In this document: piece after piece, positions 1-64,000 of the stretch
Layout: the number at the start of each line of letters is the position of its first letter
Numbering within the stretch: position 1 is the first letter of the stretch
Assembly (NCBI RefSeq): GCF_020832205.1
Contig: NZ_JAFIFD010000040.1
Span: 1 to 64,000 of the forward strand
DNA: 64,000 nt
Source: Exiguobacterium sp.
GTDB taxonomy: Bacteria; Bacillota; Bacilli; Exiguobacteriales; Exiguobacteriaceae
Direction of reading: 5' to 3'
The notes under the pieces: generated by a model
Databases searched by the model: none
Told to the model about the DNA's origin: nothing
Seen by the model: the letters and a program-made list of their open reading frames with translations, nothing else
Program-made: the position numbers and the translations under genes

Positions 1-35
1 GCAATCGCAGCAAACGGTAACAATGGATTACGCAT
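1..35 (-). CDS. cccA: Cytochrome c-550 (CccA-like), N-terminal fragment
   Basis: Only the first eleven codons and part of a twelfth lie in the window; the rest runs off the left edge. The visible N-terminus, MRNPLLPFAAI, resembles the start of the membrane anchor of Bacillus cytochrome c-550 (an Asn-Pro-Leu motif followed by a hydrophobic stretch). A strong ribosome site (GAGGGGG) lies seven bases before the ATG. In B. subtilis cccA directly follows the sigA gene, as here. The protein would be a membrane-anchored electron carrier. The call rests on eleven residues and on synteny, so it is tentative. Confidence 0.5.
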   Translation of the reverse strand, partial: MRNPLLPFAAI

Positions 36-87
36 TGTATTTCCCCCTCATGTTCATTCCAAATTTCTACCCATCACTATTTTACTC

Positions 88-130
88 AAAAAATAATAAA
101 GAAGGAAGGAAAATCACTCATTTTCCTTCC
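88..130 (-). terminator. Rho-independent terminator after rpoD
   Basis: An 11-bp perfect stem (104-114 with 120-130, loop of five) is followed on the minus strand by a T-rich run. It ends the dnaG-rpoD transcript and separates it from cccA. Confidence 0.9.
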
Positions 131-167
131 TTTCTTCTAAAACTTCACATTTTATTCAAAAACACGA

Positions 168-1262
168 TCAGTCGAGGAAATCTTTCAATCGTTTCGAACG
201 GCTCGGGTGTCGTAACTTGCGTAGCGCTTTCGCTTCGATTTGGCGAATCCGCTCACGCGTGACGCCGAACACTTTACCGACTTCTTCGAGCGTTCGCGTG
301 CGGCCGTCATCGAGACCGAAGCGTAGACGGAGTACGTTTTCTTCTCGGTCTGTCAGCGTGTCGAGCACGTCTTCAAGCTGCTCTTTAAGCAACTCGTAAG
401 CTGCCGCGTCTTGAGGGGCCATCGCATCTTGGTCTTCGATGAAGTCTCCGAGGTGCGAATCGTCCTCTTCGCCGATCGGCGTCTCGAGCGACACCGGCTC
501 TTGGGCGATTTTAAGAATCTCCCGAACTTTTTCTGGTGTCAATTCCATCTCTTTGGCGATCTCTTCAGGTGCCGGTTCGCGACCGAGGTCTTGAAGCAAC
601 TGACGTTGAACGCGGATCAGTTTGTTGATCGTCTCGACCATATGGACCGGAATCCGGATCGTCCGGGCCTGGTCAGCGATGGCGCGTGTGATCGCTTGAC
701 GGATCCACCACGTCGCGTACGTCGAGAATTTGAACCCTTTCATGTAGTCGAACTTCTCGACTGCTTTGATGAGACCCATGTTTCCTTCTTGAATCAAATC
801 GAGGAAGAGCATGCCGCGGCCGACGTAACGTTTCGCAATCGAGACGACGAGACGAAGGTTCGCCTCAGCGAGCCGTTTCTTCGCTTCTTCGTCACCTTGC
901 TCGATGCGTTTCGCGAGCTCGGTCTCGTCTTTCGCGCTGAGCAAGTCGACGCGGCCGATCTCTTTCAAATACATCCGGACCGGGTCATTGATCTTGATGC
1001 CTGGCGGGACGGACAAGTCGTTCAAATCGACCTCATCGTCCTCTTTTTTCGCCGGAGTCTCTTCGGCATCGGCTGCATCCTCGGTTACACGGATATCCTT
1101 GCCTTCTAAATCTTCAATGAAATTATCGATAAAGTCTGAATCCACCTCAAAGTGGCTGAGGCGGTCTTGGATTTCTTGCATCGATACGACGCCTTTTTTC
1201 TTCCCCAACTTCTCGAGTTCGTCTATGGCGTTAAATAAATCCTCTTTTTTCTTCTCTGCCAT
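168..1262 (-). CDS. rpoD: RNA polymerase primary sigma factor (sigma-A/RpoD)
   Basis: Housekeeping sigma factor that directs RNA polymerase to -35/-10 promoters. The 364-residue protein has the short acidic region 1.1 typical of Bacillales (residues 1-90), region 1.2 from about 92 ([11 protein letters not shown]), region 2 at about 130-205 with the -10 binding segment ([15 protein letters not shown]), region 3, and region 4 at the C-terminus with the -35 recognition helix ([18 protein letters not shown]). Length matches B. subtilis SigA (about 371). A GGAAGGAG site lies upstream of the ATG. It follows dnaG by 35 bases in the conserved macromolecular-synthesis operon. Confidence 0.98.
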
Positions 1263-1297
1263 CTAGCAGTTCAACTCCTTCCAAACTTCCTTCACAC

Positions 1298-3109
1298 TTA
1301 TCGTTCGCGTAGACGGCGACTTCGGTTAATCAACTCTTGCAACTTGGATGCCTGGTCTACAATACTTTCGGCATCGTGTGCGATTTCCCTCTTCGCCCGT
1401 TCGATTTGACGCTGTTCCTCATAACTGTTTATGACCTTAATGTATTCATCTAAAACCTCTTCGCCGAGCTCATCCGGTGCAGCCATGAGCCGCACTTCCG
1501 CGTAGCGGTTCGCATACTCGGGCCGTTCGTTGCAGTGGCGCTCCATAAAGGGTGGCACGACCTGCTCGAACTCTTCAAGCGTCATGTCTTCGGAGACGAC
1601 TTCGTAAAGGGCAGTCGCTAACATCCGATGGACTTCATCTTGGTAAGATAGGCCGAGCCGGTCGCGAACGTAGCGCACGCGTTCCGGCCCACTGAGCATC
1701 GCTCGTAATAGCAGTTTCTCGGCTTTCATCCAACGGGACTCGTTTGACTTCGTCGCACGTTTCCGGACCGGTTCCGGTTCTGGCATCGGTTCACGTCTTG
1801 ACGTCTCCTTTGCCGTGCGGGGCATCCGGCTTGCGAGCGTCGCGGCCGGAAGCTCGAATTCATCTGCTAATTTCTTTATATACAAGTCGCGGCGAATCGA
1901 ATTATCAGTTTTACTGATTTCCTCAAGCATAGATTCAATAAAACGAATCCGTTCTCCTTCCCGATTCATGTTTTTCCCGCGCCGGAGCGTCCGGTTCATG
2001 AAATCGAGAACGGAAAGCCGCTCTGCATCGACGAAGCGTTGCCATTGCTCCGCACCGTTCGTCCGAATATAGTCGTCTGGATCCGTCTTTTCAGGCAACG
2101 GGAGGACTTGGACGTCGAGCGGGTATGCTTCGAGCAGGCGCACGACTTTTAGCGTCGCCGCTTGTCCGGCATCGTCGCCGTCGTAGCAAATAACAACCTC
2201 ATCGACCATCCGTGACAGCGCCCGGGCATGCCCGGGCGAAAAGGCGGTGCCGAGCGAGGCGACGACTTCGCTCGTCCCGGCTTGCGCGACTTGGAGGACG
2301 TCGACGTTCCCTTCCACGAGGAAGACGCGTTTTTGTTTACGCATCGCCGCCCGCGCCTGCGGAAAACCGAACAGCAGTTCACTCTTATTAAAGAGGGGCG
2401 TGTCTGACGTATTCACATACTTCGGTTTGCGATCATCGATCGCCCGGCCGCTGAATCCGACGATCGTGCCGTCTCGATCCGCAATCGGAAAGACGACCCG
2501 GCCTTCGAACCGGTCAAAATATTCACCGGCCCTAGACTTCGAGATCAGTCCGGCCTCGACCATCACTTCAAGATCGAACCCTCTTCGTTCAAGAGAGTCG
2601 ACGGTGAAGCGGCGTTGATCCGGGGCGTACCCGATCTTGTATTGGGTGATCGTCGTCTCGGTTAGACCACGATCCCGTAAATACGTTAAGCCGACCTCAC
2701 CTGCCTCGGTCTTCATCAGCACTTCATAGTAGAGCTCGGCGACGACGCGATGAGCGTCGCGCATCTGTTTACGGACGAGCTGGTCTTGCGTTAACTGTTC
2801 GTCCCCGGCGACTCCGCCTTCGATGGCGATGTTCGCTCGGGTGGCGAGACGTTCGATCGTCTCAGGAAACGATAACCCTTCCGTCTCCATCACGAACGTG
2901 AATACGTTCCCGCCCGCACCGCACCCGAAACAATGGTACATCCCTTTCTCAGGGGACACCGAGAAAGACGGACTGTTCTCCGAGTGGAACGGGCAAAGCC
3001 CGACGAGACGATGTCCTTGTTTCTTCAGTTCGACACGTTCACTGATCAAGTCGACGATATCCGTCGCTTGTTTTACTTCTGCAATGACTTCATCCGGTAT
3101 CCGTGGCAA
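1298..3109 (-). CDS. dnaG: DNA primase
   Basis: Makes RNA primers for lagging-strand replication at the fork. An N-terminal CHC2 zinc finger is visible (CPFH, then CFGCGAGGN), followed by the catalytic core with a TOPRIM fold (VEGNVDVLQVAQ and the acidic YDGDDAG motif) and a C-terminal helicase-binding region. The frame stays open upstream to a TTG at 3139, but I prefer the TTG at 3109: it has a GGGGAG site eight bases before it and gives MPRIPDEVI, matching the family start M-x-RIPDE. That makes 603 residues, a normal length. A GTG at 3115 or 3118 is the alternative. It is cotranscribed with rpoD. Confidence 0.96.
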   Translation of the reverse strand: MPRIPDEVIAEVKQATDIVDLISERVELKKQGHRLVGLCPFHSENSPSFSVSPEKGMYHCFGCGAGGNVFTFVMETEGLSFPETIERLATRANIAIEGGVAGDEQLTQDQLVRKQMRDAHRVVAELYYEVLMKTEAGEVGLTYLRDRGLTETTITQYKIGYAPDQRRFTVDSLERRGFDLEVMVEAGLISKSRAGEYFDRFEGRVVFPIADRDGTIVGFSGRAIDDRKPKYVNTSDTPLFNKSELLFGFPQARAAMRKQKRVFLVEGNVDVLQVAQAGTSEVVASLGTAFSPGHARALSRMVDEVVICYDGDDAGQAATLKVVRLLEAYPLDVQVLPLPEKTDPDDYIRTNGAEQWQRFVDAERLSVLDFMNRTLRRGKNMNREGERIRFIESMLEEISKTDNSIRRDLYIKKLADEFELPAATLASRMPRTAKETSRREPMPEPEPVRKRATKSNESRWMKAEKLLLRAMLSGPERVRYVRDRLGLSYQDEVHRMLATALYEVVSEDMTLEEFEQVVPPFMERHCNERPEYANRYAEVRLMAAPDELGEEVLDEYIKVINSYEEQRQIERAKREIAHDAESIVDQASKLQELINRSRRLRER

Positions 3110-3140
3110 CTCCACCACTCCCCACTTCCAAACTCGCAAC

Positions 3141-3169
3141 GAAACGGAACGCGCTTCACGTTCCGTTTC
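3141..3169 (-). other. 10-bp hairpin in the dnaG leader
   Basis: A perfect inverted repeat (3141-3150 with 3160-3169, nine-base loop) lies between the putative dnaG promoter and its start codon. No T-run follows, so it is not a typical terminator. It could stabilise the transcript or control translation. Confidence 0.6.
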
Positions 3170-3188
3170 ACTGTAATGTCAGTACTCT

Positions 3189-3217
3189 ATTATACCGTTT
3201 CAAGACATCGATTACTA
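3189..3217 (-). promoter_or_regulatory. Putative sigma-A promoter of dnaG-rpoD
   Basis: A perfect TATAAT -10 box (3189-3194, read on the minus strand) lies in the dnaG-yqfL gap. At 17-bp spacing the -35 box would be TAGTAA, a poor match. The position just upstream of the leader hairpin fits a promoter for dnaG. Confidence 0.5.
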
Positions 3218-3235
3218 ATACGAGTGCTTGACGCG

Positions 3236-4042
3236 TCACGATTGTTCGAGGTGACGCAAAATGATACCAGCCGTCTCTTCGACCGCTTTGTTCGTCACGT
3301 CGATCACTTCGCATCCGATTCGTTCGTAAATGCCTCGCGCGTATTCGAGCTCCCGATTGATGCGCTCGAGCTGGGCATAGTCGGCCTCTGGTTTCAGACC
3401 GAGCGATTTCAACCGCTCCATCCGAATCGAAATCAACTTGTCCGGCGAGATGATCAAGCCGACGCAACGTTCAGGCGGCAGTTCGAACAACTCTTCCGGC
3501 GGACGTGACTCGGGCACGAGCGGCACGTTGGCGACTTTGTACCGTTTCAAAGCCAAGTATTGGGACAAAGGGGTCTTCGAGGTGCGCGAGACACCGACGA
3601 GCACGATGTCGGCTTTCTTTAAACCGCGCGGGTCGCGACCGTCGTCGTATTTGACCGCGAATTCCATCGCCTCGATCTTCCGAAAATAATCGTCGTCGAG
3701 ACGATAGATGAGGCCTGGTTTTTCACGAGGGCTCTCTTGCAGCTCGCCCGAGAGGACGTCGAGCAAGTTGCCGAGCAAGTCGACCGTCTTCACCCCGTGC
3801 TCGCGGCCAAGGGCAGTGATCAACGCCCGGTGTTCCTCATTGACGAGCGTAAAAGCGATGACTGCTCCTTGTGCTCTCGCTTGCGTGACGACATCTTGAA
3901 TCGTCTGTTCATCCTCGACGAACGGGATGCGCAACGTCTCGATGGCGTTTTCATGGAATTGAATGCTCGCGGCCCGGACGACGAGCTCACACGTTTCCCC
4001 GACCGAGTCACTCACGACAAACACGAGTTGTTTTTTCGTCAA
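3236..4042 (-). CDS. yqfL: Pyruvate,water/orthophosphate dikinase regulatory protein (DUF299, YqfL)
   Basis: Bifunctional ADP-dependent Ser/Thr kinase and phosphorylase of the PSRP/DUF299 family, which switches PEP-synthesising dikinases off and on. A P-loop-like motif is visible (GVSRTSKTPLSQYLA), along with the family start LVFVVSDSVGETCELV. The open frame reaches 4072, but a GAGGAGG site sits eight bases before the TTG at 4042, giving MTKKQLVFVVSDS and 268 residues. The ribosome site lies inside the end of ccpN, so translation is probably coupled. In B. subtilis yqfL also follows ccpN, and it affects the gluconeogenic function of CcpN. Confidence 0.92.
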   Translation of the reverse strand: MTKKQLVFVVSDSVGETCELVVRAASIQFHENAIETLRIPFVEDEQTIQDVVTQARAQGAVIAFTLVNEEHRALITALGREHGVKTVDLLGNLLDVLSGELQESPREKPGLIYRLDDDYFRKIEAMEFAVKYDDGRDPRGLKKADIVLVGVSRTSKTPLSQYLALKRYKVANVPLVPESRPPEELFELPPERCVGLIISPDKLISIRMERLKSLGLKPEADYAQLERINRELEYARGIYERIGCEVIDVTNKAVEETAGIILRHLEQS

Positions 4043-4055
4043 ACCTGGTTCCTCC

Positions 4056-4685
4056 TCAGAAAGATTCATCATTGGCGAGAGCGATCAACACTTTCGTCAT
4101 GTTCGTCTTCGTCATGCGACCAAGTACGATCAATTTGCCGTCTTTTTCTTCAACGACCGGCATCGCATCGATTTGTTTCTCGATCAACTTCATCCCGGCT
4201 CGGATGAGCGTCTCGCCTTTTTCGCACACCGTGATGTTCGGCATCCGCGTCATAATGACGTTGACAGGCAATTGATCGAGGTCTTGATTCCCGATTGCGG
4301 CCCGAAGTAAATCTTTGCGGGACAACACACCGACGAGCTCGCTGTCTTTTCCGACGACGAACAAAGAGCCAACGTCTTCTAAAAACAGCGTGACGACCGC
4401 GTCATAGACGGTCATCTCATCACTGACGACTTTCGCCGACGACATGAAGTCACCGACGGTCAAAGAGTCCAGCTTTTCGCGGAGCATCGATGAATTCCGT
4501 TTGCCGACGAACGTATAGCCGACACGCGGTCTAGCTTCTAGTATTCCAGTCATCGTCAAAATGGCGAGATCGGGACGGAGCGTCGCTCGGGTGAGCGACA
4601 GCTCTTGAGCGATTTGTTCACCCGTGATCGGTCCGTTCCCTTTCACGATCTCGATGATTTTCTGTTGGCGTTCATTCAGCTGCAT
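4056..4685 (-). CDS. ccpN: CcpN-like transcriptional regulator of gluconeogenesis (HTH + CBS pair)
   Basis: About 209 residues: an N-terminal winged helix-turn-helix (roughly 1-60, LNERQQKIIEIVKGNGPITG) followed by two CBS domains (about 75-205) that bind adenine nucleotides. In B. subtilis CcpN represses gapB and pckA under glycolytic conditions. The start is the ATG at 4685, seven to eight bases after an AGGGGG site; an in-frame TTG two codons upstream lacks good spacing. The gene lies between glyS and yqfL, exactly as in B. subtilis, which supports orthology. Confidence 0.92.
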   Translation of the reverse strand: MQLNERQQKIIEIVKGNGPITGEQIAQELSLTRATLRPDLAILTMTGILEARPRVGYTFVGKRNSSMLREKLDSLTVGDFMSSAKVVSDEMTVYDAVVTLFLEDVGSLFVVGKDSELVGVLSRKDLLRAAIGNQDLDQLPVNVIMTRMPNITVCEKGETLIRAGMKLIEKQIDAMPVVEEKDGKLIVLGRMTKTNMTKVLIALANDESF

Positions 4686-4706
4686 AGCCAACCCCCTCTG
4701 TTTTGG

Positions 4707-6761
4707 TCAAAGCACGAGTGCGTTGAAGTCGGCGACGCGTTCGATCGCCGCGGCGAGACGCTTCATCTCATGGAGACGGTTCATCCGAACTGCATCTACA
4801 TCACTCATGACCATCGTATTTTCAAAGTAAGCGCTGATCGGTTGCTCAAGCGCCCGCAACGATACGATCGCTTGGACGTAATCGCCTCGATCAACCGCGT
4901 CGTGCGTCGCTTTGAGCGTCGTTTCCGCTGCTTCGTGCAGCGCCTTCTCCGCGTCATTCTCAAAGAGCGCTGGGTCGACAGGTCCGCTCTCACCTTTTTT
5001 GGCGATATTTCCGACGCGCGTCAACTGCTCAATCAACGCTTTCGCATCGTTTGATACGAGTGCTTGCACCGCGTCGGCGCGAGCGTCGAGACGGTTGACG
5101 GCGAGGCCGGTCGTAAGGACAGCGTCGATGACATCGTAACGGACTTGGCGCTCTTGGAGACGATACTTCAAACGGAGCAAGAAGAAATCGTTTAGTTGCG
5201 CCTTGACTTGTTCTTTATCGGCATCATAAAGTCCTGCTTGAAGCTGAGATTCGACAACTTGTGACAAGATCGCGTCAAGCGGGAGGTCGATGCTCCAGTC
5301 TCCGAGAATTTGAACGACCCCTTGCGCTTGACGACGCAACGCGAACGGGTCTTGCGAACCGCTCGGAATCATTCCGATACCAAAGAAGGCGGCAATCGAA
5401 TCAAGTTTATCGGCCAGCGCGAGTGCAGCTCCGGTTGCGGTCACCGGTGACTCGTCTCCGGCAAAACGCGGCATGTAATGTTCACGAATAGCGGCAGCGA
5501 CTTCTTTGTCTTCGCCTTGCATGAACGCATACTTTTCTCCCATGATGCCTTGGAGTTCTGTGAATTCATACACCATCTGACTGACGAGGTCGAACTTATG
5601 AATCTTTCCGGCCCGTGCGACTTTCGCTTCGTCCGCTTTAAAGAGCGGAGCGAATTCGAGCGCAAGTTGCTCGACGCGACGGACTTTATCTCCTGTCGTC
5701 CCGAGTTTCTCATGGAAGACGATGCGGTCAAGACGAACGAGTTGGTCATCGATGTTCGTTTTCTTGTCTTCTTCGTAGAAAAAGACAGCATCGGCGAGAC
5801 GGGCCCGGATTACTTTTTCATTCCCGCGGGCGACGTTCTGAAGATGATCGGCGTTCCCGTTGCGAACGGTCACGAAATAGTTTTTCAACGTCTCTCCGAC
5901 GTACACCGGGAAGTAACGCTGATGTTCTTTCATCGTCGTGATCAATACTTCTTCCGGAAGGTCGAGATAACTCGCATCAAACTCACCGAACAAAGCTGTC
6001 GGCCATTCGACGAGGTTCGTCACTTCTTCAAGCAGCGAACCGTCGAGCGGGACCGTCCATCCTTGTTCGGACGCAAGCGACTCGATTTGACGTTCAATCC
6101 GCTCGCGGCGGTCTTCATAAGAGGCGACGACGAATTCACGTTCGAGTGTCTCGGCGTAGGCACGAGGAGAAGCGATCGTCACGTCCCCTTTGCTCAAGAA
6201 GCGGTGGCCGCGAGTGACGTTGCCTGTTTTGACACCTTCAATTTCGAAATCGATTTGTTCATCTCCGAACAAAGCGATGAGCCAACGAATCGGACGCATA
6301 TAACGCAGACTGCTCGTGCCCCACTTCATATTTTTCGGGAACGTCATGCCGCGCACGACTTGTTCAAGTCCAGCGAGCAGGCTCATCGTCGGTTGACCCG
6401 ACTCATGACGGTCGGCGAATACGTACTCGACACCTTTCTCTTCAGCGAAGTAAAGGTCTTCTACGGCGAGACCACGACCACGGGCGAAGCCGGCAGCAGC
6501 TTTTGACCAGTTGCCTTCTGCGTCTTGCGCGATCTTCTTCGCCGGTCCGCGGAGCGTCTCCGTCAAATCTTGTTGGTTCTCCTCGACGTCGTGGACGAGC
6601 ACGGCGAGACGGCGTGGTGTCGAATAGACGGTCACTTCACCGAAGTTGACACGGGCGTCCGTCAAGAACGAAGTCACCCGTTCTGCCAATTGTTTTTCTG
6701 AACGGAGTACGTATTGAGCTGGCAATTCTTCAAGTCCGATTTCTAGTAAAAGGTCACGCAT
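4707..6761 (-). CDS. glyS: Glycine-tRNA ligase beta subunit
   Basis: Large subunit of the alpha2-beta2 bacterial glycyl-tRNA synthetase, which binds tRNA-Gly and carries an HD-like core and a C-terminal anticodon-binding (DALR) region. The start [18 protein letters not shown] is the family signature, so the ATG at 6761 is chosen over an upstream frame extension to 6836. The result is 684 residues, the usual length. The ATG overlaps the glyQ stop by eight bases, implying coupled translation of the two subunits in equal amounts. Control comes from the glycine T-box ahead of glyQ. Confidence 0.97.
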
Positions 6762-7656
6762 CAAGGGCACCTGCTTTCTCTTGATTAAGGAGTGGGAAAC
6801 CGAGACGTTCCCGCTCTTCGATAAATTTGGCCGCACATGCGCGGGACATATTACGGACGCGTTGGATGAAACCGGTCCGCTCCGTCACCGAGATCGCACC
6901 TTTCGCATCGAGAAGGTTGAACGTGTGCGAGCATTTCAGGATGTAATCATACGCCGGGAAGACGAGGTTCTCGTCGAGGGCGCGCTTCGCTTCTTTTTCA
7001 TACGTGTCGAACAACGTGAACAACATGTCGACGTCCGACAATTCGAACGTATACTTCGAATGTTCGAACTCTGGTTGGTAGAAGATATCCCCGTATTTGA
7101 ACCCGTCTGTCCAGACGAGGTCGAACACGCTCTCGACTTCTTGGATGTATGAAGCGAGACGTTCAAGACCGTACGTGATTTCGACGGCGATTGGATCGCA
7201 CTCGATCCCTCCGACTTGTTGGAAGTAAGTGAACTGGGTGATTTCCATCCCGTTGAGCCACACTTCCCAGCCGAGGCCGGCCGCACCGAACGTCGGGTTC
7301 TCCCAGTTGTCTTCGACGAAACGGATATCGTGCTCTAGCGGATTGATGCCGATGAGTTCCAAGCTTTCCAAGTAAAGTTCTTGAATGTTGTTTGGTGAAG
7401 GCTTCATGATGACTTGGAACTGATGGTGTTGGTAGAGACGGTTCGGGTTCTCACCGTAACGCCCGTCTGCCGGCCGGCGCGAAGGCTCCGTATAGCATAC
7501 GTTCCACGGTTCTGGTCCGAGGCTTCGTAAAAACGTCATCGGGTTCATCGTCCCGGCCCCTTTTTCGACATCGTACGCCTGCATCGTCAGGCAACCTTTT
7601 GACGCCCAGAAATTCTGCAGCGTGAGAATGATTTCTTGCACAGTCATATGTTTCAT
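6754..7656 (-). CDS. glyQ: Glycine-tRNA ligase alpha subunit
   Basis: Catalytic subunit (class II fold) of the heterotetrameric glycyl-tRNA synthetase, which activates glycine. The 300 residues begin [17 protein letters not shown] and contain the characteristic [26 protein letters not shown] and [18 protein letters not shown] segments. A GGAGGTG site seven bases before the ATG at 7656 supports this start. A glycine-specific T-box lies directly upstream, so expression should rise when uncharged tRNA-Gly accumulates. Confidence 0.98.
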
Positions 7657-7683
7657 CTTGTGACACCTCCAAAAGTATTAAAA

Positions 7684-7905
7684 CGACAAAAAACGCCCCT
7701 ATGTGCCATGCACATAGGGACGGGATTACCCGCGGTTCCACCCTACTTGCCTCAACTTCGAGGCCACTCTTTGGATTGTGGGCGCTCCAGAATCGCCATT
7801 CACTTTTCACATGGCGCTCGGCTCCCACCTGCCCGAACTCGCTGAACCCATCGTTAAAAAGTTACTCATTTCCTTCATTGCGCACGCTATTTCATTTGTC
7901 TAATC
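7684..7905 (-). promoter_or_regulatory. T-box leader (glycine) of glyQS
   Basis: The minus strand carries the T-box core AGGGTGGAACCGCGGG (complement 7728-7744), then a terminator hairpin (7697-7719, CCCTATGTG paired with CACATAGGG) and a T-run. A GGC glycine codon (complement 7795-7797) lies in the expected specifier-loop context, at the same distance from a CTGGAG element as the UUC codon in the pheS T-box of this window. Binding of uncharged tRNA-Gly would stabilise the antiterminator and allow glyQS transcription. Confidence 0.93.
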
Positions 7906-7912
7906 GTAAGTT

Positions 7913-7941
7913 ATGGTATCGAATCTTGTCGAAAAAGTCAA
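7913..7941 (-). promoter_or_regulatory. Putative sigma-A promoter of the glyQS T-box transcript
   Basis: TTGACT (-35) and TACCAT (-10) are separated by 17 bp on the minus strand. The -35 box overlaps the last codons of recO. Its position, just upstream of the T-box, fits. Confidence 0.6.
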
Positions 7942-8687
7942 TCATCGTTCAAGTGAAGTCGTTGCATTTGATCGAGCACCCGCTTCGTCTTCAGACGCAA
8001 ACCGCTATAGGAGTCCATGTACGCATCAAACAGCTGTCTGAGGAGCAGGCGCGTCTCTTTCGTGAGCGGGACGTTGGTGAACTCGGACAGGTCGTGACGA
8101 CTCATCCAGTAAAGGAGTTTTGCCAACCGTTCACTCAGCCGAATCGAACCTTCCTCGTTATGACGCGAGCAAAGGAAACCGCCGGCCGTCACGGAGAAAT
8201 ACATCGGGTCGGTCACGCCGTTACAGCGGATGCACCCGGTCAATACCGGGGCGACACCGAGCAGATGAAGAATCCGCAATTCAAAGTGATGGATGATCAC
8301 GTCCGGGTCCATTCCGGCGTTGAGCGCCTGTAGCGCATCATTCAAGACACGGTAGAGCGGGCGGTTCGGGACGCGCTCTTCGACGGTACGATCGACGAGT
8401 TCAAGCAAATACATCGCGTACGCCATCCGGTCAACATCTTTCCGGACTTCCGGATAGGACGTGATGACATCGGACGATTTCAACTGTCCGAGTCCCCGGC
8501 TCGCCGGGAAAATATAAACGGCCTCGACGAACGGTTGACTCGAAGCGTGGAGCCGACTGCCCGGTTTTTTCGCACCCCGGGCCATGACGGCGACTTTGCC
8601 GAGCTCTTCAGTGAACAACGTCACGACTTTGTTTGATTCACCGTAGTTGACGGTACGGACGACGATGCCGGTGACTTTTTGCAACAT
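7938..8687 (-). CDS. recO: DNA repair protein RecO
   Basis: Recombination mediator that, with RecR, loads RecA onto SSB-coated single-stranded DNA in the RecF pathway. The 249 residues have an N-terminal OB fold (about 1-80, MLQKVTGIVVRTVNYGES), a helical core, and a zinc-binding region with CIRC at about 150 and a later Cys-Ser-Arg-His. The start is three bases after the era stop, so the pair is likely translationally linked. The era-recO-glyQ order is conserved in Bacillus. Confidence 0.95.
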   Translation of the reverse strand: MLQKVTGIVVRTVNYGESNKVVTLFTEELGKVAVMARGAKKPGSRLHASSQPFVEAVYIFPASRGLGQLKSSDVITSYPEVRKDVDRMAYAMYLLELVDRTVEERVPNRPLYRVLNDALQALNAGMDPDVIIHHFELRILHLLGVAPVLTGCIRCNGVTDPMYFSVTAGGFLCSRHNEEGSIRLSERLAKLLYWMSRHDLSEFTNVPLTKETRLLLRQLFDAYMDSYSGLRLKTKRVLDQMQRLHLNDD

Positions 8688-8690
8688 GGC

Positions 8691-9599
8691 TCAATACTCG
8701 TCGTCGCGGAAACCGAGGTCGCGGAGCTGCCCCATCTTGTTACGCCAATCTTTTTGTACTTTCACCCATAGGTTCAAGTACACTTTCGTACCGAGGAGCA
8801 TCTCGATATCTTGCCGGGCTTCCGTCCCGATTTCACGGAGCATCGTCCCTTTTTTACCGATGACGATTCCTTTTTGCGAATCCCGCTCGACCATGATGAC
8901 GGCCTCGACATCGATCATTTCCGAGCCTTCCCGCTTCTTGATCGATTCGATCGCGACCGCGATCGAGTGCGGCACTTCATCGCGCGTCTTATGGAGCACT
9001 TTTTCGCGAATCAGTTCGGAGATGATGAACCGTTCCGGGTGATCGGTCACTTGATCGGCCGGATAATACATCGGTCCTTCCGGGAGCAATTTTTTAATCT
9101 CGCCGATGAGCGGCTCGACGTTGTTGCCTTGTAAGGCCGAGATCGGCACGTATGCCGCGAAGTCGAGTTTGTCTTTGTACTGCTCGATGACTGCCGGAAT
9201 CGCATCCGGGTGAATCATATCGATCTTGTTCATAACGAGAACGATCGGAGTATCGAGTCCTTTTAGCTTTTCAATGATGAAATCGTCACCCGCGCCGCGC
9301 GGTTCTGTCACGTTTACCATGAACAGGATGGCGTCGACTTCACGCAAGGCGTTCGTCGCGACTTTCATCATGAAATCACCGAGGCGGTGCTTCGGCTTGT
9401 GGATGCCCGGCGTGTCGATAAAGATGATTTGTGCATCATCTGTCGTGTATACGCCTTGGACTTTATTCCGCGTCGTTTGCGGCTTGTCTGACATGATCGC
9501 AATTTTCTGCCCGATGACCCGGTTTAAAAACGTTGATTTGCCGACGTTCGGTCGGCCGATGATCGATACAAATCCTGATTTAAAATCTTCTTGATACAT
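8691..9599 (-). CDS. era: GTPase Era
   Basis: Essential GTPase that binds the 3' end of 16S rRNA and assists 30S subunit assembly. The 302 residues show the G1 loop GRPNVGKST (about 16-24), the switch [12 protein letters not shown]3 [11 protein letters not shown]4 NKID, and a C-terminal KH RNA-binding domain (about 205-295, including [15 protein letters not shown]). It lies downstream of dgkA and ybeY. The cytidine deaminase gene cdd, found between dgkA and era in B. subtilis, is missing here. Confidence 0.97.
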
Positions 9600-9648
9600 A
9601 GTGCACCTGCTTTCTCAATTTCCCTTGCTTGTTCACCTTCGCAACCTG

Positions 9649-9993
9649 TCACAGGAGTGCGAGGAGGTATGGCCCGAAGACGGCGAGCGCCGTCACCGCC
9701 GCCCCGAAAGAAGCGACGAGCACCGCTCCGGCGGCCACATCTTTTGCTTGTTTGGCGAGCGGTCTCACCTCGCTTGTGACGAGGTCGACGGTGCGCTCGA
9801 CGGCCGTGTTCATCAACTCGAAGGCGATGACGAGAATGACCCAGCCGAACAACACGATATTTTCTACCCGCGTCGTCGGGAGAAACCACGCAAATATCCC
9901 GACGAGGATGCTTGCGACCAGATGGACCCGCATATTCCGTTCGGTCCGCGCAGCGTGCACGATCCCGTGCACGGCGAACCAGAACGGTCTCAC
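9649..9993 (-). CDS. dgkA: Undecaprenol/diacylglycerol kinase, DgkA family
   Basis: Small integral membrane kinase; in Gram-positive bacteria this family phosphorylates undecaprenol to supply the cell-wall lipid carrier. The 114 residues carry three predicted membrane helices (about 25-45, 45-65 and 90-112) and the signature around FELMNTAVERTVDLV with its catalytic glutamates. The GTG start at 9993 overlaps the ybeY stop by four bases (GTGA), so translation is coupled. Confidence 0.93.
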   Translation of the reverse strand: MRPFWFAVHGIVHAARTERNMRVHLVASILVGIFAWFLPTTRVENIVLFGWVILVIAFELMNTAVERTVDLVTSEVRPLAKQAKDVAAGAVLVASFGAAVTALAVFGPYLLALL

Positions 9994-10466
9994 ACTTCGC
10001 CTCGTTTCAGCTCAAAATGAGCGAGCACTTCTTCTTGGCGCGCCGTCATCTCGGCTTCTTCTTCAGCCGACATGTGGTCATAGCCGAGGAGATGCAAAAA
10101 TCCGTGAATCGCTAAAAAGCCGAGTTCTCGTTCAAACGAGTGGCCGTAATCCGACGCTTGCTCACGGCAACGCTCGACAGAGATGATGAGGTCGCCGAGC
10201 AGACGTGGCTCATCCTCGTCGAGCATGAAGTCCATCTCTTCTTCCCCCATCTCGTCAAAGGCGAAACTGATCACATCGGTCGCCGCGTCTTTGCCGCGCC
10301 ATTCCCGATTGATCTGTTGAATTTCTTCGTTCGTCACGAACGTGACCGATAGTTCGCTCGGCTCCTCGACTTGTTCTTCTGTCGCCGCGTGCACTAAAAT
10401 CGCCTCGACGAGCTCAAGTTGAGCGGTCGTCAAGAGTCCGTGCTCATCGTTCGAAATGATTTGCAT
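9990..10466 (-). CDS. ybeY: Endoribonuclease YbeY, 16S rRNA maturation and ribosome quality control
   Basis: Metal-dependent RNase acting in 16S rRNA 3'-end maturation. The 158-residue protein contains the zinc-binding HGFLHLLGYDH motif (about 123-133), with three histidines, and the family segment DAATDVISFAFDE. The ATG at 10466 lies eight bases after a GAAGG site that is inside pgpH, giving a 23-base overlap with that gene. It belongs to the chain phoH-pgpH-ybeY-dgkA-era. Confidence 0.96.
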   Translation of the reverse strand: MQIISNDEHGLLTTAQLELVEAILVHAATEEQVEEPSELSVTFVTNEEIQQINREWRGKDAATDVISFAFDEMGEEEMDFMLDEDEPRLLGDLIISVERCREQASDYGHSFERELGFLAIHGFLHLLGYDHMSAEEEAEMTARQEEVLAHFELKRGEV

Positions 10467-12525
10467 GCATGTCGCCTTCTTTCTTTAGTTCTGGATATTC
10501 GATGCGTTCATGGAAAAGACCCGTCAACGTCTCACACGCGCTCTCTCCGACGCGCCACACTTCTTTCGTCGTCAAATCACAATCTTCGAACTGACCGTCT
10601 TGCAACTTGTCGCGAATGATGCTGTTGACGAGCTGGCGAATCCGGTCCGGCGTCGGCTGTTTTTGCGACCGGACCGCGGCCTCGATCGAATCGACGATCA
10701 TGACGACGGCCGCTTCGCGCGTCTGCGGTTTCGGTCCCGGGTAGCGGAAACGCGACTCCGAGACGTCCCGTGTCTCTTTCGCTTTGACGTAGAAAAATTT
10801 CAACAATGACGTGCCGTGATGTTGCTCGGCGATGTCGATGATCTCTTGCGGCAGCTTATAACGCCGAAGCAGGTCAGCCCCGTCATACGGATGGGCCATG
10901 ATGATATCGGCCGACTCTTCCGGAGTGAGCCGATCGTGGGGATTGACCCCGCTCTGCTGATTTTCAATGAAATGAAGCGGACGCTCGGTCTTCCCGAGGT
11001 CATGGTAATAACTAGCGACTCGAGCGAGCAACCCGTCGGCCCCGATCGACTCGCATGCCGACTCGGCCAAGTTCGCCACCATCATGCTGTGATGATACGT
11101 ACCCGGAGCCTCCATCAACAACTTCCGCAAGAGCGGGTGGGTCGGACTCATCAGTTCGACGAGACGGCCGGATGAGAGGACGCCGAACCACGGTTCGAGG
11201 AACGGCAAGAAACCGAACGTCAGCACGATCGATAACAGCGCGCTCACGACCGCGAAACCTGAAAGGTAAGCAGCCATCTCCCACGTCACTTGCGTGTTGC
11301 GCAAGAACAAGAGCGCGAGCACCATGATGATGTTGATGATGCCAAGCAACACGCCTGACAAGAAGAGCCGCTTCCGTTGAATTTTCGGTTCGACCAAAAA
11401 GACGGCGATGAAGCTGCCGGCCGCAAAATAAACGACGGTCATGAAACTCGTGTTTTGCCCGTAACTGACGACGATGGCTCCAGCGACCATCGTGATGAGC
11501 GCCGAAGCGAGCGCGACCCGTTCATCGACCAAAATTCGCAGCAACAATACGACAAACGCCGTCGGCGCGAGAACGTAGGCGTACGTCGTGAACTCCAGCC
11601 CGACGTAGCCGACTCCGAAAAAGAGGCCAAGTTGAAGCAAGAGCAACCCATACACGGTAACCAATATTTTAGGACGGAGCAACAACTGTTGAATCTTCGA
11701 GCGGATGAGCATGAACAAGAAACCAGCCGTCAATAGCCCACTCAACAAGTACGCCCCGAATAAAGGGGCAAATGAGCGGTTCGGGTCGATCGCTCCCGTC
11801 AGCTCGAGCTTACGGTAAATTTCACGCGTGACGACTTCTCCTTGGTTGACGAGAAGCTGTCCTTCTTGAATGATGACCGGGTCGACGGCGTCGACCGCTT
11901 CTTGCTCTTTTTGCCGCGTCGCTTCCGAGTCGAACACATAGTTCGGGACAATCAGTTGATCGCTCAAACTTTTGGCGATCGTCCGGAACTCTAGTGAGAG
12001 CGGGGACTGATCGACGACCGTGGCCGCACGATCTCTTGCGTCGGCAATCGATTCCGAACTCGTTTCGATCCGGTTGGCCATCACTTCTTGAAGCGCCGTC
12101 ACCGTCACGTCTTCGACCGTGCGCCGTGTGTTCTCGTTGGCTTGCAACAACGCACCTAACTCATCGTCGCCGAGAAACCCGTTCGCTTCTGTCGAATTGA
12201 GCCGGCTTTTGATCTCGGACAACTCCGTCTCGTCATCGGTATTCTCAAACGCCGCGAAAAGCTGTTCGACTTTCGCGATTTGTTGATCCGCGAACTCGCG
12301 GCGAAGTGAGAATTGGCTGCCGACGGCGTTCGTCGCCTCTTGTTTCAAGCGGTCGGTCGCCACCCGGTCTTCAATTGTGATCGGCGAACGGATGTCTTGT
12401 TCCGCGATTCCAAGCGGTTCGACACTTATGATGGACGGGCGCACTGTAAAGTATAAAATCGCTCCGAGGATCAGGAAGAAGACGATGGAAATCGTCGCGA
12501 CCGTCCAGTGACGTGCTTGCTGCAT
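10444..12525 (-). CDS. pgpH: Cyclic-di-AMP phosphodiesterase, PgpH type (7TMR-HD)
   Basis: Membrane enzyme that degrades the second messenger c-di-AMP. The 693 residues comprise an N-terminal membrane helix (about 8-28), a large extracytoplasmic 7TMR-HDED domain (about 45-270), a block of seven predicted membrane helices (about 275-465), and a cytoplasmic HD phosphohydrolase with YHHSMMVANLAES and SYYHDLGKTERP supplying the metal ligands. It has the size and position of B. subtilis YqfF. Its neighbour phoH lies 18 bases upstream, suggesting one transcript. Confidence 0.95.
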   Translation of the reverse strand: MQQARHWTVATISIVFFLILGAILYFTVRPSIISVEPLGIAEQDIRSPITIEDRVATDRLKQEATNAVGSQFSLRREFADQQIAKVEQLFAAFENTDDETELSEIKSRLNSTEANGFLGDDELGALLQANENTRRTVEDVTVTALQEVMANRIETSSESIADARDRAATVVDQSPLSLEFRTIAKSLSDQLIVPNYVFDSEATRQKEQEAVDAVDPVIIQEGQLLVNQGEVVTREIYRKLELTGAIDPNRSFAPLFGAYLLSGLLTAGFLFMLIRSKIQQLLLRPKILVTVYGLLLLQLGLFFGVGYVGLEFTTYAYVLAPTAFVVLLLRILVDERVALASALITMVAGAIVVSYGQNTSFMTVVYFAAGSFIAVFLVEPKIQRKRLFLSGVLLGIINIIMVLALLFLRNTQVTWEMAAYLSGFAVVSALLSIVLTFGFLPFLEPWFGVLSSGRLVELMSPTHPLLRKLLMEAPGTYHHSMMVANLAESACESIGADGLLARVASYYHDLGKTERPLHFIENQQSGVNPHDRLTPEESADIIMAHPYDGADLLRRYKLPQEIIDIAEQHHGTSLLKFFYVKAKETRDVSESRFRYPGPKPQTREAAVVMIVDSIEAAVRSQKQPTPDRIRQLVNSIIRDKLQDGQFEDCDLTTKEVWRVGESACETLTGLFHERIEYPELKKEGDMHANHFER

Positions 12526-12543
12526 CAGCGCCCCCCCCTTTCG

Positions 12544-13500
12544 TCATGTGATGTCTGTGCTGTAGGCGTTAATAATCTTTTTCACGAGCGGATGACGAAC
12601 GACGTCGGAGGCCGTGAAGTGTTCGAAATGGATGCCATCGACTCCTTCTAGCAACCGGAGTGCTTCTTGCAGCCCTGACGCTTTTCCTTTCGGCAAGTCG
12701 ACTTGCGTCAAGTCACCGGTGACGACCATCTTCGATCCAAATCCGAGTCTTGTTAAAAACATCTTCATCTGTTCTTTCGTCGTGTTCTGCGCCTCATCTA
12801 AAATGACGAACGCGTCTTCTAGCGTCCGTCCCCGCATATAGGCGAGCGGCGCGACTTCGATCGTCCCGCGCTCGAGCAGCCGGTTCGTCTGTTCCACCCC
12901 GTACACGTCAAATAAGGCGTCATAAAGCGGACGCAAATAAGGATCGACTTTCTCTTTCAAGTCGCCCGGCAAGAACCCTAAGTTTTCCCCTGCCTCGACG
13001 GCCGGTCGAGTCAAAATGATCCGCTTCACTTGACCTTCTTTCAACGCACGGACCGCCAAGACGACGGCCAAATAAGTTTTCCCTGTCCCGGCCGGACCGA
13101 TCCCGAATACGAGGTCGTGCCTTTCAATGGCGCGAACGTAACGGCTTTGTCCAACCGTCTTCGCCCGAATCGGTTTCCCTTTATTAGTCGTGAAGACGAC
13201 GCGCTCGTAATGCTCGATCAGCTCGTCTCCTTTGCCGACTTTAATATGTTGAATGACGCTGATCGCATCGCTCTCGTTTAGACGAGCCCCTTTTTTAACG
13301 AGCTGTTGCAACGTCTTGATGACAGTTTTCGTCAACTCGAGCGTATCCGTCGAGTCCGCTTGAATGATCAGTTCTTCTCCCCGAGGCGTCAAAGCGACAG
13401 AAAGTTCTGCTTCGATGGCCTCAAACACTTCATCTTTTGGACCGAGGAGCGCTTGCGCTTCGTTCGCATGTTCCATGACGAACGGAATTTTATCAGTCAT
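12544..13500 (-). CDS. phoH: PhoH-like ATPase
   Basis: Cytoplasmic P-loop ATPase of the PhoH family, often linked to RNA metabolism; the precise role is unknown. The Walker A motif GPAGTGKTYLA, the following RPAVEAGENLGFLPGDLKEKV family block and Walker B VILDEAQNTT are all present in the 318 residues. The frame remains open upstream to 13683 but that extension is not family-like. An AGGGGG site lies 17 bases before the ATG at 13500 and 11 before an in-frame TTG at 13506, so the true start may be the TTG. It leads the phoH-pgpH-ybeY-dgkA-era-recO chain. Confidence 0.93.
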   Translation of the reverse strand: MTDKIPFVMEHANEAQALLGPKDEVFEAIEAELSVALTPRGEELIIQADSTDTLELTKTVIKTLQQLVKKGARLNESDAISVIQHIKVGKGDELIEHYERVVFTTNKGKPIRAKTVGQSRYVRAIERHDLVFGIGPAGTGKTYLAVVLAVRALKEGQVKRIILTRPAVEAGENLGFLPGDLKEKVDPYLRPLYDALFDVYGVEQTNRLLERGTIEVAPLAYMRGRTLEDAFVILDEAQNTTKEQMKMFLTRLGFGSKMVVTGDLTQVDLPKGKASGLQEALRLLEGVDGIHFEHFTASDVVRHPLVKKIINAYSTDIT

Positions 13501-13605
13501 AATCAATGGAATGTAGTCCCCCTCTTGAATAGAATGTTCCTTCTTTACTTTAGCACTATCAAGCCGTCCGTGAAAGAAAGACCGTCTTTTCAACACACAA
13601 AAAAA

Positions 13606-13651
13606 CAGTACCCGGCAGAACCGGCCCCGACAAGCTGGATTCGAGAATCCA
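13606..13651 (-). other. Inverted repeats between the FloA operon and phoH
   Basis: A seven-base perfect inverted repeat with a two-base centre (13636-13642 with 13645-13651) is followed on the minus strand by a short CCGG/CCGG hairpin and a T-run near 13600. Together they may form a weak terminator separating the floA operon from phoH. No convincing -35/-10 pair for phoH was seen. Confidence 0.4.
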
Positions 13652-13685
13652 ACGAGGTGAGGCGGTTCGACAGGCACTGCCATAG

Positions 13686-14138
13686 TCAGCGTCGGCGTTT
13701 TGAGACCGGCGGCTGAATGATTTCACTCCAAATGACCGCTTGTCGCACTTGTTTCATGGACATGCGTGGGGATGGACGCTTCTGTTCCACTTCAGTGAGC
13801 GCCGGAATCTTCACCGTCTGTTCAAATTCCGAACTCACTTTCGGTAAACGTTCTTGCGTCTTCGGGGCGTGGCGGTTCGGGTCAAACACGCGACCTTCTG
13901 CCGGTTTCTCGACAGGGATCGCGACACGACGACGCAACGTCTGCCCTTGTTTCGGCTCGTCAAGCGAACCTTCGACTTCTTTCATCACATCGCCGACCGT
14001 ATCGAGATAACGTTTCAAGTCCGAACTCGGCGGACGTTCCCCCGAGGTCGACGAAGATTTCTCTATCCGCTTCATGACCGCCGAGGCGATCCCGAATGCG
14101 GCGAGCAGTAAGATCCATAATCCATCCATATCAATCAC
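13686..14138 (-). CDS. Uncharacterised membrane-anchored basic protein downstream of floA
   Basis: 150 residues that I do not recognise. A hydrophobic N-terminal stretch (about 5-22, [17 protein letters not shown]) could anchor it, followed by a charged, Pro-rich and probably disordered region ending in KRRR. It starts inside or against the end of floA (four-base overlap), so it belongs to the nfeD-floA operon, in the position of B. subtilis yqfB, although I see no resemblance that would confirm orthology. A role with the flotillin platform is only a guess from context. Confidence 0.75.
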
Positions 14139-15115
14139 TCTTTGTCAGATTCGACTGGGTGTCCGATCGCTTTACGCATATCTGTATCGGCTTGGACGTT
14201 CAAGTAGTTCACGTAGTCCATGACGCCGATTTTGCCGTGACGGAGTGCCTCGGCCATCGCGAGCGGAACTTCCGCTTCGGCCGCGACGACTTTCGCACGC
14301 ATCTCTTCGACAGACGATTTCATTTCTTGTTCACGGGCGATCGCCATGGCGCGACGTTCTTCCGCTTTCGCTTGCGCGATTTTCTTATCTGCCTCGGCTT
14401 GGTCTGTTTGAAGCACCGCGCCGATGTTTTTGCCGATATCAATGTCCGCGATGTCGATCGACAGAATCTCAAACGCCGTCCCTGAATCGAGACCTTTCGT
14501 CAAGACCGTACGCGAAATCAAATCTGGGTTTTCAAGGACATGTTTATGGTTGTGCTGTGAACCGATCGTCGAGACGACCCCTTCACCGACACGGGCGATA
14601 ATCGTTTCTTCACCGGCACCACCGACGAGACGGTCGATGTTGGCACGAACGGTGATGCGGGCTTTCGCTTTCACTTCGATCCCGTCCATGGCCACACCGG
14701 CGATGAATGGTGTCTCGATCACTTTCGGGTTAACCGACATTTGAACGGCTTCTAGCACGTTACGACCTGCGAGGTCGATTGCTGCCGCCCGCTCGAACGT
14801 CAATTCGATGTTGGCGCGGTGAGCCGCGATCAATGCGTTGACGACACGGTCGACGTTACCACCTGCAAGGAAGTGACTCTCGAGCTGGTTCGTATTCAAT
14901 CCGATGCCGGCCTTGACCGCTTTAATGAGCGGATTTACGATTTTTGACGGGACGACGCGACGGAGTCGCATCCCGACGAGCGTGAAAATAGAGACGTGAA
15001 CGCCGGCCGCAAACGAGCTGATCCACAGCCCGACCGGTACAAACGTGAAGAACACTGCAAGTGCGATCAAACTTCCGCCTGAGATGAGTAACGTGGTCAA
15101 TAGTTCTGGTGTCAT
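14135..15115 (-). CDS. floA: Flotillin-like protein FloA
   Basis: Membrane scaffold of the SPFH superfamily that forms functional membrane microdomains. The 326 residues have an N-terminal hydrophobic hairpin (about 5-45), the SPFH/band-7 region with [49 protein letters not shown]-type sequence (about 95-180), and an alanine/glutamate-rich coiled coil (about 235-300). Size and sequence match B. subtilis YqfA. The ATG overlaps the nfeD stop by four bases. A sigma-W-type promoter lies ahead of nfeD. Confidence 0.96.
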
Positions 15116-15624
15116 TCTGTTACATCCTCCTTCGGTTCTATAAAGCTTCGGACGACAACACGCCCTGAATCGACTTTATACACCTGAATTTTAGTTTGTT
15201 GATCGAGATAGCCACCCTCTGTCACGACATCGATTCGTTCTCCTTCAATCTCAGCGGTACCCGCTGGACGAAGTGGTGTCAACGTGACGCCAACTTTACC
15301 GAGCAAACTTTGTTTGTCAGCGTGTGACAAGTACCCTTTTTCTGACGACGTCGAGTCCGTCAAAATCAAGCCCTTGTACATGAGCGATCGATTCGACTGC
15401 AATCGACGATACGCCCAAAATCCGAGTCCGGCAACGATTGCTGTGGCCAAACCGAGCGATAACCATAGCTGACCGATTGTGGCACCTGCCATAATCAGAC
15501 TGGCGACGACGGCACCTATACCGAGCACTCCGAATAATCCAAAACCGGCAACGAACACTTCAATTCCAAGAAGGACGACTCCAACGAAAAAAACTGTCAG
15601 AATCACTCCGAGACCAAATGTCAT
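15112..15624 (-). CDS. NfeD-family membrane protein, partner of FloA
   Basis: 170 residues with four predicted membrane helices (about 1-90) followed by a C-terminal OB-fold NfeD domain ([27 protein letters not shown]). NfeD proteins are encoded next to SPFH proteins and are thought to assist their assembly. It corresponds to the C-terminal part of B. subtilis YqeZ and lacks the N-terminal ClpP-like protease domain of long NfeD forms. The ATG at 15624 is chosen because an AGGGGG site lies nine bases before it; the frame extends seven codons further. Confidence 0.9.
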
Positions 15625-15672
15625 CGTACTGCTACCCCCTTCCAAATAAAAAGCTACCTCTTATCTCTAGTG

Positions 15673-15701
15673 TATACGAAACGAGATTGAATGTGGTTTC
15701 A
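15673..15701 (-). promoter_or_regulatory. Putative ECF sigma-W promoter of nfeD-floA
   Basis: TGAAAC (-35) and CGTATA (-10), 17 bp apart, lie on the minus strand about 50 bases before nfeD. This matches the B. subtilis sigma-W consensus, and the orthologous yqeZ-yqfA operon is in the B. subtilis sigma-W regulon. Induction by cell-envelope stress is inferred. Confidence 0.75.
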
Positions 15702-15708
15702 TAATACG

Positions 15709-15755
15709 CAAAAAAAGGCAGAATCTTTTGGAATTTCCAAAAGACACTGCCTTTT
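15709..15755 (-). terminator. Rho-independent terminator after yqeY
   Basis: A long hairpin (AAAAGGCAG and TCTTTTGGAA pairing with their complements) is followed on the minus strand by eight T residues. It ends the rpsU-yqeY transcript just upstream of the nfeD promoter. Confidence 0.93.
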
Positions 15756-15758
15756 TCA

Positions 15759-16208
15759 TTAGTTCGTCAATTGTTGTTTGACAATTCGGTTCACAAGACC
15801 ACCGTCTGCCTTGCCTTTAACTTGAGGCATGACAACGCCCATCACCTTACCCATATCAGATGGAGCCGACGCGTTCGTCTCGGCAATAGCTGCTTTGACG
15901 ATCGCGGTGACATCCTCTTCCGAAAGTTGTTCAGGCATATAGGCTTCTAGCACGACAATCTCGTCAGCAACTTTAGAAGCAAGGTCTTCACGACCAGCGC
16001 TTTCGAATTCTCGGAGGGAGTCTCTGCGCTGTTTCATCTCTCGGTTGAGCACCGTGAGTTCCTCTTCCTCGGTAAGATCTTGTCGGCCAAATTTGATAGC
16101 CTCATTTTGGAGCGACGCTTTCACCATTCGGATCGTCGTAAGACGATCTTTCTGTTTGGCGCGCATGGCTTGCTTCATGTCGTCCGTCAAGCGTTCTTGA
16201 AGACTCAT
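15759..16208 (-). CDS. yqeY: YqeY, GatB/YqeY-domain protein
   Basis: 149-residue cytoplasmic protein of the GatB/YqeY family, related to the tRNA-binding tail of the amidotransferase subunit GatB. The exact function is unknown; a role linked to aminoacyl-tRNA or translation is inferred from the fold. The start [20 protein letters not shown] and the C-terminal [20 protein letters not shown] motif are typical. It follows rpsU, as in Bacillus and many other Bacillota, and ends at a strong terminator. Confidence 0.93.
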
Positions 16209-16241
16209 GAGCCAACACCCTTTCTACAAAAGAAACTGGAA

Positions 16242-16415
16242 TCAGAATTTCTTACGCTTACGCGCAGCTTCTGATTTCAATTTGCGTTTTACGCTTGGCT
16301 TTTCGTAGTGACGACGTTTACGAACTTCGGCAAGAGTGCCGTCTTTCGAAACACCGCGTTTGAAACGACGAAGAGCGTCTTCAAGCGATTCGTTTTTACG
16401 GACACGAGTTTCCAC
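16242..16415 (-). CDS. rpsU: 30S ribosomal protein S21
   Basis: 57-residue basic protein of the small ribosomal subunit that helps initiation. The real start is the GTG at 16415, which gives (M)[19 protein letters not shown], the canonical N-terminus, and lies a few bases after a GGAGGGAGGG site. An upstream in-frame ATG at 16469 would add a non-conserved leader containing the promoter's downstream region. The protein ends in the usual Lys/Arg-rich tail. Transcribed with yqeY from its own promoter. Confidence 0.97.
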
Positions 16416-16474
16416 TAGTTTTCCCTCCCTCCGAATTACACGACTAAGGAAACGTGTTTCACACGTCATAACAT

Positions 16475-16503
16475 ATTATAGTGAAATTAATACGTGCGGT
16501 CAA
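16475..16503 (-). promoter_or_regulatory. Sigma-A promoter of rpsU-yqeY
   Basis: TTGACC and a perfect TATAAT are separated by 17 bp on the minus strand. A small hairpin (ACGTGT at 16452-16457 paired with ACACGT at 16461-16466) falls at the start of the transcript. Confidence 0.85.
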
Positions 16504-16513
16504 CCACTAGTTA

Positions 16514-17179
16514 TTAATAGTCGCTGTCTGAACGACCGCCAGTGACGATGGCGATTCCAGCCGAAGCGCCGATGCGTGTCGCGCCGGCATCGATCATCGC
16601 TTTCGCCCCTTCAAAGTCACGGACACCGCCCGAAGCTTTCACACCGACATCCGGTCCGACCGTCTCACGCATGAGTCGAATGTCTTCAACCGTCGCGCCG
16701 CCCGTCGAGAAGCCTGTTGACGTCTTCACGAAGTCCGCGCCTGCTTTGACAGACAATTCAGCAGCTTTTTTAATTTCTTCTTTCGTAAGGAGGCACGTCT
16801 CAAAGATTACTTTGACGAGAGTACCGTTCGCCGCCTCGACTACCGCACGAATGTCGCGTTCGACAAGATCAAAGTCGCCGTCTTTCATCGCACCGATGTT
16901 GATGACCATATCGACTTCGTCCGCCCCTTTAGCGATCGCGTCTTTCGTTTCAAACGCCTTCACTTCTGGCGTGTTGGCTCCGAGCGGGAATCCGATGACC
17001 GTACAAACTTTCACTTCGTCATCTGACTTGAGCTGTTCAGCCGCGTAAGCCACCCATGTCGGATTGACACAGACGCTTGCGAACTTGTATTCGAGCGCCT
17101 CTGCACAAAGTTTCGTGATTTGGTCTTTCGTTGTCTCCGCCTTCAAGGCTGTGTGGTCGATATAACGTGATAATTCCAT
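16514..17179 (-). CDS. deoC: Deoxyribose-phosphate aldolase
   Basis: Cleaves 2-deoxyribose-5-phosphate to glyceraldehyde-3-phosphate and acetaldehyde in deoxynucleoside catabolism. The 221-residue TIM barrel shows [13 protein letters not shown], the segment [18 protein letters not shown], the Schiff-base lysine in DFVKTSTGF and the phosphate-binding [15 protein letters not shown] site lies nine bases before the ATG at 17179. Unlike B. subtilis, no nupC or pdp follows. Its leader carries tandem repeats described separately, which may be an operator. Confidence 0.96.
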
Positions 17180-17205
17180 CGTTAAATTCCTCCTTCGATC
17201 ATTTA

Positions 17206-17229
17206 GTCTGACATATAGGTCTGACATCT
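17206..17229 (-). repeat. Tandem direct repeats in the deoC leader (candidate operator)
   Basis: Two copies of GTCTGACAT (17206-17214 and 17219-17227, plus-strand reading) occur with a 13-base period between a possible -10 sequence and the deoC ribosome site. The second copy, extended to GGTCTGACATCT (17218-17229), recurs at 47082-47093 before the lipoprotein gene. No match to the known Bacillus DeoR operator was evident. Confidence 0.45.
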
Positions 17230-17269
17230 AACATATTATCATGTTTCTGTCTTCTGTAACAGCTTTCAT

Positions 17270-18157
17270 TTATACGAGTTGGCGCCGTTTTCTCGTCTGG
17301 ACCCAACTGTTCCAACTGAAGAAAAAGATGGCGACCCATATACAAGTGAACGCAAAGATGTGATATGCCGTAAACGGTTCATGATATAAGATGACGCCGA
17401 TGGCGAGACTGAGCGTCGGGGCGATAAATTGCAAGAATCCGACGAGCGTGAACGGGATGTGCTGGGCCCCGTAACCGAACAACAGGAGCGGCAACGCGGT
17501 CATGACTCCCGTCCCGAGAAGAGCGAGCCAAATGACAGGTGACGTCGTCAACGTGAGTGTCTCGCGCGACGCTTCAAACCCGAGGAACACGATCGCGACT
17601 GGGACGACGGCGAGCGTCTCGATCCCGAGGCTGACCGTCGAAGCGAGCGGACGCCGTTTCTTCACCATCCCGTAAAAGCCGAACGTGCTCGCCAGGATGA
17701 AGGCGATCCACGGGAACGACCCGTACCCGAACGTCAAGACGAGAACCCCGACCGTGGCCACGCCCACGGCGAGCCATTGGACCCGGTTTAATGATTCCCG
17801 AAATACGAGCACCCCTAACACCATGCTGACGAGCGGATTGATGTAATAGCCGAGTGACGCCTCGATGATATAACCGTTGTTGACGGCCCATATGTAAACG
17901 AACCAGTTCGCACTTACGATGAACCCGTTCAACATGAACGCATTTCGCGTCGCCCGATGCCTGAGCGCATAATTGAATTCCGTCCATTGTTTCGTCCATT
18001 TCAGCACGAGCAAGATGAAGAGAAACGACCAGACGATCCGGTGCGCGAGAATTTGACTGCTCGGGATCTCTTGTAGAAACTTCCAATAAATCGGTAGAAT
18101 CCCCCACATGACGTAGGCGCCGACTGTGGTCATGATTCCTTTATTCAATCCATTCAC
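17270..18157 (-). CDS. rarD: RarD-type EamA-family permease
   Basis: Ten-helix membrane transporter of the drug/metabolite transporter superfamily (EamA repeats, about 8-140 and 150-285). RarD proteins are annotated as chloramphenicol-sensitive proteins, but their substrate is not established. The N-terminus MNGLNKGIMTTVGAYVMWG fits the family pattern M-N-x-x-x-KG...AYVMWG, supporting the GTG at 18157, although the ribosome site (AGAGGGCAG) is close to it; a TTG three codons on is the alternative. It is a single gene between deoC and the mcc operon. Confidence 0.9.
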   Translation of the reverse strand: MNGLNKGIMTTVGAYVMWGILPIYWKFLQEIPSSQILAHRIVWSFLFILLVLKWTKQWTEFNYALRHRATRNAFMLNGFIVSANWFVYIWAVNNGYIIEASLGYYINPLVSMVLGVLVFRESLNRVQWLAVGVATVGVLVLTFGYGSFPWIAFILASTFGFYGMVKKRRPLASTVSLGIETLAVVPVAIVFLGFEASRETLTLTTSPVIWLALLGTGVMTALPLLLFGYGAQHIPFTLVGFLQFIAPTLSLAIGVILYHEPFTAYHIFAFTCIWVAIFFFSWNSWVQTRKRRQLV

Positions 18158-18236
18158 CTGCCCTCTCGATCAATTAACGTCAGTTTAGTCGATGCGAATG
18201 GGACATTCAAGCGATTTCTTTTCCTCTTTAGACGAC

Positions 18237-18267
18237 AAAAGAGATGCGCATCCAGCACATCTCTTTT
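18237..18267 (-). terminator. Terminator after the yrrT-luxS-mccAB operon
   Basis: A 10-bp perfect stem (18237-18246 with 18258-18267), followed by a short T-run on the minus strand, lies just after the mccB stop. Confidence 0.75.
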
Positions 18268-18278
18268 CAAGCTTCTCT

Positions 18279-19436
18279 TCAGTTCGAAACTGTCTCGACA
18301 GACGCGAGCGCCTGTTCTAAATCTTCAATCAAATCGTTGACATCCTCAAGCCCGACCGAGATACGGACGAGTCCGTCCGTGATTCCGAGCTCTTGGCGAC
18401 GTTCCGCAGGGATGGAAGCGTGTGTCATCCGTGCCGGTACACTGATCAAACTCTCGACCGCTCCGAGACTTTCAGCGAGCGTGAAGTAGTGCGTCTTCGC
18501 GACGATGAGCTCTGCCGCTTCAGCGGAACCGACATCGAACGCGATCATGCCACCGAAGCCGCGTGCTTGTGACGTGTGGACACGTTTCGCCTCAGCACTA
18601 GCGATGCTCGGGTGTAACACGCGCCCGACCGCCTCATGTTTTGTCAAGAAATCGACGAGCGCGAGCGCGTTCGATTCGATTTCTTCCATCCGGACGGCGA
18701 GCGTCTTGATCCCGCGGACGACTAAGAAGCTGTCCTGTGGCCCAAGAACGGCACCGACCGAGTTTTGAAGGAACGCCAAGTCTTCACCGAGTTGTTCGGT
18801 GCGCGAGACGACGAGACCAGCGACGACGTCACTATGACCGCCTAAATATTTCGTCGCGCTATGAAGCACGTAGTCCGCTCCGAACTCGATCGGATTTTGG
18901 AAGTACGGGGTCATGAACGTGTTGTCGACGACGAACAACGTCCCAGCTTCATCCGCGATTTGGCGCATCTGCTTCAAATCGGTGACGTTTAAGAGCGGGT
19001 TCGTCGGCGTCTCGACGTAAATCATTTTCGTGTTCGGTTTGACGGCTTCGCGGACCGCTGCTTCATCGGCCGTATCGACAAAAGATGCCTCCAGGCCAAG
19101 TGATTGAAATACTCGATTGAATACACGATACGTTCCTCCATATACGTCAGAACCGACGATGACGTGGTCCCCAGATTTTAAGAGCATCAAAATCGTCGAC
19201 ACGGCCGCCATTCCAGAGGCGAACGCGAATCCGCGTGCCCCTCCTTCGATGTCCGCGATCAGCGTCTCGAGCGCTGTGCGTGTCGGGTTGGCGGTACGTG
19301 AATACTCATACCCTTCCCGCAGATTCCCGATCCCGTCTTGTTTGTACGTGCTCGTTTGATAGATGGCTGGTGTGACGGCCCCTGTGAGTGGGTCGGTCGT
19401 TTTACCGCCGTGAATGAGCGCTGTTTTTGTACGCAT
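18279..19436 (-). CDS. mccB: Cystathionine/homocysteine gamma-lyase (MccB-like, Cys/Met metabolism PLP enzyme)
   Basis: PLP enzyme expected to cleave cystathionine to cysteine, ammonia and 2-oxobutyrate in reverse transsulfuration. The 385 residues show the cofactor pocket residues YSRTANPTR and SGMAA, the aspartate in VVDNTF and the Schiff-base lysine in HSATKYLGGHSD. The family also contains cystathionine gamma-synthases; the MccB call rests on the adjacent mccA, luxS and yrrT. The start lies inside the end of mccA (35-base overlap) after a GAGGAGG site. Confidence 0.88.
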   Translation of the reverse strand: MRTKTALIHGGKTTDPLTGAVTPAIYQTSTYKQDGIGNLREGYEYSRTANPTRTALETLIADIEGGARGFAFASGMAAVSTILMLLKSGDHVIVGSDVYGGTYRVFNRVFQSLGLEASFVDTADEAAVREAVKPNTKMIYVETPTNPLLNVTDLKQMRQIADEAGTLFVVDNTFMTPYFQNPIEFGADYVLHSATKYLGGHSDVVAGLVVSRTEQLGEDLAFLQNSVGAVLGPQDSFLVVRGIKTLAVRMEEIESNALALVDFLTKHEAVGRVLHPSIASAEAKRVHTSQARGFGGMIAFDVGSAEAAELIVAKTHYFTLAESLGAVESLISVPARMTHASIPAERRQELGITDGLVRISVGLEDVNDLIEDLEQALASVETVSN

Positions 19437-20340
19437 GTTCTGCCTCCTCGACTATCCCTTGACTTAAATATCGTTCCACACTATCCGGCAAAACCGTGAC
19501 GATCACGCCGTCTGACATTTGACTGGCTTCTTTGACGCATGCCGCGATGGCAGCGCCCGAGGAACTTCCGATGAGCAGTCCTTCTCGCTTGGCCAAATGG
19601 GCAACGTAATAAAACGCTTCTTCATCTGTGATCGTATAAATCCCGTCGACGTACGTTTCATCTAAAAACACGGGCCACGATTCCACGCCGATGCCTTCAG
19701 TTTTATGAGGACCCGGAGCGCCTCCATTTAAAATCGATCCTTCCGGCTCGACGACGATCGTCTTCGTACCGGTAGGTCGGAGTGTTTTCGCCACCCCGGT
19801 GAACGTCCCACCCGATCCGGCCCCTGCGATAAAGACGTCAATGTTCGGGACGTCCGCAAGCAGTTCGGCGGCGAGCGTCTCGACGTACGCGTCCGGGTTA
19901 TCCGGGTTTGAAAACTGTTCCGGCAAGTAAGCGTCATGCTCACGTGCCAGTTCTTTCGCTCGTTCGATCGCACCTTTCATCCCGAGTGCTGTCGGCGTGT
20001 TGACGACCGTCGCCCCGAGTAGGCGCATGAGCGCCTGTTTTTCTTGACTGAACTTTTCAGGGGTGACCGTCATCAAGTTAATCCCGAACTTCTGGCATGC
20101 GAGCGCGAGTCCGATCCCCGTATTCCCGGCGGTCGGTTCGACGACCGTCCCGCCGCGTTTGAGTTGACCCCGCTCGATGGCGCGCTCAATCAATTGCAGG
20201 CCGAGCCGATCTTTGACGCTCCCGCCCGGGTTTCGCATTTCCATCTTCCCGTATACTTTGACACCTTCCGGGATAGGTAACGTCGTCAACTCGATGAGCG
20301 GGGTATGTCCGACCAACTCATACACATCCCGGACAATCAT
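19402..20340 (-). CDS. mccA: O-acetylserine-dependent cystathionine beta-synthase (MccA-like)
   Basis: PLP enzyme of the cysteine-synthase fold. The B. subtilis homologue MccA joins O-acetylserine and homocysteine into cystathionine. The 312 residues carry the PLP lysine in NPGGSVKDRLG, the substrate loop EPTAGNTGIG and the phosphate-binding GAGSGGTFTG. The start ATG directly abuts the luxS stop (TAAATG). Context with luxS (a homocysteine source) and mccB (a cystathionine consumer) argues for MccA rather than CysK. Confidence 0.88.
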   Translation of the reverse strand: MIVRDVYELVGHTPLIELTTLPIPEGVKVYGKMEMRNPGGSVKDRLGLQLIERAIERGQLKRGGTVVEPTAGNTGIGLALACQKFGINLMTVTPEKFSQEKQALMRLLGATVVNTPTALGMKGAIERAKELAREHDAYLPEQFSNPDNPDAYVETLAAELLADVPNIDVFIAGAGSGGTFTGVAKTLRPTGTKTIVVEPEGSILNGGAPGPHKTEGIGVESWPVFLDETYVDGIYTITDEEAFYYVAHLAKREGLLIGSSSGAAIAACVKEASQMSDGVIVTVLPDSVERYLSQGIVEEAEHAYKNSAHSRR

Positions 20341-20808
20341 TTACGCCTCGTCCTTGAAGATGATGTGCCACTCGTCACGCTTCGCGAGCATATCGGCCGC
20401 GAGCTTCTTCGCGCCCTCGAAATCGTGATGGTTCGCACTTCCGCATTGAATCGGGTTTTGCGCCGGTAATTCCGTCGCGTTCGCCGCGTCACGGAGTGTC
20501 TTTTCGACGAGGTCGAGCATCGCTTCATAATCCCCATCGTTGAGCATCGTCCAATAGAAGCCTGTCTGGCAACCCATCGGTGATACATCAATAATTTGGT
20601 TCGAGTGGCTGCGGCTGTTTTCAGCAATCAAATGCTCGAGCGAGTGGACGGCGCGCATCGGCATGAGTCCTTCGTTCGGTTGAATGAAGCGGATATCATA
20701 CTTATAGATCGTGTCGGCCGTTCCTTTCTTCACTCCGGCTAAACGGACGTAAGGCGCTTGTACTTTTGTGTGGTCTAAATTAAAGCTTTCGACTTTATAA
20801 CTTTTCAT
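20341..20808 (-). CDS. luxS: S-ribosylhomocysteine lyase LuxS
   Basis: Splits S-ribosylhomocysteine into homocysteine and DPD, the precursor of autoinducer-2. The 155 residues hold the metal ligands His55 and His59 (HSLEHL) and Cys122, and the catalytic Cys80 (PMGCQTG). The ATG at 20808 is preceded by GGAGG and overlaps the yrrT stop by four bases. In B. subtilis the equivalent operon has mtnN at this place and luxS lies elsewhere; here luxS itself sits inside, feeding homocysteine straight to MccA. No mtnN is in the window. Confidence 0.97.
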   Translation of the reverse strand: MKSYKVESFNLDHTKVQAPYVRLAGVKKGTADTIYKYDIRFIQPNEGLMPMRAVHSLEHLIAENSRSHSNQIIDVSPMGCQTGFYWTMLNDGDYEAMLDLVEKTLRDAANATELPAQNPIQCGSANHHDFEGAKKLAADMLAKRDEWHIIFKDEA

Positions 20809-21449
20809 GATTGAGTTCCTCCTGTTTGTTTCGTGGCCACGACGAGCCATACAAATTTGTTTTTCTGTTCCATTTGCACAGCGTATCCGTTGTCTTCTAA
20901 AATCGACCGAATCGTGTCCGTGTATGGGTAATACTCGCGATTTAAATCTTCTACCAAGTCAATGAAACCATGTTCCGTTGCCCAATCGATAATTTCCGTC
21001 CGTGCCTCGACAGATGCGAACATCGTATCGAGCAAGACGAAACGCGGTGAATCGAGATGCTCTACATAGCTCTCAATCGCTTGTCGTTTCTCGGCGTCTG
21101 TCAAATGGTGAAACGCGTAGGACGATACAATCGAATCAACACGTTGTTCAGTCGGATAATTCAAGAAGTCACCCGTCCCCACTTCAATCCCGAGTTTTTG
21201 GACCGCTACCTCGCGCATCTCATCAGAAGGCTCGATGGCAATCAACTCGTGCTGTTTTAAAATACGGGCACTTAAATTGCCGGTCCCGACACCAAACTCC
21301 ATGACGCGTCCTTCTAACTGCTCAACGACCTCGTCAAGCATCGTGTCATATCCGGCGAACACTTCTTTATATTGTTCGTCGTGCCCATTCACCGTCTCAT
21401 CGTATTGCGACGCCCATTCTTTGAAGATTTCCATGAACTGAAGTCCCAT
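20805..21449 (-). CDS. yrrT: SAM-dependent methyltransferase (YrrT-like)
   Basis: 214 residues with a class I methyltransferase fold: the SAM-binding motif VMEFGVGTGNLSARIL (about 47-62) and acidic residues in IAIEPSDEM. YrrT heads the B. subtilis methionine-to-cysteine operon; its substrate is unknown. The ATG at 21449 follows a GAGGTG site. The stop overlaps luxS by four bases. Confidence 0.88.
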   Translation of the reverse strand: MGLQFMEIFKEWASQYDETVNGHDEQYKEVFAGYDTMLDEVVEQLEGRVMEFGVGTGNLSARILKQHELIAIEPSDEMREVAVQKLGIEVGTGDFLNYPTEQRVDSIVSSYAFHHLTDAEKRQAIESYVEHLDSPRFVLLDTMFASVEARTEIIDWATEHGFIDLVEDLNREYYPYTDTIRSILEDNGYAVQMEQKNKFVWLVVATKQTGGTQS

Positions 21450-21513
21450 CGATTCACCTCATTCTCGTTTATTCCGACTATTTTGATATGTTTTATATGA
21501 ATTCTATACACCG

Positions 21514-21542
21514 ACAATACCAACTTTCTAAAAAAATCTCAA
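21514..21542 (-). promoter_or_regulatory. Putative promoter of yrrT-luxS-mccAB
   Basis: TTGAGA and TATTGT, 17 bp apart on the minus strand, lie 65-90 bases before yrrT. I could not recognise a CymR box or an S-box riboswitch in the leader. Confidence 0.5.
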
Positions 21543-21591
21543 GTGAATTGTTTGCGAACGCGGTGGATTTTTAGTTTTATCGACCCGAAAT

Positions 21592-21626
21592 GAAAAAAGA
21601 CCTACCTCATCAAAAGAGAAGTAGGA
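21592..21626 (-). terminator. Orphan minus-strand terminator between subtilisin and yrrT
   Basis: CCTACTTC can pair with GATGAGGTAGG (one wobble), and TCTTTTTTC follows on the minus strand. No minus-strand gene lies upstream of it. It may be a relic of a gene displaced by the subtilisin gene, or it may block antisense transcription. The rest of the 319-base gap (21450-21768) holds the yrrT promoter, a 6-bp inverted repeat (21670-21675 with 21687-21692) and a possible -10 box TATGAT at 21714-21719 for the protease. Confidence 0.5.
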
Positions 21627-21768
21627 CAAAAGTAATTGTCAGAATTTTTTAATTTGTTCAAATTCATTACCCTATCGTTTAAAAAAATAGGGGATTTATC
21701 ATCGTTATTCCGCTATGATTTTCCACAAATGGATTAAATCTTTTAAAAATTGATTGGAGGACATCACT

Positions 21769-24700
21769 TTGCCACAACCTAAGTTTTATGTAAACGTATC
21801 TCTCGCGACGTGTCTCGCGTTGACGCCAGGTCTACTCGGACTCGGCGCTGAACCTGTACTCGCGAAACCATCGGTCACGGCGAACGTCGCTGTCGCTGAC
21901 AAGCAAGAAAAAGTACGCGTCGTCGTCGAATTCGCGGGTGCTCCTGCCATCGAACAGGCGAAACAGAAAGGGAAGAAGTTCAACGCCCTCACGAAAACTG
22001 AAAAAGACCGGGCTCACGGTCTCGTCAAAGCGGAACAAAAGAAAGCGAAACAAGCGATTTCCAAACAAGGCGTGACCGCTGACCCGATCGAAGAGTTCAC
22101 GACGGTATTCAACGGATTCAGTACGTTCATGACGACGTCAGACATTCAAAAAATCGAGGCGTTGCCTGAAGTCGCTGCCGTCCACCTCGTTAACGAATAT
22201 GAGCGTCCGGAAGTGAAGCCTGACATGGTGACGAGCAACGGCATGGTTCAGTCCCAACAAACATGGGGCGACTACGGATATACGGGTGAAGGAACGGTTG
22301 TCGCCGTCATCGACACCGGTGTCGACGCCGACCACCGCGACTTCCAATTGAGCGACCGCTCAAAAGCCGAGCTGTCTGAATCTGAAGTAACGTCCGCCGT
22401 GAACGACTTCGGCATGGCAGGTGCCTACATAAACGACAAAGTCCCTTACGCCTACAACTATTATGACGAAAACGATGATATCCGTGACGATTCGCCCGGC
22501 GCATCGATGCACGGGATGCACGTGTCCGGTACGGTCGCCGCGAACGGAGACGAAGCGGCCGGCGGCTTGAAAGGTGTGGCGCCGGAAGCACAAGTGCTCG
22601 GACTCAAAGTGTTCAGTAACGACCCGAACTACGCGTCGACGTACGGAGATATTTACATTAAAGCGATCGATGACGCCATCAAACTTGGCGCCGACGTCAT
22701 CAACATGAGCCTCGGCTCGACGGCAGGATTCGTCAGTGCGGATTCGCCAGAACAGCAAGCCGTCCAGCGCGCAGTCGACAATGGTGTGTTCATGTCGATC
22801 TCGGCAGGGAACTCGGCCTACTTCGGGAACGGCTACGACTTGCCGTACGCCAACAACCCGGACACGGGCGTCGTCGGGGCACCGAGTGTCAGCTCCGCCT
22901 CCACATCGGTCGCTTCTCTCGAGAACGACCAAATCCAACTCGACGCCTTCTCGGTCCGTTCAGGCGAGAAGACCGAAAAGATCGGTTGGAAGAAGCAAGA
23001 CGGTCCTGCGTTTTCAAACGGCGAATACGACGTCGTCTACGTCGGCGACGGTCAGCCGAGCGGATACGAAGGAAAAGACGTCAAAGGAAAGATCGTCTTC
23101 GCCGTTCGCGACGGCGGCTACTTCTACTCGAATATCCAACAGACGGCCGAAGCACAAGGCGCGGCCGGTGTCATCGTGCGAGGCGCGGTCGGTCATGGTG
23201 ATTACGTCAGCATGGCGCTCGCCAATCCGAAAATCCCGATGGCCTCACTCAGCATTAAAGACGGCAACGAGTTACGCGACCGTCTCGTCGCTGGAGAAGA
23301 GATGCGGATCGGCTTCAGTGGAGACCGCATCAGCGTCGCCAACCGGGCCGCTGGCGCTTTGTCGAACTTCACGTCATGGGGCGTGACGCCAAACCTTGAC
23401 TTCAAACCTGAAATCTCGGCTCCGGGCGGTCAAATCTTCTCGACGCTAAACGATAACCAGTACGGCTTGATGAGCGGGACATCTATGGCAGCCCCTCACG
23501 TCGCAGGCGGAGCTGCCCTCGTCCTCCAACGTGTCGATGAGCAGTTCAATCTCGACGGAGTCGACCGTGTCACGATGGCGAAAAACTTGTTGATTAACAC
23601 GTCAAAAGCCGTGACCGACATCGGTCCTTACAACCAACAGTTGAAGCAAAACATTCCATACACGCCACGTCGCGGCGGAGCCGGCTTGATGCAGCTCCAT
23701 GCCGCTGTCTCGACACCGGCCGTCGCCTATGAGAAAGCGTCGAAAGAAGCGAAAGTCGCATTGAAAGAGTTGAACCGCAGTAAAGCGACGTTCACGCTTG
23801 TCGTCGAGAACTTGTCGAACGAAGCCGTCTCATACGACGTCTCGTCGTCACTCCAGACCGACCTTGCCATCGAGCGCACACCAGGTGTCGTTCAAAATGC
23901 GATGGAGGCCCAGCCGCTCCATAACGCAAAAGTGACCGTCAATGGAAAAGAGGTCAATGTCGTCCAACTGAAGGCTGGACAGAAAAAAGAAATTAAAGTT
24001 GCAGTTGATGTTTCAAAAGCACAAGTGCTGAATCCAAAAACGTTGAGCGGGCTCGTGACAGCAAAAGACGTGTTTGAGAACGGCTATTTCGTCGACGGAT
24101 TCATCCGTTTGACCGACTCTAAAGGATCAGAAGGCAACCCGGACCTCGTCGTTCCATTCGTCGGCTTCGAAGGCGACTGGGGCAAGGCACCGATCTTCGA
24201 TGCATCGGTTTATGAGTCTGGATCGTTCTATGAGACGGCAGGAATGGTGGATCAGACCGGTAATTACCTTGGAGTCAACCTCGATAATTCATTGAACTTC
24301 GATGCAATCGCCTTCTCTCCAGATGGTGATGGAGTGAAAGATGCGGCCACACCGGTGTTCTCGTTGCTCCGAAACGCCAAAGATGTCAAATATCGCATCG
24401 TCGATGAGACGGGCAACGTGGTCCGCACGCTCCGCCAAGACGATGAGTTACGGAAAAACTACTTCGACGGCGGACGCAATACTCCGTACTACTATTCAGC
24501 CGCCTACAAGTGGGACGGTCAGTTGAACGGGAAACCAGCACCAGCCGGAAAGTATTTCTATGAGATCGAAGCAAGCATCGATTACATGAAAAAAGAAGCG
24601 CAAACGCTCCGCTTCCCTGTCAAAGTCGACTATACAGACCCGACGTTCACAGCGAAATGGCTCCAGGACAGCCTGGCCGTCCAAGCAAAAGATGACTTCG

Positions 24701-25431
24701 CCGGAGTACGTTCCGTCGAGTATCTCGTCAACGGCAAGGCAGTCGCCACGTCAATGAACGCTTCAGCGTCGCATACGTTCGCCTCACTTAGCGAAACGGA
24801 CAACGTCAGCGTGCGCGTCACCGACCACGCCGGCAACAGTACGACGAAAGCGGTCGCTTATTCGACAGACGCCGACAAGCCGGGTGTCTTCTTGACAGCA
24901 CCGCTCGCATTATCACCGTATGCGACATCGGTCATCCCGATTTCAGGATCAATCCAAGACGCATCGGCCATCCAATCGTTCCAAGTCGACGGTGTCGAGG
25001 TCCCGCTCACGTTCAATGAAGCGACGAAGCGCTACGACTTCAATACGACACGTTCGTTCCAGGACGGTGTCCATAAGCTTCGCTTCGTGGCAGAGGACGC
25101 GGCTGGCAACGTCGCCAACTTCCAACGGACGATCTTCGTCGATGCGACACCGGCGACGATCTCATTCGGGAAGCTCCCGAAAAAAATCAATAAAAATCAA
25201 GACACGGTCCGGTTAGACGTGACCGTGAAAGACAACTTCGACGAAGTGAAGCTTCTCGTCAACGGTGACTTAAAATTTAGTCAAACGTTGAAAGCCCCAT
25301 ACGAGATGCGTCCGTTCTCACGGACAGAGACAGTCACCCTCCCGGTGAAGTCGGGTGAAAACACGTTCACGTTCGAGGCCGTCGACCTCGCGGGCAACGT
25401 CACGAAAGAGACGATCACACTCGTCAAATAA
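21769..25431 (+). CDS. Secreted subtilisin-family (S8) serine protease, large multidomain form
   Basis: An extracellular protease of about 1220 residues. A signal peptide ends near residue 32 (PVLA before KPS). An I9-type propeptide (about 45-140) precedes the catalytic domain with Asp182 (AVIDTGVD), His248 (HGMHVSG) and Ser572 (GTSMAAPHVAG). The long His-Ser gap holds a protease-associated (PA) insert near 375-500. The C-terminal half has lactocepin-like Fn3/Ig modules with repeated D-x-AGN motifs, and no LPXTG anchor. The TTG at 21769, seven to eight bases after GGAGG, is the start; the frame opens at a TTG in the ribosome site. It is a lone plus-strand gene, so probably an accessory acquisition. 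Confidence 0.93.
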   Translation: MPQPKFYVNVSLATCLALTPGLLGLGAEPVLAKPSVTANVAVADKQEKVRVVVEFAGAPAIEQAKQKGKKFNALTKTEKDRAHGLVKAEQKKAKQAISKQGVTADPIEEFTTVFNGFSTFMTTSDIQKIEALPEVAAVHLVNEYERPEVKPDMVTSNGMVQSQQTWGDYGYTGEGTVVAVIDTGVDADHRDFQLSDRSKAELSESEVTSAVNDFGMAGAYINDKVPYAYNYYDENDDIRDDSPGASMHGMHVSGTVAANGDEAAGGLKGVAPEAQVLGLKVFSNDPNYASTYGDIYIKAIDDAIKLGADVINMSLGSTAGFVSADSPEQQAVQRAVDNGVFMSISAGNSAYFGNGYDLPYANNPDTGVVGAPSVSSASTSVASLENDQIQLDAFSVRSGEKTEKIGWKKQDGPAFSNGEYDVVYVGDGQPSGYEGKDVKGKIVFAVRDGGYFYSNIQQTAEAQGAAGVIVRGAVGHGDYVSMALANPKIPMASLSIKDGNELRDRLVAGEEMRIGFSGDRISVANRAAGALSNFTSWGVTPNLDFKPEISAPGGQIFSTLNDNQYGLMSGTSMAAPHVAGGAALVLQRVDEQFNLDGVDRVTMAKNLLINTSKAVTDIGPYNQQLKQNIPYTPRRGGAGLMQLHAAVSTPAVAYEKASKEAKVALKELNRSKATFTLVVENLSNEAVSYDVSSSLQTDLAIERTPGVVQNAMEAQPLHNAKVTVNGKEVNVVQLKAGQKKEIKVAVDVSKAQVLNPKTLSGLVTAKDVFENGYFVDGFIRLTDSKGSEGNPDLVVPFVGFEGDWGKAPIFDASVYESGSFYETAGMVDQTGNYLGVNLDNSLNFDAIAFSPDGDGVKDAATPVFSLLRNAKDVKYRIVDETGNVVRTLRQDDELRKNYFDGGRNTPYYYSAAYKWDGQLNGKPAPAGKYFYEIEASIDYMKKEAQTLRFPVKVDYTDPTFTAKWLQDSLAVQAKDDFAGVRSVEYLVNGKAVATSMNASASHTFASLSETDNVSVRVTDHAGNSTTKAVAYSTDADKPGVFLTAPLALSPYATSVIPISGSIQDASAIQSFQVDGVEVPLTFNEATKRYDFNTTRSFQDGVHKLRFVAEDAAGNVANFQRTIFVDATPATISFGKLPKKINKNQDTVRLDVTVKDNFDEVKLLVNGDLKFSQTLKAPYEMRPFSRTETVTLPVKSGENTFTFEAVDLAGNVTKETITLVK

Positions 25432-25436
25432 ACATC

Positions 25437-25476
25437 ACAAAAACAGCTCTTGCCATTCGTGGCAAGAGCTGTTTTT
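25437..25476. terminator. Bidirectional terminator between subtilisin and rsmE
   Basis: A 14-bp stem (25441-25454 with 25461-25474) has A and T runs on its two sides, serving the converging genes. It overlaps the rsmE stop codon. Confidence 0.93.
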
Positions 25477-26221
25477 ACGTCAATTCAAGGGCATAGGAAA
25501 TGGCAGCCAATGCGTAGAGCGGCGCCGTCTCCGATCGCAAAATCCGAGGGCCGAACGCGCACGGCACGCCGCCTCGTTCAACCCAACCGTCGATTTCATC
25601 TTGATCGAAGCCGCCTTCCGGTCCGACAATCAAGAGCAGACGAGCACCTGGGGCGAGTGATGCGATCACGTTTGCTAGCGCTGACTGCTCCCCAGACTTC
25701 GCCGTCTCTTCATAGGCAAGCACGATCGCGTCGTACTGCTCGAACCCGTGCGCCAACTCGCGTGACGACACATACTGGCACGTCGGGACGACGGCACGAT
25801 ACGACTGTTCGGCCGCTTCTTGCATGATTTTTTGCAACCGCTCAACTTTCTTCGGTGCTTTTTTAGCGTCCCACTTCGCGACCGACCGTTTCGACTCAAA
25901 CACCAACAAGTGATGCAACCCGAGCTCGGTCGCTTTTTGAGCGACAAGCTCGACTTTATCCCCTTTTGGCAAGGCGTAGGCGAGAGTCACATCAATCGGG
26001 AGCTCGGTCGTCGCTTCGCGCTTTTGCAACACTTTGGCCGTCCCCGTTTTTTTATCGAGCGTCAGTACTTCAGACTCGTACTCAACACCCGTCCCATCCA
26101 ATAAGACCATCCGATAACCCGGACCTTCCCGCAACACCGTCCCGATATGATGGACGACGTCTGGCGGCAGTTCGACCGTGTCTATGTTAAACGCTTCACG
26201 TTGTAAAAAGTATCGTTGCAT
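25475..26221 (-). CDS. rsmE: 16S rRNA (uracil-1498-N3)-methyltransferase RsmE
   Basis: SPOUT-fold enzyme that methylates U1498 of 16S rRNA in the decoding centre. The 248 residues show the C-terminal SAM-binding trefoil-knot motifs LLLIVGPEGGFDQDEI and LGPRILRSETAPLYALAAI-like sequence (here FGPRILRSETAPLYA). It is the last gene of the heat-shock operon in this arrangement, three bases after prmA, as in B. subtilis yqeT-yqeU. The next Bacillus gene, mtaB, is absent. Confidence 0.95.
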   Translation of the reverse strand: MQRYFLQREAFNIDTVELPPDVVHHIGTVLREGPGYRMVLLDGTGVEYESEVLTLDKKTGTAKVLQKREATTELPIDVTLAYALPKGDKVELVAQKATELGLHHLLVFESKRSVAKWDAKKAPKKVERLQKIMQEAAEQSYRAVVPTCQYVSSRELAHGFEQYDAIVLAYEETAKSGEQSALANVIASLAPGARLLLIVGPEGGFDQDEIDGWVERGGVPCAFGPRILRSETAPLYALAAISYALELT

Positions 26222-26224
26222 CGC

Positions 26225-27163
26225 TCACCCTTTCTTGGCGATGATCGCGACCCAGTCTTCCATGACCCGTGTCTCTTCGATCACAAACCCGGCCGCTTTC
26301 AACGCCTCGGTCACTTCCGCCCGTTTTTGTCCGATGATGCCGGATGTAATGAAATAGCCGCCTTGTTTGACCCGCGCGTATGCGTCGTCGGTGAAGAGCA
26401 TGATGACGTCGGCCAGAATATTGGCGACGACCAAGTCATACTCACCGGTCATCCCTTTCAACAAATCGCCGGTGTTGACGTTGACGACATCACCGACGCC
26501 GTTCGTCTCGACGTTTTGCCGCGCCGACTCGACCGCGACGGCATCCAAATCGAGCGCCTCGACGTGTTCAGCCCCGAGCTTCGCCGCCGCGATGGCGAGA
26601 ACACCCGATCCTGTGCCGACATCGATCAATCGATCGCCCGGATTGATATAGTTCTCGATCGCTTGGATGCACAACATCGTCGTCGGGTGTGTTCCCGTGC
26701 CGAACGCCATCCCTGGGTCGAGTAAAATCACGTTCTCTTCCGGTTGTGGCACGTAATCTTCCCATAGCGGGACGATTGTGAGTTGCTGCGAGATTTTCAC
26801 CGGTTTGTAGTACTGTTTCCACGAATGGGCCCAGTCCTCCTCGTCCATCTCGGAGACCGTCACTTCTCCGGTACCGACGTCGAGCACGTCCCGGAGACGG
26901 TCGACTTCTTTTTTAAAGGCGGCAAGCGTGTCTTGGAAATCACTCGACGCCGGGACGTACGCTTTCACGTAGACACCGGACGTCGGGTACGATTCGCGTC
27001 CGGAAACGTCCCAAATCTCTCCGAAATGGTCTTCGGCCATCATCTGGTCGTAGTCTTCCACGTCCTCGATGACGACCCCTTGTGCCCCCACTTCATGTAA
27101 TAAGTTTGATACGGCTTCGACTGCCTGTTGTGTCGTGTGGACACAAATTTCAGACCATTTCAT
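26225..27163 (-). CDS. prmA: Ribosomal protein L11 methyltransferase
   Basis: Trimethylates ribosomal protein L11. The 312 residues comprise an N-terminal substrate-recognition domain (about 1-110) and a class I methyltransferase domain with LIDVGTGSGVLAIAAAKLGA (SAM motif, about 178-197) and the catalytic-loop VVANILADVI. Length and motifs are typical. It sits 17 bases after dnaJ in the hrcA operon. Confidence 0.95.
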   Translation of the reverse strand: MKWSEICVHTTQQAVEAVSNLLHEVGAQGVVIEDVEDYDQMMAEDHFGEIWDVSGRESYPTSGVYVKAYVPASSDFQDTLAAFKKEVDRLRDVLDVGTGEVTVSEMDEEDWAHSWKQYYKPVKISQQLTIVPLWEDYVPQPEENVILLDPGMAFGTGTHPTTMLCIQAIENYINPGDRLIDVGTGSGVLAIAAAKLGAEHVEALDLDAVAVESARQNVETNGVGDVVNVNTGDLLKGMTGEYDLVVANILADVIMLFTDDAYARVKQGGYFITSGIIGQKRAEVTEALKAAGFVIEETRVMEDWVAIIAKKG

Positions 27164-27180
27164 CGTTGTACACGCTCCTT

Positions 27181-28284
27181 TTAGTGACTAAAAAACTTTT
27201 TCATCTTTTGGAACAGACCATGTTGTTCTTCGACACCCGCTTCTCCGCTGATTTCTTCGAATTCGCGCAGCAATTCTTTTTGACGATCGGTCATGTTCGT
27301 CGGTGTCATGATGACGATCGTGACGTATTGGTCCCCGTGACCACCGCCACGAACGCTCGGCATCCCTTTGCCGCGCAACCGGAATTTTGATCCGGTCTGT
27401 GTGCCGGCCGGAACTTTCAAGCTGACTTTGCCATGAACGGTCGGAACTTCGATTTCAGCACCGAGGGCCGCTTGGGTGAACGTGACGGGCATCTCCATGG
27501 CGATATGTTGGTCGACCCGTTCAAAGATCTCGTGACCGCGGACACGGACGACGACGTACAAATCTCCTGCTGGTCCGCCGTTGAAACCGGGGCCACCTTT
27601 TCCAGACATCCGAATTTGTTGGCCGTTATCAATCCCGGCTGGAATTTTCACTTCTACGCGTTGTGTTTTCTTCACATGGCCAGAGCCGTGGCACGTCGGA
27701 CATTTCTCTTTGATCGTCTTCCCTGTGCCATGACATTGGCTACATGGGCGTTGATTGACCATCCGTCCGAGAATCGTGTTTTGTTCGACCGTCTCAACGC
27801 CACTACCGCCACAACGTCCACACGTTTCAGGTTTCGTACCTGGCTTGGCGCCGCTACCCATGCACGTGTCACATTCGACTTCGATTTCGAGTTCAATCGT
27901 CTCCGTCTTCCCAGTGACGCTCTCCATAAAGTCGAGGTCGACCACGTACTGATAGTCTTCGCCACGGCGCGGTGCGTTCGGGTCTTGACGACGTCCGCCT
28001 CCGCCGAAGAACATATCAAAGATGTCACCGAAACCGCCTTGGAAGTCACCGCCGCCGAACTGGCTTGCCCCTTCAAAGCCGAAGCGGTCGTATTGGGCCC
28101 GCTTTTGTTCGTCCGACAACACTTCATACGCCTCGCCGATCTCTTTAAACTTATCGGCCGCATCGGCCTCTTGGTTGATGTCCGGGTGATATTCACGTGC
28201 GAGCTTTCGATACGCCCGCTTAATGTCTTGCGCCGAGGCCGACTTATCCAGGCCAAGCACTTCATAATAATCTCGTTTCGCCAC
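27181..28284 (-). CDS. dnaJ: Chaperone DnaJ (Hsp40)
   Basis: Co-chaperone that delivers clients to DnaK and stimulates its ATPase. The 367 residues have the J domain with the HPD tripeptide (YHPDINQ, about 33-35), a Gly/Phe-rich linker (about 75-110), four CxxCxGxG-type zinc repeats (about 137-205), two beta-barrel substrate domains and a C-terminal dimerisation helix. A hairpin between dnaK and dnaJ may reduce its expression relative to dnaK. Confidence 0.98.
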
Positions 28285-28348
28285 GTCACTCTCTCCTATT
28301 CTTGTCCATAAAGTTCGATTTTACCGATTCTACCTTAACATAGAAAGA

Positions 28349-28372
28349 GCCAAAGCAGAAACCTGCTTTGGC
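28349..28372 (-). terminator. Hairpin between dnaK and dnaJ (partial terminator)
   Basis: A 10-bp perfect stem (28349-28358 with 28363-28372, four-base loop) is followed by TCTTTCT on the minus strand. The poor T-run suggests partial termination or an mRNA-processing or stability element. Confidence 0.65.
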
Positions 28373-28390
28373 GCCCTCCTATCGGTTTTA

Positions 28391-30229
<1,839 letters not shown>

Positions 30230-30243
30230 CTAGTTAAGTAATG

Positions 30244-30822
30244 TTATTCTGCGACTTTTACCATGCTCGGACGAATGACGCGTCCGTGCATCGTGTAACC
30301 TTTTTGAAGTTCCATCGTCACGATTCCTGACTCGAACTCATCGCTCGGCTCTTGCATGACCGCTTGGTGGAAGTTCGGGTCAAACGGTTGGCCGACCGCT
30401 TCGATCGCTTCGACGTTCTCGCCGTTCAACACGTCGAGCAATTGCCGATGGATCATATCGACACCTGCCTGGATTTGTTTGGCATCGTCTGAATTCGCTT
30501 CGACTTGCATCGCGCGCTCGAAGTTATCGATCAGTGGAATCAATTTTTCGACGACCGTTTGCGAGGCGAACTTGACGCGTTTCGCGTTCTCTTCGTTCGT
30601 CCGGCGGCGGAAGTTGTCAAAATCGGCGCGAATGCGCAGTTCACTCGCTTTGAGCGCTTCGATTTCTTTTTGTAAATCCGTCCCCTCAGAACTTTCTTCC
30701 ACATTCTGAGCATTTGAAACCTCGTCTGATTCGACGTCTGTCGTCGGTTCTTGCTTCGGTTCGAAATCTTTCTCTTCGAGCACTTCGTCCTTGTCTGGAC
30801 CGTTTTGGTTGTCTGCTGTCAT
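30244..30822 (-). CDS. grpE: Nucleotide exchange factor GrpE
   Basis: Dimeric ADP/ATP exchange factor for DnaK. The 192 residues have an acidic, disordered N-terminus (1-50), a long coiled coil (about 50-110) and the C-terminal beta domain with QAVMQEPSDEFESGIVTMELQKGY and the closing RVIRPSMVKVAE. The ATG at 30822 is preceded by AAAGGAG seven to eight bases away; an in-frame GTG at 30843 has no proper site. It follows hrcA by 17 bases. Confidence 0.97.
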   Translation of the reverse strand: MTADNQNGPDKDEVLEEKDFEPKQEPTTDVESDEVSNAQNVEESSEGTDLQKEIEALKASELRIRADFDNFRRRTNEENAKRVKFASQTVVEKLIPLIDNFERAMQVEANSDDAKQIQAGVDMIHRQLLDVLNGENVEAIEAVGQPFDPNFHQAVMQEPSDEFESGIVTMELQKGYTMHGRVIRPSMVKVAE

Positions 30823-30839
30823 GTTGAGGCTCCTTTCCG

Positions 30840-31862
30840 TCACTCTTCTAGTTTCGTTCGCCTGAGCGCCTCGATGAGTTGCCCCATCATCTGCACCCCG
30901 TGCCGATAGTCCATCCGAGTCGGTCCGATCATGGCGATCGTCCCGAACGTCTTCCCGTCAAGCGTATAATCCGAGGTGATGACGCTGCAATTTTGAAGCG
31001 CGACGATCCCATTCTCGCTCCCAATGCTCACATAAATCTCGCGATTTGGCAACGATTCGAGCCAATCGGTCAAGCGCTCCTGTTCATCGATCCATTCGAG
31101 GAACGGACGGAGCGTATCGAGCGATTGAAACTCCGGTTGATTGAAGATGTTCTTTTTCCCGCCCAAGTAGAGCGAGGTCGGATGATGCAGCCCGGCGGTC
31201 GATTGGATGAGCTGCATCATATTCTCATACTGTTCTTGATGCGCGAGTTGAAGCTTCGATATTTCTTCACCGATGCGGAACTTGAGTTGACCGAGCGGTG
31301 TTCCTTTGAGACGATCGTTTAGAAAACGAATCGTCTCTTCGACCATGTCCGGCGCCATCGGCGATTCAAAGACGACCGTCCGGTGTTCGACATGCCCTTG
31401 GTCCGTCACGATCAAGACGACGCCACGCCGTTCATCGAGCGGCATCAAGTCGATTCGCGCCAACCGGTTCATTTGGCTGTTCGGACCGAGGGCGACGGTC
31501 GTATAGTTGGTCAAATCAGAGAGTAAGTCGGCGGCTTGACGGATGAGCACTGCGGACTCCTGTGCAGACGCCCGCAAATGTTCCCCGAGACGATACGTCT
31601 CCCGCTCGTCGATGATTTTCTTTTCGACGAGATGGTCGACGTAATAACGATATCCGACCTCGGACGGGATCCGTCCGGCCGACGTGTGGGGCTTTTCAAT
31701 GAGACCCATGTCCTCTAGATCGGCCATATCGTTCCGAATCGTCGCCGAGCTGAATGACAAGTCACCCCGTTTCGACAACGTACGGGAGCCGACCGGTTGC
31801 GCCGTCTGGATATAATCGTCAATGATAGCTCGTAAAATGAGCAACTGTCTCTCTGTCAGCAC
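30840..31862 (-). CDS. hrcA: Heat-inducible transcription repressor HrcA
   Basis: Represses class I heat-shock genes by binding CIRCE. The 340 residues have an N-terminal winged helix (about 1-75, [19 protein letters not shown] and [30 protein letters not shown]) and GAF-like and dimerisation domains after it. The GTG start lies seven bases after an AGGAG site. It is autoregulated through the CIRCE element 37 bases upstream. Confidence 0.97.
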
Positions 31863-31898
31863 ATCTTCACTCCTCTCTGAAAGATAGGCCTCGCTTTA

Positions 31899-31925
31899 TT
31901 AGCACTCATATTTAACGAGTGCTAA
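31899..31925 (-). promoter_or_regulatory. CIRCE operator
   Basis: A perfect TTAGCACTC-N9-GAGTGCTAA palindrome (arms 31899-31907 and 31917-31925), the HrcA binding site, lies downstream of the hrcA -10 box. Confidence 0.98.
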
Positions 31926-31936
31926 TCACACTTCAA

Positions 31937-31964
31937 ATATTATCATGTTCTCTCTATTTGTCAA
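31937..31964 (-). promoter_or_regulatory. Sigma-A promoter of the hrcA-grpE-dnaK-dnaJ operon
   Basis: A perfect TTGACA (31959-31964) and TAATAT (31937-31942), 16 bp apart on the minus strand, lie directly upstream of CIRCE. Confidence 0.88.
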
Positions 31965-32053
31965 TTCATTCGTCTCATTTTTTGAGCTAACCTGAAGTCG
32001 TCGCCTATGCATGTTTTCAGTGGATTCGGTATGATACAAATTGAGGTGATCTT

Positions 32054-32659
32054 ATGTTTACAACACAACAATTCGATGTTTTCACAAAAGACGGACTAGA
32101 TGCCCGCATGGAAGGCATCCGTTCGAACATTCAGCCGCTTTTCCACCAGATTTATGAAGAAGTCGGCCCCCAGCTCGAGGCCGATGTCGGTATCCCGCTG
32201 TATTTACACGTCGCCAAACATGCGCGCCGGACCGTCAACCCGCCTAAAGACACTTGGATGGCGATCTGCCATGATAAACGCGGATACAAAAAACATCCTC
32301 ACTTCCAGGTCGGTCTCTTTGACGACCGGGTCTTTATTTGGCTCGCATTCATCTACGAGATGCCGAACAAGGCGGCGATTGCCGAACGGTTGAAGACGAT
32401 TGACATCAAGTCTGCGTTTCCTGATTTCCATATCGCCGGTGATCATATGAAAAAAGAAGCGTTCTTGCTCGAGGACACGTCTTCAGAAGCGATCGACACG
32501 ATCATGGACCGGTTCAAAGACGTGAAGAAGGCCGACTTTTTAATCGGCCGCCAACTTCCGGCCGATGCGTCTATCCTCCAAAACGAGGCGGCGTTCCTCG
32601 CTCTCGTCGAGGATACGTTCAGCCGGCTCACGCCGATGTATCGCGATCTCGTCTTGTAA
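32054..32659 (+). CDS. yktB: DUF1054 family protein (YktB-like)
   Basis: 201-residue cytoplasmic protein of the DUF1054 family, which is found in Bacillota and has no established function. Conserved features include WMAICHDKRGYKKHPHFQVGLFDD and the C-terminal TPMYRDLVL. A GAGGTGA site lies before the ATG. It is a single plus-strand gene between hrcA and hemW, with a terminator after it; a -10-like TATGAT is seen at about 32030. Confidence 0.88.
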   Translation: MFTTQQFDVFTKDGLDARMEGIRSNIQPLFHQIYEEVGPQLEADVGIPLYLHVAKHARRTVNPPKDTWMAICHDKRGYKKHPHFQVGLFDDRVFIWLAFIYEMPNKAAIAERLKTIDIKSAFPDFHIAGDHMKKEAFLLEDTSSEAIDTIMDRFKDVKKADFLIGRQLPADASILQNEAAFLALVEDTFSRLTPMYRDLVL

Positions 32660-32663
32660 TATG

Positions 32664-32697
32664 AAAAGGGAATCCGTTGTTGCGGATTCCCTTTTTT
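32664..32697. terminator. Terminator after yktB, also downstream of hemW
   Basis: A 12-bp stem (32665-32676 with 32683-32694) is followed by six or seven T on the plus strand and a short T-run on the minus strand, between converging genes. Confidence 0.9.
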
Positions 32698-32712
32698 GTA
32701 TGCGATCTACCT

Positions 32713-33870
32713 TTATTTCACCGGATTCGGATCGACGCGGGCCTCACCGATGAACGCGGCGAACGCCTCGTTGGCGAGCGGTAACCCCGACTCCGTCAAA
32801 CGGACGTGTGTGTCCGTCAGTTCAATCAATCGCTTCGCTTCGAGGTCGGTCAAGACGTGACCGAACACCGCCTGCATCGTCACGCCGTACTTCGCTTCAA
32901 ACGCCTCGAACGCCACCCCGGAACGCATGCGAAGACCGAGGAAGAGCTCTTCTTCCATCTTCTCGACCGTCTCGAGACGCGTCGTGCTCCGAACGGGCAA
33001 TCCTTCCGCTTTAATATAGTGCGGGATCGGGGCGATATTGGCCCGCCGTTCCCCTTTCAAATAGCTATGGGCCCCGGCGCCGAAGCCGTAATACTCCTCA
33101 TTGCGCCAATACACTTGGTTATGGCGGCTCTCCCGCCCCGGAAGGCTGTAGTTCGAGATTTCGTATTGTTTCAGACCACGCCGTTCGAGCGTCTCCATCA
33201 CTTTTAAATACATCGCGACTTCGATGTCTTCGCCCGGAAGGCGCAGTTTCCCTTTCCGCTCTTGAATCGCGAACACGGTATGCGGCTCGAGAATCAAAGA
33301 GTAGGAAGAGACGTGTTGGATCGGGAGCTGAAACGCCAAATCGAGATCGCGCTCGATTTGTTCGAGCGTCTGTTCCGGCAGTCCAAACATGAGGTCGATT
33401 GAAATATTATCGAACCGCTTGGCGGCCTCGTTCACCGTCGCGAACACGTCATCGGCCCGGTGTGTCCGTCCGATTCGTTCGAGTCCGCCGTCATCGAACG
33501 TCTGGACACCGAAACTGACGCGGTTGACGCCGCCTCGTTTCATCGTGTCGAGTTTCTCCGCGCTCACGAAGTTCGGATTCGCCTCGACCGAATATTCAAG
33601 GTCATCTGAAGCGAGTGGCAACAAGTGCCGTTCGACCATGTCCATGAGACGTTTCATTTGCGTTTCATCGAGTGCGGTCGGTGTCCCGCCGCCGATAAAA
33701 ATCGTGTCGATTTGATCGGTCGGATATTGTTCGAGCGATAGGACGATCTCTCGTTCGAGGGCATCTAAATAGTCATCAACCGGTTGGTTCTTTAAGAACA
33801 CCTTGTTGAAATCACAGTAATAACAAATATGTTCACAAAATGGAATGTGAAGATATACGGCTTTAGCCAT
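32713..33870 (-). CDS. hemW: Radical SAM heme chaperone HemW
   Basis: Radical-SAM protein of the HemN-like family that binds and transfers heme, formerly called oxygen-independent coproporphyrinogen oxidase. About 385 residues. The [4Fe-4S] motif CEHICYYCDF has three cysteines and phenylalanine where true HemN has a fourth cysteine, so it is HemW. The ATG at 33870 follows AGGGG at good spacing; a GTG three codons upstream is too close to that site. In B. subtilis it follows lepA directly; here three serine-related genes separate them. Confidence 0.94.
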   Translation of the reverse strand: MAKAVYLHIPFCEHICYYCDFNKVFLKNQPVDDYLDALEREIVLSLEQYPTDQIDTIFIGGGTPTALDETQMKRLMDMVERHLLPLASDDLEYSVEANPNFVSAEKLDTMKRGGVNRVSFGVQTFDDGGLERIGRTHRADDVFATVNEAAKRFDNISIDLMFGLPEQTLEQIERDLDLAFQLPIQHVSSYSLILEPHTVFAIQERKGKLRLPGEDIEVAMYLKVMETLERRGLKQYEISNYSLPGRESRHNQVYWRNEEYYGFGAGAHSYLKGERRANIAPIPHYIKAEGLPVRSTTRLETVEKMEEELFLGLRMRSGVAFEAFEAKYGVTMQAVFGHVLTDLEAKRLIELTDTHVRLTESGLPLANEAFAAFIGEARVDPNPVK

Positions 33871-33936
33871 GGCGGCCACCCCTTTCTTCTCCTTCCATTT
33901 ATAACGCTTTTCACGCCTTCACGCCACTCTCCGCAT

Positions 33937-35121
33937 TCAATCGAAGCGATGGATGAACAGCCCGCTCTTCAATTTCGGCTCGAACCATGTCGATTTTGGC
34001 GGCATTTGTCCGGCTTCATCGGCGACGCGCATCAGCTCTTCCATCGCCGTGGCGTGGCACGTCAAGACGACGACATCCGGCCGCTCAGCAAGCTGCTTCA
34101 ATCGCGACACTGCCTCTTTTCCGCCGACGAAGTCGATCCGTTCATCCGACCGGACGTCCTTGACATGGAAATACGGCTCAAGAAGATCACGTTGCAGCGT
34201 GGCGACAGCGAGTGCGTCCGTCGCTTGCCGTTTCGTCAACTTATAGTGCGCCCCTCGATACGTCAGACCGAACGCGCCACGTTCTTCCGGAACGAACAGG
34301 TCCTCGACCGGGTCGACCACATATGTGAATGAGATTCCTTCTAAGAGCGCCGTGACTTCTTCGGGTGCCACATTCGTCAACAGGCGATGATACGGTAAAA
34401 TCGTCAACTCGTCGCTCGGAAACAAGACGCCGAGAAAATGGTCCCGCTCTTGTTTCGATTCCCCTTCATGAATCGGACTCCTGGCGACGACGGCCGCGGC
34501 TTTGGCTCGGTGATGCCCATCGGCGATATAGATGGCCGGGATGCTGGCCCCAATCATGATCAAGCGGGCAAGATCTTTTGACGGGATACGAAACCCTTCG
34601 TGCCTGACACCACGTTCGTCCGTGAATGAAAATAGGGCCGTGCCGTCCGCCGCCGCACTGAGTAGCCGTTTCAACGCCTCGTCCGGTTGATGACTCAATA
34701 AGATCGGTCCGGTGTGCGCTTTCGTCACTGCCACATGTTCGACTCGTTCCCGCTCTTTCGTGACGCGGGTGTGCTCGTGGATTTTGATCCGGCCAGCCTC
34801 ATAGTCAGAGACAGCGAATGTCGCGACGAGTCCGGTCTGCTTCCGTCCCGCATCGGTGAGCTGATACACATAAAACCCTTCGTCGTGCCGGCTCAACTCG
34901 GTCTCATACAGACGCTCGAGTTCACTCCGGGCGCGACGCCCCCACGCTTCAAGCGCCATGTCACTCTCGAGCGCTTCAGGTTTGTCGACCGCCAAAAACG
35001 AATTCGGACGTTGCTTGATATCGCGGCGGGCATCTTCGACGTTGACGACGTCGTACGGATCGGCAGCGACCGCTTCAGGATGGTTCGGTATATACGGGGC
35101 AAACGGTTTAAAGACGACCAT
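33937..35121 (-). CDS. DUF1015 family protein
   Basis: About 394 residues of the DUF1015 family, whose function is unproven; members are often encoded near serA/serC. Recognisable family features are the start FKPFAPYIP, the DPYDVVN segment and the central histidine motif IADGHHRAKAA (about 205-215). The ATG at 35121 is chosen because GGAGG lies seven bases before it; the ATG at 35127 overlaps the site. It begins 12 bases after serA, so it is the last gene of a serC-serA-DUF1015 operon. Confidence 0.87.
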   Translation of the reverse strand: MVVFKPFAPYIPNHPEAVAADPYDVVNVEDARRDIKQRPNSFLAVDKPEALESDMALEAWGRRARSELERLYETELSRHDEGFYVYQLTDAGRKQTGLVATFAVSDYEAGRIKIHEHTRVTKERERVEHVAVTKAHTGPILLSHQPDEALKRLLSAAADGTALFSFTDERGVRHEGFRIPSKDLARLIMIGASIPAIYIADGHHRAKAAAVVARSPIHEGESKQERDHFLGVLFPSDELTILPYHRLLTNVAPEEVTALLEGISFTYVVDPVEDLFVPEERGAFGLTYRGAHYKLTKRQATDALAVATLQRDLLEPYFHVKDVRSDERIDFVGGKEAVSRLKQLAERPDVVVLTCHATAMEELMRVADEAGQMPPKSTWFEPKLKSGLFIHRFD

Positions 35122-35133
35122 GGTCATTCCTCC

Positions 35134-36297
35134 TTAAAATTCGCGGACGCGCATGACGCCCTCGATCTCATACAATGTATGGACAGATAATTGCTCATGT
35201 TGATGGTTGTCGATGTCGATCAGCGTGTAAGCCACGTCACCACGGCTCCGGTTCACCATGTTATCGATATTGATGCTCGCCTCGGCGAGTCGGCTCGCGA
35301 TTTGACCGACCATATTCGGCACGTTCAAATGCAAGACGGCAAGACGTCGCTTCCCGATATAAGGGAGCTCGGTATCGGGAAAATTCGCCGAATGCCGGAT
35401 GTTGCCGGTCTCTAAATAGGCTTTCAATGTATCAACCGCTTGAATCGCACAGTTCACTTCAGATTCTTTCGTCGAAGCGCCAAGATGCGGAAACGCCAGG
35501 ACGCGCGGGTGACCGAGAAGAGCATGTTTTGGAAAATCGGTGATGTAAGTCGCGACGCGATCATCTAACGCCCGCAATAAATGCTCATCATTCACCAATT
35601 CACCGCGGGCAAAATTCAAGACGGTGATCCCTCGTTTCATTTGAGCGAACCATGCGTCATCGATCACTTCACGCGTGTCTTCTGTGAGCGGCATATGGAT
35701 GGACAGCAAATCGATGTCCGCGAGGAGCTCACTCAAATGTCTAGCCCGTTTCACTTGCTTCGAAACGTTCCACGCCCCGTCGACCGATAAGTGCGGGTCG
35801 TAGCCGACGACGTCGACCCCGAGCTGAATCAAGTCGCTCGCAAGGGCCGAACCGATTGCCCCAAGACCGACGATCCCAACTTTTTTCCCGCGCAGTTCGG
35901 ACCCGACGAACCGACGTTTCTCGTCTTCCATCGCCCGTTCGAGCAACGTCTGGCTAGAGAACGTTTGATCGTTCACCCAGTTCACTCCTTGTAAAATCGG
36001 ACGCACCGACAAGAGCATGCTCGCAAGCACGAGTTCTTTCACCGCGTTCGCGTTCGCCCCCGGTGTATGGAACACGACGACGCCTTGGCGCGCCAATCGT
36101 TCGAGTGGAAGATTGTTGACCCCGGCGCCGGCTCGGGCGATCGCTAGCAAATACGGCGGGATTTCAGCTTCGTGCACATCATGGCTTCTGATGACCCACG
36201 CATCGGCCTGCTCGGACGCATTGACCGCGTACTCGCTCGGTTCAAAACGGCCGAGCCCTTCTGCAGCGATTTGATTATACGTTTTTATATGAAACAT
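35134..36297 (-). CDS. serA: D-3-phosphoglycerate dehydrogenase
   Basis: First enzyme of serine biosynthesis, oxidising 3-phosphoglycerate with NAD. The 387 residues form the short type: a substrate domain with GAGVNNLPLE, the Rossmann motif VGIVGLGAIGSALA (about 145-158), the catalytic Arg in NFARGELV and His in FPHLGASTKES, and a C-terminal ACT domain (about 315-387) for serine feedback. The ATG at 36297 follows AGGAGG; the longer frame to 36417 lies within serC and is not conserved. The start overlaps serC by 23 bases. Confidence 0.95.
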   Translation of the reverse strand: MFHIKTYNQIAAEGLGRFEPSEYAVNASEQADAWVIRSHDVHEAEIPPYLLAIARAGAGVNNLPLERLARQGVVVFHTPGANANAVKELVLASMLLSVRPILQGVNWVNDQTFSSQTLLERAMEDEKRRFVGSELRGKKVGIVGLGAIGSALASDLIQLGVDVVGYDPHLSVDGAWNVSKQVKRARHLSELLADIDLLSIHMPLTEDTREVIDDAWFAQMKRGITVLNFARGELVNDEHLLRALDDRVATYITDFPKHALLGHPRVLAFPHLGASTKESEVNCAIQAVDTLKAYLETGNIRHSANFPDTELPYIGKRRLAVLHLNVPNMVGQIASRLAEASINIDNMVNRSRGDVAYTLIDIDNHQHEQLSVHTLYEIEGVMRVREF

Positions 36298-37354
36298 GGT
36301 GTCCCTCCTGTTCAAACTCATGCATGGTGTCCACGAGCCGCTCGACGCCTTCAAGCGGCATCGCGTTGTATAGGCTGGCCCGCAAGCCGCCGACAGAGCG
36401 ATGGCCTCCGAGCTCAATTAAATCGCGTGCTTCGGCGTACAGACGAAACGCCTCGTCCGTCTCTTCGTTTCCGGTCGTGAACGGGATATTTGTCAATGAG
36501 CGGCTTGTCGTGTCGGTCACGAGCGGACGGAACAACGATGACGTATCGAGCGCACGATACAACCGCTCACTCTTCAAGCGATTACGCCGCTCCATCTCAT
36601 CGACGCCCCCCTCGGCCTCGATCCAGGCGAGCACCCGCTCGGCGACGTACATACTGAACGTCGACGGCGTGTTCAGGAGCGTGTCGACATGGTTTTCATA
36701 GCTCAAGTAACTTGGTACGTCTCGCTCAGAGATCAAGTCGCGTCGAACGATGACGACGGTCAAACCGGCGGGCCCGATGTTTTTTTGGGCCCCGGCATAG
36801 AGCAAGCCGAATCGCCGCACGTCGATGTGTTCCGCTAAAATGTTCGAAGACACGTCTGCCACGAGCGGGACGTCCGTCTCCGGCAACGCTGTGTAGCGCG
36901 TCCCTTCGATCGTGTTGTTCAATGTCAGATGAAGGTAGTCCGCGCCTTGGATCGTTTCCGGCCATGTCGGCAACTCGCTGTACCCGACGCCGCGCGCACT
37001 GCCGATGACATCGACCGTCCCGACGCGGCGTGCGTCAGCGATCGCTTTTTGCGACCAGACGCCGCTATCGAGATAGGCGAAACGACCCGCCGTCTTCAAG
37101 TTCATCGGCACCATCGAGAACTGTAACGTCGCCCCGCCTTGGAGCCAGAGGACGGCGTACTCGTCCGGGATTGCCATCAAACGCCGTAACCGCTCCTCAA
37201 GATGACGGGCGAGTTCCGTGAAACGTTTCGAGCGATGGCTCATCTCGACGATCGAGACGCCGCTCTCTTTATAAGAAAGAAACTGCGCTTGGACTTCACG
37301 CAGTACAGGTGCGGGCAACATGCCCGGCCCGGCTGAAAAATTGTAGATCGGCAC
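36275..37354 (-). CDS. serC: Phosphoserine aminotransferase
   Basis: PLP enzyme converting 3-phosphohydroxypyruvate to phosphoserine (it also serves in pyridoxal synthesis in some bacteria). The 359 residues begin with the family signature PIYNFSAGPGMLP and carry the Schiff-base lysine in YAGAQKNIGPAG and the phosphate-binding region LQGGATLQFSMVPMNL. The GTG at 37354 follows AGGAGG by seven bases; the upstream frame to 37465 crosses the leader. The leader has an attenuator-like fold. Operon serC-serA-DUF1015. Confidence 0.95.
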   Translation of the reverse strand: MPIYNFSAGPGMLPAPVLREVQAQFLSYKESGVSIVEMSHRSKRFTELARHLEERLRRLMAIPDEYAVLWLQGGATLQFSMVPMNLKTAGRFAYLDSGVWSQKAIADARRVGTVDVIGSARGVGYSELPTWPETIQGADYLHLTLNNTIEGTRYTALPETDVPLVADVSSNILAEHIDVRRFGLLYAGAQKNIGPAGLTVVIVRRDLISERDVPSYLSYENHVDTLLNTPSTFSMYVAERVLAWIEAEGGVDEMERRNRLKSERLYRALDTSSLFRPLVTDTTSRSLTNIPFTTGNEETDEAFRLYAEARDLIELGGHRSVGGLRASLYNAMPLEGVERLVDTMHEFEQEGHHVSYKNV

Positions 37355-37400
37355 GGCCACTCCTCCTCTATATATGATCTGTAAGTGGGTACTATTCCGT

Positions 37401-37467
37401 ATAAGGGCGTCCATATCCTGCCAAATGACAAAAATCGCCCTTATCCGGAGATAAGGGCGAGACATGA
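37401..37467 (-). promoter_or_regulatory. lepA terminator / serC leader with three alternative pairing arms
   Basis: On the minus strand CGCCCTTAT (37451-37459) and ATAAGGGCG (37436-37444) form the lepA terminator stem, followed by ATTTTTG. A second CGCCCTTAT (37401-37409) lies downstream and can pair with the same middle arm, with three further pairs beyond one mismatch. The structures are mutually exclusive, so read-through from lepA into serC could be regulated. No convincing separate serC promoter was seen. Confidence 0.6.
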
Positions 37468-39291
37468 TTATTCTTCGTCCATCGACAAGACAGACATGAA
37501 CGCTTCTTGCGGCACTTCGACAGATCCGACCATCTTCATGCGCTTTTTACCTTCTTTTTGCTTCTCAAGAAGCTTCCGCTTCCGCGAGATGTCCCCGCCG
37601 TAACATTTCGCGAGAACGTTTTTACGGAGCGCTTTGATCGTTGAGCGGGCGACGATCTTCGTTCCGACCGCTGCCTGGATCGGCACTTCAAATTGCATCC
37701 GCGGGATGAGCGCCTTCAACTTCTCGACGATGACTTTTCCGCGCTCGTAGGCGAAGTCGCGGTGAACGATGAAGCTGAGCGCATCGACGAGCTCGTTGTT
37801 GAGGAGGATATCCATCTTGACGAGTCGTGACGGACGATAGCCGATCAAGTCGTAGTCAAGTGAGGCATACCCTTTCGTGCTCGACTTCAATTGATCGAAG
37901 AAGTCATAGACGATCTCACTGAGCGGGATATCGTACGTGATCTTGACGCGGGTCGTATCGATATATTGCATATCGATGAAGCTCCCGCGCTTCTTCTGAC
38001 AAAGTTCCATGATGGCCCCGACGTAATCGTTCGGCGTCATGATGGCCGCTTTGACGTACGGCTCTTCAATCAATTCGACTTTTTGTTGCTCTGGCATTTT
38101 CGACGGGTTATCGACATGGATGACGTCGCCTGACGTCGTCGTGACGTGATAAATAACCGACGGTGCCGTCGTGATCAAATCGATCCCGAACTCGCGCTCG
38201 ATGCGCTCTTGAATGATTTCCATGTGGAGCATACCGAGGAACCCGCTACGGAAACCAAATCCGAGCGCCTGTGACGTCTCCGGTTCGAATTCGAGCGCCG
38301 CATCCGACAACTGAAGTCGCTCAAGCGCTTCACGTAAATCGTTATACTTGGCCGCGTCGATCGGATAAAGACCACAGTATACCATCGGGTTCATCTTCCG
38401 GTAACCCGGGAGTTGTTCGGTCGATGGGTTTTTAGCCAGTGTGATCGTATCACCGACACGAACGTCGCCAACCGTCTTGATGGAAGCAGAGAGCGTCCCT
38501 ACGTCCCCGACGTTCAACTCTTTCACTGAGAGCGGTTTCGGCGTCGAGACGCCGAGGTCCGTGACTTCGAACGATTTCCCTGTCGACATCATCTGTACTT
38601 TGTCTCCGACCTTGACAGAACCGTTGACGATTCGAATCGAGGCGACGACGCCGCGATACGCGTCATAGTAGGAGTCAAAGATGAGCGCCTGGAGCGGTGC
38701 CGATGGATCACCCGTCGGAGCCGGGACGAGTTCGACGATTTGTTCGAGAATCTCTTCAATCCCGATGCCTGCTTTAGCAGAGGCCGGCACGGCGTCACTC
38801 GCGTCAAGACCGATCACGTCTTCAATTTCTTGACGGACGCGCTCAACGTCGGCTGACGGCAAGTCGATCTTGTTGATGACCGGAATGATCTCAAGGTCGT
38901 TGTCGAGGGCGAGGTAGACGTTTGCGAGCGTCTGTGCCTCGATCCCTTGCGCCGCGTCGACGACAAGGACAGCCCCTTCACAAGCAGCGAGCGAACGCGA
39001 GACTTCGTATGTGAAGTCGACGTGGCCCGGTGTATCGATCAAGTGAAGGATGTACTCTTCGCCGTCTTTTGCCGTATAGTTCAATTTGACGGCGTTCAAT
39101 TTGATCGTAATCCCACGTTCCCGTTCGAGATCCATCGCATCGAGTGTCTGTTCTTTCATTTCACGCGCCGTGAGCGCACCGGTCTTTTCGAGAATCCGGT
39201 CAGCGAGCGTCGACTTCCCATGGTCGATGTGGGCGATAATGGAAAAGTTGCGAATCTTCTTCTGACGATTCTCTAATTCTTGATTGTTCAT
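37468..39291 (-). CDS. lepA: Elongation factor 4 (LepA)
   Basis: Ribosome-associated translational GTPase. About 607 residues with the G domain motifs [24 protein letters not shown] and [11 protein letters not shown]-like domains II, III and V, and the LepA-specific C-terminal domain (about 490-600). The ATG at 39291 lies seven bases after AGGTG; a GTG four codons upstream (39303) preceded by AAGGATAG is a real alternative. Its transcript ends at the hairpin in the serC leader. Confidence 0.96.
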
Positions 39292-39328
39292 ATATGGGTT
39301 CACCTATCCTTCTCATGCATACCGTGTC

Positions 39329-39357
39329 ATTATATCAAAATCCTAACTTAATGTGTA
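39329..39357 (-). promoter_or_regulatory. Putative sigma-A promoter of lepA
   Basis: A perfect TATAAT -10 box and TACACA -35 box, 17 bp apart on the minus strand, lie about 40 bases before lepA. Confidence 0.65.
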
Positions 39358-39408
39358 CGACCTACTACAACAATACCACATATAGTTTTCAGAATAATCA
39401 TCAAGTGG

Positions 39409-39437
39409 TTGCTTTTCGAATAACCGTTTGCTACAAT
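39409..39437 (+). promoter_or_regulatory. Sigma-A promoter and hairpin leader of rpsT
   Basis: TTGCTT and TACAAT lie 17 bp apart. The transcript should start near 39444 and immediately fold into a hairpin (GTTCT 39445-39449 with AGAAC 39474-39478; inner ATTACTT with AAGTAAT), a candidate stability or autoregulatory element. Confidence 0.75.
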
Positions 39438-39510
39438 TGTGCTTGTTCTGTTGAATGATTACTTGAAGTAATAAGAACATACACTTTCTTGTTTCAGGAG
39501 GTGACAAACA

Positions 39511-39771
39511 ATGGCAAACATCAAATCAGCAATCAAACGTGCAAAAACTTCTGAAAAACGCCGTGTCGCGAACTCGCAAGAGAAAGCAGCAATGCGTACA
39601 GCAGTAAAACGTGTTGACGCTCTCGTACTCGAAGGAAACAAAGAAGCTGCTCAAGAAGCTTTCGTCCTCGCTACGAAGAAAATCGACAAAGCTGCAGCAA
39701 AAGGTCTTATCCACCAAAACAAAGCTGGCCGTGACAAATCACGTCTCGCAGCTCGCATCGCAGCTCTCTAA
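39511..39771 (+). CDS. rpsT: 30S ribosomal protein S20
   Basis: Basic 86-residue helical protein that binds the 16S rRNA. The start [18 protein letters not shown] and the closing [16 protein letters not shown] are family-typical. A CAGGAGGTGA site precedes the ATG. It is transcribed divergently from lepA and convergently with the minus-strand acetyltransferase gene, with a terminator after the stop. Confidence 0.98.
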
Positions 39772-39787
39772 TTAGAGACCAAAACGA

Positions 39788-39821
39788 AACAGCCGCCTCC
39801 ATTAGGAGCCGGCTGTTTTTT
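39788..39821 (+). terminator. Terminator after rpsT
   Basis: A stem (39788-39800 with 39805-39817, one C-C mismatch) is followed by T6. It overlaps the last codons of the convergent acetyltransferase gene. Confidence 0.88.
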
Positions 39822-40236
39822 CGTAAAGCATGACGTAATGCGTCCCGATTTCCGGAATGTCAAACGGCTCACCGACGACGACGAGACCGTTCCGTTCATA
39901 AAAGCGGACAGCGACGGCTCGGGCGTTACACCACCACGAAGCCCCAAGTTCCGCGTTTAACGCCTGGAGGAAAGCCGAGCCGATCCCGCGCCCCGCGGCG
40001 TCCGGAGCGGTCGCCATGCCGCGCAGTTGAAAAGGCACACGCTCGCCTGAAAGCTCACGCGCTTGTCGCATGACGGTCGCGATCGAACGGATACGCCCGT
40101 CTTCGACCCAGGCGAAATGACGCGTCGTAGCCGCGTCATCCCCGTCAAAATAGCACGTCTCGACCGGACGCCCCGGACGCAACACCGCATGCCGGAGCGG
40201 AATCACATCTTCAAGTCTCACTTCTCGTAACCCCAT
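39802..40236 (-). CDS. GNAT-family N-acetyltransferase
   Basis: 144 residues with the GNAT fold. The acetyl-CoA pyrophosphate-binding loop is visible as DAAGRGIGSAFLQAL (Q/RxxGxG/A pattern, about 83-97), followed by the motif B region FYERNGLVVVGEPFDIPEIGTHYVMLYE. The substrate cannot be told from sequence. It lies ten bases after holA, so probably shares its transcript. Confidence 0.85.
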   Translation of the reverse strand: MGLREVRLEDVIPLRHAVLRPGRPVETCYFDGDDAATTRHFAWVEDGRIRSIATVMRQARELSGERVPFQLRGMATAPDAAGRGIGSAFLQALNAELGASWWCNARAVAVRFYERNGLVVVGEPFDIPEIGTHYVMLYEKTAGS

Positions 40237-40245
40237 GTCCTCACC

Positions 40246-41247
40246 TCACAGTAGTGTCAATTGACAGACGAGCGTATCAAACACGATCTGTTTGTCACCC
40301 CGTCCCGTCTTCATCGATTCGTCCGCCTCGGCAATGACCGTCAAGGCTGTAGCGAGCTGGGCTTCAGTGAACTTGCGGCTCGCCTGTCCCGCAAGTTTGA
40401 CGGTATACGGATGAGCCCCTATTTTCGAGGCGATCTGTTTCTCGCCGTACCCTTTTTCCGTCAACTGTTTCGTGAGATACATATTTCGGTATTGCCGTGC
40501 AAGCAAAGACAGCAGTCCAATCAATTCTTGACCTTGTTTCTCGAGGTCTCGTACGAGTCGAAGCGCGGCATCGGCACGTCTGGCCACTAAAAACTCAGAC
40601 AATTGGAACACGTTGTCTTCTAGTGTTCGCGGGACGAGATCGTTGACGACATCAAGTGGAATCTCGGCTCCATCGCTCGCATATAACTGTAATTTTTCGA
40701 GCTCGCGCACGAGTTTTCCCCAGTCGTCCTGGCATAAAAATAATAACCGTTCGACGGTCGCTCGTTCCATCTTCTGCCCGCGGCGGCTCAACTCATCTCC
40801 GACGTAACGCATCAGCTCCGTCTGGCTCGGTTTTTTCGCTTCAAGGACGATGGCCCGCTCTTTCAAGCGCTTGACGACTTTTTTCCGCTCATCGAGCTTT
40901 TCCGCTTCGACGATAAAGACGAGCACCGAATAAGGGGCTGGTTGCAGAACATACTCTGTCAGTCGGTCCACGTTTTGTTTCTGTTTTTCTTTCGCACCGG
41001 TCAAAAACTGAGCGTGTTTGACGACGACGGTCCGATACTCACTGAAAAACGGTACCGTCTCGGCCTCATCGAGCGCAGTATCGAGCGACGTCTCATGCAA
41101 GTCGAGCCGCATGACGTCGAACTGATCTCCGGACGGGTTGGCCGCTTTGACGATTTCACGTTCCCACGTGTCGAGTAAATACTTCTCTGTCCCGAACAAC
41201 ACGTAAACATTGGACAGCTTCCCGTTATGTAGCCATGGTTCATTCAA
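40246..41247 (-). CDS. holA: DNA polymerase III delta subunit (HolA/YqeN)
   Basis: Clamp-loader subunit that opens the sliding clamp at replication forks. About 333 residues with the family's N-terminal NVYVLFGTEKYLLDTWE and the AAA-like and collar regions (NDLVPRTLEDNVFQLSEFLVARR at about 210-230). The frame is open to a GTG at 41265 with no ribosome site; the TTG at 41247 with a weak AAAGTGGTG site before it is preferred, but the start is uncertain. Located between comEC/yqzM and rpsT, as in B. subtilis. Confidence 0.92.
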   Translation of the reverse strand: MNEPWLHNGKLSNVYVLFGTEKYLLDTWEREIVKAANPSGDQFDVMRLDLHETSLDTALDEAETVPFFSEYRTVVVKHAQFLTGAKEKQKQNVDRLTEYVLQPAPYSVLVFIVEAEKLDERKKVVKRLKERAIVLEAKKPSQTELMRYVGDELSRRGQKMERATVERLLFLCQDDWGKLVRELEKLQLYASDGAEIPLDVVNDLVPRTLEDNVFQLSEFLVARRADAALRLVRDLEKQGQELIGLLSLLARQYRNMYLTKQLTEKGYGEKQIASKIGAHPYTVKLAGQASRKFTEAQLATALTVIAEADESMKTGRGDKQIVFDTLVCQLTLL

Positions 41248-41274
41248 AACACACACCACTTTCACAATTTATTC

Positions 41275-41293
41275 TTATCTAAAACATAGATAA
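41275..41293. promoter_or_regulatory. Inverted repeat in the holA-yqzM divergent gap (candidate operator)
   Basis: TTATCTA-N5-TAGATAA (41275-41281 with 41287-41293) is perfect and overlaps the expected -35 region of a TATACT -10 box (41310-41315) that faces yqzM. No -35 consensus is visible, consistent with a regulated promoter. Confidence 0.4.
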
Positions 41294-41347
41294 TCCTTCT
41301 CCGATTCGCTATACTTAGGACGGAACCATTTCAAGGAGGGACTCACT

Positions 41348-41512
41348 ATGCATATTAACTCTGTTCGCCCACCAAGCGAAAACCCGTTCGAGAACGACGT
41401 GCAATGCAAACGTAACGACGCGATCGATTCAGCAATCGGCTTCATCGTACCGTTCGGCTTTTTCTTCACACTGTTCGCGATCGGCGTTCTCATCAAGTTC
41501 TTAAGCTTATAA
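41348..41512 (+). CDS. yqzM: YqzM-like small membrane protein
   Basis: 54 residues with one C-terminal membrane helix (about 29-52). The segment NDVQCKRNDAIDSAIGFIVPFGFF closely resembles B. subtilis YqzM (about 44 residues), whose gene also lies on the opposite strand between comEC and yqeN (holA). The function is unknown. An AAGGAGGG site lies seven bases before the ATG and a strong terminator follows the stop, so it is a stand-alone gene. Confidence 0.88.
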   Translation: MHINSVRPPSENPFENDVQCKRNDAIDSAIGFIVPFGFFFTLFAIGVLIKFLSL

Positions 41513-41518
41513 TGTATC

Positions 41519-41550
41519 AAACGATTGCCCCGGGGGAGCAATCGTTTTTT
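41519..41550. terminator. Terminator between yqzM and comEC
   Basis: An eight- to ten-bp stem (41519-41528 with 41538-41546) with T6 on the plus strand terminates yqzM and can also act after comEC on the minus strand. Confidence 0.88.
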
Positions 41551-41565
41551 AGTTTATCATACATT

Positions 41566-43698
41566 TCACCGGCTGACCCCTGTTTCCACCATCCCTCGGC
41601 AGCCCCCTCGCTCACAGACGATCATCCCCGTCTCGTCCGTCCGCAACACCCGCCTCCCGCTGAGCCGTGCCAACACGTCCGCATGAGGATGTCCGTATCG
41701 GTTGTTCTTTCCGACACTCACGACTACCCATTCCGGGTCAATGCGGTCGAGAAGCGCCTCGCTTGACGAGGTGTCCGACCCATGATGGCCGAGCTTGAAC
41801 ACATCGACATCGACAGCAGGAATGTCCGTCTCCTTTTCTGCCGGTAAGTCACCGGTCAACAAGTACGTCATCCGTCCGACTTTCATGAAAACAGAGACCG
41901 AATTGGCGTTCTCATCTTCGCCTGGACCAGTCGGGGTGACGACCCATAACCATGGATACGGTCGATCCCCGGCTCGTAAAAACTTGACCGTCACATCATA
42001 CGCAGCGAGCTCGTTCAATAACCGGCTCCGCTTCGCGTCATCGGCCACCTCGGCCGAAAGCCATATTTCCCTGACGTGTATCGCCTCGAGAACACCGGTC
42101 AACCCACCAATATGATCATGATCGGCGTGGGTGAGCAAAATAAAATCAAGTTGCCGCTCGCCTCGTTTCCAGACGTACGGGACGACGACATCGGCGCCCG
42201 GGTCATACGTCGACCGTTTCAGCTCGTCCGGGTCTTGATACACCCCTCCGACATCGATCAGTCCTGTCACCCCGTTCGCCTCGACGACGATCGCGTCCCC
42301 TTGACCGACGTCTAAAAAGGTGACCCGTTCTTCTTCGGTTGATTCTAATATGAGCGCGAGAACGAGGAGCGCTGCCCCGGCGACCATCCAGCCGGCTTTC
42401 CGCCCTTGTTCCAACAAGACGAGGCCGACCCACAACGAGGCGGCGAGATATAGACTATGCGATAGCGTCACGTCGTGAAGCGGGAACCACGGTTTGTACG
42501 TATGGTGAAGCGCAAACGTTCCATTCAATCCATCGAGAATCGGATGTAACAACCGATCGCACGACGGAAAGACATACGTCAACAAAGCGAGCGGAATGAT
42601 GACCCAAGAGATCAAGATGGCAACGACCACGTTATAAAACGGAGCGAACCATGAAATGACCGGTTGGACGGCCCAAAGGACGATCAAGCCAAACCATTGG
42701 GCGTAAAGCGCCAAACTGAATACGTTCGTCCATAGAGACCGGGTCACGATCAAAAAGAGAGTCATCCCGACCGTCAATTGAAAGCCGAGATTGAACAGTA
42801 AATAAGGGTGAAGCGCCAACAGCACCGCCGCGCACCAACTGAGCAGTCGCATCGGGTCGCGCACCGAATAACCGACGAGCGTCAAAGCAAGCACTACGTC
42901 CGCCACGAGCACGGCCCGAGCGACCGGCGGAGAAAAACCGGTCAGCCAACCGAACGCCGTCACACCGATCATGACGAGAACCGTCTTCGTCTCCCGATGT
43001 AGCGGCAGCGGCCGGAGAAGCCATTTGAACGCGAGCACGAGCATGGCGATATGCGACCCTGAAATGACGAGCAGATGAAGCAGACCGGTCACACGGTACG
43101 AAAAAGAAGTCTCTTCGTCCAGCAGACGGCCTTCCCCGAACAAGAGCGCCTGCATATAGAGCGCGACGTCAGGACGGTGCCGCGTTTCGATCCTTACGAG
43201 TTGCCTCTCTTTGAAGCGGAGCATCCGCCCGTCCCACGTGGCTGTCGGATGACACGGTCCGACCGAGCTGTTCTTGCCTTTAAAGCTAAGTCCTGATCCG
43301 CGTGCAAAGGACGCCTCGTCAAAGCCGCCGACGTTTCGAAGCGGCGAAAAAGCTTCCGTTTCGAATGTCACCCGGCACGTCTCGCCCGGACGTCCGGTCT
43401 CTATATCCCGTCCGACCAACACACCGCTCGCGCCATCGATCGTACCGTATAGACGAACCGAACGACCGTTGTCCCGTCGGCTCTCAATCGCAAAATCGTT
43501 CGGTTCATCTCCTTTGATCGGCAACGGATCGTCATGAACGAAGACGAGCAGGGCGAGACAACTCGCTCCGATATGGGTGACCATCGACTGGCCACGAAAC
43601 GTCAGGACGAGGAGGACGGCGACGATCAACGCGATCGTCGTGACCCCAGAAGATAAGGCGATCACGAGCATGATAGGAAGGAACGGATAGATCGGCAT
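41566..43698 (-). CDS. comEC: DNA internalisation competence protein ComEC/Rec2
   Basis: Polytopic membrane channel and nuclease that moves single-stranded transforming DNA into the cytoplasm. The 710 residues comprise N-terminal helices and an OB-like domain (about 1-190), the Competence membrane domain (about 200-445, with LLHLLVISGSHIAMLV) and a C-terminal metallo-beta-lactamase domain with LTHADHDHIGGLTGV and a later LGHHGSDTSSSE. Full length. It starts two bases after comEA. The intervening comEB (dCMP deaminase gene) of B. subtilis is absent. Confidence 0.96.
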   Translation of the reverse strand: MPIYPFLPIMLVIALSSGVTTIALIVAVLLVLTFRGQSMVTHIGASCLALLVFVHDDPLPIKGDEPNDFAIESRRDNGRSVRLYGTIDGASGVLVGRDIETGRPGETCRVTFETEAFSPLRNVGGFDEASFARGSGLSFKGKNSSVGPCHPTATWDGRMLRFKERQLVRIETRHRPDVALYMQALLFGEGRLLDEETSFSYRVTGLLHLLVISGSHIAMLVLAFKWLLRPLPLHRETKTVLVMIGVTAFGWLTGFSPPVARAVLVADVVLALTLVGYSVRDPMRLLSWCAAVLLALHPYLLFNLGFQLTVGMTLFLIVTRSLWTNVFSLALYAQWFGLIVLWAVQPVISWFAPFYNVVVAILISWVIIPLALLTYVFPSCDRLLHPILDGLNGTFALHHTYKPWFPLHDVTLSHSLYLAASLWVGLVLLEQGRKAGWMVAGAALLVLALILESTEEERVTFLDVGQGDAIVVEANGVTGLIDVGGVYQDPDELKRSTYDPGADVVVPYVWKRGERQLDFILLTHADHDHIGGLTGVLEAIHVREIWLSAEVADDAKRSRLLNELAAYDVTVKFLRAGDRPYPWLWVVTPTGPGEDENANSVSVFMKVGRMTYLLTGDLPAEKETDIPAVDVDVFKLGHHGSDTSSSEALLDRIDPEWVVVSVGKNNRYGHPHADVLARLSGRRVLRTDETGMIVCERGGCRGMVETGVSR

Positions 43699-43699
43699 G

Positions 43700-44275
43700 T
43701 CACGGGACCAGCAAATACCCTTTCATGCTCTCTAGCGTCTTCTCGCCGAACCCTTTGACGTTCCCGATCTCTTCGTACGACTTGAACGGTCCATGCGCTT
43801 GCAAGTAGTTCAAAATCGCATCAGCCTTGGCAGGACCGATGCCAGGCACGCTCATCAACTCGTCTTTTGTCGCACTGTTGACGTGGACACCGTTCATGCC
43901 GGGACTACTCGTTTCCGGCGCGGCCGCGAGGACCTCGCCTTTTCGCGGGACGGTGATTTTAGTGCCGTCGACGAGCAGTTGAGCCAAATTCAACTGTTGC
44001 GGGTCGGCATCGCTTGTCAAAACGGCGAGCGACAGCACGTCCCCGACTCGCGCGCCTTGAGGCATCGTGTACACGTCCGGAGCCTCGACAGCCCCTGCCA
44101 CGTACACGACGATTTGAGACACGACCCCTTCTGCCGAAACGTTTGGCTCCACTTCTTCAGCGATCGTGAATTCTTCGACCATCGTCGTCTCTGGTTGTTT
44201 TGACGCGAATAAATACCCGACACCGATGAATAGACCGACGACGAGCAAAACGACGTACCGTTTCCATTTTTCCAT
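43700..44275 (-). CDS. comEA: Competence protein ComEA, DNA receptor
   Basis: Membrane-anchored double-stranded DNA receptor for transformation. The 191 residues have a membrane helix (about 8-24), a linker, an SLBB domain (about 55-110, VYVAGAVEAPDVYTMPQGARVGDVL) and a C-terminal helix-hairpin-helix pair (about 128-190, VNSATKDELMSVPGIGPAKADAIL) that binds DNA. A GGGGG site lies upstream of the ATG. First gene of the comEA-comEC operon; no ComK box was recognised in the 172-base leader. Confidence 0.95.
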   Translation of the reverse strand: MEKWKRYVVLLVVGLFIGVGYLFASKQPETTMVEEFTIAEEVEPNVSAEGVVSQIVVYVAGAVEAPDVYTMPQGARVGDVLSLAVLTSDADPQQLNLAQLLVDGTKITVPRKGEVLAAAPETSSPGMNGVHVNSATKDELMSVPGIGPAKADAILNYLQAHGPFKSYEEIGNVKGFGEKTLESMKGYLLVP

Positions 44276-44354
44276 TGCGCATCCCCCTTGATCGGCAAGT
44301 GTTCACTACATAGTAAGTATGCCGCCTGTAAATCTTTAGCGCCTGCCCGGTTAA

Positions 44355-44379
44355 CGCAACGTTCTCCCGCTCCGTTGCG
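44355..44379 (-). other. Inverted repeat in the comEA leader
   Basis: CGCAACG (44355-44361) and CGTTGCG (44373-44379) form a 7-bp perfect inverted repeat with an 11-base centre, about 80 bases before comEA. It could be an RNA hairpin or a protein-binding site. Confidence 0.4.
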
Positions 44380-44413
44380 AACAGTTTCTCCACTTGTCTC
44401 ATCCAGAGGCACG

Positions 44414-44444
44414 ACAAAAAAGAGACAAGCCGAAACTTGTCTCT
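44414..44444 (-). terminator. Terminator after the lipoprotein-chemoreceptor operon
   Basis: A 9-bp perfect stem (44421-44429 with 44436-44444) is followed by six T on the minus strand, directly after the chemoreceptor stop. Confidence 0.92.
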
Positions 44445-44447
44445 TGC

Positions 44448-46091
44448 TCATTCGTTCTCGAAATGTTGGACTTGGCTCGCGAGCGCGGCCGCTTGTCCTT
44501 CTAACTCTTGCATCAAGGCAAAGATTTGGTCAAAGCTCGCTTGTTGCTCTTTCATCGAGGCGGCCACTTCCTCATTGCCGGCGGCGAGTTCCTCGGTCAC
44601 GCCGCTCACTTCCTCGACCCGCTTCAACACGTTCGTCACTTCACGGCTCGAGGCGACCATCTCGCGTTCAATCGTCGTGACGAATGTCGCCACGTGATCG
44701 GTCCGGTCATGAATGCGCGTGAACGCTTGTTTCGTCAACCCGAACGCTTGCAATTGGGCGCTCTGCTCACGACTCGCCTCTTCGACCGTCTCTTTCAACC
44801 GCTCGACTTCTTCACGAATCGATTGGACGACACCAAAGATGGACCGGGTCGCGACGTTGCTCTCTTCGGCCAACTTCTTCACCTCGCTCGCCACGACAGC
44901 GAATCCGCGTCCGGCCTCTCCGGCGCGTGCGGCCTCGATGGCCGCGTTCAGTGCGAGCAAGTTCGTCTGGGCCGCGACGTCTTCGACGAGCTGGGCCATC
45001 TTCTCGATTTCGGCCGTGTTTCGTGCGAAATGTTCCATCCGCGTCACGAGCATCTCGTTTCGTTCACTCGAGCGATGCAAGATGCGTTCTTGATCGGTGA
45101 GCGTCTCGATGCCGGCGGCCACTTCACGTGTCATCTCGGTCGTCTCTTCGGTCGTCTGTCTCGTCTGATCCAAGCTCGTCTCGAATGAAGAGGCCATGAT
45201 CCCGACCGACTCGAGCGTCTCTTGCAGTTCGGTCGCGATCGATTGGGCGCCATTCGCCATTTCGTCGACCGCATTCGTGATGTTCGACGTCGTGCTCACG
45301 ACCGCCTCGTTTTCGGCCGCCGCCGTCTCGGTCATGTCATTCACTCGCATCGAGGTGACACGGATCGATCCGATGACCGTTTGTAAAGAAGCCGTCATGT
45401 CTTGCATCGCCCGCTCCAACCGTCCGATCTCGTCGCGCCGCGTCGAGTCTGGTAACGTGATCAATCGGCCAGAGGCAATCGCTTCGGCCGCCTCGACGTT
45501 CCGCTCAAGCGGACGTGTGATCGACCGCGCGAAGAAGAAGTTGTAAATTCCGAGCGCGACAATGACGAACGCCGTCAGGACGATCGACACGATCAACAGG
45601 CGTTTTGTCTCTTGAGCCGCCTCACGCTGCAGCGCCTCATAAAAGGTACCGTTCTTCAGCAAGAGCGTATTCACATCGTTCAATAGACCTTCAAGCTTGG
45701 CGGCTTGGATGCGCGCCGCAATCCCGCCTTCACGCGCCGTTTCGACATCGGCGCCGATCCGCTCATATTTCATCGTCGCTCGCTCCAAATGTTGTTCGAA
45801 CACAGGAATCAAGTACGTTTCTTGCAACGTGTCGAACGTCTCCGTGTTGTTTAAACGGATGCGTTCTAATTGATCGAGTGTCGCCGGGCTCATCTGCTCA
45901 CCGAGCGACGTCCAAAGCGACTGCTCTTGGAGCAGCGACGTCTCGAGTTGTGACAGCTCGATCATTTGTGAGCCGTACTGTTCGTTATAAGTCTGCAACC
46001 GATTCAATGTCGTCAAGACGTAACTCATCATCAAGACGATCAACAACACCGTGAAGACCGTGGAGAAAATAAATCGTTTCCGTAAACTCAT
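44448..46091 (-). CDS. Methyl-accepting chemotaxis protein
   Basis: 547-residue chemoreceptor: membrane helix (about 8-30), an extracytoplasmic helical domain (about 31-165), second membrane helix (about 167-188), HAMP domain (about 190-245) and the cytoplasmic signalling coiled coil with the conserved hairpin tip [18 protein letters not shown] (about 380-400), which contacts CheA/CheW. No C-terminal CheR-binding pentapeptide is seen. It overlaps the preceding lipoprotein gene by four bases, suggesting that the binding protein presents its ligand to this receptor. No transporter genes accompany the pair. Confidence 0.94.
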
Positions 46092-47059
46092 GGCTGTGTC
46101 CCCTCCATCAGACGTTTCTCGAACGTTTCGAACCGTTCACGCTCGTCTTCGGTCCACTGGACGCGCCGCAGCGCCGACAAGCCGACCCCGCCTTGGTCGA
46201 GACCGAGTACGTAATGTTCACTGAACGCATCTTCTTTGACGTTGTTCGCAATTTCGACGATCGCCAAGTCGACTTGTTTCAACATTGACGTGATGACGGC
46301 ATCCGGGGCGATCATCGATTGGTCGCTATCGACACCGATTGCCTTCACCCCGTTCGCTTCAGCGGTCTCTAACACACCGACGCCCGTCAAGCCTGCGGCT
46401 GCATATAACACGTCAACACCCGCTTGAATTTGTTTTTCTGCCAACGCACGGCCGATGTCCGGGGAGGCGAAATCGTTCGCATAATCAACGACGAGCTCGA
46501 CGTCTTCATTTACCGCTTTTACACCGAGCAAAAAACCGGTCGAGAACTTTTGAATGAGCTCATTGTCCACCCCGCCGATGAATCCGATTTTGTCCGTCTC
46601 GGTCTCTAATCCAGCGACCGCACCGGCCAAGGCGCTTCCTTCCACTTCTTCAAACGTGACCGAGATGACGTTCGGTAACGTTGACACCGCATCGATCAAG
46701 GCGAACTGTTGGTCCGGATGATCGGCGGCCACCGTTTCCAAGTCGGCCTGGCAAGCGAAGCCGAGACCGATGATGACATCGTGACCGTCGGCGACGAGTT
46801 GCTCGAAGCCCGCTTTATACGTCTCGGTCTCATCAAGTTCCCGATAGTCGACGAACCATTCTCCGGTTTCCCGTAATTGGCCCATCCCCCGCATCGCCGC
46901 GTCGCTGAACGACTGGTCTCCGAGACCGACGTCCGATAAGACGACACCCATCGATTGCCGCTCCTCGACGGTCGTCTCTGGTTGATCGATCACGGATTGA
47001 CATCCGGATAACCACGCGACGCACGCGGTCATCATCCCGATTATGACTGCTTTTTTCAT
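46088..47059 (-). CDS. BMP/PnrA-family solute-binding lipoprotein
   Basis: 323 residues with a lipoprotein signal (LSGC, lipidated Cys20) and a periplasmic-binding fold of the BMP/PnrA type ([35 protein letters not shown], and the [26 protein letters not shown] segment). Characterised members bind nucleosides; B. subtilis Med, a member, stimulates competence. An AGGAAG site precedes the ATG by eight bases. No ABC ATPase or permease is adjacent. The partner is the overlapping chemoreceptor gene, so a sensory rather than a transport role is inferred. Confidence 0.88.
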
Positions 47060-47096
47060 GACTATACTTCCTCTCTCTATTGGTCTGACATCTCAC

Positions 47097-47123
47097 TTAT
47101 CGACAGAATTCGACTGCGATTGA
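47097..47123 (-). promoter_or_regulatory. Weak sigma-D-like promoter of the lipoprotein-chemoreceptor operon
   Basis: TCAA-N15-GTCGATAA on the minus strand resembles the B. subtilis motility sigma-D consensus (TAAA-N15-GCCGATAT) with several mismatches. Position and the chemotaxis gene make it plausible, but the match is modest. Confidence 0.3.
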
Positions 47124-47158
47124 AGTCATTCCGTTTGAAAGTTAAGGGAATCGGCCGT

Positions 47159-47192
47159 AAAAAAAGGCTGCAGACGATTCGCCTACAGCCTT
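47159..47192 (-). terminator. Terminator after floT
   Basis: A GGCTG/CAGCC-based stem (47166-47175 with 47181-47190) is followed by seven T on the minus strand, right after the floT stop. Confidence 0.88.
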
Positions 47193-47197
47193 GCTCG

Positions 47198-48718
47198 TTA
47201 TTCTTCTGTTGCCGCGACAGACGGTTCCGTCAACTTACGGTCTGATGTGTCTCCAGTCGGGACGTTGCCTTTTCCGACAAAATTGTCGAGCAAATCTTTC
47301 ATGTCGATGCCCGATGACGCTTTGAGCGTCTGTTGGAGCGAAGCCATCAAGTCAGTCGCATAACCTGTGACTTTTCCGGCTCCGCCGTCTTTGCCGCTCC
47401 CCGTGTCGACGACCGTGATTTGGTCGATGTTGCCGAGCGGTGCCGCAATCTGTTTCGCATAGTCCGGAAGCATCTTGACGACCATGTCGAGAATCGCAGC
47501 CTGTCCGTATTGCTCGAACGCTTCGGCGATCTTCTGTTTCGCTTCGGCTTCGGCAAGACCGGTCAAGCGGATGATTTCAGCTTCCGCTTCCCCTTTCGCC
47601 CGTTCCGAGTCCGCTTCGGCGACACCGGCGAGACGGACGCGTTCGGCGTCTGCTTTCGCTTCCGCTTCGATTCGGTACTTTTCGGCATCGGCTGAGGCGA
47701 TTTGACGTGCTTTGTCGGCTTCTGCCGATTGCTCGATCGCATAGCGGTCGGCGTCTGCTTTTTTCTTCACTTCCGAATCGTATTGCTTCTCACGACGCAT
47801 GATTTCTTTTTCTTCGAGCTCGATTTGCTTTTGACGCTCGATGATTTGGACTTGCATCTGCTGCTCCGTGACTTCTTGCTTCGCTTTCGCTTCTTCAAGC
47901 TCGTACGCTTGGTCGGCCCGGGCTTTGGCGACGTCTTGTTCACGACGATACGCCGCAATCCGGAGCTGGTTCTCTTTCTCGGCTTCAGCGATCTCAGAAG
48001 CCCGCTCTAGTTCCGCCTTCTTCGCATCTTTCATCGCTTCTGCTTGTTTGATGCGCGTCTCTTTGTCAGCTTCGGCCGTCGCGATATCGGCGTCACGCTT
48101 CACTTGTGCGATCCGTGGCTTCCCGAGCGACTCGAGGTAACCGTTCTTGTCGCGGACGTCTTTGATCGTGAACGATACGATGACGAGACCCATTTTCGCC
48201 AAGTCTTGCGAGGCGACACGTTGCACTTCTTGTGAGAACTTGTCACGGTTCTTGTAGATTTCTTCGACGGTCATCGAACCGAGGATGGAACGGAGGTGAC
48301 CTTCGAGTACTTCTTTCGCTTCGTTCTCGCGCTCGATTTTCGGTTTCCCGAGGAATTGTTCGGCCGCCGTCGCGATTTCGCTGATCGATCCGCCGATTTT
48401 AATGATGGCTGTGCCATCGGCCATGACTGGTACACCTTGCTCGGTGTACACTTCCGGTGTCGTCACTTCTAACTTACTCGAAAGAAGGCTGAGCGGTTCT
48501 GCCTGTTGGAACACCGGTAACACGAACGTACCGCCGCCACGAATAATTTTCACGCGATTGCCCGAGGCGTCGCTATGGACGTTCTTTTTCCCTAAGTAAC
48601 TGCCGGTGACGATCAACGCCTCATCCGGTCCGACCGTACGGTACTTTAATACGAATACAAAAATGAGGGAAAGAATGATGACCCCAACGATAATGCTTGC
48701 GAGTATGACTGTATCCAT
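47198..48718 (-). CDS. floT: Flotillin FloT (YuaG-like)
   Basis: 506-residue membrane scaffold: N-terminal membrane hairpin (about 5-25), SPFH/PHB domain (about 30-220) and a long Glu/Ala-rich coiled coil (about 220-420) with repeated E-A-E-A blocks, then a C-terminal oligomerisation tail. It resembles B. subtilis YuaG. Its ATG abuts the yuaF stop. With FloA this window encodes both flotillins, in separate operons that each include an NfeD protein. Confidence 0.95.
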   Translation of the reverse strand: MDTVILASIIVGVIILSLIFVFVLKYRTVGPDEALIVTGSYLGKKNVHSDASGNRVKIIRGGGTFVLPVFQQAEPLSLLSSKLEVTTPEVYTEQGVPVMADGTAIIKIGGSISEIATAAEQFLGKPKIERENEAKEVLEGHLRSILGSMTVEEIYKNRDKFSQEVQRVASQDLAKMGLVIVSFTIKDVRDKNGYLESLGKPRIAQVKRDADIATAEADKETRIKQAEAMKDAKKAELERASEIAEAEKENQLRIAAYRREQDVAKARADQAYELEEAKAKQEVTEQQMQVQIIERQKQIELEEKEIMRREKQYDSEVKKKADADRYAIEQSAEADKARQIASADAEKYRIEAEAKADAERVRLAGVAEADSERAKGEAEAEIIRLTGLAEAEAKQKIAEAFEQYGQAAILDMVVKMLPDYAKQIAAPLGNIDQITVVDTGSGKDGGAGKVTGYATDLMASLQQTLKASSGIDMKDLLDNFVGKGNVPTGDTSDRKLTEPSVAATEE

Positions 48719-49243
48719 CTATCCATTCTCCTTCCGGATTGTCGGTTCGTCATATTCCATGACGACCGCAATGTTTCGTTCTACTTCGATAATGACGACA
48801 CGACGGTCTGCCGAAATGGCTTTTCCATCGATGCTTTGCGCCGTCTTTACTACTGAGCCGATCACTGACTCGACGAGCACTTCCCCGTAGCCCCCTTCAG
48901 GGACTGGCACGGTCAGCCGGCCGACGAGACCGACGAGCGACTCGTCGGTCATCCCAATCGACTCTTCTGCATTCGATAACGGCAACAAGACGAACAGATA
49001 AAGAAGTGTCGTCAAGGCGAACGAACCGACGAGGGCGACAGCGAGACCGATCATCGGGGATACGTGGGCGAGTGCGTTCAAGATCAAGCCGATCCCTGCG
49101 CCGAGCGCCAAGAACGAGAGGATGACGGCCGGGTTGAACCACCCCTCAAATAAATCGAACGCATCGGAAAACAGCATATAAATGAACGTGCCGAGTCCGG
49201 CGATGATCAATACCCACCAATATAATTGATCAAGTGATTCCAT
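48719..49243 (-). CDS. yuaF: NfeD-family membrane protein (YuaF-like), partner of FloT
   Basis: About 174 residues: a membrane region with three or four helices (about 8-95) and a soluble C-terminal OB-fold NfeD domain (GLVGRLTVPVPEGGYGEVLVE, about 105-170). The B. subtilis homologue YuaF is needed with YuaG for membrane fluidity and stress responses. The ATG at 49243 overlaps the stop of the upstream gene (TAATG) and lies six bases after GGAGGG, so translation is coupled. Confidence 0.88.
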   Translation of the reverse strand: MESLDQLYWWVLIIAGLGTFIYMLFSDAFDLFEGWFNPAVILSFLALGAGIGLILNALAHVSPMIGLAVALVGSFALTTLLYLFVLLPLSNAEESIGMTDESLVGLVGRLTVPVPEGGYGEVLVESVIGSVVKTAQSIDGKAISADRRVVIIEVERNIAVVMEYDEPTIRKENG

Positions 49244-49644
49244 TACCATCCCTCCTCGCTCCGACGTTCATGCTCGAAAGCGAGCACGCGGCGCAGATGT
49301 TCGACTTCGAGCGCGAGCGCCCGTTCGATCGTGTCCCACTCTGTGAGCGGCCGTGTCGGTTGTGCGACGGATTCGCGCACACGTCCGATCGTCTGTTCAA
49401 AACGCAAGCGTTCGTATTGGTCGACCGCCTCCAGTCTTTCCTTTCGCAGTAACGTTAAATAATGATCGACTTCTGCCTGCAATGTGATAATCTGTTCGGC
49501 CGTCGCCTCAGACGACTCTTGCATGAGCAGCCGACGCACCCGCACTTGATGGGCAACTAGTTTCGCGATCCTCGACTCAAGTTCAAGAATCTGTTTATAG
49601 AGGGATCCCGCCTCATCTTGCTCCGTGTCATCGCGCCACCACAT
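49243..49644 (-). CDS. Unrecognised coiled-coil protein heading the floT operon
   Basis: 133 residues, soluble, highly charged and almost wholly helical by pattern; heptad-like hydrophobic spacing runs from about 15 to 125 (LYKQILELESRIAKLVAHQV onward). No signal peptide or membrane helix. I do not recognise a family. It is the first gene after a sigma-W-type promoter and its stop overlaps the yuaF start, so it very likely works with the FloT/NfeD system, perhaps through coiled-coil contacts; that role is inference. Confidence 0.78.
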   Translation of the reverse strand: MWWRDDTEQDEAGSLYKQILELESRIAKLVAHQVRVRRLLMQESSEATAEQIITLQAEVDHYLTLLRKERLEAVDQYERLRFEQTIGRVRESVAQPTRPLTEWDTIERALALEVEHLRRVLAFEHERRSEEGW

Positions 49645-49687
49645 CTCCGTCTCACCTCACTTCACTTCTACTCGACTCACTATTTCA

Positions 49688-49714
49688 TACGAAAAAGCCG
49701 GTACGTTGGTTTCA
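49688..49714 (-). promoter_or_regulatory. Putative ECF sigma-W promoter of the floT operon
   Basis: TGAAAC and CGTAT lie 17 bp apart on the minus strand, about 45 bases before the coiled-coil gene. B. subtilis yuaF-floT is a sigma-W operon. The -35 box overlaps the rnhC promoter on the other strand. Confidence 0.72.
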
Positions 49715-49738
49715 AAATATACAAAAAAAATGTAAGAT
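49710..49738 (+). promoter_or_regulatory. Putative promoter of rnhC
   Basis: TTTCAA and TAAGAT are 17 bp apart. The -35 is weak and overlaps the divergent sigma-W -35 box. Confidence 0.4.
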
Positions 49739-49769
49739 TAATTTGCGAGACAGAAAGGAAGTGCTCCTG

Positions 49770-50681
49770 TTGGGCAACCAAGTCATCAAATTATCGGTCG
49801 AGGCGCAACACGCCCTCATCGAAACGTATTCCTCCCAGGCGGTCAATCCGCCGCCTCACGCTCGTTTCTGTGCGAAAACACCAAGTTGTGTGATTACCGT
49901 TTACAATTCGGGTAAAGTCATGTTCCAAGGCCGTACCGCCGAACAAGAAGCGGCGAAATGGGGAGACGCCATTCAAAAGACGGCTTCTGTTCCGAAAACG
50001 ACATTGCCTGATGGCTTTTCCGAATGGTCCGTCGTCGGCAGTGACGAAGTCGGCAAAGGCGACTACTTCGGTCCGCTCGTCGTCGTCGCCGCCTACGTCT
50101 CAAGTGACAACATCGAGCTCGTCAAAGAACTCGGCGTCAAAGACTCCAAGTTGTTATCGGATACGGACATTAAACGCATCGCTCGCGACTTGCACGTCAC
50201 CATCCCCTATCAAAAGGCAACGCTCCATAATCCGATGTACAACAAGATGCAACGGACGATGACCCAAGGGAAAATGACGGCGATCGCCCATAACGCCGCC
50301 TTGTCGGCATTATTGAAGAAGCTCGATCAAAAGCCAGACGCCATCTTGATCGACCAATTCGCCGAAAAAAATGTCTATTACAGACATTTAAGCGCCGAAG
50401 CCGCTGTCGTCAAGGACGATGTCTTCTTTTCGACGAAAGCTGAAGGGCTTCATGTGGCCGTCGCCGCCGCCTCGATTTTGGCGCGGGCATTTTTCTTAAA
50501 AGAAATGGATCGCTTGAGCCAAACGACCGGCATCACGTTGCCGAAAGGGGCCGGCGCGAAAGTCGATGAAGTCGCCGCAACGATCATTAAGCAGCACGGC
50601 ATCGAAAAGCTGAACGAGATCGCCAAAGTCCACTTCGCGAACACGAAAAAAGCGGTCCGCTTGAGCGAGCTGAAACGATAG
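49770..50681 (+). CDS. rnhC: Ribonuclease HIII
   Basis: Removes RNA from RNA/DNA hybrids during replication and repair. About 303 residues: an N-terminal TBP-like substrate-binding domain (about 1-85, ending ITVYNSGKVMFQGR) and the RNase H2-type catalytic domain with GSDEVGKGDYFGPLVV (Asp and Glu ligands) and later acidic residues (LIDQFAEKN). The frame opens at 49743, but the TTG at 49770 follows AAGGAAG at nine bases and gives the family start (M)GNQVIKLS. It lies near pheT as in B. subtilis. Confidence 0.94.
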   Translation: MGNQVIKLSVEAQHALIETYSSQAVNPPPHARFCAKTPSCVITVYNSGKVMFQGRTAEQEAAKWGDAIQKTASVPKTTLPDGFSEWSVVGSDEVGKGDYFGPLVVVAAYVSSDNIELVKELGVKDSKLLSDTDIKRIARDLHVTIPYQKATLHNPMYNKMQRTMTQGKMTAIAHNAALSALLKKLDQKPDAILIDQFAEKNVYYRHLSAEAAVVKDDVFFSTKAEGLHVAVAAASILARAFFLKEMDRLSQTTGITLPKGAGAKVDEVAATIIKQHGIEKLNEIAKVHFANTKKAVRLSELKR

Positions 50682-50753
50682 TGCTCCTAAGCGACATATG
50701 GTATATTGGTTTTAAGGTTTAATGAACTTAAAAATTTTTGGAGGATAGCGTTC

Positions 50754-51566
50754 ATGTTGCATTATAAAACGTACACATTAAGTGACGACCATCCTTGGGT
50801 CATCTTCATTCATGGCGCTGGGGGAAGTTTATCTCACTGGTATCGTCAAATCCGACCGTTCAAAAAGAAATATAACGTCCTGTTGCTTGATTTGCGTGGA
50901 CATGGCGGCTCCTATGACGCGGAACAGTCTTTGAATCAACCGCTCAACGCCTATACGCTTGACGTCGTCGTCGAAGACGTCGTTGAAGTGATGGATCATT
51001 TAAAAATCAAAAAAGGCCATATGGTCGGCTTGTCACTCGGCACGATTGTCATCCAAGCGATGTTTGAACACCACCCGGAGCGGATCGCCTCGGTCGTCCT
51101 CGGGGGAGCGATCGTCAAGTTCAACGTCCGTTCCACGCTGTTGATCCGGCTTGGAAGTCTCGTGCAAAGTTTTGTCCCATATATGTGGCTGTATCAACTG
51201 TTCGCCTGGATCTTGTTACCGAAAAAGCGGCATAAGAAGTCTCGGATGATGTTCGTCCGCGATGCCGCCAACTTGTGCCAGCGCGAGTTCATCCGTTGGT
51301 TCAAAATGACAGAAAACATGAATCCGCTCCTCCGCCACTTCTCGTCGATTCAAACGGCGGTCCCGATTCTCTACATCATGGGAGACGAGGACTACATGTT
51401 TCTCGAGGCGGTCGAACGGACGGCGAAACATCAACCGACAGCCAACGTTCATGTCGTCCATGATTCCGGACACGTCGTCAACGTCGACCAACCCGACATT
51501 TTTAACTCGGTATCGATGAATTTTATCGATGAACAAGTCGGTTTGATCACAGCCAGTACGTCTTAA
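50754..51566 (+). CDS. Alpha/beta-hydrolase
   Basis: 270 residues with the alpha/beta-hydrolase fold: oxyanion region FIHGAGGSLSHW (about 18-29), nucleophile elbow GLSLGT (Ser at about 94), an acid in MGDEDYM and the catalytic His in HDSGHVVNVDQP near the C-terminus. The substrate cannot be inferred. The ATG at 50754 follows GGAGG by eight bases; the upstream frame to 50706 is not coding-like. It stands alone, ended by a terminator. Confidence 0.9.
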   Translation: MLHYKTYTLSDDHPWVIFIHGAGGSLSHWYRQIRPFKKKYNVLLLDLRGHGGSYDAEQSLNQPLNAYTLDVVVEDVVEVMDHLKIKKGHMVGLSLGTIVIQAMFEHHPERIASVVLGGAIVKFNVRSTLLIRLGSLVQSFVPYMWLYQLFAWILLPKKRHKKSRMMFVRDAANLCQREFIRWFKMTENMNPLLRHFSSIQTAVPILYIMGDEDYMFLEAVERTAKHQPTANVHVVHDSGHVVNVDQPDIFNSVSMNFIDEQVGLITASTS

Positions 51567-51579
51567 CCACTTCTTCAAT

Positions 51580-51622
51580 GAGAGGTAGCGCTTCCAAAAA
51601 AAGCGGCTGTCTCTCTTTTTTT
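51580..51622 (+). terminator. Terminator after the hydrolase gene
   Basis: An imperfect stem (51581-51593 with 51601-51614) is followed by a T7 run. Confidence 0.82.
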
Positions 51623-51662
51623 ATGAGCCGACAAATATTTTCAAATAAATTTTCAGAAAATA

Positions 51663-51691
51663 TTGATTATTGAAAATTGTCGTGTTACTCT
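51663..51691 (+). promoter_or_regulatory. Putative promoter of the PTS IIC-like leader transcript
   Basis: TTGATT and TACTCT are 17 bp apart, upstream of the leader peptide. A small CTAAGA/TCTTAG hairpin begins at the putative start site. Confidence 0.5.
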
Positions 51692-51726
51692 AAGACAAAT
51701 CTTAGCAAACGGAGGAGCGAGCAACC

Positions 51727-51780
51727 ATGTATACACACACACAACACTGCCTGCTGATTATTATTCGACGAAGGGACTGA
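51727..51780 (+). CDS. Putative 17-residue leader peptide
   Basis: A short reading frame encoding MYTHTQHCLLIIIRRRD, preceded by a GGAGGA site ten bases from its ATG. Runs of three Ile and three Arg codons lie just before the stop. It precedes a terminator hairpin and the PTS IIC-like gene, as in amino-acid or ribosome-stalling attenuators. Translation is unproven. Confidence 0.5.
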   Translation: MYTHTQHCLLIIIRRRD

Positions 51781-51837
51781 AAATCGACTCGATGACCGAG
51801 ACGAATTTTTGGGCCCTTGTTTCGATGGTTTCGGACG

Positions 51838-51888
51838 AGGCGCTCACCGTTTGTATCGTGCGCCTATCCCATCCGGATAGGTTTTTTT
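51838..51888 (+). terminator. Leader terminator with overlapping antiterminator arm
   Basis: CCTATCC (51863-51869) pairs with GGATAGG (51875-51881), followed by seven T: a strong intrinsic terminator 30 bases before the next gene. AGGCGC (51838-51843) can instead pair with GCGCCT (51860-51865), which takes the first three bases of the terminator stem. The rest of the 350-base gap holds the promoter and leader peptide described separately. Confidence 0.82.
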
Positions 51889-51918
51889 ATTGGACATTAG
51901 ACAGAGGAGATGATGGAA

Positions 51919-52932
51919 GTGAAACAGTACGCAATGGATCGAATGATTAAAATATCAGCCGGGATGGCAAGCGCCGTCCTCGTCACACTAGGGGTCGGGC
52001 TCCTCATCGAGACGATTGGTAAAATGGCAGGACTCGACATGCTCGTCACGATCGGGCAAGTCGCCAAGTCGTTGCTCGCCCCGGCGCTCGGTGCCGGTGT
52101 CGCCTATCAGCTCGGCGGCAACACCCTTATTTTATTCAGTTCGATGATTGCGGCGACCGTCGGTGGGGCCGCGCTCCAACCGACAGAAAGCGGACTCGTC
52201 CTCGTCCCTGGTCAACCGATCAGTGCGTTGATCGCAGCGGCTGCGGCCGTCTGGTTAGGCAAACGTGTTCTCGGCAAGACGAAGTTTGACATGATGGTCG
52301 TACCCGTCACGGCCGTTCTTGGCGGCGGCATTGTCGGCGTCGGGGCCGCTGCCGTGACGACACCGCTCATCAATTCGATCAGCGCCAGCATCACGGCTTC
52401 GGTCAACACGTCACCGGTCGCCACGTCACTTGTCATCGCACTCGTTTTCAGCGTCATGCTCATGTCACCGGCGTCCTCGGCCGCGCTCGCGATCGCGCTC
52501 CAACTTGATCCGGTCGCAAGTGCCGCCGCGCTCATCGGCTGTACGGCTCAATTTGTCGGCTTCACGCTCATGGCATATCGTCAGACGGACCCGGGCGGCT
52601 TGGTCGCATCGTTCTTCGTGACACCGAAAGTCCAGTTCCCGAACGTCGTCAAAAACCCGCGCGTCGTCATGCCGCCGTTCATCGCCGCCATGATCAGCGC
52701 CCCGATCGCGACGCTCTGGTTCTCGCTCGAAGTGCCGTATGAGATCGCCGGTCTCGGGCTCAACTCGATGATCGCCCCGCTCAACATCTTGGCGGCGCAA
52801 GGCGCCGAGGCGTTCGCGATCTTCGTCGGCACAGGCGTCGTGCTTCCCGCGGTCATTACGTTCCTTCTTTATAAAGTGACTTGCCTCGTCGGATGGACGA
52901 AGTTCGGTGACTTAGCACTCGAAGTACAATAA
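51919..52932 (+). CDS. Stand-alone PTS IIC-like (PfoR-type) membrane protein
   Basis: About 337 residues with eight to ten predicted membrane helices, rich in Ala, Gly and Val. It resembles PTS_EIIC_2/PfoR-like proteins, which look like sugar-PTS permease subunits but lack IIA and IIB partners; function and substrate are unknown. No PTS IIA or IIB gene is nearby. Start choice is uncertain: a GTG at 51919 lies nine bases after AGAGGAG, while ATGs at 51910 and 51913 are very close to that site. Expression is likely controlled by the attenuator-like leader. Confidence 0.8.
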   Translation: MKQYAMDRMIKISAGMASAVLVTLGVGLLIETIGKMAGLDMLVTIGQVAKSLLAPALGAGVAYQLGGNTLILFSSMIAATVGGAALQPTESGLVLVPGQPISALIAAAAAVWLGKRVLGKTKFDMMVVPVTAVLGGGIVGVGAAAVTTPLINSISASITASVNTSPVATSLVIALVFSVMLMSPASSAALAIALQLDPVASAAALIGCTAQFVGFTLMAYRQTDPGGLVASFFVTPKVQFPNVVKNPRVVMPPFIAAMISAPIATLWFSLEVPYEIAGLGLNSMIAPLNILAAQGAEAFAIFVGTGVVLPAVITFLLYKVTCLVGWTKFGDLALEVQ

Positions 52933-52970
52933 AAAAACTGCGATTCCTAGGCTTAGGAATCGCAGTTTTT
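52931..52970. terminator. Bidirectional terminator between the PTS IIC-like gene and pheT
   Basis: A stem of about 15 bp (AAAACTGCGATTCC and its complement) carries A and T runs on both sides, between converging genes. Confidence 0.93.
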
Positions 52971-52973
52971 GCG

Positions 52974-55346
52974 TTAAGCGCGAACTTCCGCGCCGTGAGC
53001 CGCTTTCACAGCGGCGATGATCGTTTCGTAGGACGCCGTGACTTCTTCATCTAGAAGTGTTCGGGTCGGATCTTGATATTTGAGTGAGAACGCGAGCGAC
53101 TTCTCATCCGCTCCAACGTTTTCTCCTGTGTATACATCGAACAACGCCAAGTCGATCAACAACGGTCCGGCCGCTTCCTTGATGGTCGCCTCGACTTGTC
53201 CAGCCGAGACATCACGTTTCAAGACGAGCGCCAAGTCACGCGAAATGGAAGGGTAACGCGGTACATCTTGATAAATACGTGTCGTTTCGACGTCGAACGC
53301 ATTCAAGTCGAGCTCGAAGACGTACACTTCCTTCAAGCCGTACACTTCTTTAGAGACACCTGGGTGCACTTGGCCGACGTACCCGATGACGCGTCCCTCG
53401 ACGAGCACGTTCGCCGTACGGCCTGGGTGCATGTCTGCAAGGCGAGCCGCTTCATACGTCACTTCGATTTGAAGCGATTCGGCGAGCGTGTCGACGATTC
53501 CTTTGGCGACGAAATAATCGACCGGCACACGCGTCCCTTGCGAGCGGTGATCGTACCAAAGTCCGGTCACAATACCCGCAACACATTCGGTCTCACGCGG
53601 CAACGTCTCTCCTGCTTCCACGTAGACGCGTCCGGTCTCGAACAAGCGGACGTTCGCCTGTTGCCGGGCCGTGTTATGGCGCACCGCTTCGAGCAAGCCT
53701 GGAACGAGCGACGTCCGAAGTACGGAACGTTCCTCACTCATCGGCATAGCGAGACGGACTTGTTTCGCCTCTTCGCCACCGAACCGAGATGCGTTCGCTG
53801 CACTCGTCAACGAATAAGTGATGGCCTGGGACAAGCCCGTCCCTTGGAGGACGCGGCGGATCTGGCGGCGCAGTACGTTGACACTTGGCAAATAACCTTT
53901 TGCCTGTGAGGCTGGAAGCGTGGACGGCAAGCTGTCGTATCCGTACAGACGGGCCACTTCTTCAGTGATGTCTGCCGGGAGCTCCAAATCAGGACGGCGC
54001 GACGGTACGTGAACCGTCAACATGTCGTCTCCCTCGACCGTCAGACCGAGACGTTCCAAAATCGTGACAATCGTACCGCGGTCGAGTTCCATGCCGAGGC
54101 GATGGTTGATGTAGGCGATCGAAACGTCGATCGTCCGTCCGGCTGAGGCGACTCCGCCTGCCGTGACCGCTTCGCTGATCGTCCCGCCGCTGACAGATTG
54201 GATCAGTTCCGCGGCTCGGTCGAGCGCTAACACGACACGTTCCGGATCGACCCCTTTTTCAAAGCGGGCGCTCGAATCCGAACGGAGTCCGAGTACACGG
54301 CTCGTTTTCCGGACCGAGGCTGGCGCGAAGTATGCCGACTCTAAGACGATGCTTGTCGTCGTCGTGTCGACTTCCGTGTTCGCACCGCCCATGACACCGG
54401 CGATCGCGACCGGGGCTTGACCGTCGGTGATGACCATCATCGACTCGTCGAGTGTGCGTGTCGTGTCGTCAAGGGTGACGATCGCCTCTCCGTCTGTCGC
54501 TTGACGTACGACGATCACATCGCCAAGTTTCGCGGCGTCAAACGCGTGGAGCGGCTGACCGAGTTCGAGCATGACGTAGTTCGTCACATCGACGACGTTG
54601 TTGATCGGTCGCACCCCTTCCGCGATCAACACATTTTTCAACCATTGTGGCGAATCGGTGATGACGACACCGTCCACACGGCGGGCCGCATAGTACGGGC
54701 AATTGTCTGTTTCGAGTGTGATGTCGACACGGTTCGGCGCGTCCGTTGACACGTTCGTTTCCGGCAACGTGAACGGGCGCTCGAGGATGGCTGCCACTTC
54801 ATGGATGATTCCGTAAAGGCTGAGGCAATCTGAACGGTTCGGAGTCAAGCCGAGTTCGAGCACTTCATCGTCGAGGTCGAGTAGCGCCACGACGTCCGCC
54901 CCGACTTCAACCGACTCACGGAAAGTATGGATCCCGTCTTGTTCGTCTTCACGAATCTGCTTTTTCTCGAAACCAAGCTCTTCGAGTGAACAGATCATGC
55001 CTTGTGACTCGACGCCACGAAGCTTTGCCTTCTTGATTTTAAGCCCTGGAAGTTTCGCCCCGACTTTCGCGACAATGACGTGTTGTCCGGCCGCGACGTT
55101 CGGTGCGCCACAGACGATTTGCACCGTCTCTTCTCCGACATCGACAGTCGTGACGTTCAGCTTGTCCGCTTCCGGATGCTTCTCGCACGTCAAGACGCGT
55201 CCAACGACGAGGCCGCTCAATCCTTCGGCCCGGTTCGTCACGCCTTCGACTTCAATCCCGTTTTTCGTGATCAAGTCGGCGAGCTGTTGCCCGCTCAAAT
55301 CTGAGACGTCGATATATTGGTTCAACCATTTTTTCGATAATAACAT
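52974..55346 (-). CDS. pheT: Phenylalanine-tRNA ligase beta subunit
   Basis: Non-catalytic subunit with editing function in the alpha2-beta2 phenylalanyl-tRNA synthetase. The 790 residues run through an EMAP-type tRNA-binding domain (about 40-155), B3/B4 editing domain (about 210-390), B5 domain (about 405-480), a synthetase-like core (about 490-680) and a C-terminal ferredoxin-fold anticodon-binding domain (about 700-790). Usual length. It starts 12 bases after pheS and is controlled by the phenylalanine T-box. Confidence 0.97.
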   Translation of the reverse strand: MLLSKKWLNQYIDVSDLSGQQLADLITKNGIEVEGVTNRAEGLSGLVVGRVLTCEKHPEADKLNVTTVDVGEETVQIVCGAPNVAAGQHVIVAKVGAKLPGLKIKKAKLRGVESQGMICSLEELGFEKKQIREDEQDGIHTFRESVEVGADVVALLDLDDEVLELGLTPNRSDCLSLYGIIHEVAAILERPFTLPETNVSTDAPNRVDITLETDNCPYYAARRVDGVVITDSPQWLKNVLIAEGVRPINNVVDVTNYVMLELGQPLHAFDAAKLGDVIVVRQATDGEAIVTLDDTTRTLDESMMVITDGQAPVAIAGVMGGANTEVDTTTTSIVLESAYFAPASVRKTSRVLGLRSDSSARFEKGVDPERVVLALDRAAELIQSVSGGTISEAVTAGGVASAGRTIDVSIAYINHRLGMELDRGTIVTILERLGLTVEGDDMLTVHVPSRRPDLELPADITEEVARLYGYDSLPSTLPASQAKGYLPSVNVLRRQIRRVLQGTGLSQAITYSLTSAANASRFGGEEAKQVRLAMPMSEERSVLRTSLVPGLLEAVRHNTARQQANVRLFETGRVYVEAGETLPRETECVAGIVTGLWYDHRSQGTRVPVDYFVAKGIVDTLAESLQIEVTYEAARLADMHPGRTANVLVEGRVIGYVGQVHPGVSKEVYGLKEVYVFELDLNAFDVETTRIYQDVPRYPSISRDLALVLKRDVSAGQVEATIKEAAGPLLIDLALFDVYTGENVGADEKSLAFSLKYQDPTRTLLDEEVTASYETIIAAVKAAHGAEVRA

Positions 55347-55358
55347 GTGTGATCCCCC

Positions 55359-56381
55359 TTAAAATTGCTCGATGAAGCGTAAGTCGTTTGTATAGAAGTG
55401 ACGAATGTCATCGACGCCGTGCTTCAGCATCGCCATCCGTTCGACGCCGATTCCGAAAGCGAAACCGGACATTTTTGTCGCATCATACCCTGCCATCTCG
55501 AGGACGCGCGGATGGACCATACCGCCGCCGAGGATCTCGATCCAACCTGTCCCTTTACAGACGTTACAGCCCGTGCCGCCACATTTGAAGCATGAGATAT
55601 CGACTTCGACCGAAGGCTCTGTGAACGGGAAGAAACTCGGACGGAGACGGATCTCACGCGTCTCTCCGAACAGTTGTTTGACGAACACTTCAAGCGTCCC
55701 TTTCAAGTCAGCCATCGAGATGTGCTCATCGACGACGAGTCCTTCGATTTGCATGAACTGATGAGAGTGCGTCGCATCATCTTCGTCCCGACGATACACT
55801 TTCCCCGGACAGATGATACGGATCGGCTCCCCGTTCGCGAGTAGCATCGTGCGGGCCTGTACCGGAGACGTATGCGTCCGCAACAGCGTCTCGTCCGTAA
55901 TGTAGAACGAGTCTTGCATGTCGCGAGCCGGATGGTCTTTCGGAAGATTGAGCATCTCGAAGTTGTACAAGTCGGTTTCGACTTCCGGGCCTTCCGCAAT
56001 CGTGTAGCCGAGGCCGACGAACAAATCTTCCATCTCATCGACGATCTGTTGTAACAGATGGCTATGGCCTGGGAGTGCCGTCCGTCCCGGGAGTGTGACG
56101 TCAATCGTTTCTGCAGCGAGCTTTGCCTCGAGTTCCGCTGCTTTCACACCTTCAAGACGCGCTTCTAACGCTTCTTGAATCGCCGTACGGACCGTGTTGG
56201 CAAGTTCACCGACGACGGGACGTTCTTCTGGGGACAGTTTCCCCATGCCGCGCAACACTTCGGTCATCGGACCTTTCTTCCCTAAATATTTGATCCGGAC
56301 GTCGTTCAACGTCTTTTGCGTCGATGCCGCCTCAATCTCTTGAAGCGCTTCTTGTTGTAACAACTCTAACTGTTCTTTCAT
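55359..56381 (-). CDS. pheS: Phenylalanine-tRNA ligase alpha subunit
   Basis: Catalytic class II synthetase subunit. The 340 residues have an N-terminal coiled coil (about 1-85), motif 2 with [21 protein letters not shown], the Cys-rich loop [16 protein letters not shown] and motif 3 [18 protein letters not shown]. Full length, ATG at 56381 after GAGGAGG. A T-box leader with a UUC specifier precedes it. Confidence 0.97.
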
Positions 56382-56400
56382 TACTAGTTCCTCCTCTACA

Positions 56401-56640
56401 AAAAAAAGTCCCTTCAGTCAATGACTGAAGGGACGAATAATCGCGGTACCACCCTACTTGGCCGTGAGGCCCACTTAAGAGGCATCGTTATCGAGATGCC
56501 AACCCGGTGTTGTCTCCAACACGACTCCAGAGTGAATTCGGCGCCGACCGAGGCATCGGCTCACAATCACGGCCCATGCTCCCTGTACTCGTTCGGTAGT
56601 TCGCGTACTATGCTCCTTCAACGTCTATACTATTACGTTC
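56401..56640 (-). promoter_or_regulatory. T-box leader (phenylalanine) of pheST
   Basis: The minus strand carries the T-box core AGGGTGGTACCGCGATT (complement 56438-56454) and a terminator stem (GTCCCTTCAGTCA at 56407-56419 with its complement) followed by T7. A UUC codon (complement 56534-56536) in GAATTCACTCTGGAG fits the phenylalanine specifier loop. Confidence 0.95.
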
Positions 56641-56680
56641 AATATAACTAACCTATCACGATTCAAAAAAGCTGACAAGT

Positions 56681-57427
56681 TTATTTTAGCGCGATGCGGT
56701 ACATGAGGATCCCGGCCGCAACCGCGGCGTTGAGTGATTCGGCGTCGCCGAGCAACGGGATATGGACACGCGTGTCGCACAAGGCGAGAACGTCAGCTTG
56801 AACGCCTTGCGCCTCGTTCCCGATGACGAGAGCGACTTTCTCGTGGAAGTCGACTTGTTCATATGACTTCGCTTTTGAAAGGGCCGTCCCGTAGACGCGG
56901 AAACCCTCACTCTTCAATTCAGGCAACGTCTCGAGCAAATCGACCGAGCGCACGTTCACGTGGAACAGTGAGCCTTGCGTCGCCCGGACCGCCTTGGCGT
57001 TATACGGGTCGACCGTCCCTTTCCCGAGCAACACCGTATCAAACCCGGCCGCATCAGCCGTCCGAATCATTGTCCCCAAGTTACCCGGGTCTTGAATCCG
57101 GTCGAGGACGAGGACGTGCTTCATCTTGCGCTCGACCGGGGACATGTTCACGACAGCGAAGACGCCTTGCGTCTTCTCCGTCTCAGACAACAAATCGGCG
57201 ACATGGTCTGACAGTTCGAGCACAGGCATCTCATCTAGACGCCATGAGCTCTTTGGCGAGTAAGATTCTCCCATGATCAACTGGACGAGACGACCGGCAC
57301 GAATCGCCTCGTCGACCAAATGTTCACCCTCGACAAGAAATTGTCCGGACTCTTGTCTGCCTTTTTTCGTCATCAACCGTTTCAACCGCTTGATGGTCTC
57401 ACTTTTCGTAGACGTGATTTTCGTCAT
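56681..57427 (-). CDS. TrmH/SpoU-family RNA 2'-O-methyltransferase (YsgA-like)
   Basis: 248 residues: an N-terminal L30e-like substrate-binding domain (about 10-100) and a SPOUT methyltransferase domain with LDRIQDPGNLGTMIRTADAAGFD, LVIGNEAQGV and IPLLGDAESLNAAVAAGI, the three SpoU motifs. It probably methylates a ribose in 23S rRNA; the exact site is not known from sequence. Upstream of pheS as in B. subtilis ysgA, one base from the peptidase gene stop. Confidence 0.93.
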   Translation of the reverse strand: MTKITSTKSETIKRLKRLMTKKGRQESGQFLVEGEHLVDEAIRAGRLVQLIMGESYSPKSSWRLDEMPVLELSDHVADLLSETEKTQGVFAVVNMSPVERKMKHVLVLDRIQDPGNLGTMIRTADAAGFDTVLLGKGTVDPYNAKAVRATQGSLFHVNVRSVDLLETLPELKSEGFRVYGTALSKAKSYEQVDFHEKVALVIGNEAQGVQADVLALCDTRVHIPLLGDAESLNAAVAAGILMYRIALK

Positions 57428-57428
57428 A

Positions 57429-58508
57429 TTATCCCTCTTTCAACCATTGAACCGTTTCTTGATCTAATCGTTTTGTGAGCGCGACGACTAAGTCGACCGC
57501 CGCCTCGTAATCCGCTTTATGGATAATCGAGACGTTCGTGTGCAAGTAACGGACCGGCACCGTGAGCGCCACGGCCGGCATCCCGACCCCTGACAAGTGG
57601 AAGCGACCGGCATCCGTGCCGCCACCCGGTGTCAAGTCCAATTGGTACTTGATGTCGTTCTCTTTCGCCACGTCAACGATCAAATCGATGAGACGCGGGT
57701 TCGTGACCGTTGTCGCATCAAAGAAGATGACTTGAACCCCTTCTCCGAGTTTCGACAATCCTTCTGCCGGCGTCATGCCCGGTGTGTCTCCAGGGATGCC
57801 TGTATCGACGGCAATGGCGACGTCCGGTTGAATCAAGTTGGCAGCCGTCACCGCACCACGCAAGCCGACTTCTTCTTGGACGGTCGCTCCGGAATAGACG
57901 ACGCCTGGGGCGGCCTCTTCTTTCAAACGCTTCGCCGCTTCGATCGCGATGGCGCAACCGATTCGGTTGTCCCATGCTTTCGCCATCAAGAAGTTCTCAT
58001 TTTTCATGACCGTGAACTCACAATGCGGGACGACCGTGTCTCCCGGACGAATTCCCCATTCGGCGACTTCGTCTTTCGATGTCGCGCCGATATCGAGGAA
58101 CATGTCTTTGATTTCGACAGGCTTTTTCCGAGCTTCCATCGGTAAGACGTGAGGCGGCTTCGCCCCGATCACGCCTGGAATCTTCTCGCCAGAACGCGTC
58201 ACGACGTCCATGCGCTGTGCTAACAACACTTGGTTCCACCAACCGCCAAGCGCTTGGAAACGAAGGAATACACCTTCTTCGATGCGTGTGACCATGAAGC
58301 CGACTTCGTCCATATGCCCGGCAATCATGACGCGAGGACCGTCCGGGTCACCTGTCACGCGTCCGAACAAGCTGCCGAGTCCGTCTTGTTCAAACGATTC
58401 GACGTGCGGTTCGAGGTATTCACGCATGAGCGCGCGAACTTCTCCTTCGTTTCCTGGGACACCTGTCGCATCCGTCAAACGTTTTAACATATGTAATGAT
58501 TCGTTCAT
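57429..58508 (-). CDS. M42-family metallo-aminopeptidase (YsdC-like)
   Basis: Cytosolic dinuclear-metal peptidase, also annotated as glutamyl aminopeptidase or endoglucanase M. The 359 residues show metal-ligand motifs GHMDEVGFMV, KAWDNRIGCA, the general-base pair VQEEVGLRG, VDTGIPGD and the late HTNVS. The ATG at 58508 follows GGGAGCGA; the longer frame to 58556 overlaps the upstream gene and is not conserved. The order with dUTPase-ysdA-rplT matches B. subtilis ysdC-ysdB-ysdA, except for the middle gene. Confidence 0.93.
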   Translation of the reverse strand: MNESLHMLKRLTDATGVPGNEGEVRALMREYLEPHVESFEQDGLGSLFGRVTGDPDGPRVMIAGHMDEVGFMVTRIEEGVFLRFQALGGWWNQVLLAQRMDVVTRSGEKIPGVIGAKPPHVLPMEARKKPVEIKDMFLDIGATSKDEVAEWGIRPGDTVVPHCEFTVMKNENFLMAKAWDNRIGCAIAIEAAKRLKEEAAPGVVYSGATVQEEVGLRGAVTAANLIQPDVAIAVDTGIPGDTPGMTPAEGLSKLGEGVQVIFFDATTVTNPRLIDLIVDVAKENDIKYQLDLTPGGGTDAGRFHLSGVGMPAVALTVPVRYLHTNVSIIHKADYEAAVDLVVALTKRLDQETVQWLKEG

Positions 58509-58530
58509 CTCATATCGCTCCCTTTTCCGT

Positions 58531-59013
58531 TTAGTAGCCTTGATCTTGTCGCTCATGGTTCATTTGATTTTTCGACACATACGCCATCATAATCAATTCT
58601 TCATTAAACCCTAACGTATAACCGAGTTCGAGATATGCCGCCATCAGCGTCTCGTACATCGCTTCCGTCTTCGACAAACCAAAGTTCGTCACTTTACGGA
58701 ACACGTCTAAAAAAGCATCAGTCGCATCAAGATACGAGCTACCGGCCGGGAACGATTCCCGTTCATAACCGAGGGCGAGGCCGAGTGACAGTAAAAAATG
58801 CATGCCGTCCACATATTCCTCTAAGATCACGTCTTGAGGCGACGGGCCTTTCGTCGACCAAAATTTAAAACTACGGGTCTCATTGGCGAGTTCCCCAAGT
58901 TCGACGTGTAACGCGAGCAATCGCTCATCGAATTGGTTCCCGGATAGTTGATGTTCTTCTTTGATCCGCTCATCCAAACGACGTTGCTGATCAAATAATG
59001 TTGTCCAGTTCAC
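58531..59013 (-). CDS. All-alpha dimeric dUTPase-type NTP pyrophosphatase
   Basis: 160 residues resembling the dUTPase_2/MazG-like superfamily, which hydrolyses dUTP to dUMP and keeps uracil out of DNA. Metal-binding acidic motifs are visible as LHVELGELANETRSFKFW (ExxE) and EEYVDGMHFLLSLG (ExxD). It occupies the place of B. subtilis ysdB and starts 23 bases before ysdA in the same direction. No trimeric dut gene is seen in the window. Confidence 0.88.
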   Translation of the reverse strand: MNWTTLFDQQRRLDERIKEEHQLSGNQFDERLLALHVELGELANETRSFKFWSTKGPSPQDVILEEYVDGMHFLLSLGLALGYERESFPAGSSYLDATDAFLDVFRKVTNFGLSKTEAMYETLMAAYLELGYTLGFNEELIMMAYVSKNQMNHERQDQGY

Positions 59014-59036
59014 CGGTTGCTCCTCCTATTCTCCAC

Positions 59037-59291
59037 TTAAAGCAGTACTAAAATCATTAAAGACCAGCCTACTGCTAAAATCAATACTTGTAATTGGACA
59101 CTTTTTGGGGCATGAACCGTCTTCTTACGCGTCAAGTGTAATCCGAACAAGGCACCGATTGCCCCTCCGGCGTACGAGTATAAGATGTTGAAGTCTCCCT
59201 CGCCGTGCGTGTACCGTTTTGCCTGCAAATACGTATACACGTTCAAGACGATAAGCGCCAAAGCGACGATGGCCAAAATCGATTGATTCAT
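59037..59291 (-). CDS. ysdA: DUF1294 small membrane protein (YsdA-like)
   Basis: 84 residues with three hydrophobic segments (about 3-20, 35-50, 64-83) and the family motif GAIGALFGLHLTRKKT. The function is unknown. The order rplT-ysdA is as in B. subtilis. A GGAGGAG site precedes the ATG. A terminator after rplT separates it from the infC operon. Confidence 0.88.
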   Translation of the reverse strand: MNQSILAIVALALIVLNVYTYLQAKRYTHGEGDFNILYSYAGGAIGALFGLHLTRKKTVHAPKSVQLQVLILAVGWSLMILVLL

Positions 59292-59330
59292 CCGTTCTCC
59301 TCCTTCTCTTCATCTTAAGAAATTACCGAG

Positions 59331-59367
59331 AAAAAAGAAAGCGCCGAGACAGTATCTCGGCGCTTTC
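59331..59367 (-). terminator. Terminator of the infC-rpmI-rplT operon
   Basis: A 12-bp perfect stem (59338-59349 with 59355-59366) is followed by a T-rich run on the minus strand. Confidence 0.93.
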
Positions 59368-59377
59368 GTTTGAACGA

Positions 59378-59737
59378 TTAAGCGTTCAATTTTGATTTAG
59401 CTGTGTCAGCGAGTGACGCGAACGCTTGTGCATCCGTCACAGCAAGCTCAGCAAGCATCTTACGGTTGATGTCGATCCCTGCAAGCTTGAGGCCGTGCAT
59501 CATACGGCTGTATGAGAGGCCGTTTGTGCGTGCTGCCGCATTGATACGTGTGATCCAAAGACGACGGAAATCACGTTTCTTTTGACGACGGTCACGGTAT
59601 GCGTACATGAGTGACTTCATGACCTGTTGTTTTGCTACTTTAAATAGAATATGTTTTGCGCCATAATAACCTTTGGCCAATTTGATTTGCTTTTTACGAC
59701 GTTGACGAGTCGTATAACCGCCTTTTACGCGTGGCAT
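59378..59737 (-). CDS. rplT: 50S ribosomal protein L20
   Basis: 119-residue basic protein that binds 23S rRNA early in 50S assembly. The start [20 protein letters not shown] and the [19 protein letters not shown] segment are typical. In B. subtilis L20 also represses its own operon by binding the infC leader; the leader seen here has the matching architecture. Confidence 0.98.
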
Positions 59738-59765
59738 ATAGTTTCCCTCCTAAATTCCTTCTGTA

Positions 59766-59960
59766 TTACTTCGCGATCATGTTGCGAATGCGTTTGAAGT
59801 CTCCAGCTGATACGATAGCACCTTTACGGAGCTTACGTTTCGCTTTTGTCGATTTGTTACCAAACAAGTGACTTGTGTAAGCGTGTGAACGCTTGAGTTT
59901 ACCTGATGCAGTACGTTTGAAACGTTTTGAAGCACCACGGTGCGATTTCATTTTCGGCAT
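59766..59960 (-). CDS. rpmI: 50S ribosomal protein L35
   Basis: 64-residue basic ribosomal protein starting [20 protein letters not shown], a clear L35 signature. Lies between infC and rplT in the universally conserved operon, with an AGGAGG-type site before its ATG. Confidence 0.98.
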
Positions 59961-59990
59961 GAGTATTTCCTCCCCACTATGACTCGATGA

Positions 59991-60506
59991 TTAATCTTCT
60001 TTCTTCGGAGCCAGCACTAAGAACATGCTGCGTCCTTCCATCTTCGGCTTTTGTTCAACTGTTGCCAAGTCGGCACATTCCGCCGCCAATTTTTCCATAA
60101 CACGTCTGCCGATTTCCGAGTGTGTGATCGCACGTCCGCGGAAACGGATCGACGCCTTCACTTTGTTTCCATTTTCAAGGAACTTGCGAGCGTTACGCAA
60201 TTTCGTCTGGAAATCATTTTCCTCGATTGTCGGGCTGAGGCGTACTTCTTTCAATTGGATGACTTTTTGGTTTTTACGCGCTTCTTTCTCTTTTTTCTGG
60301 AGTTCGAAACGGTATTTTCCATAGTCCATGATTTTAGCGACCGGTGGGTTTGCTTTGTCGGCGACCAAGACTAAGTCGAGTTCAGCCTCTTCAGCCAAGC
60401 GTAATGCTTCACTGCGCGATTGCACACCGAGTTGTGCACCGTCCGCTCCAATTAAGCGAACTTCACGGGCACGAATGTTTTCGTTGATAAAGAGCTCTTT
60501 GCTAAT
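59991..60506 (-). CDS. infC: Translation initiation factor IF-3, ATT start codon
   Basis: Binds the 30S subunit and checks start-codon selection. The 171 residues comprise the N-terminal domain ([21 protein letters not shown]), a basic linker ([11 protein letters not shown]) and the C-terminal domain ([15 protein letters not shown], then [15 protein letters not shown]). The start is the rare ATT at 60506, six bases after GGAGGTG; an ATG at 60521 lies inside that ribosome site and cannot use it. ATT initiation of infC is known in Bacillus and lets IF-3 restrain its own synthesis. Confidence 0.95.
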
Positions 60507-60530
60507 GGTTAGCACCTCCATCGTGCGATT

Positions 60531-60715
60531 GCACGAGTTTTAGATTGATAAGACAACATGGCAATAAAAAAAGCGTCGGCAGTTTCCCGCCCACACATCA
60601 TTTCGAATCCAAAGCGGAACAATTCCGACTTTGAGTTGCGTACATGATGGACCTGACCGAAGCTGTTCGGACGAGGTGAGAAGCGGGCGCTTCTGCTTTG
60701 TTGTATTTAATCACT
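60531..60715 (-). promoter_or_regulatory. L20-type leader with attenuator, upstream of infC
   Basis: The leader contains a GAAGCGCCCGCTTCTCACC-like segment typical of Bacillota infC leaders and ends in an intrinsic terminator (GCGTCGGCAG at 60573-60582 with CCGCCCACAC at 60587-60596, then T7 on the minus strand). In B. subtilis L20 binding promotes such termination. Including this element, the 354-base gap 60507-60860 is fully occupied by the leader and two divergent promoters. Confidence 0.85.
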
Positions 60716-60720
60716 ATGTC

Positions 60721-60749
60721 ATCTTAACACCAGCAGGAAAAGATGTCAA
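60721..60749 (-). promoter_or_regulatory. Sigma-A promoter of infC-rpmI-rplT
   Basis: A perfect TTGACA and TAAGAT are 17 bp apart on the minus strand, immediately upstream of the L20-type leader. Confidence 0.85.
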
Positions 60750-60767
60750 GAATTCGCGCATGAATAA

Positions 60768-60795
60768 TTGGTAGCTCACACTTTTATGATAATAA
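60768..60795 (+). promoter_or_regulatory. Putative promoter of the 69-residue gene
   Basis: TTGGTA and TAATAA are 16 bp apart, facing away from the infC promoter and about 65 bases before the small gene. Confidence 0.45.
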
Positions 60796-60860
60796 CAGTC
60801 ATTCCATCGTTTCGCAATACCTTTTGTACGGGAATAAAAATAAAAAAGGGAGGGATGGAC

Positions 60861-61070
60861 ATGGATTGGCGAAATAAGATCGGTGATGACCATAATTATC
60901 ATGACCAAGTCGAACGGATCGTCACGGAAACGATGCGTCAGCATGGACTTGAAGATGAGAAGCTGAAAGCGGTGTTGACCGACCTTCTCGAAGAGATGAA
61001 CCGGATCACGCTGAAGATTGTCGATGATAACAAGAGCGCGCGGGACTACATCTATAAACGTTGGTATTAA
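60861..61070 (+). CDS. Small uncharacterised acidic/helical protein
   Basis: 69 residues, soluble and helical by pattern (DDHNYHDQVERIVTETMRQH onward), which I do not recognise. The ATG at 60861 lies six to seven bases after GGGAGGG; an ATG two codons earlier is too close. It has its own putative promoter and ends in a perfect 18-bp palindrome that includes its stop codon, so it looks like a genuine stand-alone gene. Confidence 0.72.
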   Translation: MDWRNKIGDDHNYHDQVERIVTETMRQHGLEDEKLKAVLTDLLEEMNRITLKIVDDNKSARDYIYKRWY

Positions 61071-61100
61071 AAAAGGGCGGAGCGCCCTTTTTTAATACCA
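61062..61100. terminator. Perfect 18-bp bidirectional terminator
   Basis: Arms 61062-61079 and 61083-61100 are exact reverse complements around a three-base loop, with T6 and A6 runs inside the arms. The last two codons and stop of the small gene form part of one arm, and the next gene's stop begins at 61101. Confidence 0.93.
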
Positions 61101-61976
61101 TTAATTCGTCAACGATTTGAAAAAGTTACTGAGCGCCGCGAACAATCGGGCGAAAAAGCCTTTCACTTCTTCTTGTTCGAGGAACGCTTGGACGTTTTGT
61201 CCGGCCCCTTTCAACCCGTCACTGATCGATCCCCAATCGAGGTTCGCTTGTTGCATGTTCTCGAACAGACCCGTCAGCCGGTTCAGTTGCGTGTCTGACA
61301 GTTGGACATTGTTTTGATTGAGCACTTGGATGACGATATCACGGATCTCGATGTTCGTCTCTGGTTTTTGGTTGGCGATTTCCGCTTTGATTTCGTTCAT
61401 GAGACCGGCGACGTCGTCTTGACCGACCGTTTTCCCGATCTCAGACGTGACGGCGAGTTCTTCTTGGGCGAGCGCTTTCCGCTCCTCAGTCAACTCGATG
61501 CCCGTCTCGGCGGCCGTCACATCGTACGCTTTCATAATTCCCGTCAAGGCCGACGTGCCGGTCACACGGATCGGTGATGTAATGTAAATATCCGCATCGG
61601 TCACACCGGCCGTCACGAGCGCGTTCGCGTACATATCTTCCGTCACCCACGTGACGTTCTCGGTTTTAATGTTTAACCCATCGCCTTCCTCCATCAACTT
61701 GATGCGGGCCGAGGAATACATGCCGCCGCCACGCTGTGCTTGCGGAACCGCATCCCCCAAATATTTATCTTCATCTGCAGACGTCGTGATGATCGGCTCG
61801 ATGCCGGCCGGTGCCTCGACCCGCTCGAGCACCCATTGTTGCTGCGCTGACGAGAGCGACTCGCCGAGCGTGACGATCGTATCGTCGACAATCGCTTCGG
61901 CGTTCACGTTCGGGATCATACTCGTGAAAGCGACCGAACCGATCGTCAACGCGATAATTGGTTTCATATAATTCAA
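61101..61976 (-). CDS. Secreted DUF1002 family protein (YpuA-like)
   Basis: About 291 residues with a signal peptide (cleavage likely near PNVNA before EAIVDD) followed by the DUF1002 domain: TLGESLSSAQQQWVLE, a YLGDAVPQAQRGGGMYSSA stretch and TSPIRVTGTSALTGIMKAY. The function is unknown. The frame opens at 61985; the TTG at 61976 lies eight bases after AAAGGAG and is preferred, with the ATG at 61967 as alternative. It is downstream of thrS, beyond a terminator. Confidence 0.86.
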   Translation of the reverse strand: MNYMKPIIALTIGSVAFTSMIPNVNAEAIVDDTIVTLGESLSSAQQQWVLERVEAPAGIEPIITTSADEDKYLGDAVPQAQRGGGMYSSARIKLMEEGDGLNIKTENVTWVTEDMYANALVTAGVTDADIYITSPIRVTGTSALTGIMKAYDVTAAETGIELTEERKALAQEELAVTSEIGKTVGQDDVAGLMNEIKAEIANQKPETNIEIRDIVIQVLNQNNVQLSDTQLNRLTGLFENMQQANLDWGSISDGLKGAGQNVQAFLEQEEVKGFFARLFAALSNFFKSLTN

Positions 61977-62039
61977 ATGTATCACTCCTTTCTTTTACAT
62001 TACGTGTTTCTGCAATCGTTGCGCATCCGTCTTTAGACC

Positions 62040-62073
62040 GAAAAGAAGACCACCCTTCCGAAGAAGGATGGTC
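62040..62073 (-). terminator. Terminator after thrS
   Basis: A 10-bp stem with one G-T pair (62048-62057 with 62064-62073) is followed by a T-rich run on the minus strand. Confidence 0.82.
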
Positions 62074-62079
62074 CCCCGT

Positions 62080-64000
62080 TTAACGTGAACGATTGGCGAT
62101 TTCTTCAGTCAACGACTTGATAAATTCGTCAAGCGTTGCCGACACTTGTTCTTGTTGACTGTAGCGACGGATGTTGACCGCACGCTCGTCACGCTCTTTG
62201 TCACCGAGTACGAGCGTCATCGGAATTTTCTTCATCTGTGCCTCGCGAATCTTGTAGCCGAGTTTCTCATCACGAAGATCCGTCTCGACGCGGACGCCCC
62301 GCTTGACGAGCTCTGCTTTCACTTCTGCCACATACTCGTCATGGACGTGCGACACCGGGATCAACTTCACTTGGACCGGTGCGAGCCATGTCGGGAAGGC
62401 GCCTTTGTACTCTTCAATCAAGTACGCGACGAACCGCTCCATCGTCGAGACGACACCGCGGTGCAATACGATCGGACGATGATCTTTGCCGTCCGGCCCC
62501 GTGTACGTCAAGTCGAAACGCTCCGGGAGCAAGAAGTCGAGTTGGACAGTCGAGAGCGTCTCTTCTTTGCCGAGCGCCGTGCGCACTTGAACGTCGAGCT
62601 TCGGTCCATAGAACGCCGCCTCGCCATCCGCTTCGAAGTACGGGAGGCCGAGCTCGTCCATCGTCTCTTTCAACTGGCGTTGAGCCGTCTCCCAGATCGC
62701 GTCGTTGTCGAAGTACTTCTCTTTGTCGGCCGGGTCGCGGTACGACAAGCGGAAGCGATAGTCTTTAATGCCGAAATCGGCGTATACTTCTTGAATCAAA
62801 TGAACGATGTCTTTGAACTCTTGCTTCATCTGTTCCGGTGTGACGAACGTATGGCCATCGTTCAACACCATGTAACGGACGCGTTGAAGGCCCGTGAGCG
62901 CCCCTGACATTTCGTAACGGTGCATCCCGCCAAGTTCAGCGATTCGGAGCGGGAGTTCACGATATGAGCGCGGCTCGTGTTTGTAGATCGTCATATGGTG
63001 CGGGCAGTTCATCGGACGGAGCACGAGTTCCTCGTTGTCCATCTCCATTTTCGGGAACATATCGTCTTGATAGTGGTCCCAGTGCCCAGACGTCTTATAC
63101 AAGTCGACCGAACCGAGTACCGGTGTGTACACGTGCTGATAGCCGAGCTCGAGTTCTTTGTCGACGATATAACGTTCGACCGTCCGGCGGATCGAGGCAC
63201 CTTTCGGAAGCCACATCGGGAGACCTTGTCCGACTTCTTGTGAGACGAAGAACAAGTCGAGTTCTTTTCCGAGTTTGCGGTGATCGCGTTCTTTCGCTTC
63301 TTCAAGGAGACGTAAATGCTCGGCAAGCTGCTCTTTCGTCGCCCATGCGGTGCCGTAAATCCGTTGCAGCATCTTGTTGTCTGAATCGCCGCGCCAGTAT
63401 GCACCGGCAACACTCATCAACTTGAACACTTTCAATTTCGACGTCGATGGGACGTGCGGCCCGCGGCAAAGATCGAAAAATTCGCCTTGGTGATAAATCG
63501 TGAGTGTCTCGCTCGAAGGGATATCTTCGATCAATTCGACTTTGAGCGGGTCACCGAGTTGTTGATAACGGGCGAGCGCCTCATCACGCGAGACGACTTC
63601 CCGTGTGATGTCTAGGTTCTCGTCGACGATGCGCTTCATCATCTTCTCGATTTCAGGAAGGTCTTCCTCGTTGATGCGGCGGTCCATCTCGATGTCGTAG
63701 TAAAAACCGTTCTCGATTGTCGGTCCAATCCCGAGGTAAATCGTCCCTTCTTCTCCGTATAACCGTTTGATCGCTTGTGCCATCAAATGTGCTGACGAGT
63801 GACGCATCAAATCGAGTCCGTCTTCTGAATCAGGCATGACGAGCTCGATGCGACCGTCTTGATCGATCGGACGGCGGTAATCAATCAGTTCGCCGTCGAT
63901 TTTAGCGGCGATAGCTTTTTTACGGAGCCCCGGGCTGATCGAACCTGCGACTTCTTCTGCTGTGATGCCTGCCTCAAACTCTTTGACGGCGCCATCTGGA
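62080..64000 (-). CDS. thrS: Threonine-tRNA ligase, N-terminus beyond the window
   Basis: Class II synthetase; about 640 codons are present and the frame runs off the right edge, where only a few N-terminal residues should be missing. Visible are the TGS domain ([20 protein letters not shown] onward), the editing-domain zinc-like histidines in [16 protein letters not shown], the catalytic core with [25 protein letters not shown]-type sequence and motif 3 [21 protein letters not shown], and the C-terminal anticodon-binding domain ([22 protein letters not shown]). The promoter and any T-box lie outside the window. Confidence 0.97.

Follow-up and report, generated by a model that had tools for sequence, protein, structure and literature searches.

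A putative branched-chain amino acid attenuator with a CodY-like box, common to an orphan EIIC-like gene and brnQ in Exiguobacterium

How is a stand-alone EIIC-like gene controlled when a short reading frame and a terminator lie between it and its promoter, and what might that control tell us about its substrate? The question is raised by a leader upstream of a PTS_EIIC_2 (PF13303) gene in a 64,000-nt stretch of an Exiguobacterium sp. genome (contig NZ_JAFIFD010000040.1, positions 1 to 64,000; hereafter the window). The leader sequence presents, in this order, a CodY box, a promoter, a Shine-Dalgarno (SD) sequence, a 17-codon upstream open reading frame (uORF), a series of RNA arms and an intrinsic terminator (Table 1). 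Judging from sequence comparison, the region very probably has two layers of control, CodY and ribosome-mediated attenuation by branched-chain amino acids (BCAA), over the gene of an EIIC-fold membrane protein that most likely serves BCAA supply. A literature search returned nothing direct on this leader in Exiguobacterium or on PF13303 function.

Table 1. Leader and target gene in the window.
Feature	Position	Strand	Remarks
Attenuator leader	51648-51888		5' of the PTS_EIIC_2 gene
CodY-box-like operator AATTTTCAGAAAATA	51648-51662	.	adjoins the -35 box; one mismatch against AATTTTCNGAAAATT
Promoter TTGATT - 17 nt - TACTCT, extended -10 TGn	51663-51691	+	from sequence; -35 at 51663-51668, -10 at 51686-51691
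SD of the uORF, GGAGG	51711-51715	+	from sequence; kept in leaders
uORF MYTHTQHCLLIIIRRRD, then stop; 17 codons	51727-51780	+	frame, SD and stop kept in 31/31 Exiguobacterium leaders
Control codons Leu-Leu-Ile-Ile(-Ile)	51751-51765	+	L-I-I invariant
Arm 2 AAGGGACTGAAAATCG	51771-51786	+	contains the uORF stop; pairs with arm 3; covariation
Arm 3 CGAATTTTTGGGCCCTT	51802-51818	+	partner is arm 2 or arm 4
Arm 4 GAGGCGCTCA	51837-51846	+	partner is arm 3 or arm 5 (AGGCGC/GCGCCT antiterminator)
Antiterminator halves AGGCGC, GCGCCT	51838-51843, 51860-51865		second half overlaps the terminator 5' arm
Arm 5 GCGCCTATCC	51860-51869	+	antiterminator 3' arm and terminator 5' arm
Terminator CCTATCC/GGATAGG plus T7	51863-51888
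Arm 6 and U-tract, GGATAGG TTTTTTT	51875-51888	+	intrinsic terminator
Stand-alone PTS_EIIC_2 (PF13303) membrane protein, 340 aa	51910-52932	+	Pfam E 1.6e-85

The leader is present in every Exiguobacterium orthologue locus that we fetched. Alignment of the upstream regions of 30 loci shows conservation of the box, promoter, uORF and arms, and variation of the spacers; the leader fold is stronger than expected by chance (z = -2.8). The promoter keeps its -35 box and the first positions of its -10 box in the 30 loci. A consensus promoter scan of the window did not list it, and its assignment rests on sequence and conservation. A sequence-only reading of this DNA had listed promoter-like boxes, a ribosome site, a small 5' hairpin, a 17-residue frame before the terminator, and AGGCGC/GCGCCT arms overlapping that terminator. 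All of these parts are real, and the frame and its stop are conserved; the hairpin (CTAAGACAAATCTTAG) is present but not conserved, and the CodY box and arms 2 and 3 had been overlooked, so the switch as listed there was incomplete.

The CodY-like box is kept in all orthologue leaders of the alignment, and a genome-wide site scan ranks it within the top six. The other high-ranking sites flank genes for oligopeptide uptake, a proline permease, glutamate synthase, an aminopeptidase and a protease, all named by reading translations without a family scan. The genome encodes CodY and the promoter has a AATTTTCWGAAAATT-type box close by, as expected of a member of the CodY regulon; the site is a predicted one. 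The operator match and the presence of CodY suggest the first layer of control: BCAA-activated CodY would repress the promoter when BCAA are plentiful.

The second layer would depend on the uORF. Its SD, start, frame and stop are conserved in the Exiguobacterium leaders, and its translation is predicted. A 12-nt insertion in four loci (L027-L030) is in frame, and a change of TGA to TAA in L011 preserves the stop. The Exiguobacterium peptides consist of a variable N-terminus, a core of Leu-Ile-Ile-(Ile/Leu), further variable residues and a terminal Arg-Asp. Leu-Ile-Ile is invariant; the Arg codons of the window's peptide are not, since relatives have Leu, Cys, Ser, Thr, Met or Tyr codons there, and only the last of the three is conserved, its AGG forming part of the arm 2 RNA helix. 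The sequence-only reading had left Ile or Arg as the sensed amino acid: comparison points to Ile together with Leu, and Arg is not a conserved signal. Among the 29 SD-preceded short ORFs of the window, only this uORF has at least four consecutive Leu/Ile/Val codons. The peptide could alternatively arrest the ribosome in response to a small molecule or drug instead of sensing codon starvation, as many Exiguobacterium peptides end in IIIRLRD or IIIRRRD and those of Sporolactobacillus in LRLRT, resembling the +x+ motifs of macrolide arrest. However, the other Exiguobacterium subgroup (LIILCSRD, LIILCMRD) lacks +x+ while retaining Leu-Ile-Ile, the common leader carries LIVI in some of its copies before brnQ, and the target is not a resistance gene, all of which makes an arrest peptide improbable.

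Folding predicts four alternative helices from the five arms, each arm having one partner at a time: a 2:3 protector (AAGGGACTGAAAATCG / CGAATTTTTGGGCCCTT), a 3:4 anti-antiterminator (TGGGCCCTT / GAGGCGCTCA), a 4:5 antiterminator (AGGCGC / GCGCCT) and a 5:6 terminator (CCTATCC / GGATAGG). For each codon, we folded the RNA that a ribosome at that place would leave uncovered on its 3' side, ending it short of arm 6 to represent ongoing transcription. Across 28 distinct leaders, the antiterminator has a mean probability of 0.98-0.99 with Leu, Ile or Ile in the A site (codons -8 to -6, counted from the stop); the mean falls to 0.58 for the next codon (-5) and to 0.1-0.2 over codons -4 to -2. For the window's own leader the corresponding values are 0.91-0.97 and 0.17, with <0.06 from there up to the stop. 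The invariant Leu-Ile-Ile therefore comprises the last codons at which stalling is predicted to give read-through. For a ribosome positioned at the stop codon, the average in the orthologues is 0.44, with a value close to 0 in the window's leader; folding with no ribosome gives a mixed prediction. By computation, antiterminator and terminator are thus exclusive and the stall position decides between them, as in an attenuator.

Folding has its limits here. At equilibrium, a stalled ribosome does not keep the terminator from prevailing in the window's leader (probability about 0.99), so the model requires co-transcriptional trapping, a matter of timing. When the complete leader is folded to equilibrium with the ribosome footprint masked, no switch appears, because pairings of the 5' UTR and the strong terminator dominate, and RNAalifold alone recovered only 3:4 and 5:6. 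For one sequence, 6-11 of 300 shuffled spacers were equally switch-like, which makes the switch-like folding of a single sequence only moderately unusual. The case for the predicted switch rests on conservation and covariation, not on single-sequence folding.

We built a covariance model from the EIIC leaders and scanned 38 Exiguobacteriaceae genomes, obtaining 47 matches: EIIC leaders in 35 of the genomes, 11 second copies, and one extra match in G007 that on inspection is a bare terminator. Weak matches of the model inspected in G328 and G255, outside these 47, are not leaders of the EIIC type either. The paired arms covary to a degree reached by none of 500 shuffles. We counted 23 two-sided compensatory cells in the 3:4 helix, a number that 0 of 500 shuffles reach, and in the 4:5 helix a C-G pair becomes U-A in the copies before brnQ. 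Covariation is weak in the EIIC leaders alone and becomes clear once the brnQ leaders are included. The alignment was fitted to a model of 2:3 and 5:6, with 3:4 and 4:5 absent, and is therefore biased towards the former two helices. CodY could also be the sole regulator, the leader terminator acting as a constitutive brake; the good CodY box speaks for this, as do some brnQ genes and two EIIC paralogues without an attenuator, but the covarying alternative arms and the conserved BCAA codons would be left unexplained, and we give it slightly less credence than the arrest peptide.

Conservation, covariation and folding together suggest how BCAA attenuation would proceed from the core peptide. In a shortage of charged tRNA-Ile or tRNA-Leu, a ribosome would stall on the core with arm 2 uncovered, and arms 2 and 3 would pair; arm 4 would then be available to arm 5, the 5:6 terminator could not close, and transcription would read through. 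If BCAA are plentiful, the ribosome would reach the stop codon and cover arm 2, 3:4 and 5:6 would pair, and transcription would terminate before the EIIC-like gene. We infer that stalling on Ile/Leu codons controls termination and that CodY represses initiation.

Is this a known regulatory RNA? No Rfam family reaches its threshold at the leader, and no known riboswitch matches, in agreement with the sequence-only reading, which could not assign a class. The best sub-threshold match is rli60 (RF02414), with 23.9 bits (E 0.39) against a gathering score of 60, and membership of that family was rejected on this score; nor did the Rli60 model match loci L150 or L105. The T-box (RF00230) was also rejected: the genome has 18 T-boxes, none of them here. 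Two T-box leaders lie elsewhere in the window, 5' of pheS (56426-56630, minus strand) and of glycyl-tRNA synthetase genes (7713-7887, minus strand); they score 72 and 88 bits against a gathering score of 93, which is why a default Rfam scan of the window lists none. If the leader were instead a new class of ligand-binding riboswitch and the uORF incidental, the strong conservation of the RNA and the missing riboswitch match would fit. Yet frame, SD and stop survive the 12-nt insertion and the stop codon change, and no conserved unpaired binding core is seen, the loops being variable and the conservation falling on the arms and the 3' half of the uORF; we hold such a riboswitch to be less likely again than control by CodY alone. 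Least likely of all is arginine-responsive attenuation through the three Arg codons of the window's peptide, as relatives substitute those codons, the one invariant Arg contributes AGG to arm 2, and the fold scan predicts termination, not read-through, for stalls at Arg codons. Of the two options in the sequence-only reading, the ligand-based one thus found no Rfam family over threshold, its nearest match being itself a BCAA attenuator, and the peptide-based one is borne out by the conserved frame and stop, the invariant Leu-Ile-Ile at the stall limit and the covarying alternative hairpins. An unconserved uORF combined with a riboswitch match, named there as counter-evidence, did not occur.

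BCAA attenuation of this kind has precedents. In trp/ilv-type enterobacterial attenuators, a stalled ribosome decides between antiterminator and terminator; the chain in the window has an extra alternative helix (3:4). In Listeria, reporters and mutants established that Rli60 attenuates ilv-leu in response to BCAA through the ribosome (PMC5864092). It resembles the window's leader in CodY control, a BCAA-rich leader peptide and, by folding, the arm chain 2:3, 3:4, 4:5, 5:6; it differs in its peptide and in its target, ilv-leu as against a transporter-like gene. Applied to rli60 from four Listeria genomes, the stall scan predicts that a ribosome halted on Ile-Thr-Ile-Leu permits read-through and that one close to the stop leads to termination; the helices are of the same four kinds (2:3/4:5 against 3:4/5:6), and the terminator is likewise preferred at equilibrium. 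Arm 3 of the Sporolactobacillus leaders (TTTGAGTCC) is identical in Listeria rli60. Given the sub-threshold Rfam score and the failure of a Sporolactobacillus-built model to find rli60, we claim for the two leaders only a shared predicted architecture, not common descent. The ilvD gene of Staphylococcus aureus also combines CodY with a BCAA-codon leader peptide, rich in leucine, and a terminator, but its target is biosynthetic and its published antiterminator pairs with the U-tract, a different RNA design (PMC5794164).

Orthologues of the EIIC protein are found in Exiguobacterium (95-99% identity to the window's protein in relatives of that name), Sporolactobacillus (57-66%) and Listeria (44-45%). 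The leader is found in at least 12 of 14 Sporolactobacillus loci, with a uORF ending in GLIRIILRLRT; in S. putidus it was identified by model match, the uORF start lying beyond the viewed stretch. In Sporolactobacillus shoreicorticis (L152, upstream of 4001) unrelated sequence replaces the attenuator region, perhaps through an insertion or an assembly join. The Sporolactobacillus-built model detects Exiguobacterium leaders in whole genomes (best E 4e-8). Applied to 398 genomes from the class, the first model gave convincing leaders only in Exiguobacteriaceae and Sporolactobacillus; the second returned a few short and weak matches elsewhere. The Listeria orthologues have no such leader upstream; Listeria has rli60 on ilvD. 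No attenuator was seen upstream of the paralogues C27 and C43 or of distant homologues. The C27 paralogue (L032) has a CodY-like box AATTTTCAGATTATT at 3580-3594, and TTTTTCAGAAAATT is found in a relative (L035); these boxes hint that amino acids may control that paralogue as well. A tRNA gene takes the place of the window's pheT in the second Exiguobacterium subgroup, 3' of the EIIC gene and on the other strand (L027, 2618-2690, minus; L026, 2615-2687, minus).

The second copies of the leader bear on what the system serves. In 11 genomes a copy with a uORF lies directly upstream of brnQ, which encodes a BCAA:Na+ symporter, and every such copy has this position; positions come from all 11 genomes, and sequences were examined for eight. 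Their uORFs include MTHATLIQERLIVIKSRD and MTNVDMTLNQRLIILCTRD, each followed by a stop, and some end in RLIVIKSRD, with Leu-Ile-Val-Ile; these copies also have CodY-like boxes. Here the attenuator would control transport of the very amino acids it is predicted to sense. The brnQ gene of the window's own genome (G000:C12:59375-60640, minus strand, L123) carries no attenuator, and relatives vary in the presence of one; a CodY-like box, TTGTCAGAAAATTTAG, closely follows the promoter of this brnQ. What comparison shows is that the orphan EIIC-like gene and brnQ share a conserved BCAA uORF that looks translated, together with alternative hairpins that covary.

Gene content gives this arrangement a physiological setting. 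The ilvC gene (ketol-acid reductoisomerase, PF01450) was found in none of the 38 Exiguobacteriaceae genomes, with a positive control in 14 of 14 genomes, and brnQ in all 38. By gene content, Exiguobacteriaceae lack the standard BCAA synthesis route and presumably cannot make BCAA; uptake therefore appears to be their source, which fits a BCAA attenuator placed before uptake genes. In Sporolactobacillus the picture varies, two of the three genomes searched having ilvC.

What, then, does the target do? Its Pfam assignment is firm (287.5 bits against a cut-off of 28.9), and an AlphaFold2 model (pLDDT 81, with 31 homologues) matches the glucose-superfamily PTS EIIC fold over its full length, well above unrelated entries (MalT Z 18.6, PtsG 17.7). 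The likeness to PtsG, MalT and ChbC is one of predicted fold (Z 14-18.6 over about 310 residues), at about 12-14% identity, and a sequence search with the target matched no solved structure. Pfam shows no EIIB domain in the protein, and there is no obvious EIIA or EIIB among the adjacent genes. Sugar EIICs use invariant residues of the His and Glu type; unlike them, the target has neither among its (nearly) invariant residues. The predicted fold by itself assigns no substrate, and we found no assigned substrate for PTS_EIIC_2 proteins in the literature. We take PfoR to be a member of PF13303. PfoR continues to give its name to the annotation of one PTS_EIIC_2 protein (PMC13227979); the part once proposed for PfoR in controlling perfringolysin has been contradicted (PMC4448169). 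Since the same leader is copied before brnQ and ilvC is missing, the target most likely serves BCAA acquisition. In its simplest form this would be import of BCAA or a close relative, a speculative role for the EIIC-like protein; it may instead import a related compound or serve another part of BCAA metabolism. We tentatively suggest, at about even odds or slightly less, that the Exiguobacterium/Sporolactobacillus PTS_EIIC_2 clade is an isoleucine/leucine importer that works without phosphorylation, has the EIIC fold and is regulated together with brnQ by one attenuator module.

The kind of mechanism is already known; new are its transporter targets and a connection between BCAA supply and an orphan EIIC family. 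The BCAA attenuators of Listeria and Staphylococcus stand on synthesis genes; this one would stand on uptake genes, in a lineage that lacks ilvC. The covariance model of the leader can be used for finding further examples, and a BCAA attenuator common to the EIIC gene and brnQ would provide PTS_EIIC_2 with a testable substrate class.
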